Origin: an uncultured Holophagaceae bacterium
Lineage (GTDB): Bacteria; Acidobacteriota; Holophagae; Holophagales; Holophagaceae
DNA: 38,208 bases
Assembly (NCBI GenBank): GCA_903843705.1
Contig: CAIMQW010000107.1
Location: forward strand, 1-38,208
Reading direction: 5' to 3'
Position 1 is the stretch's first letter. The number at the start of each line of letters is the position of its first letter. A program made the position numbers and the translations under genes. This document shows positions 1 through 38,208 of the stretch, one piece after another. The notes below the pieces were generated by a model. The model was not told the DNA's origin. It did not search any database and saw only the letters and a list, made by a program, of their open reading frames with translations.

Positions 1-1125
1 GGCCGCGAGGCCGCTCACAGTGAGGGGCGAGCAGTCGTGGTGGGCGATGGCGCCACTGAAGCCGAAGGTCACCCGGTCCAGGTTGCCCTTCAGCAGCTGG
101 AGGCCGAACTCGGCGAGGACGGCCATGAGCTTGAAGTAGGGGCGCATCTGCTCCATGAAGGCCGGATCGAAGCGCGGCAGGTTCACGGCGTTCTCCAGGG
201 GGGCGCGGTCCAGGTAGTTCAGGATCTCGCGGGACACGTCCACGGCCACGTTCACCTGGGCCTCCTGGGTGTTGGCGCCCAGATGGGGCGTCACCACCAG
301 GCGCTTCTGGGCGATGAGCTCGCGCAGCACGTTGGAGCTCGGGGGTTCCTCGGACCAGACGTCCACCGCCGCCAGGGCCACCTTGCCGGAGGCAAGACCC
401 TCCAGCAGGGTGGGCTCGTCGACGATGCCGCCCCGGGCCACGTTGAGCAGGATGACGCCGGGCTTCATCAGGGCGAACTGGTCCAGCCCCAGGAGGCCCC
501 GGGTCTCCTCGTTGAGGGGGGTGTGGACCGTCAGGATGTCGCAGGTGCGGCAGAGCTCGTCCAGGTCTGTCAGGCGCACGCCTAGGTCCTGGCCCCGCTT
601 GGCGCTGATGTAGGGGTCGCAGCCCAGCACCTCGCACTCGAAGGCCTTGAGGCGCGTGGCCACCCGGCCACCCACCTTGCCCAGGCCGATGACGCCGGCC
701 GTCTTGCCCTTGAGTTCCACGCCCGTGAACTTCGCCCGCTTCCAGTCGCCGGACTTGAGGCTGGCGTTGGCGTCCGGGATGTGGCGGCAGGCGGATAGCA
801 GCAGGGCAAGGGTGTGTTCCGCAGCGCTATTGGTATTGCCGAAGGGGGCGTTCACGACGATCACGCCCTTGGAGCTGGCGTAGTCCACGTCCACGTTGTC
901 GATGCCCACCCCGGCCCGGGCGACGATCTTCAGGTTGGTGGCGGCGTCCAGCAGGGCCTTGTCCACGGTGGTGCCGCTACGGGTGATGATGGCATCGTAG
1001 GCGCCCACGCAGGCATGGAGCTCCTCCCGGGAGAGCCCGAGGCGGACGTCTAGCGTGATGCGGGGGTCCGCCTGCAGGAGGGCTAGACCCTCGTCGGTCA
1101 CCTCATCGGTCACGATGATCTTCAT
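1..1125 (-). CDS. serA: D-3-phosphoglycerate dehydrogenase (partial, C-terminus beyond window)
   Basis: Oxidises 3-phosphoglycerate to 3-phosphohydroxypyruvate with NAD+, the first step of serine synthesis in the cytoplasm. The 375 visible codons read MKIIVTDEV at the start, then the 2-hydroxyacid dehydrogenase signature: AGVGIDNVD, the Rossmann glycine motif GVIGLGKVGGRVA, and the catalytic His in TPHLGANTQEAQ. The last visible ~60 residues (LKLMAVLAEFGLQLL and GFSGAIAHHDCSPLTVSGL) look like the start of the ASB regulatory domain, so this is the long form of SerA, and the ASB/ACT remainder lies left of base 1. The reading frame stays open to base 1. A GGAG lies 5-8 bases before the ATG. Next gene upstream is the Cache-domain protein, 100 bases away; no operon link is evident. 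Confidence 0.95.
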   Translation of the reverse strand, partial: MKIIVTDEVTDEGLALLQADPRITLDVRLGLSREELHACVGAYDAIITRSGTTVDKALLDAATNLKIVARAGVGIDNVDVDYASSKGVIVVNAPFGNTNSAAEHTLALLLSACRHIPDANASLKSGDWKRAKFTGVELKGKTAGVIGLGKVGGRVATRLKAFECEVLGCDPYISAKRGQDLGVRLTDLDELCRTCDILTVHTPLNEETRGLLGLDQFALMKPGVILLNVARGGIVDEPTLLEGLASGKVALAAVDVWSEEPPSSNVLRELIAQKRLVVTPHLGANTQEAQVNVAVDVSREILNYLDRAPLENAVNLPRFDPAFMEQMRPYFKLMAVLAEFGLQLLKGNLDRVTFGFSGAIAHHDCSPLTVSGLAA

Positions 1126-1225
1126 GGACAGCTCCGCAGGCGGATGCAGGGGCTGCATCTCGGGGGGAACCCCAACCTTAGCGGCGAAACCCAAGTGGGA
1201 CAAGGCGGACCGGAGGGTCCGGCGG

Positions 1226-1678
1226 CTATTTCTTGTAGATGCCGGCCCCGAAGATCAGGTGCTCCCAGACCTCGATGTAGCTGGTCTTGGGTTCCTTCTT
1301 GTTGTCCTTGGGGTTCATGTAGATGTAGTCGTGCCACCCCTTGCCCTTGCCCTTGGCCAGGTTGACGCGCTCCTTGATGAACTCGCGGCCCTCGGGATCC
1401 TTGGCATTGATCTGGTTCACGCCGACCTTGGCGGCACCCTGGCCGTGGGCAAGCACTTTGCCGTCCAAGTCGTAGACGAATACGTAGAGCTCCCCACCGT
1501 GCTTGTGGAAGCGGCCGCCGACCTTGGTGATCTCCTTGAAGGCGGCATCCTTGCCATTGGCCTTGGCGAAGGCGATGGCCTCCTTGACCAGGGCTTCGGT
1601 TTCGGCCGGGGTCACGGCCTGGGCGGCAAGGGATAGGCAGAGGGCTGGCAGGCAGAGGATGGACATGAGGCGGCGCAT
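1226..1678 (-). CDS. Secreted single Cache-domain protein
   Basis: A 150-aa protein with a clear signal peptide (MRRLMSILCLPALCLSLAAQ, likely cleavage after AQA near residue 22) followed by one small Cache domain. Recognisable parts are the helix with ALVKEAIAFAKANGKDAA, the strand GGELYVFVYDLDGKVLAHG, the VGVNQINAKDPEGREFI segment, and the closing YIEVWEHLIFGAGIYKK. Such domains bind small ligands, usually as the sensor part of chemoreceptors or kinases; here the domain stands alone and is exported, so it may be a periplasmic ligand-binding partner or a lipoprotein-free sensor. The ATG at 1678 is chosen because AAAGGAG sits 6 bases upstream and the signal peptide follows; a longer open frame to 1801 has no export signal and overlaps the symporter gene. 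Function is not known. Confidence 0.85.
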   Translation of the reverse strand: MRRLMSILCLPALCLSLAAQAVTPAETEALVKEAIAFAKANGKDAAFKEITKVGGRFHKHGGELYVFVYDLDGKVLAHGQGAAKVGVNQINAKDPEGREFIKERVNLAKGKGKGWHDYIYMNPKDNKKEPKTSYIEVWEHLIFGAGIYKK

Positions 1679-1746
1679 GGAGGCTCCTTTAAGGCGTCCC
1701 CCTCCGTTTCGGACGTAGCCCCTGCGGAATTGATTTTCGGCGCCCC

Positions 1747-3051
1747 TCAGGTCTCTTGATCCGGGAGGGGCTCGGGATCGGTGCCAAACACGCCCTCCCA
1801 CTTGGCGACCACCACGCTGGCCAGACCGTTCCCAATGACGTTCACGGTGGTGCGGGCCATGTCCATGATCTCGTCCACAGCCAGCAGCATGGCGATGCCG
1901 GCCTCGCCGGGTAGGCCGAAGCTGCCGCAGGTGCCGGCGATGATCACCAGGGTGGCCCGGGGCACGCCCGCCACCCCCTTGCTGGTGAGCATGAAGGTGA
2001 ACACCATGAGCAGCTGCTGGCCTAGGCTCATGTGGATGCCCGCGGCCTGCGCAATGGTGAGGCTGGCCAGCACCAGGTAGAGGGTGGAGCCGTCCAGGTT
2101 GAAGCTGTAGCCCGTGGGGATGACGAAGCTAGCCACCTGCCGGGGTACCCCGAAGCGGACGACTTCCTCCAGCAGCTTGGGCAGGGCGGCCTCGCTGCTG
2201 GCGGTGCTGAAGGCGGTCAGGGCCGGGTCCTTGATGGCCTTGATGAAATCCAGGATGCGGATGCCCGCCAGCCAGGCCACAGGGACAAAGACCAGGACAA
2301 ACAGCAAGGACAGGGCTAGGTAGAGGCTCCCCACCAGGAGGCTGTACTGCTTCAGCAGGTGGAACACCGCCGGCCAGCCCTTGAGGAGCACCCCGTTGAT
2401 GGCCTGGCCCGCGGCCATGTGGCTCACGTTGTAGGCCATGGCGCCGAAGACCCCCAGGGGCGTGAGGAGCATGACGAAGTCCGTGTACTTGAACATGGTC
2501 TGGGCCACGCCATCGAAGAAGGCCAGCACGGGCTTGCCCCGCTCACCCACCTTGGTGAGGGCGATGCCGAAGAGGGTGGCGAAGATGACCACCGGGAGGA
2601 TGTCGCCCTCAGCCGCGTGCTGGATCAGGTTCGAGGGGAACAGATGGAGGGCGATCTCCCAGCCGGTCTTGGCCTTGGCGACCACCACCGCCGAGTGGGC
2701 GGTCATGTCCATGGGCAGGTTGGCTCCTGGCTTCAGCCAGTTGGCCACGGCGAGGCCGATGAACAAGGCCAGGGTGGTCACCACCTCGAAGTAGAGCAGC
2801 GCCTTGCCGCCCATGCGCCCCACGGCCCGGATGTCGCCGGTCTGGGCGATGCCCACGATGATGGTGGACAGCAGCAGGGGGACAATCAGGCCCTTGATGA
2901 GGCTGATGAAGGCCTTGGAGAGGAACCGGAAGAGGTTGTAGGCCCCGGGGTAATGGTCCTGGGGGAGGAAGCCCCCGAGCACCACGCCCAGAACAAGCCC
3001 CACAAAGATCCAGAAGGTGCTGGAGCGGTACCAGGGTCGCTTGACAGTCAC
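1747..3051 (-). CDS. Dicarboxylate/glutamate:cation symporter (DAACS family, DctA/GltP-like)
   Basis: A 434-aa inner-membrane carrier of the glutamate transporter fold with about eight transmembrane segments and two re-entrant loops. Family motifs are visible: SSEAALPKLLEE (first hairpin), the PTGYSFNLDGSTLY segment, and MDMARTTVNVIGNG near the C-terminus. The Arg of DMART is the residue that binds the side-chain carboxylate of acidic substrates in the family, so dicarboxylates, aspartate or glutamate are likely. In the last motif the position of the sodium-site Asp of sodium-coupled archaeal relatives is Asn (NVIGN), as I recall for proton-coupled DctA; proton coupling is therefore inferred. 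A GTG start at 3051 is preferred (GAGG 6 bases upstream, VTVKRPWYRSSTFWIF); an open frame to 3180 would add an untypical 43-residue tail and run into lpd. Divergent from lpd. Confidence 0.9.
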   Translation of the reverse strand: MTVKRPWYRSSTFWIFVGLVLGVVLGGFLPQDHYPGAYNLFRFLSKAFISLIKGLIVPLLLSTIIVGIAQTGDIRAVGRMGGKALLYFEVVTTLALFIGLAVANWLKPGANLPMDMTAHSAVVVAKAKTGWEIALHLFPSNLIQHAAEGDILPVVIFATLFGIALTKVGERGKPVLAFFDGVAQTMFKYTDFVMLLTPLGVFGAMAYNVSHMAAGQAINGVLLKGWPAVFHLLKQYSLLVGSLYLALSLLFVLVFVPVAWLAGIRILDFIKAIKDPALTAFSTASSEAALPKLLEEVVRFGVPRQVASFVIPTGYSFNLDGSTLYLVLASLTIAQAAGIHMSLGQQLLMVFTFMLTSKGVAGVPRATLVIIAGTCGSFGLPGEAGIAMLLAVDEIMDMARTTVNVIGNGLASVVVAKWEGVFGTDPEPLPDQET

Positions 3052-3154
3052 GGAAGCCTCGCAAAGAATCACGCAGTTTGGCACGGCAAGGCTCCGTGGT
3101 CCTCCCCGAGTCGGTGCTGTGGGATCATGGAAGCCCTGTTCTTTGGAGCGTTCC

Positions 3155-4558
3155 ATGGCTTCCTTCGATCTCATCGTCATTGGTTCCGGCCCCGGCGGCT
3201 ACATCGCGGCCATCCGCGCCGCCCAGTTGGGCCTGACCACGGCCGTGGTGGAGAAGGACCCCCTGCTGGGTGGCACCTGTCTCCACCGGGGCTGCATTCC
3301 CGCCAAGACCTGGCTGGAGACCGCCCACCGCTTCGAACAGATGCAGGTGGCCGGGGACTATGGCATTGACGGCGTCGAGGCCAAGGCCCTGCATCCGAAC
3401 CTGGCGACCATCGTCAAGCGCAAGGGCCGCATCGTCTTCAAGAATGCCAAGGGCATCGAGTTCCTGATGAAGAAGAACAAGGTCGCCGTGCTGAAGGGCT
3501 TTGGCCGCCTGCTAGGCTCCGGCCGGGTGGAGGTCGAGGGCGAGGTCCACGAGGCCAAGCGCATCATAGTGGCCACAGGCTCGGGCCCCAAGGACATCCC
3601 CGGCCTCGAGACGGATGGCCTGCGCGTGCTCAACAGCGACCACATTCTGGATCTGGCCGAGCTGCCGGCCCACCTGGTCATCCTCGGGGCAGGCGCCATC
3701 GGCGTGGAGTTCGCTTCTGTGTTCAGCCGACTGGGCTCCAAGGTGACCCTGGTGGAGTTCATGGACACGATCCTGCCCCTGGAGGACGAGGACATCGGCC
3801 TGGAGCTGTCCAAGATCCTGCGCAAGTCCTACAAGATCGACGTGCGCACCAAGACCAAGATCACCTCCATCGAGCGCCGGGAGGACGGCATCCTCTGCCA
3901 CCTGGAAGGCGAAAGCGCCGGCGAGGTGCTGGGCAGCCACCTGCTGGTGGCGGTGGGCCGCGCGCCCCGGCTGGAAGGCGTCGGCCTGGAGGCCACCAAG
4001 GCCCAGGTGGACCGGGGCTGCGTGGTCATCGACCGGTTCATGCAGACCGGCGAGCCCGGGCTCTACGCCATTGGCGACATCGTTCGCACCCCCTGGCTGG
4101 CCCACGTGGCCAGCGACGAGGGCATCGTCGCCGCCGAGCACGCTGCCCAGAGCCTGGGCAAGGACGTGCATCCCCACCCGGTGCGCTACGACCGCTTCCC
4201 GGCCTGCACCTACTGCGATCCCGAGGTGGGCACCGTGGGTCTCAGCGAGAAGGCCGCCCGGGCCAAGGGCCACGACGTTCAGGTGGGCACCTTCCCCTTC
4301 GCACCCATGGCCAAGGCCAACATCGTGGGCGAGCCCCACGGCTTCATCAAGATCGTCGCCGACAAGAAATACGGCGAGATCCTGGGCATCCACATCCTCG
4401 GCCCCAAGGCCACGGAGCTGGTGGCCTCCAGCGTGGCGCTGATGGGTGGCGAGTTCACCGTGGATGAGCTGATCCAGACCATGTATCCGCATCCAACCCT
4501 GAACGAGGTCTTCCCCGAGGCGGCCCGGGCCGTCTACGGCCGCGCCCTGAACATGTAG
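3155..4558 (+). CDS. lpd: Dihydrolipoyl dehydrogenase (E3)
   Basis: A 467-aa FAD flavoprotein that reoxidises dihydrolipoamide of the 2-oxoacid dehydrogenase complexes or glycine cleavage system with NAD+. It shows the FAD-binding GSGPGGY at residues 11-17, the redox-active disulfide C42-LHRG-C47, the NAD-binding GAGAIGVEFAS motif, the second FAD motif YAIGDIV, and the C-terminal catalytic His-Glu pair in HPHPTLNEVFPEA. Length is normal for the family. The ATG at 3155 is chosen by homology (MASFDLIVIG) with GGAG 8 bases upstream; a longer frame from 3017 overlaps the divergent symporter. It stands alone, with no E1/E2 genes beside it, so it may serve several complexes. It converges on the ROK kinase gene with a 2-base gap and no visible terminator. 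Confidence 0.96.
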   Translation: MASFDLIVIGSGPGGYIAAIRAAQLGLTTAVVEKDPLLGGTCLHRGCIPAKTWLETAHRFEQMQVAGDYGIDGVEAKALHPNLATIVKRKGRIVFKNAKGIEFLMKKNKVAVLKGFGRLLGSGRVEVEGEVHEAKRIIVATGSGPKDIPGLETDGLRVLNSDHILDLAELPAHLVILGAGAIGVEFASVFSRLGSKVTLVEFMDTILPLEDEDIGLELSKILRKSYKIDVRTKTKITSIERREDGILCHLEGESAGEVLGSHLLVAVGRAPRLEGVGLEATKAQVDRGCVVIDRFMQTGEPGLYAIGDIVRTPWLAHVASDEGIVAAEHAAQSLGKDVHPHPVRYDRFPACTYCDPEVGTVGLSEKAARAKGHDVQVGTFPFAPMAKANIVGEPHGFIKIVADKKYGEILGIHILGPKATELVASSVALMGGEFTVDELIQTMYPHPTLNEVFPEAARAVYGRALNM

Positions 4559-4560
4559 TC

Positions 4561-5682
4561 TCAGCGGTTGTCGAGCCAGTCCAGGGCGTAGGCGTAGGCC
4601 CCCAGGGCCGTGGCCTGGCTGGTGCCCAGCCGCGAGATCCCCACGCCAGTGCGCTTGAGGGTGTCGTAGGATACGCTGCGGTCCGTGCCTGGCACCGGCA
4701 ACTGGTGGACGTCCCCCTTGAGGAAGGCCGCCTTAGCGGCGGGGTCCTCCAGGTTGAAGGCCTGCGGCTCGCTGCGCGGGCGGAGCCGGCCCTCCCGGTT
4801 CGTGAAGGGTGCATTCATTTCCGCCACCAGGGCCGAGAGGAAGAGGGGCGCGGCGCCGCTCAGGCCCCCCCCGATCACCACCAGGCCGTCCAGCAGGGTC
4901 ACGGCCTCGGCCAGCGCGTTGCCGGCCACCCGTCCCAGGGAGGCGAAGGCCGCACAGGCTTCAGCACGCGGGCCGGGCTTCAGACCCAGGCCGATCTCCG
5001 CGAGCTCGCGAGGGCTGGGGACTGCGGCCGGGTCCAGGCCCGCCGCCTCGGCATAGGCCCGACGCACCCCGCGGATGGAGATCCCCTCTTCGGAGTCGCA
5101 GTCGGCCTCTAGGCGGTGCCGCAGGGCGCGCACCTCCATACCCGCGGCGTTGTCTCCGAGGAAGAGCCGGCCATCCACCACCAGGCCACCGCCGAAGCCC
5201 GTGCCGAAGGTGACGCCGATGAGGTTGCGGAAGCGCTTGGGGCTGCCGGCCACGGCCAGTGCGGCATTAACCTCGGGCAGCAGGCCATCCAGGGCCTCCC
5301 CGTAGGCGAATAGATCCCCGTCGTTGTTGATCAGGACGGGCACGCCAAAGCGATCCTCCAGCAGCGGGCCCAAGGGCACGCCGCCCCGGAAGGCGGGGAG
5401 GTTCACCAGGTCGCCGATGACTCCGTTGGGGTAGTCGGCGGGGCCGGGGAAGGCGAAGCTGATGGCCGCGGCGCCACCGCAGCGCTCCCAGGCCTCCCGG
5501 AAGCCTTCTTCGATCCCGCGCAGGCAGGCGGTCAGATCGTGGCCGTGCGAAGGCCGGGTGACGGGCGGGAGGACGGCCTGACCACCGCGCAGGGCGCCGA
5601 ACACAAAGCTGGTGCCCCCGGCGTCGAGGGTCAGCACCGTGCGGGGATCCCTGTGGAGATCCAATTCAAGCCGCCGGGCCAA
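4561..5682 (-). CDS. ROK-family sugar kinase (glucokinase/hexokinase-like)
   Basis: A cytoplasmic ATP-dependent sugar kinase of about 373 aa. Visible are the phosphate-binding LTLDAGGTSFVFGAL near the N-terminus, the catalytic Asp region INNDGDLFAYGEA, the glycine-rich GVTFGTGFGGGLVVDG loop, and the ATP-binding VVIGGGLSGA segment. The usual ROK zinc motif (CxCGxxGC) is absent; its place is taken by LEADCDSEEGISIRGVRR, which I associate with Bacteroidetes-type ROK hexokinases. Substrate is probably glucose or a related hexose but cannot be read from sequence. Start is uncertain: the frame has a TGA just upstream of a TTG at 5682, with no good ribosome site; a GTG 15 codons in (before LTLDAGGTS) is the alternative. 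Convergent with lpd. Confidence 0.8.
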   Translation of the reverse strand: MARRLELDLHRDPRTVLTLDAGGTSFVFGALRGGQAVLPPVTRPSHGHDLTACLRGIEEGFREAWERCGGAAAISFAFPGPADYPNGVIGDLVNLPAFRGGVPLGPLLEDRFGVPVLINNDGDLFAYGEALDGLLPEVNAALAVAGSPKRFRNLIGVTFGTGFGGGLVVDGRLFLGDNAAGMEVRALRHRLEADCDSEEGISIRGVRRAYAEAAGLDPAAVPSPRELAEIGLGLKPGPRAEACAAFASLGRVAGNALAEAVTLLDGLVVIGGGLSGAAPLFLSALVAEMNAPFTNREGRLRPRSEPQAFNLEDPAAKAAFLKGDVHQLPVPGTDRSVSYDTLKRTGVGISRLGTSQATALGAYAYALDWLDNR

Positions 5683-5740
5683 GGCGGGCGCTCAGGGGGA
5701 CGGGGGCGGGGCACATGGCATCTAGCCTAGCTTCACTGGG

Positions 5741-6547
5741 TCAGCAGCGGGCGCAGAAGTGGGGCGGTCCGGGTAGGGCCGCCAGGCCGGTCAGGGCCAG
5801 CTCCCACGCGTGCGCCGACCCCTGGAACGCGGCGATGTCGGGCGTGAGCCGCCGCAGGGCGTGCAGGGGTGAAGGGTCTCCGGGCAGGGGCAGGAACGGC
5901 ACGGCCGCCCCGGTGGCGGCCCGGAGGGCGCTCCGCAGCACCTCGGTGAGCGGAGTGGCGCAGGGCAGCTCCAGCGGGGCCACCCGTAGCTCCGCACCCT
6001 CCGGCACGGGGACGCCCGGCCAGAGGTCCGCCTCGAAGCCGCAGCCGTCCCGGGTCGGCACCTCCTGCCACTCCGGGCGGCGGAAGACCCGCTTGCGCCG
6101 GTCCGAGCCCCAGTCCGCCAGCAGCAGCTTCAGTTCAGCCTTTTCCAGGGGACCCATGGGCGCCTTGAGGAGGGGCACGGGGGTCGTCCGAAAGACCCGG
6201 CCCGGGAGCCTGCGCACGAGCATCGGCTGGTCCGAGAGCCAGGGCAGGCCCGCGTCCAGGGCGGCCACCAGGGCGCCGAGGCGTCTCTGGTTGGAGGCCA
6301 GCGCAGCCGCGAGGTCGCAGCCTGGCAGGGGCAGCAGGGCCAGCAGGTTCAGCCCGAGGCCCCTGGCCTGGGTCCGCGCCGCGGCTTCCAGGGGCGCGCG
6401 GAGGTCCGCGGCGTCGCGGCCCAGCACAGCCACCTGGGGTAGGCCGTGGGCCCGGTTGCGCTCCACCAGCAGCAGCCTGCCGCCCTCGGAGCGAAGCAGG
6501 GTGCCGCCCAGTTCCGCCGCAAGCTGCAGGGCGGCGGGGTTCAGCAT
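5741..6547 (-). CDS. Hypothetical protein, 268 aa
   Basis: I do not recognise this protein. It begins MLNPAALQLAAELGGTLL, contains a run of strand-like segments (RLLLVERN, LPQVAVLG, LNLLALLPLPG), a charged middle (KAELKLLLADWGSDRRKRVFRRPEW) and ends PHFCARC with two Cys. No signal peptide or membrane segment is evident, so it is probably cytoplasmic. The start at 6547 is the first Met after which the composition looks like protein; the open frame reaches 7276 but that part lies antisense-in-frame over the DUF2238 gene and reads as a low-complexity Arg/Pro/Gly shadow. Ribosome site is weak. It sits 41 bases downstream of the DUF2238 gene on the same strand and could be co-transcribed with it. 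Confidence 0.65.
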   Translation of the reverse strand: MLNPAALQLAAELGGTLLRSEGGRLLLVERNRAHGLPQVAVLGRDAADLRAPLEAAARTQARGLGLNLLALLPLPGCDLAAALASNQRRLGALVAALDAGLPWLSDQPMLVRRLPGRVFRTTPVPLLKAPMGPLEKAELKLLLADWGSDRRKRVFRRPEWQEVPTRDGCGFEADLWPGVPVPEGAELRVAPLELPCATPLTEVLRSALRAATGAAVPFLPLPGDPSPLHALRRLTPDIAAFQGSAHAWELALTGLAALPGPPHFCARC

Positions 6548-6588
6548 GCGGGTGGCCGGGCAGGGATGACGGTCATGGCTGGATGGTA

Positions 6589-7242
6589 TCAGTCGCCACT
6601 CGGTGCCATGAGGCCAGCCCCGGCGGAGTTCAGCCTCTGGAGCTGTCGGTCCTGGACGCGGGTCATCGTGGCCAGGGCTGCGCTGGCCCCGATGAGGGCG
6701 CAGGCCATGTCCCACTGGGTGTCCCAGGGGTCGCCCTGAGAGCCGAGGAAGGCATCCGCGGAGCTGCCGGTCCAGATGGCGGTCTGCCACTCCAGCAGCT
6801 CGTAGGCGGCGCTGAGGCCGAGTGCCATCAGGATCAGCACGAAGCCCGACCAGGCGCCCGGTTTCAGGACCCCCTTGCGAAGCAGCACCTCCCGGAAGAG
6901 GAGCACCGGCACAAAGCCCTGGAAGAGGTGCCCCAGGCGGTCGTAGGGATTGCGGGCCAGGTGCAGCCAGCCCTTCACCCAATACCCGGCGGGCACCTCG
7001 GCATAGGTCCAGTAACCGCCCACCATGAGCACCAGGCAGTGGAGGGCGAGGAGGACGTAGAGCAGGTTTGAGAGGGGGAAGCGCCGGTGGGTGGCGAGGA
7101 GCGCCGGGACCCCGACGAGCACTGGCAGGTTCTCCATGAACCAGGTGAAGCGGTCGGCTTTCGGCGACCAGCCCAGCACGACAAAGGCGAGGGCCACTGT
7201 GGCCAATAGGAAGAGGGGGGTCCGATCGGATGCGCGCGCCAT
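6589..7242 (-). CDS. DUF2238 (YjdF-like) inner-membrane protein
   Basis: A 217-aa multi-pass membrane protein with about six hydrophobic segments, beginning MARASDRTPLFLLATVALAF. The central RNPYDRLGHLFQGFVPVLLFREVLLRKG matches the hallmark of the DUF2238/YjdF family (conserved D-R-x-G-H-x-x-Q-G-F and R-E), and the later AAYELLEWQTAIWTG and GDPWDTQWDM acidic/Trp motifs also fit. The conserved His, Glu and Asp residues within membrane segments suggest a metal or proton site, but the family's function is unknown. The start at 7242 gives a normal family length. Divergent from the SDR gene (about 100 bases between them). Confidence 0.85.
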   Translation of the reverse strand: MARASDRTPLFLLATVALAFVVLGWSPKADRFTWFMENLPVLVGVPALLATHRRFPLSNLLYVLLALHCLVLMVGGYWTYAEVPAGYWVKGWLHLARNPYDRLGHLFQGFVPVLLFREVLLRKGVLKPGAWSGFVLILMALGLSAAYELLEWQTAIWTGSSADAFLGSQGDPWDTQWDMACALIGASAALATMTRVQDRQLQRLNSAGAGLMAPSGD

Positions 7243-7343
7243 GTCCCATGGTCGGAGCGGCCCAGGCCCTTGTCATCGAAAAAGGCAGCCTGGTCTGCCG
7301 GACCCACCTAGGGCTAGCCTATGCTGGATCCCAGGGGGTCGCC

Positions 7344-8132
7344 ATGCAGCTGGGCATCGCGGGAAAAGTGGCTATGGTGGCTGCCGGGAGCAAGGGCTTG
7401 GGGCGGGCGGCAGCCCAGGCACTGGCGGCGGAGGGCTGTGCCGTCTCAATCTGCGGGCGGGGTGCCGAGGCACTGGCCGCCACCAAGGCGGAGCTGGAGA
7501 CGCTCGGCGTTCCCGTGTTAGCGTCAGCCGTGGATGTGACCTCGGCGGCGGATCTCGTTCGCTGGCACCAGGCCACAGAAACGGTGCTGGGCCCGGTGGC
7601 GATCCTCATCACCAACACCGGTGGGCCCAAGGCCGCGGAGTTCGCCAACCTCACCGATGCCGACTGGTGCGCGGGGGTGGATTCCACCCTCTTGAACGTG
7701 GTGCGGATGACCCGCTTGGCTCTGCCGGGCATGCGGGCGATGAAGTGGGGTCGCATCGTCCACATCACGAGCCTCGTCGCGAAGCAGCCATATCCTCTGC
7801 TTACCATCAGCTCCACCCTGCGGGCAGGGCTCTCGGGCCTGACCCGCACCCTGGCCCTGGAGACGGCCCGGGATGGCATCACCGTGAACGCGCTCCTGCC
7901 TGGCCATGTCATGACCGACCGCCAGCTCCACTTGGCCGAAGTGAAGGCCGCGGCCGCAGGGATCACGCCCGAGGCGCACTTCGCCCAGCAGGCGGCGGCC
8001 ATTCCCGTGGGTCGCATCGGCCGCCCGGAGGAGGTCGGCGCCGTCATCGCCTTCCTCTGCAGCCAGCCCGCGTCCTACCTCACCGGCCAGAGTTTGCTGG
8101 TGGATGGAGGCCTGGTCCAAGGCACCTTCTAA
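7344..8132 (+). CDS. SDR-family protein lacking the Tyr-x-x-x-Lys catalytic pair
   Basis: A 262-aa short-chain dehydrogenase/reductase fold. It has the cofactor loop AAGSKGLGRAAA (a variant of TGxxxGIG), an NTGGP segment where classical members have NNAG, the conserved HITS strand, and the VNALLPGHVMTD and SYLTGQSLLVDGG C-terminal motifs of FabG-like enzymes. Counting from the Ser of HITS, the positions of the catalytic Tyr (+13) and Lys (+17) are Ser and Arg (TISSTLRAG). This is a known FabG-like subgroup with altered active site; activity and substrate are not predictable. ATG at 7344 has GGGGG 8 bases upstream; the longer frame to 7230 overlaps the divergent gene. Ends 2 bases before a strong hairpin. 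Confidence 0.85.
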   Translation: MQLGIAGKVAMVAAGSKGLGRAAAQALAAEGCAVSICGRGAEALAATKAELETLGVPVLASAVDVTSAADLVRWHQATETVLGPVAILITNTGGPKAAEFANLTDADWCAGVDSTLLNVVRMTRLALPGMRAMKWGRIVHITSLVAKQPYPLLTISSTLRAGLSGLTRTLALETARDGITVNALLPGHVMTDRQLHLAEVKAAAAGITPEAHFAQQAAAIPVGRIGRPEEVGAVIAFLCSQPASYLTGQSLLVDGGLVQGTF

Positions 8133-8165
8133 CGAAAATCGCCGGCCTGAGGCCGACGATTTTCG
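8133..8165. terminator. Bidirectional hairpin terminator between SDR and M20 genes
   Basis: Near-perfect stem: CGAAAATCG-CCGGC on the left, GCCG-A-CGATTTTCG on the right, with a short CTGAG-type loop and one mismatched position. It lies exactly between two convergent genes, begins with an A-run and ends with a T-run, and so can stop transcription from both sides. Confidence 0.8.
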
Positions 8166-8178
8166 CGAATAACGGGTC

Positions 8179-9555
8179 CTAATTTTTCATCGAACTCACC
8201 GTCTCGAAGTAGTGGGCGAAGGCGGCCATGCCGCCGCTGGCCTGCTCCCAGTCATAGTTCTCGTTGGGGGCGTGGTAGCCGTGGCTGGGGAGGCTGAGGC
8301 CCAGGAAGAAGACTTCGCAGCCTAGGAGGTCCTCCATGGTCTTCACGGCGCCGATGCTGCCGCCCTCGCGGGTGAAGGAGCAGGGGGCATCGAAGGCGAA
8401 GCGGTAGGCGTCCTTGATGGCCTCGGCGTAGGGGCCTGTGACGTGGCCGCTGAAGGGTGCCAGACCGTGCTCCTCGTGGAACTGGACGTCGGGGAAGTAC
8501 TTGGCCACAAAGGCGCGGATGCGCTGAATGGTCTTCTGCTCATCCATGGCCGGCACCAGGCGGCAGCTCAGCTTCACCTCGGCCCGGGGCGGCACTGCGC
8601 TCTTGATGCCAGGGCCCGTGTAGCCGCCCACGACGCCGTGGACTTCCATGGTGGGCCGGCCCCAGACGCGCTTCATGACCTTGAGGGGATCCTCGGTGCG
8701 CATGCCGGTGATCATGTGGTCCTTCTTGAAGGTCTCCACGCTGAAGCCCGCGTTGGCCCACTCTTCGAGCTCCTGCTTGCTGGGCTTGACCACCTCGTCA
8801 TAGAAGCCCGGGATCTTCACCTTGCCGGTCTCGCCGTCCATCATGGCGGCCACCACCTTGATGAGCTCTGCCAGGGGGTTGCGGGCCGCGCCGCCTACCA
8901 CGCCGCTGTGCAGGTCATGGTCCGCGGTTTCCAGGGTGAGGCGGAAGCCCTTGAGGCCCCGCAGGCCCGCAGGGGTGCTGGGCTTGCCCCGGGTGATCCA
9001 GACCGTGTCGCTCACCACGATGGCGTCGGTCTTCAGGCGCGCCTGGTGCAGGCCCAGGCCGCCCGCGAAGCTCGGGGAGCCGATCTCCTCCTCGGTCTCC
9101 CAGAGGAAGTGGATGTTCAGGGGCACGCCCGCCCGGCGGGCCGCCAGGGCGCCGAAGAAGGCGGTGATAGCCGGGCCCTTGTCGTCGGTGCTGCCGCGCC
9201 CGCGGTAGGTGTCGCCATCCACCACAAAGGTGAAGGGCTCCGCGGTCCACTCGGGCTCGTTGGCGGGCTGCACGTCCATGTGGTTGTAGACGGTGATGGT
9301 GGGCAGGCTGGGATCCTCCCCGAACCAGCCGTGGATGAAGGGGTTCCCGCTGGTTTCCAGCAGCTCGGCCTTGCCGCCGTGCCGCTCGAAGAGGGCTCGG
9401 GCCGCTTCGGCCACGCGCCGTACATCGCCCTGGTGGGCGGGATCGGCGCTGACGGAGGGAATCTCCACCAGGGTCTTCAGCTCGGCCTCGAAGGTCGATC
9501 TGTTTTCGACGGCGAACTGGGCCAGGGCTTCACGGGTCAGCAGGGACGGATTCAT
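8179..9555 (-). CDS. M20-family metallopeptidase (dipeptidase/CNDP-like)
   Basis: A 458-aa cytoplasmic di-zinc hydrolase of the M20 family, closest in layout to carnosinase-type dipeptidases rather than to DapE/ArgE. Zinc and catalytic residues are visible: the His and Asp of YNHMDVQP, the bridging Asp of GRGSTDDKGP, the catalytic and ligand Glu of WETEEEIGS, the Asp of VVSDTVW, and the final His of LPSHGYHAPNE. The dimerisation lid (about 180-300) contains DLHSGVVGG, typical of this subgroup. ATG at 9555 is chosen because GGAG lies 6 bases upstream; the frame could extend 10 codons to 9585. It follows argC on the same strand after an 81-base AT-rich gap, so it may have its own promoter. Substrate is probably small peptides. 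Confidence 0.88.
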   Translation of the reverse strand: MNPSLLTREALAQFAVENRSTFEAELKTLVEIPSVSADPAHQGDVRRVAEAARALFERHGGKAELLETSGNPFIHGWFGEDPSLPTITVYNHMDVQPANEPEWTAEPFTFVVDGDTYRGRGSTDDKGPAITAFFGALAARRAGVPLNIHFLWETEEEIGSPSFAGGLGLHQARLKTDAIVVSDTVWITRGKPSTPAGLRGLKGFRLTLETADHDLHSGVVGGAARNPLAELIKVVAAMMDGETGKVKIPGFYDEVVKPSKQELEEWANAGFSVETFKKDHMITGMRTEDPLKVMKRVWGRPTMEVHGVVGGYTGPGIKSAVPPRAEVKLSCRLVPAMDEQKTIQRIRAFVAKYFPDVQFHEEHGLAPFSGHVTGPYAEAIKDAYRFAFDAPCSFTREGGSIGAVKTMEDLLGCEVFFLGLSLPSHGYHAPNENYDWEQASGGMAAFAHYFETVSSMKN

Positions 9556-9636
9556 GGGGTCTCCAGGTTCGGGGGAGACCATCATGCCACATAAGGGAAA
9601 TGTTGCTTATAAAGGATCTAAAGGTAACTGATGGCG

Positions 9637-10638
9637 CTAGGCCGGCCATCCCCCGGCGCTGCGTAGGCCAGTGCATTCCGGCAGGCCTAGAGACAGGTTG
9701 AGGTTCTGCACGGCCTGGGTGGCCATGCCCTTGCCCAGGTTGTCCAGGGCCACCAGCACCACCCCGTGGCCGCCTTTGGCCGCCACGGCCAAGTCCGCAA
9801 AAGCGCTGCCCACCGTGGCTGCCACCCGAGGCGTGACGTCCACAATGCGCACAAAGAACCGCCCCTCATAGAACTTTTCGAAGTGGGCCCGCAAGGCCCC
9901 AACTTCAATTCCCGCAGGCAGTGGGAATTGAATCGTGGCAAAAATCCCCCGCACCATGGGCGCGCTCTGAGGCACGAAGCTGAGGGGCGCCTGCCAGCCG
10001 GCGGTGGCCAGGGTGCGCAGCACCTCAGCCTCATGCTGGTGGCCCAGGACCTTGTAGGCGCGGAAGTCATGGGCGCGGCTGGGGTGGTGGGTGGTGTCTG
10101 AGGGCGCGGCGCCGGAGCCGCTGGAGCCCGTGGCGGCGGTGACCGCCACGAAGGCGGGCTGCCACTCGGCCAGGGGCAGCAGGGCCAACTGCAGGGCCGT
10201 GGCGAAGCAGCCGGGGTTGGCGATGCGCTTGGCACCGGCGATGCGCTCGGGCTGCCAGTCCACCAGGCCGTAGACCCAGGCGGGATCCAGGCGGAAGTCC
10301 GCCGAGAGGTCGATGACGATGAGGCGCTCCAGCAGGCCCGGGTGGGTCTGGGCGGCGGCTTCGAGCTCGGGCCAGAGCTTGCCCAGCTCCCCGTGGGGCA
10401 GGGCCGAGAAGATGACCGGAGCGGGGCTGGCCGCGAGGGCCTCCCAGTCCGGTGTGCCTTCGAAGACTCCCTCCACCAGTCCCCGCAGGTTCGGGTGCTG
10501 GGCATGGAAGGGCTTGCCCGCATGGCTGCGGGCCGTGCCGCGCAGAGAAGCCACCGCCGGGTGGTTGGAGAGCCAGCGCAGCAGCTCGCCACCGCCGTAG
10601 CCCGAAGCACCGAGGATCAGGACATCGACTTGGGTCAT
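9637..10638 (-). CDS. argC: N-acyl-gamma-glutamyl-phosphate reductase
   Basis: NADPH-dependent reduction of N-acylglutamyl-phosphate to the semialdehyde, third step of arginine synthesis. The 333-aa protein has the nucleotide-binding LILGASGYGGGELLRWL, the catalytic Cys144 in IANPGCFATA, and the active-site His in VLGHQHEAEV. The stretch GSSGSGAAPSDTTHHPSRAH before that His resembles Bacteroidetes ArgC and LysY-type reductases more than the E. coli type. The start ATG shares one base with the stop of the upstream P-loop gene (TGATG), a sign of translational coupling. It is the last gene of the arginine operon. Whether the acyl group is acetyl or succinyl cannot be told from this protein alone; the transcarbamylase suggests succinyl. 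Confidence 0.93.
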   Translation of the reverse strand: MTQVDVLILGASGYGGGELLRWLSNHPAVASLRGTARSHAGKPFHAQHPNLRGLVEGVFEGTPDWEALAASPAPVIFSALPHGELGKLWPELEAAAQTHPGLLERLIVIDLSADFRLDPAWVYGLVDWQPERIAGAKRIANPGCFATALQLALLPLAEWQPAFVAVTAATGSSGSGAAPSDTTHHPSRAHDFRAYKVLGHQHEAEVLRTLATAGWQAPLSFVPQSAPMVRGIFATIQFPLPAGIEVGALRAHFEKFYEGRFFVRIVDVTPRVAATVGSAFADLAVAAKGGHGVVLVALDNLGKGMATQAVQNLNLSLGLPECTGLRSAGGWPA

Positions 10639-11699
10639 CAGGAACCACCCTTAGAGGAAGACAGCTTGGCTTCGACTAGGCCGAGGACGAAGTTGCCGAG
10701 GGCGTCGGCGTCGGCGCGGGCGTTGCGGGCGGGGAGGCCCAGGGTAGCCACGAAGCGCTCGCCCACCCGGTTGTCGGTGGCGGGCCCGGCCACCAGGTCG
10801 GCCCGGATGCCGAAGGCGGACTGCAGCTGGTGAACACCACCGGCGACGCCTACGGGATCGTTGGCACAGAGGACGAAGGCGCCGCCTAGGGCCCGCAGGC
10901 CCGCATCCTCCAGGATGGCCTGGACGCCGTACTCGCCCATGATGCCGTCACCGGTCTCGGCCACGATGACGTCCACGCCGTGGGCCGCCAGCTCGGAGAA
11001 GATGATGCGCGCAACCCCGGCAGCGGAGCCGGCATCGGTGCAGACCACGCCCGCATCGGTGAAGTCCAGGGCCACCTCGGCGCCGTAGTCGCGCATGGCC
11101 AGGGCATCGCGCATGAGGGACACCCCCGTAAGCTTGCAGGCCCCCACACGGTAGCCCGCGCGGCTCAGCTGCCGGATGGCAGCGCAGGCGGCGGCGGTCT
11201 TGCCGGCGTTCATGCAGGTGCCCGCCACATATACCACGGGACAGCGGGGCGAGAGGCTGGTGCCCTGGAGGGCGCCCATGCGGATGTGGGCCGCCTGGCC
11301 CGCGCGGCTCTGGAACTCGGGGAAGACCTGCACCTGGCCCAGCACTTCCATGTCGAAGGGCTTGCCCAGGTCCCGGTTATAGGAGAGGCAGGTGCCGATG
11401 ACCCCGCCCATGTTTAGCAGGTTCACGGTGTCGCCGGTCTTGAGGGCCGTGGGTAGGATGCCCTCGTAGCCCTGGAGGGCGTTGCGGTGGCCCAGGGCCC
11501 CCACCAGGATGTCCCCGTCGTGCAGCGTGCTCATGCGGCCGTGGGGATCCTCCAGCTGGTTGTAGGTGGTCTTCTCGCCCCGCACCCGGCAGGCGATGAC
11601 CGAGCCTTCTTCCAACAGAATCTCTGGCGCCAGGGTAAGCGTCCGCCCCAGCCGCAGGTTGCGGGTGACCGAAGCGAGCTTGTCAACGTGAATGCGCAT
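10638..11699 (-). CDS. P-loop protein of unknown function inside the arginine operon (candidate N-acylglutamate synthase/ligase)
   Basis: A 353-aa protein. Residues 1-150 form a strand-rich N-terminal part (GDILVGALGHRNALQGYEG, NLLNMGGVIGTCLSYN). Residues 155-330 are a P-loop domain: Walker A GTCMNAGKT at 160-168, a following CKLTGVSLMRDAL, a DFTDAGVVCTDAG segment, and IVAETGDGIMGEYG at 245-258, reminiscent of BioD, MobB and DUF1611 proteins. There is no signal peptide or membrane segment. It sits between argG and argC and is coupled to argC by a one-base overlap, in an operon that has every arginine step except N-acylation of glutamate. DUF1611 members such as DgcN are, from memory, glutamate N-acetyltransferases. 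A role in making N-acylglutamate is therefore inferred; a regulator or an assembly NTPase is the alternative. GAGG lies 6-9 bases before the ATG. Confidence 0.75.
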   Translation of the reverse strand: MRIHVDKLASVTRNLRLGRTLTLAPEILLEEGSVIACRVRGEKTTYNQLEDPHGRMSTLHDGDILVGALGHRNALQGYEGILPTALKTGDTVNLLNMGGVIGTCLSYNRDLGKPFDMEVLGQVQVFPEFQSRAGQAAHIRMGALQGTSLSPRCPVVYVAGTCMNAGKTAAACAAIRQLSRAGYRVGACKLTGVSLMRDALAMRDYGAEVALDFTDAGVVCTDAGSAAGVARIIFSELAAHGVDVIVAETGDGIMGEYGVQAILEDAGLRALGGAFVLCANDPVGVAGGVHQLQSAFGIRADLVAGPATDNRVGERFVATLGLPARNARADADALGNFVLGLVEAKLSSSKGGS

Positions 11700-11719
11700 G
11701 GGGTCCTCTGGAAAAGCTT

Positions 11720-11782
11720 CACCACGAAGACACGAAGAACTGCCAAGAAGTGCTTTTTTCGTGTCTTCGTGTCTTCGTGGTG
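11720..11782. repeat. Intergenic hairpin repeat, GAAGACACGAAG type
   Basis: Perfect 18-base inverted repeat: CACCACGAAGACACGAAG at 11720-11737 and its complement at 11765-11782, with a 27-base loop that includes a T-run. The arms are themselves made of short tandem units (ACGAAG/CACGAAG). It fills the gap between argG (stop at 11785) and the P-loop gene (start 11699) inside the operon. Similar CACGAAG hairpins recur in intergenic DNA of many unrelated bacteria; their role is unknown. On the minus-strand mRNA it could act as a processing or attenuation hairpin. Confidence 0.8.
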
Positions 11783-11784
11783 GA

Positions 11785-12972
11785 TCAGTTGTTCTTTGCC
11801 TTGAGCGTGAGGGTCTGCTGGACGCCGAAGATCTTGGCGAAGCCGGCGGCTTCGGTGCCGGTCCACAGGCGGTTGGTTTCGCCGTAGGTGGCGATGCGGG
11901 GATCCATGAGGGAGTAGGGCGACTGGACGCCCTCTACCACGAAGGCCCGGGGGTGCAGGGTGACGCGCACCTCGCCGGTGACGCGGTCCTGGCTGGAGTC
12001 CAGGAAGGCTTCGAGGTCGCGGGCCAGGGGATCGAAGAAGTGGCCCTCGTGCAGGAGGCCGCCGTAGAGGTTGCCCAGGGACTCTTTCCAGAAGAGCTGC
12101 TTGCCGGACAGGACCAGCTTCTCCAGCTCCCGGTGGGCGCCTATCAGCAGGTGCGCGGCGGGGGCCTCGTAGCCCACGCGGCCCTTGATGCCCAGGATGG
12201 TATCGCCGAGGTGCACGCCCCGGCCGATGCCGTAGGGGCGACCCAGATCGTTGAGGCGGGCGATGAGGGTGACGGGGTCCAGGCCTTCGCCGTCCAGGGC
12301 CACCGGGACACCCTGATCGAAGCTTATGACCAGGGTCGAAGGCGCTGGGGTCCCGATGACGCCGCCCGGGAAGGCCGCTTCGGGCAGGCTGCTCCAGGGG
12401 TCCAGGGTCTCCCGGCCACCCACGCTGGTGCCCCACATGCCTTCGTTGATGGAGTAGTCCTTGGTCTTCTCGGGGAACACCAGACCACGCTGGGCGCAGT
12501 AGTCCATCTCCTCGGCCCGGGACAGGCCCAGGTCGCGGATGGGGGTCAGGATTTCCAGGTCCGGGGCGAGGGCGCGGAAGGCCACATCGAAGCGCACCTG
12601 GTCGTTGCCGGCGCCCGTGGAGCCGTGGGCAATGGCGGTGGCGCCCATGCTCTTGGCCAATTCGGCAACCGCCCGGGCCTGGCAGACGCGCTCAGCGGAG
12701 ACGGACAGGGGATACATCTGGCCGCGTAGAACATTGCCGTAGACTAGGTAGCGCAGGTAGCCGTCGAAGAGGCCGGCCCGGGCATCCACGGTGGTGTGGC
12801 TGAGGGCGCCGAGCTTCGGCGAGGCCGCCTCGATGCGGGCCAGCTCCTCCGGCGAGAACCCACCGGTGTTGACTGTGACCGTGGCCACCTCGTAGCCCTG
12901 CTCCTTAAGGTAGAAGACGCAGAAGGACGTATCGAGACCGCCCGAAAAGGCGAGGACAGCGAGCTTGCTCAT
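11785..12972 (-). CDS. argG: Argininosuccinate synthase
   Basis: Joins citrulline and aspartate with ATP to argininosuccinate. The 395-aa protein has the N-type PP-loop AFSGGLDTS at residues 8-16, the GNVLRGQMYPLSVSAER segment, and the AHGSTGAGNDQVRFD motif that binds aspartate and ATP. Wording such as VNTGGFSPEELARIE and the WGTSVGGRE segment match the Bacteroidetes branch of ArgG rather than the proteobacterial one, in line with the rest of the operon. Length is normal. It is bounded on both sides by hairpin repeats (11720-11782 and 13019-13080), which could set its expression relative to argH and the downstream pair. Confidence 0.95.
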   Translation of the reverse strand: MSKLAVLAFSGGLDTSFCVFYLKEQGYEVATVTVNTGGFSPEELARIEAASPKLGALSHTTVDARAGLFDGYLRYLVYGNVLRGQMYPLSVSAERVCQARAVAELAKSMGATAIAHGSTGAGNDQVRFDVAFRALAPDLEILTPIRDLGLSRAEEMDYCAQRGLVFPEKTKDYSINEGMWGTSVGGRETLDPWSSLPEAAFPGGVIGTPAPSTLVISFDQGVPVALDGEGLDPVTLIARLNDLGRPYGIGRGVHLGDTILGIKGRVGYEAPAAHLLIGAHRELEKLVLSGKQLFWKESLGNLYGGLLHEGHFFDPLARDLEAFLDSSQDRVTGEVRVTLHPRAFVVEGVQSPYSLMDPRIATYGETNRLWTGTEAAGFAKIFGVQQTLTLKAKNN

Positions 12973-13018
12973 AGGGGACCTTTCATTTTGGGCATAGGGC
13001 AGAAGAAAAACGCCAACA

Positions 13019-13080
13019 GCAGAGAACGCAGAGAGCGAAGAGCGAAGCAGAACTCCCTCTGCGTTCTCCGAGTTCTCTGC
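13019..13080. repeat. Intergenic hairpin repeat, GAGAACGCAGAG type
   Basis: Inverted repeat GAGAACGCAGAG (13022-13033) and CTCTGCGTTCTC (13057-13068), extended by an alternative outer pair GCAGAGAA (13019-13026) with TTCTCTGC (13073-13080), so two competing stems are possible. The arms consist of short tandem variants of GCAGAGAAC. It lies in the 133-base gap between argH and argG. It has the same design as, but a different sequence from, the hairpin at 11720-11782. Confidence 0.75.
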
Positions 13081-13105
13081 GGTGAACCAACAGCAGAAGC
13101 CAGCA

Positions 13106-14461
13106 CTACTCCGCCCACAGGGTCTCCTCGGCCTGGGCGTGGGTGTCAGCCTTGGCCTGGATCCAGGCGCGGGCTGCGGCGAGCTCGGTGGCGAGGTCGT
13201 CCAGGGCTAGGTTGCCGGCGCCGCCCAGGTGGGTGGCGGTGAGGGCGCTGCGGTCCGGGGCGAAGGTGCCGTCCTGGAGCTGCTGGGCCACCTGGCGGTA
13301 GGCGTCGCGGAAGGGCAGGCCCCCCTGCACCAGGACATAGGCCTGGTGGGCGGCGTAGAGCTCATCCGAGGAGGCCGCAGCGGTGGCGTCGGCCTGCACT
13401 TGGAGCGCCGGCAGGAGGGGCTTGAGCACGGCGAAGAGGTCGTCGGCGCTGCGCAGGGCGATGACCAGGGGCCGCTTCAGCAGCTGCAGGTCCCGGTGGT
13501 AGCTGGAGGGCAGGCCGGCGGCGAGCTGCTCGAGCAGGCCCGCGGCGCCCCGCAGCTCGCGGCAGCGGCCCCGGGCCAGCTCCACCACGTCCGGGTTCTT
13601 CTTCTGGGGCATGATGCTCGAGCCCGTGGTGTAGGCGTCGGGCAGTTTGAGGAAGCCGAACTCTTCGGTGCTGTAGAGCGACACGTCCCACAGGAACTTC
13701 TCCAGGACGCCACCGACCGAGGCGGCCCACTCGAGCAGGGCGACCTCGTGGCGGCCCCGGCTGTTCTGCACGTCGATGGGGCTGCGCTGGACCTTCGAAA
13801 AGCCCAACAGCCGCGCCGTGAGGGCCCGATCGATGGGCAGAGGCACGCCGAAGCCCGCCGCCGAGCCCAGGGGGCAGCGGTCCAGGCGGCCATAGACACC
13901 CTGCAGGGCTTCCAGTTCTTCCAGCAGGCCCTCGGCGAAGGCCGTGGCCCAGAGGCCGAAGCTGCTCGGCATGGCGCGCCGCAGGTGCGTGTAGCCCGGC
14001 AGGGGCGTATCGCGGTGCACTTTGGCGAAGGCCAGGAAGGCCTCGGCCAGATCCGCGACCCGCAGGCCCAGGCGCACCAGGGCGTCCCGCTGGTAGAGGC
14101 GCAGGGCGAGGATGATCTGGTCGTTGCGCGAGCGGCCCAGGTGGATGCGGGCCCCGGCTGCGCCGAAGCGCTGGGTGAGGTTCGCCTCGATGGCGGTGTG
14201 GCAGTCCTCCATGGCCGCGGGGATGGGGAAGGCCCCCTGGCGGGCGGCCTGGGCAATGTCTCGCAGGCCGCCCACGAGGGTCTCGGCGTCCGCCGCCGGG
14301 ATCAGGCCCGTGGCGGCCAGCATCCGGGCGTGGGCCGCGCTGCCCAGGGCGTCCCACGCCACCAGGGCCAGGTCCGTGTCAGGATCCTCGCCCACGGTGA
14401 ACCGGTGGATTGCCTCATCCAGGGGCACATCCTTGGCCCAGAGCCGACCGGGTTCACGCAT
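13106..14461 (-). CDS. argH: Argininosuccinate lyase
   Basis: Splits argininosuccinate into arginine and fumarate, the last step of the pathway. The 451-aa protein carries the family signature GSSIMPQKKNPD with the catalytic Ser, the HLGRSRNDQI substrate-binding motif, DCHTAIEANL, and the TPLPGYTHLRRAMP segment. No acetyltransferase domain is fused at the C-terminus, unlike the ArgH(A) fusion proteins of some marine bacteria, so it does not supply the first pathway step. The ATG at 14461 overlaps the end of argE' by 8 bases; an open frame extends to 14857 but that portion is a shadow of argE'. It is followed after 133 bases by argG. Confidence 0.95.
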   Translation of the reverse strand: MREPGRLWAKDVPLDEAIHRFTVGEDPDTDLALVAWDALGSAAHARMLAATGLIPAADAETLVGGLRDIAQAARQGAFPIPAAMEDCHTAIEANLTQRFGAAGARIHLGRSRNDQIILALRLYQRDALVRLGLRVADLAEAFLAFAKVHRDTPLPGYTHLRRAMPSSFGLWATAFAEGLLEELEALQGVYGRLDRCPLGSAAGFGVPLPIDRALTARLLGFSKVQRSPIDVQNSRGRHEVALLEWAASVGGVLEKFLWDVSLYSTEEFGFLKLPDAYTTGSSIMPQKKNPDVVELARGRCRELRGAAGLLEQLAAGLPSSYHRDLQLLKRPLVIALRSADDLFAVLKPLLPALQVQADATAAASSDELYAAHQAYVLVQGGLPFRDAYRQVAQQLQDGTFAPDRSALTATHLGGAGNLALDDLATELAAARAWIQAKADTHAQAEETLWAE

Positions 14462-15518
14462 GGGGCACCTGCAGGGGGAAGAAGAGCGTGGCCAGCTGCG
14501 CGTAGAAGGCTGCACCGGCCTCGATCTCAGCCAGGGTGATGTGCTCGTTGGGGCGGTGGCTGCGGAAGGTGTCGCCGGGGCCCACCTTGACCGTGGGGAT
14601 GTCGCCCAGGAAGGCCCAGTCCGAGGTAGTGCCGGAGCCCACGGGACCGGCCTTGCCTGCAGCCTGGAGCGCGGCGCGGACGATGGCTTCCCGGGGATCC
14701 GTGGACTTGGGCAGGTAGCGCTTGGAGTGGATGGCGACCTGGCTCTCCAGGCGCCCCTGGAAGTCCGCCGCCAGGTCATCGTGGTCCTGGTCCGGACCCG
14801 TGCGCAGGTCGATGAAGAACTCGCAGGCGTCGGGCACCTGGTTCCGCCAGAGGCCACCCTGGATCTGGGTGACCTGGGCCTTCTGGGAGCCCAGCAGCTG
14901 GTGCGGCGGGAACTCCATGGCGGCCACGCGGGTGATGTCCCGGGCCGCCTTGTGGATAGCGTTCTCGGCGCCCAGCATCTGGGCGTTTGCCACGTGGCCG
15001 CTCTGGCCCCGGGCCGTGCACTTCAGTACCAGAAGGCCCCGCTGGGCGGCGCAGACACGCAGGCCCGTAGGCTCGCCCACCACGGCGCCATCGAAGGAAC
15101 CCAACTCGCCCAGGATGGTGGCGATGCCGTTGCCGCCGGTCTCTTCCTCGGCCGTGAGGGCCACGGTCACTTCGCCCTCCAGGGATTGCTCGGACAGCTC
15201 GAAGGCGGCGAGCAGAATGGCGGCAACCGAGGCCTTGGCGTCGTTGGCGCCGAGGCCATGGAGGCGGGTCCCGTTCCAGATCGGTGTGAAGGGATCACCC
15301 TCCCAGCCGGCGCAGGGCGGCACCGTGTCCAGGTGGGAGTTCATGAGCAGCCGCTTGCCGCCGGTGGCCCCGAAGCTGAACCACAGGTTGTGGTCCTGCC
15401 GGTGCACCTGGAAGCCGCGGGCGGTGAGCAGATCCTGGAGCAGGTCCGCGATGGCGCCTTCGCCACCGGACACGCTGGGCGTGCCGACCAGGAGGGTGAT
15501 CAGCTCGGCGGCGTTCAT
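14454..15518 (-). CDS. argE: M20-family N-acylornithine/N-acylcitrulline deacylase (ArgE-like)
   Basis: Removes the acyl group from the pathway intermediate; after an N-acylornithine transcarbamylase the substrate should be N-acylcitrulline. The 354-aa M20 metallohydrolase shows H62 and D64 (NSHLDTVPP), D93 (GLGANDAKAS), E124/E125 (TAEEETGG), E149 (GEPTGL) and the final zinc His in DTFRSHRPNEHI. The GSGTTSDWAFLGDIPTVKVGPGD region is close to Bacteroidetes ArgE, which act on N-succinyl or N-acetyl intermediates, and to LysK. It is shorter than E. coli ArgE, as in that group. The start overlaps the argB stop by 4 bases (ATGA) and the end overlaps argH, so the three are translationally coupled. 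Confidence 0.88.
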   Translation of the reverse strand: MNAAELITLLVGTPSVSGGEGAIADLLQDLLTARGFQVHRQDHNLWFSFGATGGKRLLMNSHLDTVPPCAGWEGDPFTPIWNGTRLHGLGANDAKASVAAILLAAFELSEQSLEGEVTVALTAEEETGGNGIATILGELGSFDGAVVGEPTGLRVCAAQRGLLVLKCTARGQSGHVANAQMLGAENAIHKAARDITRVAAMEFPPHQLLGSQKAQVTQIQGGLWRNQVPDACEFFIDLRTGPDQDHDDLAADFQGRLESQVAIHSKRYLPKSTDPREAIVRAALQAAGKAGPVGSGTTSDWAFLGDIPTVKVGPGDTFRSHRPNEHITLAEIEAGAAFYAQLATLFFPLQVPHA

Positions 15519-16432
15519 CCGGCCACCGCCGCGACCGGGGTGGGGATGATCATGGTGCCGCTGCCCTCATTGGTGAAGACCTCGGCCAGCAGGGCGTCCG
15601 GGGCCAGGCCGCTGACGAGGTGGGCGCTGGAGACGCCATTCTGGAGCGCGTTCCGCACGGCGGTGAGCTTGGGCCGCATGCCCCCGCTGATGGCGCCCTC
15701 CTGTTCCAGGACCGCCAGCTCGTCCAGCGTGGCGTGGGGGATCAGGGACGAGCTCTTGTTCACATCCTTCAGAAGGCCCGGCACCGAGAGCAGGAAGAAG
15801 ATCTTTTCCGCAGCCAGGGCCGAGGCCAGGCTGGCGGCGATGGTGTCGGCGTTGGTGTTGTAGATGGCGCCGTCGGTGCCGCCCGAGAGGGGCGCCACCA
15901 CTGGCACGAAGCCGCCTTCCAGCAGATGGGTGAGGACGCTGGGATCCACGGAATCGATGTCGCCCACTAGGCCGAAGTCCACGAGCACGGGCTCCGTGGC
16001 GCCGTCGGGCACCACGGATACCGGCGGTCGCCGGTGGGCTTTGACCAGGCCCGCATCCACCCCCGAGAGGCCCACGGCGGGCACCCCGTTGGCCAGGAGC
16101 TCCGCGAGGAGGTCCATGTGCACCTGGCCGGCGAAGACCATCTTGGCGGCGTTCAGAACTTCCGGCGTGGTCACCCGGCGTCCCGCCACCTTCTGGATGG
16201 GGATGGCCATGGCCCGGCACACGGCGTCGAGTTCGGGTCCGCCGCCGTGCACCAGCACCACACGGATGGAGAAGCTCCAGAGCAGGGCGATCTGTTCACA
16301 CAGGGCCTTGCGCATCTTGGGCTCGGCGATGACTTCGCCGCCGACCTTGATCAGGAAGGTCTTCCCGCGCCAGAGGCGGACAAACTGGGAGGCTTCCTTG
16401 AGGGCGGCGTAGGGATTCGGGGACAGCGGCAT
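15515..16432 (-). CDS. argB: N-acylglutamate kinase
   Basis: Phosphorylates the gamma-carboxylate of N-acylglutamate with ATP, second step of arginine synthesis. The 305-aa amino-acid-kinase fold has the ATP-binding Lys29 in LIKVGGEVI, the glycine-rich HGGGPELDA loop (62-70), GRRVTTPEVL where N-acetylglutamate kinases read GLRVT, and NTNADTIAASLASALAAEKI with the Asp/Lys catalytic surroundings. The N-terminal helix (PNPYAALKEASQFVRLWRGK) resembles the kinked helix of arginine-inhibited hexameric enzymes, so feedback inhibition is possible but not shown. No acetyltransferase domain is fused. 32 bases separate it from argF'; ATGA overlap with argE'. Confidence 0.92.
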   Translation of the reverse strand: MPLSPNPYAALKEASQFVRLWRGKTFLIKVGGEVIAEPKMRKALCEQIALLWSFSIRVVLVHGGGPELDAVCRAMAIPIQKVAGRRVTTPEVLNAAKMVFAGQVHMDLLAELLANGVPAVGLSGVDAGLVKAHRRPPVSVVPDGATEPVLVDFGLVGDIDSVDPSVLTHLLEGGFVPVVAPLSGGTDGAIYNTNADTIAASLASALAAEKIFFLLSVPGLLKDVNKSSSLIPHATLDELAVLEQEGAISGGMRPKLTAVRNALQNGVSSAHLVSGLAPDALLAEVFTNEGSGTMIIPTPVAAVAG

Positions 16433-16464
16433 GGGATTCTCGCGGGCGAAAGACGGGCTTGGGC

Positions 16465-17457
16465 TCAGGACTGGTTCAGCAGGCTGGCAATGGTGGCGCG
16501 CTGGACGTGGAAGCGGTTCTCGGCCTCATCGACGACGCGGCTCCAGGGTCCATCGAGGACGCTGTCGTGCACCTCGAGGTTGCGGCGCACCGGCAGGCAG
16601 TGGGTGAAGATGGCTTCCTTCGACGCCTTCTGCATGTGGGCGGCGGTGGGCATCCAGGCGGACAGGTCCGTCATGGGCGCGGCTTCCAGGCCGGAGCTGG
16701 TGGAGGGCCCCCAGGCCTTGGCGTAGACGGCGGCGCTGCCCTCCAGAGCGGCGTCCTGGTCGTGGGTGTAGGTGATCTTCCCGCCGGTGGCAGCGGCGTA
16801 GCGCTCGGCCTCGGCCCGGACTTCGGCGGACAGCTCATAGCCCTTGGGGTGGGCCACGCGGATCTCGGCACCGCAGGCCGCGGCGGTGAGTAGGAAGGAG
16901 TTGGGCACGGCCTTGGGCAGGGGCTTCATGTGGGGCGCCCAGGTGAGGGTCACGGGCACCTTGGTCGATCCGTGGGCCTCCTGGATGGTGAGCATGTCGG
17001 CCAGGCCCTGGTGGGGGTGCTCCCGGGCGCTCTCCATGCTCAGCACGGGCACGGTGGAGAAGCGCCGGAAGGCGCTGATGACGGGATCGATCTCATCGGT
17101 GGCGTCGCCCTCGCCCCCACTGAAGGTGCGCACCGCCAGCAGGTCGGCGTAGCGGCCCAGCACGGGCACGCCCTCGCGGACATGCTCGGCGCGGTCGGCG
17201 TTCATGATGGCGCCATCACGATCTTCCAGCTTCCAGGTGCCGGCGCCCACCTCAAGCACGATGGCGTGGCCGCCGTGGCGCAGCATGGCCGCCTCGAAGC
17301 TGGCGCGGGTGCGGAGGCTAGGGTTGAAGAAGATCATGCCGAGGATGCGGTTGGCGAAGATGGCGCCAGGGCGGTTCTTCTTCCACTCGGCGGCCACGGC
17401 CAGGATCTGCTTGACCCCCTCGGGGCCCAGGTCAGAGATGCGGGTGAAGTGCTTCAT
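16465..17457 (-). CDS. argF': N-acylornithine carbamoyltransferase, predicted N-succinylornithine type
   Basis: Transfers a carbamoyl group to an N-acylated ornithine. The 330-aa protein has the carbamoyl-phosphate motif FFNPSLRTRASFE (43-55), the HPHQGLAD stretch, the KPLPKAVPNSF loop typical of acylornithine enzymes, HCLPVRRN with the catalytic Cys, and the VDEAENRFHVQ ending. It matches N-acetylornithine transcarbamylase of Xanthomonas and N-succinylornithine transcarbamylase of Bacteroides, not ordinary ArgF. At the specificity position (Glu92 in Xanthomonas, Pro90 in Bacteroides) it has Ala90 (in MNADRAEHVREG). Published mutants with Ala, Ser, Val or Pro there use N-succinylornithine, so this enzyme is predicted to do so. 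ATGA overlap with argD. Confidence 0.9.
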   Translation of the reverse strand: MKHFTRISDLGPEGVKQILAVAAEWKKNRPGAIFANRILGMIFFNPSLRTRASFEAAMLRHGGHAIVLEVGAGTWKLEDRDGAIMNADRAEHVREGVPVLGRYADLLAVRTFSGGEGDATDEIDPVISAFRRFSTVPVLSMESAREHPHQGLADMLTIQEAHGSTKVPVTLTWAPHMKPLPKAVPNSFLLTAAACGAEIRVAHPKGYELSAEVRAEAERYAAATGGKITYTHDQDAALEGSAAVYAKAWGPSTSSGLEAAPMTDLSAWMPTAAHMQKASKEAIFTHCLPVRRNLEVHDSVLDGPWSRVVDEAENRFHVQRATIASLLNQS

Positions 17458-18602
17458 GGCTGCTCCGGGGCGAAAGAATGGATGGCGGCAATGAGGGCGC
17501 TGAGGGCCTCGTCGCTGAGGTTGAGGGGTGGCATCAGGCGCAACACCGTGGGGTCGCTGGACCCTCCCACCAGTATGTGCTGGGCCAACAGGTGCTTCTT
17601 GAGGGCGGCGGCGTGGGCGCTGCGGAGACCCAGCAGCAGGCCTTCGCCGAGGACCTCGCTGACCACCGAGCCCGCCAGTTCCTGGCGGAGGCGGGCCGCG
17701 GCGGCGGCGGCGTTGGTCATCATGCCCTCGCCGGTGATAGCTGCCACGGTGGCGATGAGGGCCGCGCAGGCCAGGGGGCCGCCCCCGAAGGTGCTGCCCA
17801 GGTCGCCGCCCTTGAGCTTGGCAGCCACAGCGGTGGTCATTAGCAGCGCCCCCATGGGCACGCCGGAGGCCAGGCCCTTGGCGCTGGTCATGAAGTCGGG
17901 CCGCACGCCGTAGAACTGGGCGGCGAAGGGGACGCCGAGGCGGCCCATGCCGGTCTGGATCTCGTCGAAGATGAGCAGAGTGCCGCTGGCGTCGCACTTG
18001 GCACGCAGGGCCTGGAACCACTCTCGGGAGGCGGTCTTGATGCCGGCCATGCTCTGGATGGGCTCGACGATGACGCCGGCCACATCGGAGAAGTCGGCAG
18101 CGGCCAGGGCGGTGAGGTCGCCGAAGGGGATGCGCAGGGTCGGCACCAGCTGGTCCGCATAGGGCTGGGTGATCTTGGGGTCGTCCGTGACGGAGAGGGC
18201 CAAGAGGGTGCGGCCGTGCCAGCCGCCGTCGAAGGCGCCTAGGTGCTTGCGGCCCGTGAGCAGGAGGGCCAGCTTCAGGGCGTTCTCATTGGCCTCGGCG
18301 CCGCTGTTGCAGAAGAACACTGAGTCCATGCCGGAGAAGGCGGTAATGCGCTCGGCGGCCTCGTCGCGCACGGGCAGGGCGGCGGCGGCCGAGTAGAAGA
18401 GCAGGCTGGCCGCCTGGTCTGCCACGGCCTTCACCACCGCCGGGTGGCTGTGGCCCGTGGCGCAGACGCAGTGCCCGCCGTAGAAGTCCCACCAGGCGCC
18501 GCCGGCGTCATCGAAGACCCGGTCGGCCTCGCCCTTCACCAGGGGAAAGGGATAGGGGGCGTAGGTGGGGAGCAGGGCGGGGATAGGGGCGGTGGCGGCC
18601 AT
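17454..18602 (-). CDS. argD: N-acylornithine aminotransferase
   Basis: Class-III PLP aminotransferase converting N-acylglutamate semialdehyde to N-acylornithine with glutamate. In the 382-aa protein the phosphate-binding NSGAEANE (99-106), the Asp213 of LIFDEIQTGMGR and the PLP Lys242 in SAKGLASG are visible. The N-terminal DFYGGHCVCATGHSHP matches Bacteroidetes ArgD (DLYGGHAV...GHxHP) better than E. coli ArgD. Start at 18602 is preferred (AGGA 9-12 bases upstream, MAATAPIPALLPTY); 11 more codons are open to 18635 but would enter the AT-rich control region. It is the first gene of the operon, divergent from argR, behind several palindromes. Confidence 0.92.
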   Translation of the reverse strand: MAATAPIPALLPTYAPYPFPLVKGEADRVFDDAGGAWWDFYGGHCVCATGHSHPAVVKAVADQAASLLFYSAAAALPVRDEAAERITAFSGMDSVFFCNSGAEANENALKLALLLTGRKHLGAFDGGWHGRTLLALSVTDDPKITQPYADQLVPTLRIPFGDLTALAAADFSDVAGVIVEPIQSMAGIKTASREWFQALRAKCDASGTLLIFDEIQTGMGRLGVPFAAQFYGVRPDFMTSAKGLASGVPMGALLMTTAVAAKLKGGDLGSTFGGGPLACAALIATVAAITGEGMMTNAAAAAARLRQELAGSVVSEVLGEGLLLGLRSAHAAALKKHLLAQHILVGGSSDPTVLRLMPPLNLSDEALSALIAAIHSFAPEQP

Positions 18603-18644
18603 GCGGACATCCTGTGCAGAGGCGTGCATTATCATGTGGCAGAA

Positions 18645-18657
18645 CGCATATTATGCG
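18645..18657. promoter_or_regulatory. Candidate ARG box 1 (argD side)
   Basis: Perfect palindrome CGCATA-T-TATGCG, with a further half-site-like TGCATTAT at 18625-18632. On the minus strand the left part reads CATAAT, a good -10 hexamer for argD, preceded 16 bases upstream by TTGTAT as a weak -35. ArgR operators are AT-rich 18-base palindromes with TGNAT half-sites, so a repressor bound here would cover the argD promoter. Assignment as an ARG box is inference. Confidence 0.5.
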
Positions 18658-18723
18658 CTTTCTGTTTCAGGATACAAGCAAGATTTTCTGTGACATAGAT
18701 GCTAATTCGATGTTTCTTGTTGT

Positions 18724-18751
18724 TGAATTATGCAAATTTATGCATAATTCA
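18724..18751. promoter_or_regulatory. Candidate ARG box 2: 11-base perfect inverted repeat at argR start
   Basis: TGAATTATGCA (18724-18734) and TGCATAATTCA (18741-18751), perfectly complementary around a 6-base AATTTA spacer. The arms carry TGAAT and TGCAT half-sites like those of known ARG boxes (TGAAT...ATTCA). It lies in the only AT-rich tract of the region, just upstream of the argR start, where it could serve autoregulation and repression of the divergent arginine operon. Confidence 0.65.
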
Positions 18752-18759
18752 TGCATGAA
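18748..18759. promoter_or_regulatory. Palindrome overlapping the argR start codon
   Basis: TTCATGCATGAA is a perfect 12-base palindrome that contains the argR ATG (18755) and overlaps the right arm of the 18724-18751 repeat. It could be an additional ArgR half-site pair or simply a by-product of overlapping TGCAT motifs. Confidence 0.4.
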
Positions 18760-19159
18760 CCCGGACGCCCTCATCCTCCAGCTGCTGGCTGGCTCCCCCA
18801 TCTCGGACCAGGGGGATCTGCTGGCGCGCCTGGCCGCCCTCGGCTGCGAACTCACCCAGTCCACCCTGTCCCGGCGCCTGAAGCGGCTGGGGGTGCAGAA
18901 GGTCCAGGGGCGGTACCGCCGGGAGGAGGGCAACCCCAAGGCCCTGCCCGAGGTCACCCTCCGCGAGGCCCCGCCCAACCTGCTGGTCCTGCGCACCTCG
19001 CCGGGCTTTGCCCAGGCTCTGGGGTTCAGCCTGGATGCGGATCCGGTGGAGGGCCAGATGGGCACCCTGGCTGGCGATGACACGGTGTTCGTGGCGGTGC
19101 TGCCCGAGCGCCTGGCCGAGGTGAAGGCCATCCTGGCCCGGCGGTTGGCGGCGCACTGA
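18755..19159 (+). CDS. argR: Arginine repressor
   Basis: Arginine-responsive DNA-binding regulator of arginine genes. The 134-aa protein has the N-terminal winged helix (LLAGSPISDQGDLLARLAALGCELTQSTLSRRLKRLGVQKV, fitting the ArgR pattern of Ser/Arg in the recognition helix) and the C-terminal hexamerisation/arginine-binding domain with LVLRTSPGFAQALG and GTLAGDDTVFVAV, including the Asp-Asp pair that binds arginine. It is shorter than E. coli ArgR, mainly at the N-terminus and linker. Start at 18755 (MNPDALILQ) or the in-frame ATG at 18740; neither has a clear ribosome site and both lie within palindromic DNA, which suggests autoregulation. Divergent from argD, the operon it most likely controls. 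Confidence 0.92.
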   Translation: MNPDALILQLLAGSPISDQGDLLARLAALGCELTQSTLSRRLKRLGVQKVQGRYRREEGNPKALPEVTLREAPPNLLVLRTSPGFAQALGFSLDADPVEGQMGTLAGDDTVFVAVLPERLAEVKAILARRLAAH

Positions 19160-19232
19160 CTCCGACGGGGCCTGAAGCCTGCGACCTGACTCTCGGGCTG
19201 GCTATCATCGACGGAGCATGTCTGGAGTCTTC

Positions 19233-19973
19233 ATGGATCGGTTTGGAAGTTCAAAGCTGCGCATCGGCTGGGCGCTGGTCTGCCTGTTCTTCACAGGGCT
19301 GGTGGTCATGGGCATCCGGGGGCAGCAGGGGGATGGCGGCTCGCAGATCCTGATCTTTGGCACGGCGGTGCCCCTGGGCGCGGACTCCCTACGCTCCTAT
19401 GCCGTGGGCAACCTGCAGGGGATAATGTACTGGATGGTGTCCCTGGTGATCCTGCTGGGCGCCTTCGGTCCCGTGACTCAGTGGACCGCGGCCTCGGCCC
19501 GGGGCGAGCGGCTCAAGGGATTCTTTGCGGGCACGGGCCTGGGGTTTGCCCATGGCCTGTTCCTGTCCCAGGTGGCACTGATTCCGGTTTGGGCCCTGAG
19601 CTGGCGGCTCATCGGGGAGGCCTGGCCCCCCGAGCTGCTGCGGGCGGATCTGCACGGCCTCCTGCTGGGGCTGCAGATGCTGCTCTGGGTCGTGGTGCTC
19701 TCCCGGCTGCTGAAGTCCAGCGCGGGCATGGCCCTGCTGGTGACGCTGCTGCTCCGGGAGATGGGACCTCGCCTCAGCTTCTTTCTAGACTTCGGCCAGG
19801 ACCTCGGCTGGAGCGCGGGCCAGGTGAAGGTGCTCGAGGTCATTGTCCGGCTGCTGCCCATGGCGCAGCTGCCCTCGGACCCCTTCTCGCCGCTGGCGCT
19901 GCCGCTGTCCATAGGGGGGCCGCTCGCGCTGGGCGCGCTGGCCATGCTGCTACCGGCGGGGGGCCGGAAGTAG
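19233..19973 (+). CDS. Hypothetical multi-pass membrane protein
   Basis: A 246-aa protein I do not recognise, with roughly six hydrophobic segments: WALVCLFFTGLVVMGI near the N-terminus, MYWMVSLVILLGAFG, a loop with FAGTGLGFAHGLFLSQ, LLLGLQMLLWVVVLSRLL, GMALLVTLLLREMG, and a last LGALAMLLP. The polar region between segments 1 and 2 (GQQGDGGSQILIFGTAVPLGADS) would face the periplasm. Start at 19233 is favoured by TGGAG 5 bases upstream; the ATG at 19218 is the alternative. It ends 3 bases before the EnvC-like gene, so the two are probably co-translated. In other bacteria EnvC-like proteins pair with FtsEX; this protein is not recognisably FtsX, but it may be a membrane partner. That is inference from position only. 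Confidence 0.75.
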   Translation: MDRFGSSKLRIGWALVCLFFTGLVVMGIRGQQGDGGSQILIFGTAVPLGADSLRSYAVGNLQGIMYWMVSLVILLGAFGPVTQWTAASARGERLKGFFAGTGLGFAHGLFLSQVALIPVWALSWRLIGEAWPPELLRADLHGLLLGLQMLLWVVVLSRLLKSSAGMALLVTLLLREMGPRLSFFLDFGQDLGWSAGQVKVLEVIVRLLPMAQLPSDPFSPLALPLSIGGPLALGALAMLLPAGGRK

Positions 19974-19976
19974 GCC

Positions 19977-21116
19977 ATGCGCGGCGGCCTGGGCCTGCTG
20001 CTGCCGCTGGTCCTCCTGGCCCAGGGCGCCCAGGACTCCGCCGAGCTGCGCCAGAAGCTGGCGGCTATTCAGGGCAGGCTGGGGCAGGTGGATCAGCAGC
20101 TGGCCTCTCTGAAGAAGCGCCGCAAGGGTGTGCTGGTGGAGATCCAGGGCATCTCCCTGCAGCGGGACCGGGCGAAGGCCCAGGTGGAAGGCGCCCGCCT
20201 GCGCCGGGACCAGGCTCAGAGCGAGGTCCAGGGCATCGGCCGCGAGCAGGCGAGAATCCATGGGGAGGTGCTGCGGCTCCAGGGGGACCTGCGCCGGCAG
20301 GTGCGCTGGATGCAGGCCCTCGGCCCCCTCGGCGACGTGGGCTTCTACTTCACTTTCCGAGATCTGGATGCCTGGCTGGTGCGGGGGCGCATGCTCGCCT
20401 GGGCGCGCCTGCAGGAGCGCAAGCGCCTCGACCTCATCCACCAGCTGCAGGATGACTTGGCCACGAAGGAGAAGGCGCTGAAGGTGGTCCTGGCGCGGCT
20501 GGCCTCCGAGGAGCGAGAGGCCGCCCAGCTCCAGGCAGGCCTGCGCATCCAGGAAGAGCGGCTCAACACGTTTCTGGATGGTCTCCAGAAGGATGAGAGT
20601 TCCCAGAAGCAGGCCCAGGCGGAGCTTGCCGAGGAGGCCGTGCAGCTGGAGCGGCTGCTGGCGGGGCTGCTGGGCAAGGCCCGAGGGGATGCCTACGAGG
20701 CGGCCGTGGCATTTGCCAGCCTGCGCGGGGAACTGCCCCAGCCCGTGGAGGGCAGCCTGGCCCAGGGCTTTGGCGAGCACCTGCATCCCCGCTTTCGCAC
20801 AAAGACCCAGCAGAGCGGTCTGCTGATCACGGCCACCGCTGGGGCGCCCGTTAGCGCCGTGGCGGATGGGAAGGTGGCCTTCGCCGACTACTACCAGAGC
20901 TACGGCTCCATGGTGATCCTCGACCACGGCGGTGGCTGGTTCACGCTCTACACCCACTTGCTGGGGCTGGGCGTCACCAAGGGCCAGGTGCTCAAGGCCG
21001 GGGAGGCCGTGGGCGCCGTGGGCGACACCGTGGAGGGTCCCCGTCTCGGCTTCGAGATCCGCAACCAGGCCCAGCCCCAGGATCCGCAGAAGTGGTTGAA
21101 GCGGAAATACCGGTAG
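19977..21116 (+). CDS. EnvC-like periplasmic coiled-coil protein with degenerate M23 domain
   Basis: A 379-aa exported protein: signal peptide (MRGGLGLLLPLVLLAQGAQ), long coiled coil at about residues 20-235 rich in Gln/Arg/Leu/Glu heptads, and a C-terminal LytM/M23 domain from about 250. The domain keeps the fold (GSLAQGFGEHLHP, AVADGKVAFADYYQSYGSMVILDHGGGWFTLYTHL, GFEIRNQAQPQDPQKWL) but not the zinc site: the HxxxD pair is replaced in TKTQQSGLLI, and the HxH His of LHFE is Gly in LGFEIR. This is the pattern of EnvC and NlpD, which activate amidases at the septum instead of cutting peptidoglycan themselves. A similar role is likely. Converges on the PilC gene with a 4-base gap. Confidence 0.85.
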   Translation: MRGGLGLLLPLVLLAQGAQDSAELRQKLAAIQGRLGQVDQQLASLKKRRKGVLVEIQGISLQRDRAKAQVEGARLRRDQAQSEVQGIGREQARIHGEVLRLQGDLRRQVRWMQALGPLGDVGFYFTFRDLDAWLVRGRMLAWARLQERKRLDLIHQLQDDLATKEKALKVVLARLASEEREAAQLQAGLRIQEERLNTFLDGLQKDESSQKQAQAELAEEAVQLERLLAGLLGKARGDAYEAAVAFASLRGELPQPVEGSLAQGFGEHLHPRFRTKTQQSGLLITATAGAPVSAVADGKVAFADYYQSYGSMVILDHGGGWFTLYTHLLGLGVTKGQVLKAGEAVGAVGDTVEGPRLGFEIRNQAQPQDPQKWLKRKYR

Positions 21117-21120
21117 GGGC

Positions 21121-22308
21121 TCAGTGCACCACGCTGCTGGCGTTGAACAGCGGCACGTAGATCGCCAGCAAGAGGGCCAGGACGACCACGCCCATGAAGA
21201 GGATCATGACCGGCCCGATGAGGCTAGTGACGGCGGTGGTGGCCTTCTCCACTTCCTGATCGAAGAAGTCGGCCACATGGTTGAGCATCTCGGGCAGGGC
21301 GCTGCTCTGCTCGCCCACCCGCACCATCTCGACGGCCAGGGGATCCAGGACCTTGGCCTGCTCCAGGGCCAGGTGGAGGCTGCTGCCCGCGCGCACCTGA
21401 TTGGTGATGGTGATCAGGCTGGCTTTCATGCGCTCGCTGGGGCTGGTGCGCTGGACCACTTCCAGGGCCTGCACGGCGGGCAGACCACCGGAGAGCAGCA
21501 CGCCCAGGGTGCGGGCGAAGACGCTGGAGTGGTACATGCGGTAGAGGGTGCCGACCTTGGGCAGCATTAGTAGCATGCGCTCCGCCAGCTTGCGACCGGC
21601 TTCGGAGGAGGCCATCCAGCGGGCCAGCACGATCAGTCCGACCGCGGCGATGCCCTGCAGCCAGAGAGTGGAGCTGACTACCTTTCCGGCGCCCAGGAGC
21701 ATCCGGGTGAAGAAGGGCATCTCGATGTCGCCGCCGGCGTAGAACTCTGCGAAGCGGGGCAGCACGACGTTGAAGATCACGCCCAGGGCCAGCCCCATCA
21801 CCAACATCAAGAAGGCCGGGTAGAAGAGGGCTTCGATGATCCGGCGGCGGCTGGTCTGGGAGAACTTCTGGAAGGCCAGCCACCGGGCCAGCACCTCCGG
21901 CAGGGTGCCGCTGCGCTCTCCGGCCACCACGTTGCTGCGGTAGATCGGCGGGAAGGTGCCGGCCTGTTCCAGGGCATCGGAGAACGACATGCCCTCGCGG
22001 ACCAGTTCCACCACCTGCGCCAGGCTGCGGCGCAGCTGGGGATCCTTGCCGTGCCCCACGAGCAGCTCAAGGGACTGCAGCAGGGGGATGCCCGCCTTCA
22101 GCAGGGCCAGCAGCTCCTGGTTGAAGAGCACCAGGGACTCCGTCTTCAGCTGGTTGCGGCTCCGGAAGGCCGTGTCCGTGCGCTTGACCTCCAGCGGGAA
22201 GCCGCCCTCGGCTAGGACGCGGGCCTGGAGGGCCTCCGCGCTGTCCGCTTCGTATTCGCGCACCAGCACGTCGCCGTTCGCATGGGTGAGACGGACCGTG
22301 AATCTCAT
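21121..22308 (-). CDS. pilC: Type IV pilus / type II secretion inner-membrane protein (PilC/GspF family)
   Basis: A 395-aa platform protein that anchors the motor of type IV pili or the type II secretion system in the inner membrane. It has two T2SF repeats (about 65-190 and 265-390), each with the GxPLxxALE-type start (AGIPLLQSLELL; SGGLPAVQALEVV) and the ExSGxLPE motif (GERSGTLPEVL; GEQSSALPEML). Three membrane helices are visible (FLMLVMGLALGVIFNVVL, IAAVGLIVLARW, VMILFMGVVVLALLLAIYV). The N-terminal domain (MRFTVRLTHANGDVLVREYEADSAEAL) is the usual small cytoplasmic module. No other pilus or secretion genes are adjacent, so which machine it serves is open. Start fits family length. Confidence 0.92.
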   Translation of the reverse strand: MRFTVRLTHANGDVLVREYEADSAEALQARVLAEGGFPLEVKRTDTAFRSRNQLKTESLVLFNQELLALLKAGIPLLQSLELLVGHGKDPQLRRSLAQVVELVREGMSFSDALEQAGTFPPIYRSNVVAGERSGTLPEVLARWLAFQKFSQTSRRRIIEALFYPAFLMLVMGLALGVIFNVVLPRFAEFYAGGDIEMPFFTRMLLGAGKVVSSTLWLQGIAAVGLIVLARWMASSEAGRKLAERMLLMLPKVGTLYRMYHSSVFARTLGVLLSGGLPAVQALEVVQRTSPSERMKASLITITNQVRAGSSLHLALEQAKVLDPLAVEMVRVGEQSSALPEMLNHVADFFDQEVEKATTAVTSLIGPVMILFMGVVVLALLLAIYVPLFNASSVVH

Positions 22309-22379
22309 AGACCTTTGAGAATACCTGATAACCCAGCCGACCCGCTCCCTGCGCTAGGCTCGGAGAAGTCGGAGGCCCC

Positions 22380-24866
22380 TTGCTGCGTGCCCTGGTCCTG
22401 ATCCCTGCGCTCTCCCTGGCCCTGGTGGGCCAGGAAACACCCACGGCGCTGCTGCGCGTGGGGGCGGCTCTGCCCGTGGACCTGGACCTGACCGGAGCCG
22501 ATCCGGCGGCCCTGCTGCCGCGCGACAACCGGGACGCGGCCCAGGTCGAGGCCGCCCGCCAGCGCTGGAGCCCCTTGGTCGCTGGCTTGAAGGAGGCTCC
22601 GGCGGTGCGGCTGCGTCTGCCCCTTGGCGGGTCCCGCCTGCCGCTGCTGCTCTCGGCCGCCCAGGTCCTCAAGGCCCAGTCCCCAGGTCAGCGCCTCTAC
22701 CTGGCCTACGACCAAGGCGCGTCCCCCCTCCTGGAGGAGACCGCCTGGGGGGCCCTGGATGGCGGGGCCCTGCTGACCTCGGACTTGAGCCTAGACCCCG
22801 GGGCCTGGCGGGCCCAGCTCGCTCTGGCCCAGGGGACCTTTCCCGGGCGGCCCTGGACCCTGTGGCTGCCGACGGACCCGGGCCCCCTGGCCTCGGCCCT
22901 CGTGGGCGACGGGGGGAGGCTGGTGGTGCCCCCGGGTGGACCCGCGGCGCAGCTGGCTCGGCAGCTCCCGTCTGGTTTCGCGGAGGTGGAAGGGGGCCTT
23001 GGTGACCTGACCGTGCGGAACCGGGGGGGTGAGGCCCGCCGTTGGACCTACGCTGCAGGTGCCTGGGCGGCGGCGGCCCTGCAAGGACCGCGCACGGAAG
23101 TGTCCGTGACCGGCGCCGAGGCCTACGATGTGGGCGCCCTGCTGGCCCGGGTTCGGGCGGCCCAGCTCCGGGGGCGGGCCGGGGTGCGCACCCTCCAGGC
23201 CCGGGCGGACCTGGACTTGCACATCCAGGGCCAGAGCGGGCGCGGCGGGGATCTCGGCTTCAGCTTCCGCTACTTCGAGCAGGTCGGGGAGTGGCCCGAA
23301 CTGCTGCAGAAGGAGGTCCGCCTGAACGGAGTGAGGGCAAAGCTCGAGGGCGAGGTGCAGCTGCCCCTCATCGAGAGCCGCAGGTCCGTGTCCCTGCCCG
23401 TGGCGCTGGCCCTGACCGAGGGCTACCGCTACCGCGATGGCGGTCCGGCGGGACCAGGCCGGAGGCTCCTGCGCTTCGAGCCCGTGAGCCCCGATGCGCT
23501 GGCCTACACCGGCGAGCTGGAGGTGGAAGAGGCCACGGGCAAGCTCCTGTTCGAGCGCCGGGAGCGCTCCGACATGCCGGGCACCGTCAAGAGCGAGCGC
23601 GAGATTCTCACCTACAGCGAGGTGGCTCCTGGGGTGCGGCGGCCTAGTACGGTGCAGTCCTTCGAGCGCTGGGTGAGCGCCGGGGGCGTCATCCAGGTCC
23701 AGCGCCGCTTCACGTATCGCGACTTCGAGATCAACGGCGAGCGCTTCGATGCCGAGCGAGGGGCGGCCCGGACCTCGACGGCCACCATGCTCAAGGTGAC
23801 CCCCGAGGGGGCGCGCTACTTCACGCGCCAGGAGGACGGCACCCGCAAAGTCGAGGACAAGCCCCGCAGCAGCGGCCGGGCCCTGGCAGGCGTGGTGCTG
23901 GTGGACCCGGGCCTGACTCCGCCCGTGATGCCCCTGGGGGGCCTCCTCTACTTCGACTACAACGCATTCGGCAAGGGCGTCCAGCTGAACGCCCTCACAG
24001 CGGTGGTGTTCAACACGGCCAGCATCGCCATTCCGCGAGCGCTGGGGAGTTTCGACTTCGGCGCCAACGCCACGGCCCTGCTACTGAAGACCACAGAGCG
24101 GCCCGTGCTGAAGGGCGGCCTGTCCGACCACGACGGCGTGGGTCGCCGCTTCGGTCAGCTGGGCCTGGAGCTGGGCCGTGACCTGGGCCTCGGCTTCCGG
24201 CTCGAGGGGCGGGGGGACTTCGAGGTCGACGACTACAGCCAAGGCGACACCAAATACCGCACGCCGGGCTATGCCCTGCCGCCCTCGGGGCTCACCCAGG
24301 TGGGGACGCTCCAGGGCTCCTGGCTGTTCCGGGGCTGCCAAGTGCGGGCCTACCACGGCTGGGGAAAGCGGCCCGAGGGCAGCTACGGAACCCCGGCGAA
24401 CCCGCAGCAGGTGCCCGAGAACGGCGACTTCCGGCGCTGGGGCGGCAGCCTCAGCCTGGATCGGGAGGCCGCCCCGGGCATCTGGGTCCACGGCGAGGCC
24501 GGCTGGGCCGGGGGCCATGCCTTCGACCGCTTCAAAGCCCTGGATGTGGGCGGCATGGGGGGCAGTGTCCGGGTCTCGGGCATCCGCGCCAACGCCATTG
24601 CCGCAGACCAGGTCACCTACGCCAAGACGGGCTTGGCCTTCCCCACGGGGCCGAGCCTGCGGCTGTCCCTGGATCTGGAATACGCCCGGTCCCGCAGTTT
24701 GGACGACCGGAAGACCTATGGCGTGAGCGGCCTGGGCATCACGGGGGACCTGCCGGGCTTTTGGTGGTTCACCGCCGTGCGGGTGGACCTCGGCGTAGGC
24801 CTGCAGAGCGACATCGCGGGCGTGAAAAGCGTGAACGGCTACGTGGCGCTGCTGCGGGTGTTCTGA
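22380..24866 (+). CDS. Large exported protein with predicted C-terminal outer-membrane barrel
   Basis: An 828-aa protein I cannot assign to a family. It starts with TTG at 22380, supported by GGAGG 5 bases upstream, and a signal peptide (LRALVLIPALSLALVGQ). Residues 25-250 are Leu/Ala/Gly/Pro-rich and strand-poor; 265-500 alternate in strand fashion and contain LEVEEATGKLLFERRERSD and RFTYRDFEINGERFDAE, like the DUF-type lipoprotein sections that precede barrels; from about 510 to the end the sequence shows paired amphipathic strands (LGLELGRDLGLGFRLEGRGDFEV, SLRLSLDLEYARSRSL, FTAVRVDLGVGLQSD) and ends YVALLRVF, with the terminal Phe expected for BAM-inserted proteins. It stands 36 bases upstream of the Ehr operon on the same strand and could be co-transcribed, but no functional link is evident. 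Confidence 0.75.
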   Translation: MLRALVLIPALSLALVGQETPTALLRVGAALPVDLDLTGADPAALLPRDNRDAAQVEAARQRWSPLVAGLKEAPAVRLRLPLGGSRLPLLLSAAQVLKAQSPGQRLYLAYDQGASPLLEETAWGALDGGALLTSDLSLDPGAWRAQLALAQGTFPGRPWTLWLPTDPGPLASALVGDGGRLVVPPGGPAAQLARQLPSGFAEVEGGLGDLTVRNRGGEARRWTYAAGAWAAAALQGPRTEVSVTGAEAYDVGALLARVRAAQLRGRAGVRTLQARADLDLHIQGQSGRGGDLGFSFRYFEQVGEWPELLQKEVRLNGVRAKLEGEVQLPLIESRRSVSLPVALALTEGYRYRDGGPAGPGRRLLRFEPVSPDALAYTGELEVEEATGKLLFERRERSDMPGTVKSEREILTYSEVAPGVRRPSTVQSFERWVSAGGVIQVQRRFTYRDFEINGERFDAERGAARTSTATMLKVTPEGARYFTRQEDGTRKVEDKPRSSGRALAGVVLVDPGLTPPVMPLGGLLYFDYNAFGKGVQLNALTAVVFNTASIAIPRALGSFDFGANATALLLKTTERPVLKGGLSDHDGVGRRFGQLGLELGRDLGLGFRLEGRGDFEVDDYSQGDTKYRTPGYALPPSGLTQVGTLQGSWLFRGCQVRAYHGWGKRPEGSYGTPANPQQVPENGDFRRWGGSLSLDREAAPGIWVHGEAGWAGGHAFDRFKALDVGGMGGSVRVSGIRANAIAADQVTYAKTGLAFPTGPSLRLSLDLEYARSRSLDDRKTYGVSGLGITGDLPGFWWFTAVRVDLGVGLQSDIAGVKSVNGYVALLRVF

Positions 24867-24902
24867 CCCGGGACCATCTGCAGGGGCTACACTCCTATCA
24901 AG

Positions 24903-26876
24903 ATGCAAGACATCACCCTCATACTCGCGGCGGCGGGGTGTTGGATGGCTGCGGCCTTCCTACCCCTGGTTCCCCCTTTGAATGAGGGCCGGTTCAGCAC
25001 CCTGCTGGGCGCCGTGGGCTCCCTCATCGCGTTCCTTGCGGCTTCCCACGCCCTGCTGGGTGGGGTGCCTTCGCATGTGGATTTCCGCTTCTGGCAGGGG
25101 CCGGCGCGCCTGGAACTGGATGCCCTCTCCGCGGCCTTCCTGCTGCCTCTGCATCTCGTCGCGGGGCTGGGCATCGTCTACGGTGCGGAGTACTGGCCCA
25201 TCACCCTCAGCAAGGGCTTCGGCCGTTCCCTGCGGTTCTTCTTCGGCGTCCTGGTCACGGCGATGACGCTGCTGTTCGTGACGCGGAACGGCCTGCTCTT
25301 CCTGGTGGCCTGGGAGATCATGGCCGTCTCGGCCTTCTTCCTGGTGAACACCGAACACCACCGGCCCGAGGTGCGCCGGGCCAGTTGGGTCTACCTCGTC
25401 TGCACGCACACGGGCACCCTGGCCATTACGGCCTCGGTGATCCTGCTGGCCCAGCGGCTGGGGAGTTTCGCGTGGTCGCCGCTGCCGCCGGGCGCCTTGG
25501 GCTCCTTGGATGTCTGGATCCTGGCCCTGGCGAGTCTCGGCTTCGCCTTCAAAGCGGGGCTGCTGCCCCTCCACTTCTGGCTGCCTGCGGCCCACGCCAG
25601 CGCCCCCAGCCATGTGTCGGCCATCCTGTCCGCGGTGATGTTGAAGACAGGCATCTACGGCCTGCTCCGGATCTCCAGTCTGCTGCCCGGCGTGCCCGTC
25701 TGGATGGGGGGAGGCCTGGTCACGCTCGGGGCCCTGAGCGCGGTCTACGGCGTCTGGAACGCCCTGGCCCAGCGGGACTACAAGCGGCTGCTGGCCTACT
25801 CCAGCATCGAGAACCTGGGGATCATCACCATGGGGGTGGGCCTGGGCTGGACCGGCCGCGCCCTCGGGGATCCCTGGCTCACGGCCCTGGGCTTCGGCGG
25901 CGCGATCTTCCACGTCTGGAACCACGCGATCTTCAAGAGCCTGCTCTTCTTCGGCTCGGGCGCCCTGCTGCACGCCACGGGCACCCGGGACATGGAAGTC
26001 CTGGGAGGCCTCGCGGCGCGCATGCCCCGCACGGCGCTGGTCCTGCTGCCGGGGGTGCTGGCCGTCACCGCCCTGCCGCCGTTCAATGGCTTCCTCAGCG
26101 AGTGGTTCCTCTATCGGGGGCTCTTCGCCTCCCTGCGGGGTGGCGACGCCTGGTCCTCGGGCCTGGCGCTGCTGGCCCTGGTCTTCACTGGGGGCCTCGC
26201 GGCCGTGGCCTTCGCCCGGTTCTACGGCGTGATCTTCCTGGGAATGCCGCGCTCCGAGGCCGGGGCCCACGCCCATGACCCCTCGCGGCTCATGCTCGTC
26301 CCCATGGGTATCCTGGCTGCGCTGACCCTGGGCATCGGCCTCCTCAGCCTCCCCCTGCTGCCGGTCCTGGATCGGGTCGTCAGCGTGGTCGCGCCGGGGC
26401 AGGCGCTCTCCCGGGGGCTGCCCCTGGCCAGCCTTGTGGGCCGGGACTTCCGGATGCTCCTGCTGCTGGAAGGACTCCTGCTCGCCTTCGGCGGGCTTGC
26501 CCTGGCCTGGCTGCGCCCGGGGGCCCGAGCCACCGAGGCCCCGCCCACCTGGGACTGCGGCTATGCGGCGCCGACGGCCCGGATGCAGTACACGGGCAGT
26601 TCCTTCGCGGACGGATGGTCCGTGTTCCTGCCGGGCGTGACCCAGCGGGTCCGCTCGATCCGGGCCCTCTTTCCGCGGGCCCACTCCTTCCACTCCCGCG
26701 TGCAGGATGTGGTGGGCGAGGGCCTCCTGGCGCCCTGGCTGGAGCGGGTTGCCGCCCGGCTGTTCCGGTTCCACCGGCTCCAGACGGGCTACCTCTCGGT
26801 CTACATCCTCTACGTGCTGGTCACCCTCCTAGCTGTCTTCCTCTGGCTGCTGCTGCGGGCGAGGCTGCCGGTATGA
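24903..26876 (+). CDS. hyfB: Hydrogenase-4 subunit B-like proton/ion-translocating subunit (copy 1)
   Basis: A 657-aa membrane subunit related to NuoL/MrpA antiporters and HyfB/HycC. About 16 hydrophobic segments. Channel residues typical of the family are present: the Glu in LVAWEIMAVSAF, the Lys in FAFKAGLLPLHFWLPAAHASAPSHVS, the Lys in AVMLKTGIYGLLR, and the Lys of NHAIFKSLLFFGSG. The C-terminal part has PTWDCGYAAPTARMQYTGSSFADG, the mark of HyfB rather than NuoL. First gene of a seven-gene operon; it overlaps the next by 4 bases (ATGA). No strong ribosome site precedes the ATG. It should carry ions across the inner membrane in step with redox chemistry in the peripheral subunits. Confidence 0.88.
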   Translation: MQDITLILAAAGCWMAAAFLPLVPPLNEGRFSTLLGAVGSLIAFLAASHALLGGVPSHVDFRFWQGPARLELDALSAAFLLPLHLVAGLGIVYGAEYWPITLSKGFGRSLRFFFGVLVTAMTLLFVTRNGLLFLVAWEIMAVSAFFLVNTEHHRPEVRRASWVYLVCTHTGTLAITASVILLAQRLGSFAWSPLPPGALGSLDVWILALASLGFAFKAGLLPLHFWLPAAHASAPSHVSAILSAVMLKTGIYGLLRISSLLPGVPVWMGGGLVTLGALSAVYGVWNALAQRDYKRLLAYSSIENLGIITMGVGLGWTGRALGDPWLTALGFGGAIFHVWNHAIFKSLLFFGSGALLHATGTRDMEVLGGLAARMPRTALVLLPGVLAVTALPPFNGFLSEWFLYRGLFASLRGGDAWSSGLALLALVFTGGLAAVAFARFYGVIFLGMPRSEAGAHAHDPSRLMLVPMGILAALTLGIGLLSLPLLPVLDRVVSVVAPGQALSRGLPLASLVGRDFRMLLLLEGLLLAFGGLALAWLRPGARATEAPPTWDCGYAAPTARMQYTGSSFADGWSVFLPGVTQRVRSIRALFPRAHSFHSRVQDVVGEGLLAPWLERVAARLFRFHRLQTGYLSVYILYVLVTLLAVFLWLLLRARLPV

Positions 26877-28819
26877 GGCTCTACCTGCTCTCCCTGCTGC
26901 TGGCGGCCTGCTCCGGAATTCCGGGGCTCTTCCTGCGCCGCCGGGGGGCGGAGGTGTCCGCGGGCCTGATGACGGCCTCCGCGCTGCTCGGCCTCGGGGC
27001 TGCGGTGGGGGTGCTGGCGGGCGGCCCCGTGCCAAGCCTTCGCCTGCCGGCGCTGGCCCTGGGCTCGCCCAGCCTGCTGATCCTCGATGCCGTCGCCGCC
27101 TGGTTCCTGATCCCCGTGTTGCTGCTGGCCGCCTGCGGCGCGTGGTATGGCGTCCGTTACTGGGAGGAGGCCCACGGCCACCCCCGCTGGGTGCGCCTGG
27201 TGTTTGGGGGTCTGACCGCCGCCCTGGTCCTGCTGGTCGCCGCAGCCCATACCTGGCTCTTCCTGCTGGCCTGGGAGGCCATGGCCATCGGGGCTTTTCT
27301 CCTGGTGCTCACTGAGGATCGCCTGGCGGAGACCCGCCGGGCCGCCTGGATCTACCTGGTGTCCACGCACACGGGGACGCTCTGCCTCTTCGGCGCCTTC
27401 GCCCTCCTGGCGGGGGTGGTCGGCACTTGGGACCTAGGCGCGCTGCCCCGGGGCTTCGCCGCCTCGAGGCTGGGCACGCAGACCTTCCTGCTGTTCATGG
27501 TCGGGTTCGGCCTGAAGGCCGGCGTGATGCCGCTCCACATCTGGCTGCCCCCGGCCCACGCGGCGGCCCCGAGCCACGTGTCTTCGTTGATGTCCGGCGT
27601 GCTGATCAAGATGGGGATCCTGGGCATGGTGCGGCTGATCACCTGGACCCCGGATCCGCCCCTCTGGTGGGGGGCGCTGTTTCTGGGGCTGGGCGGGGTG
27701 TCCGGCATCCTGGGGGTGGCCTTCGCGCTGGGGCAGCATGATCTGAAGCGCCTGCTGGCCTATCACTCCATCGAGAACATCGGCATCATCCTGCTGGGCC
27801 TGGGGCTCGGGCTGGTGGGCAAGAGCACGGGCCAGCCCGCCCTGGAGGCGCTGGGCTTTGCGGGAGCCCTGCTGCACGTGCTGAACCACAGCCTCTTCAA
27901 GGGACTGCTCTTCCTGGCGGGCGGGTCCGTGGTGCACGCCACAGGCACGCGGAACCTGGAGCATCTGGGGGGCCTCGCCAAGACCATGCCCTGGACCTCT
28001 GGGGCCTTCCTGGCTGGTTCCTGGGCCATCTGCGGCCTGCCGCCCCTCAACGGCTTCGTGAGCGAGTGGTTCATCTACCTGGGCTCCTTCCGCGCCATGG
28101 CCGGGGCCCGCTGGCCCTGGTCTGTGGGGGTTCTGGCGGCGCTGGCGCTCATCGGTGCCCTGGCCCTGGCCTGCTTCGCCAAGGCCTATGGGACCGTCTT
28201 CCTGGGGACGCCCCGCACCCCCGCCGCCGCTGCTGCCCACGAAGCGCCCCGCACCATGCTGCTGCCCATGGCGGTACTGGCGGGGGCCTGTGGCCTGATC
28301 GGCGTGTTCCCCATGGCGATCGCCCCGGCCCTGGACCGGGCCATCGCTGGGCTGGGCGAGGGCCTGCCGGCCAGCTCCAAGCTCGCGCACCTGCCGCTGG
28401 TGACGGTGCTGGCCCTGACCCTGGCGCTGCTGGCCCTTGGCCTGACCCGCTGGGTGCGGGCGGGGCGCCGCTCCGAGCCTGTCCCGCCGAAGCTGCCGAC
28501 CTGGGACTGCGGCTACGCAGAAGCGCTGCCCAGGGCCCAGTACACCGCGTCCTCTTTCGCGGAGGGCCTTGTGACCGGCGCCAGCTGGGTCCTGTTTCCG
28601 AAGGTCCACGGGCCCCAGGTGCAGGGCCCCTTCCCGGAGCCCACCCGCTTCGAGAGCCATGTGCCCGATCCCGTGCTGGACCGGGCTCTGGAGCCCGCCT
28701 TCCGTCTGGGGGCTCGGGGCCTCGCACTCCTGCACTTCTTCCAGACGGGACAGCTGCCCATCTACCTGCTCTACGTGCTGCTCACGCTCCTCTTCCTGCT
28801 GATCTGGATGGTGGTCTGA
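26873..28819 (+). CDS. hyfB: Hydrogenase-4 subunit B-like proton/ion-translocating subunit (copy 2)
   Basis: A 648-aa paralogue of the preceding gene. It repeats all family marks: LAWEAMAIGAFLLVL, GLKAGVMPLHIWLPPAHAAAPSHVSSL, GVLIKMGILGMVR, KRLLAYHSIENIGI, NHSLFKGLLFLAGG, and the C-terminal PTWDCGYAEALPRAQYTASSFAEG. The first copy reads PTWDCGYAAPTARMQYTGSSFADG at the same place, so the pair look like tandem duplicates that have diverged. It takes the place of the NuoN-like HyfD seen in E. coli Hyf, which does not have this C-terminal extension. ATG at 26873 overlaps the previous stop; a longer open frame from 26615 is a shadow. One base separates it from the hyfC-like gene. Confidence 0.88.
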   Translation: MRLYLLSLLLAACSGIPGLFLRRRGAEVSAGLMTASALLGLGAAVGVLAGGPVPSLRLPALALGSPSLLILDAVAAWFLIPVLLLAACGAWYGVRYWEEAHGHPRWVRLVFGGLTAALVLLVAAAHTWLFLLAWEAMAIGAFLLVLTEDRLAETRRAAWIYLVSTHTGTLCLFGAFALLAGVVGTWDLGALPRGFAASRLGTQTFLLFMVGFGLKAGVMPLHIWLPPAHAAAPSHVSSLMSGVLIKMGILGMVRLITWTPDPPLWWGALFLGLGGVSGILGVAFALGQHDLKRLLAYHSIENIGIILLGLGLGLVGKSTGQPALEALGFAGALLHVLNHSLFKGLLFLAGGSVVHATGTRNLEHLGGLAKTMPWTSGAFLAGSWAICGLPPLNGFVSEWFIYLGSFRAMAGARWPWSVGVLAALALIGALALACFAKAYGTVFLGTPRTPAAAAAHEAPRTMLLPMAVLAGACGLIGVFPMAIAPALDRAIAGLGEGLPASSKLAHLPLVTVLALTLALLALGLTRWVRAGRRSEPVPPKLPTWDCGYAEALPRAQYTASSFAEGLVTGASWVLFPKVHGPQVQGPFPEPTRFESHVPDPVLDRALEPAFRLGARGLALLHFFQTGQLPIYLLYVLLTLLFLLIWMVV

Positions 28820-28820
28820 G

Positions 28821-29750
28821 ATGTCCCAAGCCCTTCTGCCCACGCTGCTGAACCTCCTCCTGCGCGCCTTTGTGGTGCTCCTGCTGCCCCCGCTCATTCC
28901 CGGCATCATCACCAAGATCAAGGCCTGGATGGCCGGCCGGTCCGGGCCGCCGGTGCTGCAGCTCTACTACGACCTGGCCAAGCTGGCCCAGAAGCAGGCA
29001 GTCTTCAGCCGGACCACCACCTGGGTCTTCCTCGCGGGCCCCGTGGGGACCGTGGCGGCGCTGCTGGTGGCCTCGCTGCTGGTGCCTCTGGGGCACACTG
29101 CGCCGCTGCTCGCCTTCGAGGGCGACGTGATCCTCTTCGCCTACCTGCTTGGCCTCGGGCGCTTCCTCACGGTGCTGTCGGCCCTGGACACGGGCTCCGC
29201 CTTCGAGGGCATGGGGGCCGCGCGGGAAGTCTCCTTTAGCGCCCTGGCCGAGCCGGCCCTCTTCTTCGGCTTCGCGGCCCTGGCCCGGGCCACGGGTAGC
29301 CTGTCTCTCACTCCCATGCTCCAGTCCCACGGCATGTGGACCGCCGGGCACCTCTCGGGGCCACTGATGCTGATCCTGGCGGGGTGGGGCATCGTCTTCC
29401 TCGCGGAGAACTCCCGCATCCCGGTGGATGACCCCAACACGCACCTGGAGCTGACCATGATCCACGAGGTCATGGTGCTCGACCACTCGGGTCGCCCCTT
29501 GGCGCTGATCCTCTACGGGGCCAGCCTAAAGCTGGTGGTGCTCGGGGCCCTGCTGGTAGACCCCCTGCTGCCGGTCCTGAGCAAGGGGTGGCTGAATGGG
29601 CTGGCCTTCCTCGGCGGGCTCGGTCTGCTCGCGGTGGTGGTGGGCGTGGTGGAGAGCACCACGGCCCGGTTCCGCATGAACAAGGTGCCCCAGTTCCTGG
29701 TGGCGGGGGTGCTGGCCTCGGCCTTCGCCTTCCTGCTGCTGCTGGTCTAG
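28821..29750 (+). CDS. hyfC: Hydrogenase-4 subunit C / NuoH-like membrane subunit
   Basis: A 309-aa ND1/NuoH-type membrane subunit that joins the redox arm to the ion-pumping arm. Seen: about eight hydrophobic segments, the GIITKIKAWMAGRSGPPVLQLYYDLAKLAQK segment after helix 1 (G-P-x-x-LQ-x-YxDxxKL, universal in this family), the acidic loop AFEGDVILFAYLLGLGRF, and the ENSRIPVDDPNTHLELTMIHE loop (E-x-x-R-x-P-D-D-P-x-x-H-x-E-L), which is the HyfC/HycD form, where NuoH has a D-F-x-E-A-E version. Start directly after the previous stop. An AGGAGG at its end serves the next gene. Confidence 0.92.
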   Translation: MSQALLPTLLNLLLRAFVVLLLPPLIPGIITKIKAWMAGRSGPPVLQLYYDLAKLAQKQAVFSRTTTWVFLAGPVGTVAALLVASLLVPLGHTAPLLAFEGDVILFAYLLGLGRFLTVLSALDTGSAFEGMGAAREVSFSALAEPALFFGFAALARATGSLSLTPMLQSHGMWTAGHLSGPLMLILAGWGIVFLAENSRIPVDDPNTHLELTMIHEVMVLDHSGRPLALILYGASLKLVVLGALLVDPLLPVLSKGWLNGLAFLGGLGLLAVVVGVVESTTARFRMNKVPQFLVAGVLASAFAFLLLLV

Positions 29751-29759
29751 GAGGATCAG

Positions 29760-30395
29760 ATGTCCCCGGATTTTCTCATTGCCCTCACCATGCTCACCAA
29801 CTTCACCCTGGTGGCCACGAGCCGCGTCAACAAGGCCATCCAGCTGGCGGTGTTCCAGGGCATCCTCATGGGCCTGATCCCCCTGGCCATGGGCCTCGGA
29901 AAGCACCTGCACATCCTGCTGCTGGCCCTGGTGGCCATCGCGCTGAAGGGCGGGTTCATCCCCTACCTGTTCCGGCGCGCCCTGCGCCAGGTGAAGATCC
30001 GCCGCGAGGTGGATCCCTACGTGGGCTACACCGTGTCCCTCATGCTCTGCGCCGCCGGGACGGGCCTGAGCCTGGTGCTGGCCCACGCCCTGCCGCTCAA
30101 GGCCGGGACAACGCCCACCTTCCTGGTGCCCGCCGCCCTGGCCACGCTGTTCACGGGCTTCCTGCTGCTGGTCTCGCGGCGGACGGCGTTGACCCAGGTA
30201 GTGGGATACCTGGTTCTGGAGAACGGCATCTACCTCTTCGGCCTGCTGCTGGTGGAGGAGATGCCGGTGCTGGTGGAGACGGGGATCCTGCTGGACCTCT
30301 TCGTGGGTGTGTTCGTGATGGGGATCGTGATCAACCACATCCACATGGCCTTCGACTCCACGGACACGGGGTTCCTTGCTGAACTGAAGGACTGA
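29760..30395 (+). CDS. hyfE: Hydrogenase-4 subunit E-like membrane protein
   Basis: A 211-aa membrane protein of the HyfE family, whose C-terminal half is NuoK-like. About six hydrophobic segments. Landmarks are RVNKAIQLAVFQG, KGGFIPYLFRRALRQVKIRREVDPYVGYTVSL, the VVGYLVLENGIYLFGLLL segment with the Glu that is conserved in NuoK, and the C-terminal GIVINHIHMAF. A perfect AGGAGG lies 6 bases before the ATG, the strongest ribosome site in the operon. Followed by the hyfF-like gene after 3 bases. Confidence 0.9.
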   Translation: MSPDFLIALTMLTNFTLVATSRVNKAIQLAVFQGILMGLIPLAMGLGKHLHILLLALVAIALKGGFIPYLFRRALRQVKIRREVDPYVGYTVSLMLCAAGTGLSLVLAHALPLKAGTTPTFLVPAALATLFTGFLLLVSRRTALTQVVGYLVLENGIYLFGLLLVEEMPVLVETGILLDLFVGVFVMGIVINHIHMAFDSTDTGFLAELKD

Positions 30396-30398
30396 GTG

Positions 30399-31895
30399 AT
30401 GGCCGTGCTGCTAATCCTTATCCCTCTGCTGGCGGCCGCGCTCGCCGTGTTCATCAAGGTGCCCGCGATTCGGGTGCGTGTGCTGCCGGTGACGGCCCTG
30501 CTGCACCTCGGACTGCTGCTGGTGGTGCTGCGCGGCTGGCGCGACCTGCCCCAGGGCGCCTGGCTCGGGCTGGACGCCCTGGGTGGCTGGGTGCTGCTGG
30601 TGATCAGCGTACTGTTCACCATCTGCGCGCTCTACGCGCCGTCCTATCTGGCCCTGCGGCCCGACCGCGACCACCGGGTCTTCACCGTCTGCCTCCTCGC
30701 CTTTCTTGGCCTGGCCTCGCTGCTCTGCCTGGCCCGCCACCCCGGCGTGGCCTGGGTGGCCCTGGAGACCATGACGCTCACGACGGCCCCCCTGATCTAC
30801 TTCAACCACAACCGCCATTCCGTCGAGGCCACCTGGAAGTACCTCGTGCTCGGTTCCGTGGGAATCGCCCTGGCGCTGCTGGGCACGCTCTTCGTGGCCT
30901 ACGCGGCCCACATGGGTAGCCTTGAGGAGCCCCTCCACTACACCCGCCTCATGGCGGAGGGTGAGCGGCTCTCGCGGCCCTGGCTCCGTGCGGGCTTCGT
31001 CCTGACCCTGGTGGGCTACGGCACCAAGATGGGCCTGGCCCCGCTGCACAGCTGGAAGCCCGACGCCTACGGCGAGACGCCGGGCATCGTGGGGGCCCTG
31101 CTGGCGGGGGGGGTCACGAGCTGCGCGTTCCTGGCCCTGCTCCGCATCTACGGGGTGGTGTCGGCAGCGGGAGAGGGCGCCTTCGCCCGGGAGCTCTTCC
31201 TCGGCTTCGGGATCCTCTCCATGGCCTGGGCCCTGGTCTTCATGGTGGGGCAGGTGGACTTCAAGCGCCTGCTGGCCTACTCCAGCGTCGAGCACATGGG
31301 CATCCTCGTCTTCGGCATCGGGATCGGGGGCCTGGCCGCCCGCTTTGCGCTGTTCCACCTGGCGGCGAACGCGTTGGTGAAAAGCGTGCTCTTCCTGTCC
31401 GCGGGCAACATCCACCGAAGCTATGCCAGCAAGCAGCTCCCACAGGTGACGGGGGCCATCCGGCGCACGCCGGTGTCGGCGGGACTCTTCTTCCTGGGGT
31501 TCCTGGCCATCACCGGGCTGCCGCCCTTCGCGCCGTTCATCAGCGAGTTCAACATCGCCTCCGCAGCCCTCACCCTGGGGCACCCCATCCTCGGCACACT
31601 GTTCCTGCTCCTGCTGGGCGGCATCTTCCTGACGATGAGCGACACGGTGATGCAGGTGGTTTTCGGGGTCCCCAGTCCCCAGCGGGTGCGGACCCCCTAC
31701 AAGGACACCTTCGCTACCACGGCGCCCTTGGTGGTCGCAATGGTGCTGGCGCTGGGCCTGGGCCTCCACCTGCCCGCGCCCCTGCGGGCCATGCTCGAAG
31801 CCGCCTCCCTGACGATCGAGGGAGGGCCTCCGGCGCGGTCAGGCATGGTGGCCGAGGCGCCACGGGACCCGGCTCCGACGGAGGTGCGCCCATGA
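30399..31895 (+). CDS. hyfF: Hydrogenase-4 subunit F-like proton/ion-translocating subunit
   Basis: A 498-aa NuoM/NuoN-like antiporter subunit, third ion channel of the complex. Visible: VALETMTLTTAPLIYF with the conserved Glu, GYGTKMGLAPLHSWKPDAYGETPGIVGALLAGG (Lys and the HyfF/MrpD-like KPDAYGETP), KRLLAYSSVEHMGIL, and NALVKSVLFLSAGN. The C-terminal tail is long and polar. The frame opens with GTG at 30396 but the ATG three bases later has better spacing from GAAGGA and is chosen. Ends in an ATGA overlap with the large-subunit gene. Confidence 0.9.
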   Translation: MAVLLILIPLLAAALAVFIKVPAIRVRVLPVTALLHLGLLLVVLRGWRDLPQGAWLGLDALGGWVLLVISVLFTICALYAPSYLALRPDRDHRVFTVCLLAFLGLASLLCLARHPGVAWVALETMTLTTAPLIYFNHNRHSVEATWKYLVLGSVGIALALLGTLFVAYAAHMGSLEEPLHYTRLMAEGERLSRPWLRAGFVLTLVGYGTKMGLAPLHSWKPDAYGETPGIVGALLAGGVTSCAFLALLRIYGVVSAAGEGAFARELFLGFGILSMAWALVFMVGQVDFKRLLAYSSVEHMGILVFGIGIGGLAARFALFHLAANALVKSVLFLSAGNIHRSYASKQLPQVTGAIRRTPVSAGLFFLGFLAITGLPPFAPFISEFNIASAALTLGHPILGTLFLLLLGGIFLTMSDTVMQVVFGVPSPQRVRTPYKDTFATTAPLVVAMVLALGLGLHLPAPLRAMLEAASLTIEGGPPARSGMVAEAPRDPAPTEVRP

Positions 31896-33397
31896 GCCGC
31901 CGCGCCTTGAACCTCGTGAAGAACGGCCAGCCCGTGGCCCTGACCGAGCTTGCCCCGCTGTCCGTCGCCGACTTCCGGGAGGCCATCCTCGAGGCGGTGC
32001 AAGAGGGCGATCGCCTCGCCTGTCTCTGCGCCGATACCCAGCTCCGGCTCTTCGCTGTGCTGGCGGACGATGCGGGCAAGACCCTGCGTGTGGTCCGCAC
32101 CCAGCTCGACCAGCCCCGGTATCCGGCCCTGACGCCGGTCTGCCCCCAGGCCCACCTCTTCGAGCGGGAGCTGGCGGAGCAGTACGGCATCGTCCCCGAG
32201 GGGCATCCCTGGCTCAAGCCCGTGCGCTACCACCGGCCCTGGACGGGCGGGGAGCCCCAGCCGCTGCCCCTGCCCGGGGTGATGGACTTCTACCGAGTGG
32301 AGGGCGACGAGGTGCATGAGGTCGCCGTGGGCCCGGTGCATGCGGGCGTCATCGAACCTGGGCACTTCCGCTTCCAGTGCCACGGTGAAACGGTCTTCCA
32401 CCTGGAGATCGCTCTGGGCTACCAGCATCGCGGCGTGGAGCAGGCCCTGGAGGGTGGCCCCCATCCCCTCAGCCTCAAGCAGGCGGAGACCGCCGCCGGG
32501 GATACCAGCATCGCCCATGTCTGGGCCTACTGCCGGAACCTCGAAGGCTTGGCGGGGGTGCAGGTATCCGCGCGGGCCGAGCGGGTGCGCGGCCTGGCGC
32601 TAGAGCTGGAGCGCGCCGCGAACCACGTGGGGGACCTAGGCGCGCTCTCGGGAGATGTGGGCTTCCTGCCCACGGCCTCCTTCTGCGGCCGACTCCGGGG
32701 CGACTGGCTGAACCTGAGCGCCGAGGTCTGCGGCAGTCGCCTGGGCCGGAACTGGCTGCGGCCCGGCGGTCTCCAGCACGACCTGGATCACACCCTGGCG
32801 GAACGCCTTCTGCAGCGTCTGGAGCAGGCCTGGCTCGAGACCCAGGATGCGCTGGAGCTGCTGTGGGGCGCGGCCTCCGCCATGATCCGCTTCGAGGTGG
32901 CGGGACACCTGACGCCGGCCCAGGCCCGGGAGATCGGGCTGGTGGGGGTTCCGGCCCGGGCCTGTGGGATCTCCCTGGACGTGCGCCATGACCATCCCTT
33001 CGGCCCCTACCGGGACCATGCGGTGGTGCCGGTGCTGGCCGAGAGCGGCAACGTCCACAGCCGAGCCTGGGTCCGCTGGCGGGAACTCTCGGAATGCCAC
33101 CGCTACCTGGCCGCGGCCCTGACGGACCTGGGCCGCACGCCTTGCGATCCCCGGCCGAGACCCCTGCCGGGGCTGGCGGCAGACAGTCTCTGTGTCTCCC
33201 TCACTGAAGGCTGGCGCGGCGAAGTGCTGCACCTGGCCATCACGGATGCCGAGGGGCGCTTCGCCCGCTACAAGATCGTGGACCCCTCCTTCCACAACTG
33301 GTTCGGGTTGGCGCTGGCCCTGCGGGGCGAGCAGATCTCAGATTTCCCGCTCTGCAACAAGAGCTTCAACCTCTCCTACTGCGGCCACGACCTGTGA
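31892..33397 (+). CDS. Ehr-type large subunit: hydrogenase-4 large-subunit homologue without [NiFe] ligands
   Basis: A 501-aa peripheral subunit: NuoC-like domain at about 1-125, then a NuoD/HycE-like domain with VGPVHAGVIEPGHFRFQCHGE and ALGYQHRGVEQALE. HycE-type hydrogenases bind the nickel-iron centre with CGxC and a C-terminal CxxC. Here the first is AGDT (A202, T205) and the second is SYCG (S495, G498; a lone Cys497 sits between). So no [NiFe] site can form and hydrogenase activity is not expected. This defines Ehr complexes, known in Geobacter and others, with unknown reaction. Electron exchange would be with the adjacent small subunit's cluster, possibly at a quinone-like pocket. ATGA overlap with the gene before. 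Confidence 0.88.
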   Translation: MSRRALNLVKNGQPVALTELAPLSVADFREAILEAVQEGDRLACLCADTQLRLFAVLADDAGKTLRVVRTQLDQPRYPALTPVCPQAHLFERELAEQYGIVPEGHPWLKPVRYHRPWTGGEPQPLPLPGVMDFYRVEGDEVHEVAVGPVHAGVIEPGHFRFQCHGETVFHLEIALGYQHRGVEQALEGGPHPLSLKQAETAAGDTSIAHVWAYCRNLEGLAGVQVSARAERVRGLALELERAANHVGDLGALSGDVGFLPTASFCGRLRGDWLNLSAEVCGSRLGRNWLRPGGLQHDLDHTLAERLLQRLEQAWLETQDALELLWGAASAMIRFEVAGHLTPAQAREIGLVGVPARACGISLDVRHDHPFGPYRDHAVVPVLAESGNVHSRAWVRWRELSECHRYLAAALTDLGRTPCDPRPRPLPGLAADSLCVSLTEGWRGEVLHLAITDAEGRFARYKIVDPSFHNWFGLALALRGEQISDFPLCNKSFNLSYCGHDL

Positions 33398-33404
33398 GGA
33401 AGCC

Positions 33405-34175
33405 ATGATGCACATCCTGCTTTCCCGCTGGCGCCAGGGCCACCGCACCCTCCCCTATCCCAAGGAGCTGCCAGCCCTCCCGGCCCGCTTCCAGGGCCTG
33501 CCCAGGATCGCGGCGGCGAAGTGTCCGGAGGCCTGTCGGCTCTGCGCGGAGGCATGCCCGGTGGAGGCCATCGGCTTCGGCGCCGACGGACCCAGCCTGG
33601 ACCTGGGCCGCTGTGTCTTCTGCCCCGACTGTGTGGAGGCCTGCCCCGAAGGCGCCATCGCATTCACCGGGGACCACCGCCTGGCCACGAGTAGTCGCGA
33701 GGCCCTGGTTAGGACCGGGACCGATAGCTACGCCCGGGCCGAGGTCCTGGGTGAGGAGCTCAAGCGGGTGCTGGGGCGGTCCCTGAAGCTGCGGGTGGTG
33801 AGCGCGGGCGGCTGCAACGGCTGCGAGGTCGATGTGAACGTGCTGGGGACGGTTGCCTGGGATCTGGGGCGCTTTGGGATCCAATACGTGGCCTCGCCGC
33901 GGCACGCCGACGGCCTGCTCGTCACGGGGCCGGTCACCCGCAACATGGAGCTGGCCCTGCGGAAGACTTACGACGCGGTGCCCGGACCCAAGATCGTCAT
34001 TGCCGTGGGTGCCTGCGCCATCCAGGGCGGCCCATACTGCCACCGGGAGGAGCAGCTCGGCGGTGTCGCCAGTGTGCTGCCCGTGGACCTCTATATCCCC
34101 GGCTGTCCGCCGCATCCGCTGACCATCCTGGATGGGCTGCTGCGGCTGCTCGGGAAACTGAAAGAGCCCCGCTGA
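33405..34175 (+). CDS. Ehr-type small subunit: ferredoxin domain fused to NuoB/HycG-like domain
   Basis: A 256-aa iron-sulfur protein. Residues 36-85 are a two-cluster ferredoxin: C40, C44, C47, C51 and C70, C73, C76, C80 (each ending CP). The first set has three residues between its first two Cys where two are usual; the second is regular. Residues 120-250 are NuoB/HycG-like, with the proximal [4Fe-4S] ligands C137, C140 (GGCNGCE), C204 (GAC) and C234 (GCPPHP). In E. coli the two parts are separate proteins (HyfH and HyfI). It would pass electrons from a soluble donor to the large subunit. GAGGA lies 3-7 bases before the ATG; the stop lies in the loop of a terminator hairpin. Confidence 0.88.
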   Translation: MMHILLSRWRQGHRTLPYPKELPALPARFQGLPRIAAAKCPEACRLCAEACPVEAIGFGADGPSLDLGRCVFCPDCVEACPEGAIAFTGDHRLATSSREALVRTGTDSYARAEVLGEELKRVLGRSLKLRVVSAGGCNGCEVDVNVLGTVAWDLGRFGIQYVASPRHADGLLVTGPVTRNMELALRKTYDAVPGPKIVIAVGACAIQGGPYCHREEQLGGVASVLPVDLYIPGCPPHPLTILDGLLRLLGKLKEPR

Positions 34176-34191
34176 GGCAGGGCTCTTTCAG
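34158..34191. terminator. Terminator hairpin at end of Ehr operon
   Basis: Perfect 12-base stem CTGAAAGAGCCC (34158-34169) with GGGCTCTTTCAG (34180-34191), 10-base loop. The left arm codes the last residues of the small subunit. It stands between the convergent gdhA gene and the Ehr operon, and probably serves both. Confidence 0.8.
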
Positions 34192-34207
34192 TGCTGCAGG
34201 CTTAGCC

Positions 34208-35467
34208 TTAGGCGTAGAAGCCGCGGTACTTCATGGCCTGGGCCACCCGGTCGAGGGCCAGGATGTAGGCGCCGATACGGGGGTTGGTCTTGTACTTGTC
34301 GGTGGTGGCGAAAGTGGCCTGGAAGGCGTGGGTCATGTAGTCCACCAGCCGCTCATTGACCTCTCGCTCGCGCCAGTAGAAGCCCTGGCGGTTCTGCACC
34401 CACTCGAAGTAGCTCACCGTGACGCCACCGGCGTTGGCGAGGATGTCGGGTACCACCAGGATGCCGTTCTCCTGCAGGATGGGATCGGCCTCGGGCGCGG
34501 TGGGGCCATTGGCGCCCTCGACGATGATTTTGGCGCGGATCTTGGGCGCGTTGTCTTCGGTGATCTGGTTCTCCGTGGCGGCGGGCACCAGAATGTCCAC
34601 CTGATGGGTGAGCAGCGCGGCGGGATCCATGGCCTCGGCACCCTTGAAGCCGGTGACGGTCTTGGCCTCGGACACGTGCTTTAGCAGGGCGTGGATGTCG
34701 AGGCCGCGGTCGTTCTTGATGGCGCCCCTGGAGTCGCTGACGGCGACGATGCGGGCCCCGGCCTCGTGCAGGAGGCGGGTGGCTTGACTGCCCACGTTCC
34801 CGAAGCCCTGCACAGCGACGGTGGCTCCGGCCAGGGGCTTGCCCAGGCGCTGCATAGCCTCGCGGGCGGTGATGAGGACGCCGCGGCCGGTGGCCTCATT
34901 GCGGCCCAGGCTGCCGCCCAGGCTGAGGGGCTTGCCCGTCACGACCGCGTTCTCGGTGCGGCGGACGTGCATGTTGTAGGTGTCGAGCACCCAGGCCATG
35001 GTCTGCGCGTCCGTGCCCATGTCCTGGGCTGGCACGTCCCGGTCGGGGCCGATGATGTCCATAATCTCTGCGATGTAGCGGCGGGTGAGCCGCTCCTTCT
35101 CGCCCATGCTCAGGCGGTTGGGGTCGCAGACAATGCCCCCCTTGCCGCCACCGAAGGGCACGTCCACCACGGCGGTCTTCCAGGTCATCCAGGCGGCCAT
35201 GGCCTTCACTTCGTCCAGGGTGACGTTTATGTCGTAGCGGATACCGCCCTTGGCGGGTCCCCGGGTGAGGTTGTGCTGGACGCGGTAGCCGGTGAAGACC
35301 TCCCACTGGCCGTTGTCCATGAGGACTGGCAGGCTCACGATCATGGAGCGGGTGGGCGCCATGAACACCTTGAAGAGGGCGTCGTCCAGACCGTAGAGCT
35401 CAGAGGCTACGCGGAGGCTGGCCTGCATGGACTCGTAGGGGTTGATTGGGGCATGCGGCATGGCCAT
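34208..35467 (-). CDS. gdhA: Glutamate dehydrogenase (hexameric Glu/Leu/Phe/Val family)
   Basis: Interconverts 2-oxoglutarate plus ammonia and glutamate, with NAD(P)H. The 419-aa protein shows the substrate-binding GPAKGGIRYD, the catalytic Lys in VDVPFGGGKGGI, the Asp of PAQDMGTD, and the Rossmann motif QGFGNVGSQAT with an acidic end (VSDSRGA), then NAGGVTVSYFEWVQNRQGFYW. Length is normal. Two starts are possible: the ATG at 35467 (GGAG only 3 bases away) and the ATG at 35461 (GGAG 9 bases away, MPHAPINPYE); they differ by two residues. It follows rsfS by 6 bases, so it is probably read with the obgE-nadD-rsfS group. Glutamate from this enzyme also feeds the arginine pathway. Confidence 0.95.
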   Translation of the reverse strand: MAMPHAPINPYESMQASLRVASELYGLDDALFKVFMAPTRSMIVSLPVLMDNGQWEVFTGYRVQHNLTRGPAKGGIRYDINVTLDEVKAMAAWMTWKTAVVDVPFGGGKGGIVCDPNRLSMGEKERLTRRYIAEIMDIIGPDRDVPAQDMGTDAQTMAWVLDTYNMHVRRTENAVVTGKPLSLGGSLGRNEATGRGVLITAREAMQRLGKPLAGATVAVQGFGNVGSQATRLLHEAGARIVAVSDSRGAIKNDRGLDIHALLKHVSEAKTVTGFKGAEAMDPAALLTHQVDILVPAATENQITEDNAPKIRAKIIVEGANGPTAPEADPILQENGILVVPDILANAGGVTVSYFEWVQNRQGFYWREREVNERLVDYMTHAFQATFATTDKYKTNPRIGAYILALDRVAQAMKYRGFYA

Positions 35468-35473
35468 CGTCTC

Positions 35474-35830
35474 CTAGGGGTGGGTCTCAGCGGGCAGTTC
35501 CAGCTCTCGGCCTGCGCCCCACAGCCCTTCCAGGTTGTAGTGGCGGCGGGTCTCCTCGTCCATGACGTGGACGACCAGGTTGCCGTAGTCGAGGAGAACC
35601 CAGTTGCCATTCGCTTCGCCTTCGCGGGAGATGGGGCGCTCCCCGGTCTCCTTGAGGGCGTCCTCGACGGCCTCGGCGATGGCGCGGTTCTGGCGGTCGC
35701 TGCCGCCGCTCATGAAGGCGAAGGTGTCCGTAAAGCTGGCGATGGCCCCAACGTCCACGAGGCGGATCCGGGAAGCTTTCTTGGACCGGGCGGCCTCTAC
35801 GACGGTGGCGAGCCGGGAATCAAGGGTCAT
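35474..35830 (-). CDS. rsfS: Ribosome silencing factor
   Basis: A 118-aa RsfS/Iojap protein that binds ribosomal protein L14 and blocks subunit joining in starvation. Family marks are SRIRLVDVGAIASFTDTFAFMSGGSDRQNRAIAEAVEDAL and the closing GNWVLLDYGNLVVHVMDEETRRHYNLEGLW. It lies directly after nadD, an arrangement widespread in bacteria. Start at 35830 fits the family. Confidence 0.95.
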   Translation of the reverse strand: MTLDSRLATVVEAARSKKASRIRLVDVGAIASFTDTFAFMSGGSDRQNRAIAEAVEDALKETGERPISREGEANGNWVLLDYGNLVVHVMDEETRRHYNLEGLWGAGRELELPAETHP

Positions 35831-35847
35831 GCGGTCTCCAGAGCAGG

Positions 35848-36462
35848 CTAACGATACAGGTTTTCAGTGTGAATGGCGCGTAGAACTTGTGGGGGCAGAC
35901 CACCGGGGTCGTCCTGGGGCGCGGCTTGGAGCCGGCGGCGGAGATCCGTGGAGGCCAGGTCCAGGGCCGTGGCGGGCAGGGCCACGAACTCGCCTACCGC
36001 CCCGCTCCAGCGGTCCTTGACCGAGAGGCCCGGCAGCCCGGGTACTTCGAAGGGGGCTCCGGGACGCAGCGCCACGGCCGCAGAGGCCAGCTGGAAAACC
36101 CGTGCCACGCGACGCCACTCGGGCAGGCCCGGCAGCTGGTCGCTGCCCATGAGGAGGATCCACGCGTTTCCCGGTTCCCGGGCGCCCAGAGCTTCCAGGG
36201 TGTCCACGGTGTAGCTGGGGCCGCCGCGCTCGAGCTCCAGGGTCTCCACCCGGCAGCGCGGGTCGAAGCCCTCCAGGGCCTGGGCCAGCAGCCGCAGGCG
36301 GGCTTCGGGGGCCGGGCCGCCCGGATCCGGCTTGTGGGGGCTGAGGGCCGTGGGTACGAAGCGCAGCTCATCCAGTTCCAGGTGGTCGAGGGCAAGGCGG
36401 GCGAGCTTGAGGTGACCGTCATGCGGCGGATTGAAGGCTCCGCCGAGCAGTCCGACGCGCAC
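35848..36462 (-). CDS. nadD: Nicotinate-nucleotide adenylyltransferase
   Basis: Transfers AMP from ATP to nicotinate mononucleotide in NAD synthesis. The 204-aa protein has the nucleotidyl-transferase motif GGAFNPPHDGHL at residues 7-18, the SPHKPD loop, the GSDQLPGLPEW segment, and the C-terminal LASTDLRRRL (form of ISSTxIR). Start codon is GTG (VGLLGGAF follows) at 36462, sharing one base with the obgE stop (TAGTG), so translation is probably coupled. Confidence 0.95.
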   Translation of the reverse strand: MRVGLLGGAFNPPHDGHLKLARLALDHLELDELRFVPTALSPHKPDPGGPAPEARLRLLAQALEGFDPRCRVETLELERGGPSYTVDTLEALGAREPGNAWILLMGSDQLPGLPEWRRVARVFQLASAAVALRPGAPFEVPGLPGLSVKDRWSGAVGEFVALPATALDLASTDLRRRLQAAPQDDPGGLPPQVLRAIHTENLYR

Positions 36463-37529
36463 TACCGGCCCTGTCCCGTCGAGGCCCAGGTGTCCGGGTT
36501 CGGATCGATCGTGTAGCCGAGCCCGCCCTTCAGGGCCGCGTCCACGGCGAAGGTGAGCTCGCGGAGGCCTTCACCGGTGACCCCGGAGATGTAGATGGGC
36601 TGCTGGCCGCGCTCGGCACAGAGGGCCTCGAAGACCTCCCGGCGGCTGTCGTCCTGCAGGGCGTCAAGCTTGGTGCCGACCAGCCAGCGGGGCTTGGCAG
36701 CCAGTACGGGGCTGAAGCCGCTGACCTCGCCCTCGATGACCCGAACCGCCTCGGCGGGTTCGGTGACCGGGTCCGAGAGGTCCACCAGGTGCAGCAACAT
36801 GCGGGTGCGCTCGACGTGGCGCAGGAACTGGATGCCCAGGCCGGCCCCGCTCGCGGCGCCTTCGATGAGGCCCGGGATGTCGGCGATCACCCAGCTGTCG
36901 AGGATGTCACCGCCGAAGCGGTCCAGGCTGACCACGCCGAGCTGGGGCTCCAGGGTGGTGAAGGGATAGTCGGCGATCTTGGGGCGTGCAGCGCTGAGGC
37001 GGCTCACCAGTGTGCTCTTGCCGGCATTGGGATAGCCCACCAGGCCCACGTCCGCGATGAGCTTCAGCTCGAGGTCGAGGGTGCGCTCCTCACCGTCCTC
37101 GCCGGGCTGGTGATGGCGGGGGGTGCGGTTGGTGGAGCTCTTGAAGTTGGTGTTGCCGAGGCCGCCGCGGCCGCCCCGGGCCAGGCAGACGCTCAGGCCG
37201 TCCTCGAGCAGCTCGGCCAGGACCTCTCCGGAGTCGGCATCCTTCACCACGGTGCCCAGGGGCACCTCGAGCAGCACGTCGGGGCCGTCCTTGCCCTGGC
37301 GCATGCCGCCCTCGCCCTGGCGGCCGTTACCAGCGGCGAACTCCCGCTTGTGGCGGTAGGGGTTGAGGGTATTCAGGGCCCTGTTCGCCCGCAAGAAGAT
37401 GGAGCCACCCTTTCCCCCATCGCCCCCATCCGGCCCGCCCTCGGCGGCGAACTTCTCCCGCCGAAAGCTCATGGCACCGGGGCCGCCATGGCCGGCGGCG
37501 ATGCGGAGCTGGATGTGGTCAAGGAACAT
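36462..37529 (-). CDS. obgE: Obg GTPase
   Basis: Essential GTPase that assists large ribosomal subunit assembly and links to stringent response. The 355-aa protein has the glycine-rich Obg fold at residues 1-158 (GGPGAMSFRREKFAAEGGPDGGDGG), then the G domain: G1 GYPNAGKST, G2 YPFTTLEP, G3 DIPGLIEGA, G4 VGTKLDA (from the usual NKxD, here TKLD), G5 SGVTGEG. No long C-terminal extension. It follows the rplU-rpmA pair after a hairpin, as in many bacteria. Confidence 0.96.
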   Translation of the reverse strand: MFLDHIQLRIAAGHGGPGAMSFRREKFAAEGGPDGGDGGKGGSIFLRANRALNTLNPYRHKREFAAGNGRQGEGGMRQGKDGPDVLLEVPLGTVVKDADSGEVLAELLEDGLSVCLARGGRGGLGNTNFKSSTNRTPRHHQPGEDGEERTLDLELKLIADVGLVGYPNAGKSTLVSRLSAARPKIADYPFTTLEPQLGVVSLDRFGGDILDSWVIADIPGLIEGAASGAGLGIQFLRHVERTRMLLHLVDLSDPVTEPAEAVRVIEGEVSGFSPVLAAKPRWLVGTKLDALQDDSRREVFEALCAERGQQPIYISGVTGEGLRELTFAVDAALKGGLGYTIDPNPDTWASTGQGR

Positions 37530-37564
37530 GGGGGGCCTTCAGGCGATGGAGCGCAGGAATAAAC

Positions 37565-37591
37565 ACAGGCCGGGCTAGGCCCGGCCTGTGC
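37565..37591 (-). terminator. Hairpin terminator between rpmA and obgE
   Basis: Perfect 12-base stem CACAGGCCGGGC with GCCCGGCCTGTG and a 3-base loop. On the minus strand it is followed by TTTATT, a short U-tract. It should end most rplU-rpmA transcripts or reduce read-through into obgE. Confidence 0.75.
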
Positions 37592-37639
37592 GCGGGGTTT
37601 CAGAGGGCAGGCGCGTGGCGCGAGACCCCCGGAGGCCGG

Positions 37640-37900
37640 TCACTCTTCGACAGGATCGATGTGGATGAAGCGGCCGGAGCGGCCCTTGTCCTGGAAGCGG
37701 ACCTTGCCCAGGGTGAGGGCGAACAGGGTGTGGTCCTTGCCCATGCCGACGTTGATGCCAGCCTTGAACTTGGTGCCGCGCTGACGGACGAGGATGGAGC
37801 CGCCGGGGACGAGCTCGCCACCGAACTCCTTCACACCGAGACGCTGGGAGTGGGAATCGCGACCGTTGCGGCTTGAACCAACGCCTTTTTTATGTGCCAT
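37640..37900 (-). CDS. rpmA: 50S ribosomal protein L27
   Basis: An 86-aa component of the large ribosomal subunit near the peptidyl-transferase centre. It begins [29 protein letters not shown] and contains [15 protein letters not shown], the standard L27 sequence. No N-terminal cleavable extension, unlike Firmicutes. An AGG lies 7-9 bases before the ATG. Confidence 0.97.
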
Positions 37901-37954
37901 GGGAATACCTCTTCAGCTTGAATGTCTAGTTGGTCAACAGGATGCTTTTCGTAT

Positions 37955-37983
37955 CTAGTTTTTTCGCGAGGCAAAAAAACTAG
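37955..37983. repeat. AT-rich hairpin containing the rplU stop codon
   Basis: Perfect 10-base stem CTAGTTTTTT (37955-37964) with AAAAAACTAG (37974-37983) around a 9-base GC-rich loop. On the minus strand it begins with the rplU stop TAG and lies between rplU and rpmA. Low-GC stem, so weak; may be a processing or translational-coupling element. Confidence 0.5.
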
Positions 37984-38208
37984 GCCTTGATCGCCTTGAT
38001 GCGGACTTCGGTGAAGTTCTGGCGATGGCCCTGAGTGCGCTGGTAGGTGGTGGTCTTCTTCTTCTTAAAGATGATGACCTTCTTGGCGCGGTCATGGGTG
38101 ATGACCTCGGCCTCGACCGTGGCGCCGGCGACGGTGGGCTGACCCACCTTCAGGTCCCCGTCGTTGTCGATGAGCAGCACCTGGTCAAAGGTGAACAGCT
38201 GCTTGGGA
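37980..38208 (-). CDS. rplU: 50S ribosomal protein L21 (partial, N-terminus beyond window)
   Basis: C-terminal 75 residues of L21: KQLFTFDQVLLIDNDGDLKVGQPTVAG, then KKVIIFKKKKTTTYQRTQGHRQNFTEVRIKAI. The KxxxYxRxxGHRQ motif is the family hallmark. The frame stays open to the right edge, so the start lies outside. First gene of the rplU-rpmA-obgE order. Confidence 0.96.
   Translation of the reverse strand, partial: PKQLFTFDQVLLIDNDGDLKVGQPTVAGATVEAEVITHDRAKKVIIFKKKKTTTYQRTQGHRQNFTEVRIKAIKA

Follow-up and report, generated by a model that had tools for sequence, protein, structure and literature searches.

Introduction

Which enzyme begins arginine biosynthesis in a bacterium whose arginine operon encodes every step other than the first? 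The question is raised by an uncultured, Geothrix-like acidobacterium of the Holophagaceae, in a stretch of DNA of 38,208 nucleotides that was analysed as a whole (the window), where recognised genes account for all of the remaining steps and the only unassigned gene encodes a P-loop protein of 353 amino acids. The original prediction held that this protein forms the missing N-acylglutamate; the comparative evidence presented here supports that claim as a hypothesis, with neither an assay nor a knock-out behind it, and sharpens it to N-succinylglutamate synthase. We consider it probable that the P-loop protein is the first enzyme of the linear arginine pathway, most probably as an N-succinylglutamate synthase, with the catalysis itself being inferred.

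If this is true, the first-step gap in arginine synthesis would be filled for whole lineages, including that of the model bacterium Myxococcus xanthus, and the succinylated pathway, so far described for Bacteroidetes, would be far wider. DgcN would also cease to be the only case of glutamate N-acylation by a P-loop fold, and the annotation of the partner carbamoyltransferases would be corrected. The new observation here is that the carbamoyltransferases of P-loop operons carry the N-succinylornithine signature, while a genome with an ArgB-GNAT fusion carries the N-acetyl signature. We found no report of the P-loop gene in the literature on DUF1611 and arginine or on missing acetylglutamate synthases, a search whose coverage left out most subscription journals and all preprints.

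The arginine operon and its unassigned gene

The P-loop gene lies on the minus strand, begins with an ATG, and encodes the motifs GTCMNAGKT and ETGDGIMG. It overlaps argC by 1 bp and is separated from argG by 85 bp, within an operon ordered argD, acylornithine carbamoyltransferase, argB, argE-type M20, argH, argG, P-loop gene, argC. The neighbouring genes were identified by Pfam and NCBIfam, and the features of the locus are as follows.

8179..9585, minus strand: M20 dipeptidase-like gene, 51 bp past argC, conserved mainly in Holophagaceae
9637..10638, minus strand: argC, N-acylglutamyl-phosphate reductase (TIGR01850, above cut-off), with the 1-bp overlap with the P-loop gene
10638..11699, minus strand: P-loop protein, putative N-acyl(succinyl)glutamate synthase; an all-beta N-terminal domain spans residues 1 to about 145 and the P-loop domain about 150 to 350, with GTCMNAGKT at 160-168
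11785..12972, minus strand: argG, argininosuccinate synthase (Pfam/NCBIfam)
13106..14461, minus strand: argH, argininosuccinate lyase, 451 aa from the ATG at 14461, without a GNAT fusion
14454..15518, minus strand: argE/dapE-type M20 deacylase (Pfam/NCBIfam)
15515..16432, minus strand: argB, N-acylglutamate kinase (TIGR00761), 305 aa, without a GNAT domain
16465..17457, minus strand: N-acylornithine carbamoyltransferase, with A/P/E at the Glu92/Asn185/Lys302 positions, the SOTCase signature
17454..18635, minus strand: argD, acylornithine aminotransferase (Pfam/NCBIfam)
18614..19159, plus strand: argR, arginine repressor, divergent; ORF as listed, with the true start inside it

The sequence confirms the earlier description of a 353-residue P-loop reading frame with both motifs and a one-base overlap with argC, and the Pfam and NCBIfam assignments agree with the further claim that the operon contains no ArgA, no ArgJ, and no GNAT domain either alone or fused; both ArgB and ArgH are unfused.

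Two of the intergenic regions of the operon contain hairpins. The first, at 11720-11782 between argG and the P-loop gene, has perfect arms of 19 nt (CACCACGAAGACACGAAGA) and contains all three copies in the window of the motif CACGAAGACACGAAG, for which 0.06 copies would be expected. The second, at 13016-13083 between argH and argG, has 30-nt arms that are 80% complementary. Both look like dispersed repeat elements.

Search for recognised first-step enzymes

A separate ArgA, ArgJ or GNAT synthase elsewhere in the genome would have spoken against the original prediction, and none was recognised in the bacterium's own genome or in its complete relatives (G032, G002, G133 and G143), with enzymes of the BT3761/Cabys_1732 type lying outside the search. 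In these five genomes the ArgA model TIGR01890 matched only the kinase domain of ArgB and never exceeded its cut-off. ArgJ was not found in the own genome, and none of its GNAT matches lay on the contig of the window. Each of these genomes does hold 11-20 GNATs, among them GNATs of unknown substrate, and when 24 GNATs from G032 and the own genome were scanned, no N-acetylglutamate synthase model was among the matches at 1e-6. The short-ArgA model NF005921 had no match above its cut-off in 39 genomes, and neither the own genome nor relatives of the same genus gave a match at 1e-5.

Across a wider set of 26 P-loop genomes spread over several phyla, neither ArgJ (0/26) nor ArgA above cut-off (0/26) was found. 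Three of the strongest weak GNAT matches in P-loop genomes were examined with NCBIfam. These weak ArgA-GNAT matches, from M. xanthus, Citreicoccus, and a gammaproteobacterial MAG, are ArsN2 arsenic-resistance acetyltransferases that score above the cut-off of the ArsN2 model. The linear arginine pathway of M. xanthus has been stated to depend wholly on N-acetylglutamate synthase (PMC1865377), and we found no recognised N-acetylglutamate synthase in its genome.

Conservation and gene order

Relatives of the P-loop protein were encoded in 115 stretches found by a search of the genome collection, 80 of which were fetched. Identity among the aligned loci is 55-95%, dozens of columns are invariant in an alignment of 33 sequences, and the gene is real and conserved. 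Its carriers include Holophagaceae, Myxococcaceae, Lysobacterales, other gammaproteobacterial MAGs, Verrucomicrobiota, Armatimonadota, and Planctomycetes; the laboratory strain Myxococcus xanthus DK1622 has the operon in full (L068). Conservation beside argC and argG in genomes without ArgA or ArgJ, a point raised with the original prediction, was found across phyla: argC directly follows the P-loop gene in 90/95 loci and argG precedes it in 86/95, with some of the loci that lack one of these neighbours being contig ends. The order argG, P-loop gene, argC is kept inside arginine operons across the collection. More diverged homologues from other families of Acidobacteriota (36-40% identity) also adjoin argC, and the Planctomycetes, with the order argG, P-loop gene, argC, argD, carbamoyltransferase, argB, keep the pair of P-loop gene and argC. 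None of the distant paralogues, at about 30% identity, was found inside an arginine operon.

In five gammaproteobacterial loci (L044, L053, L061, L065 and L075) no ArgE was recognised between argB and argH, and the deacylase there must be encoded elsewhere or be of another kind.

Co-occurrence with ArgJ, the carbamoyltransferase, and ArgB-GNAT

ArgJ is an alternative supply of N-acetylglutamate, through recycling of the acetyl group, and has an unrelated fold; it never co-occurs with an arginine-operon P-loop gene in 265 genomes. Among 119 genomes of Acidobacteriota, with an arginine-type P-loop match defined as E < 1e-60, the P-loop gene is present in 28 and ArgJ in 37 with an overlap of 0 (Fisher P 9e-6); counted by family (54 families), the numbers are 9 and 20, again with an overlap of 0 (P about 0.01). 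Among 146 genomes of Myxococcota they are 50 and 56, likewise without overlap (P 2e-14, uncorrected for kinship). Genomes of the same clade are not independent. Five genomes (G070, G103, G144, G207 and G287) appear in both the P-loop and ArgJ lists, with P-loop matches that are only weak paralogues or chance matches. The exclusion could also be partly secondary, because an acylornithine carbamoyltransferase is not usefully combined with ArgJ recycling.

An acylornithine-type carbamoyltransferase above cut-off is found in 26 genomes of Acidobacteriota, and 24/26 have the P-loop gene. One of the two exceptions (G128) is a contig end, and the other (G112) has an ArgB-GNAT fusion, its ArgB being 438 aa long with a NAT domain (PF04768, E 1e-37). 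ArgB fused to NAT is the bifunctional synthase-kinase of the Xanthomonas type (PMC1865377). The GNAT synthases (ArgA, Xanthomonas NAGS-K, and short ArgA) occupy the same pathway position, and catalyse the same reaction, as are proposed for the P-loop protein, with an unrelated fold; they are absent from P-loop genomes at curated cut-offs, whereas the carbamoyltransferase genome that does have ArgB-GNAT lacks the P-loop gene. In three further genomes (G075, G099 and G150) the P-loop gene is present and the carbamoyltransferase is of the ordinary type, below the acylornithine-type cut-off. In the two of these that were examined, G099 and G150, argC, argD, and argB accompany the P-loop gene while an ordinary OTC-like gene is found elsewhere, and therefore the P-loop gene tracks the acylated early steps and not the carbamoyltransferase. 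The 24/26 co-occurrence with the substitution in G112, together with these three genomes, argues for a direct link, as against a secondary exclusion.

The G112 operon (L208:2140-9681) is in itself an acidobacterial arginine operon that combines an ArgB-NAT fusion with a carbamoyltransferase having E/N/K at its three diagnostic sites, and that has no P-loop gene.

The acyl group

Shi and colleagues stated that Glu92, Asn185, and Lys302 of the Xanthomonas campestris AOTCase are replaced by A/S/P/V/Q, P, and V/I/E, respectively, in N-succinylornithine carbamoyltransferases (PMC4581275). The carbamoyltransferase of the window has A, P, and E at these sites and meets the SOTCase criterion. When the carbamoyltransferases of 78 P-loop operons were aligned, site 92 was A, P, Q or T and never Glu, site 185 was P in 78/78, and site 302 was E, V or I in 77 and K in one; the T at site 92, found in six operons, does not appear in the published SOTCase list. 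The enzymes of X. campestris and G112 both have E, N, and K. The carbamoyltransferase signature thus shifts with the kind of first enzyme, which favours succinylated intermediates and, as the product, N-succinylglutamate. Given that the product is an N-acylglutamate, we regard succinyl as the likely acyl group.

It remains possible, though in our view unlikely, that the protein carries out the same step with acetyl in place of succinyl, as an N-acetylglutamate synthase using acetyl-CoA, and that the carbamoyltransferase signature is misleading. N-acetylation is the only activity named in the nearest structural family (7xrj, DgcN), the window carbamoyltransferase also exceeds the cut-off of the N-acetylornithine model NF003384, and the six operons with Thr at site 92 fit less readily with succinyl. 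Set against this are the invariant Pro at the Asn185 site, the lack of any Glu at site 92, the 77 enzymes with E/V/I at site 302, and the E/N/K of the ArgB-GNAT genome. Database names, moreover, distinguish the succinylornithine and acetylornithine substrates poorly, and the Bacteroides carbamoyltransferase was itself long misannotated (PMC7311316).

A succinylated pathway in these operons would share with the Bacteroides-type pathway (SOTCase BT3717) the logic of a succinyl-type carbamoyltransferase and an M20 desuccinylase, but the first enzyme there is BT3761/Cabys_1732 and not a P-loop protein. BT3761 is the probable synthase of the succinylated pathway described for Bacteroidetes (PMC7311316), and its relative Cabys_1732 has been reported only from Bacteroidetes and Caldithrix (PMC5317091), a published distribution that does not fit that of the P-loop gene.

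Structure and family membership

An AlphaFold2 model of the P-loop protein (pLDDT 92.6, pTM 0.90) was most similar in VIA-align to the DUF1611 protein 2g0t (Z 17.1, 2.6 A over 171), with the other DUF1611 folds 2obn at Z 15.3 and 7xrj, titled N-acetyltransferase DgcN, at Z 14.8. The match is not exclusive to the DUF1611 fold, as CTP synthetase (Z 15.8) and BioD (Z 15.3) are near-equals and SIMIBI NTPases (SRP GTPases, HypB and MeaB) also score well in fold searches. With 2g0t, 2obn, and 7xrj the protein has in common the C-terminal P-loop fold, a GT..xxGKT loop, and an acidic motif at a strand end. DgcN is a D-glutamate N-acetyltransferase, and its chemistry, N-acylation of glutamate, is probably common to the P-loop protein; the connection between DUF1611 and this activity, on which the original prediction drew, holds at the level of the PDB title of 7xrj and of homology (an acidobacterial DUF1611 protein matches 7xrj at E 5e-26). 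Unlike the gene for DgcN, the P-loop gene stands in an arginine operon and not beside a DgcA epimerase gene.

The N-terminal domains differ more deeply. The DUF1611_N domain is Rossmann-like, whereas that of the P-loop protein, in a prediction of the domain alone (pLDDT 92), consists of about ten strands with a single short helix and is not alpha/beta; against the PDB, Foldseek returned nothing below E 0.7 for it and the best VIA Z was 3.0, leaving it without a match there. Being all-beta, it does not satisfy the criterion of a DUF1611_N-type domain. The window protein also falls short of PF07755, at 16.3 bits (E 0.0068) under the 25-bit Pfam cut-off, and this is the family matched by most members (33/33 at E up to 1, with 4.7e-5 as the best value). 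Searching Pfam, NCBIfam, and PDB sequences with the window protein alone gave no significant family, and it had no match to the GNAT domain or to ArgJ (PF01960). A 33-sequence profile found only the P-loop of BioD in the PDB (E 0.016), aligning 33 residues of the PDB BioD sequences, and AAA_26 (BioD) was matched by 17/33 members with a best E of 0.016, so that a full-length BioD/AAA_26 match is lacking. By hhalign, DUF1611 reached 33-44% with the arginine-type proteins alone and 88% over 235 columns once paralogues were added, and one BioD sequence by itself gave 89-91% across 36-51 columns, equalling DUF1611 over the P-loop. The profiles place the protein among P-loop families without choosing between DUF1611 and BioD. 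By its position it acts like an N-acylglutamate synthase, yet it belongs to none of GNAT, ArgJ, DUF1611 and BioD, and the most fitting description is of a new P-loop family with kinship to DUF1611/BioD.

The 33-sequence alignment has invariant residues in both domains. Those of the N-terminal domain include K43, Y46, E50, D51, R55, R72, Y78, and N96; those of the P-loop domain include G160-T-C-M, G166-K-T, K189, T191-G, D198, D204, F213-T-D215, A247-E248, G250-D-G252, Y257-G-V-Q260, C278-A-N-D-P-V-G284, and T308-D-N310.

Because BioD and CTP synthetase come close to DUF1611 in structural score, and BioD matches it in profile, homology alone does not predict an acyltransferase. That the protein is no acyl-CoA transferase but an ATP-dependent, BioD-like ligase, joining glutamate to free succinate, acetate or some other acid, is a minority reading that we doubt. 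The Mg-binding motif of BioD is EGAGG, and the P-loop protein has the acidic strand end AETGDG at that position, as well as an intact Walker A (GTCMNxGKT) similar to that of BioD. From BioD the protein differs in lacking a full-length match, in its gene context, and in its extra N-terminal domain. Against the ligase reading stands DgcN, whose P-loop domain is of a like kind and whose PDB entry (7xrj) names it an N-acetyltransferase; for the P-loop family itself the donor can be argued by analogy alone.

Least probable is an accessory or regulatory NTPase (an activator, a metal inserter or a sensor of the HypB/MeaB/SIMIBI type) with an unrecognised GNAT elsewhere as the synthase. The fold scores of SRP GTPases, HypB, and MeaB and the 11-20 GNATs per genome lend this some weight, but an accessory role gives no reason to expect ArgJ or ArgB-GNAT in its place. 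The operons examined showed no GNAT gene, and no GNAT had an N-acetylglutamate synthase model as its best fit, the strongest weak matches examined (M. xanthus and relatives) being ArsN2.

Proposed function

Returning to the proposed synthase, we are fairly confident that the P-loop protein makes an N-acylglutamate, an inference made without a biochemical or genetic test. It would N-acylate L-glutamate, the most probable donor being succinyl-CoA and the product N-succinylglutamate. This product would then pass through ArgB, ArgC, ArgD, and the succinyl-type ornithine carbamoyltransferase, after which the M20 deacylase would take off the acyl group. That the donor is an acyl-CoA, and not ATP plus a free acid, is inferred by analogy with DgcN. 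The P-loop may bind the phosphates of acyl-CoA or ATP, glutamate may be bound between the two domains, and the N-terminal domain would perhaps serve glutamate binding or feedback by arginine, all of which are inferences. What the analysis does show is the support for this scheme: operon position, conservation, the absence of recognised alternatives, the exclusion of ArgJ, the ArgB-GNAT substitution, the succinyl signature, and the DUF1611/DgcN-like P-loop fold. Somewhat more tentatively, and only a little better than evenly balanced in our estimation, the protein would represent a third class of first enzyme, unrelated in fold to the GNAT synthases and ArgJ. It would be an N-succinylglutamate synthase built on a P-loop and bearing a new N-terminal domain, and would account for succinylated arginine synthesis in Acidobacteriota, Myxococcota, Planctomycetota, Verrucomicrobiota, Armatimonadota, and some Gammaproteobacteria.

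Distant paralogues

Several distant paralogues stand in other settings. In two loci (L213:5929-8770 and L200:3818-5518) the paralogue adjoins an FMN reductase, and the L213 copy in addition overlaps an M20 deacylase and is close to a flavin reductase, so that the fold is again paired with an acyl-removing enzyme. On a Priestia megaterium plasmid (L216; NZ_CP085446.1, 85461-94149) a paralogue is clustered with genes for an ornithine carbamoyltransferase, two ATP-grasp proteins, several TPP enzymes, an M20 peptidase, an LLM oxidoreductase, and a protein of the PEP-mutase family, a set that looks like a cluster for a phosphonate amino-acid product with acyl protection. Paralogues of an acidobacterium (L187) and of Sulfitobacter and Paracoccus (L214 and L215) adjoin ABC transporter genes, the latter two being plasmid-borne and annotated as DUF1611 proteins. 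True DUF1611 (DgcN-like) genes of Acidobacteriota (L103 and L111) adjoin an enolase-superfamily gene which, from translations read by eye, resembles the DgcA epimerase.
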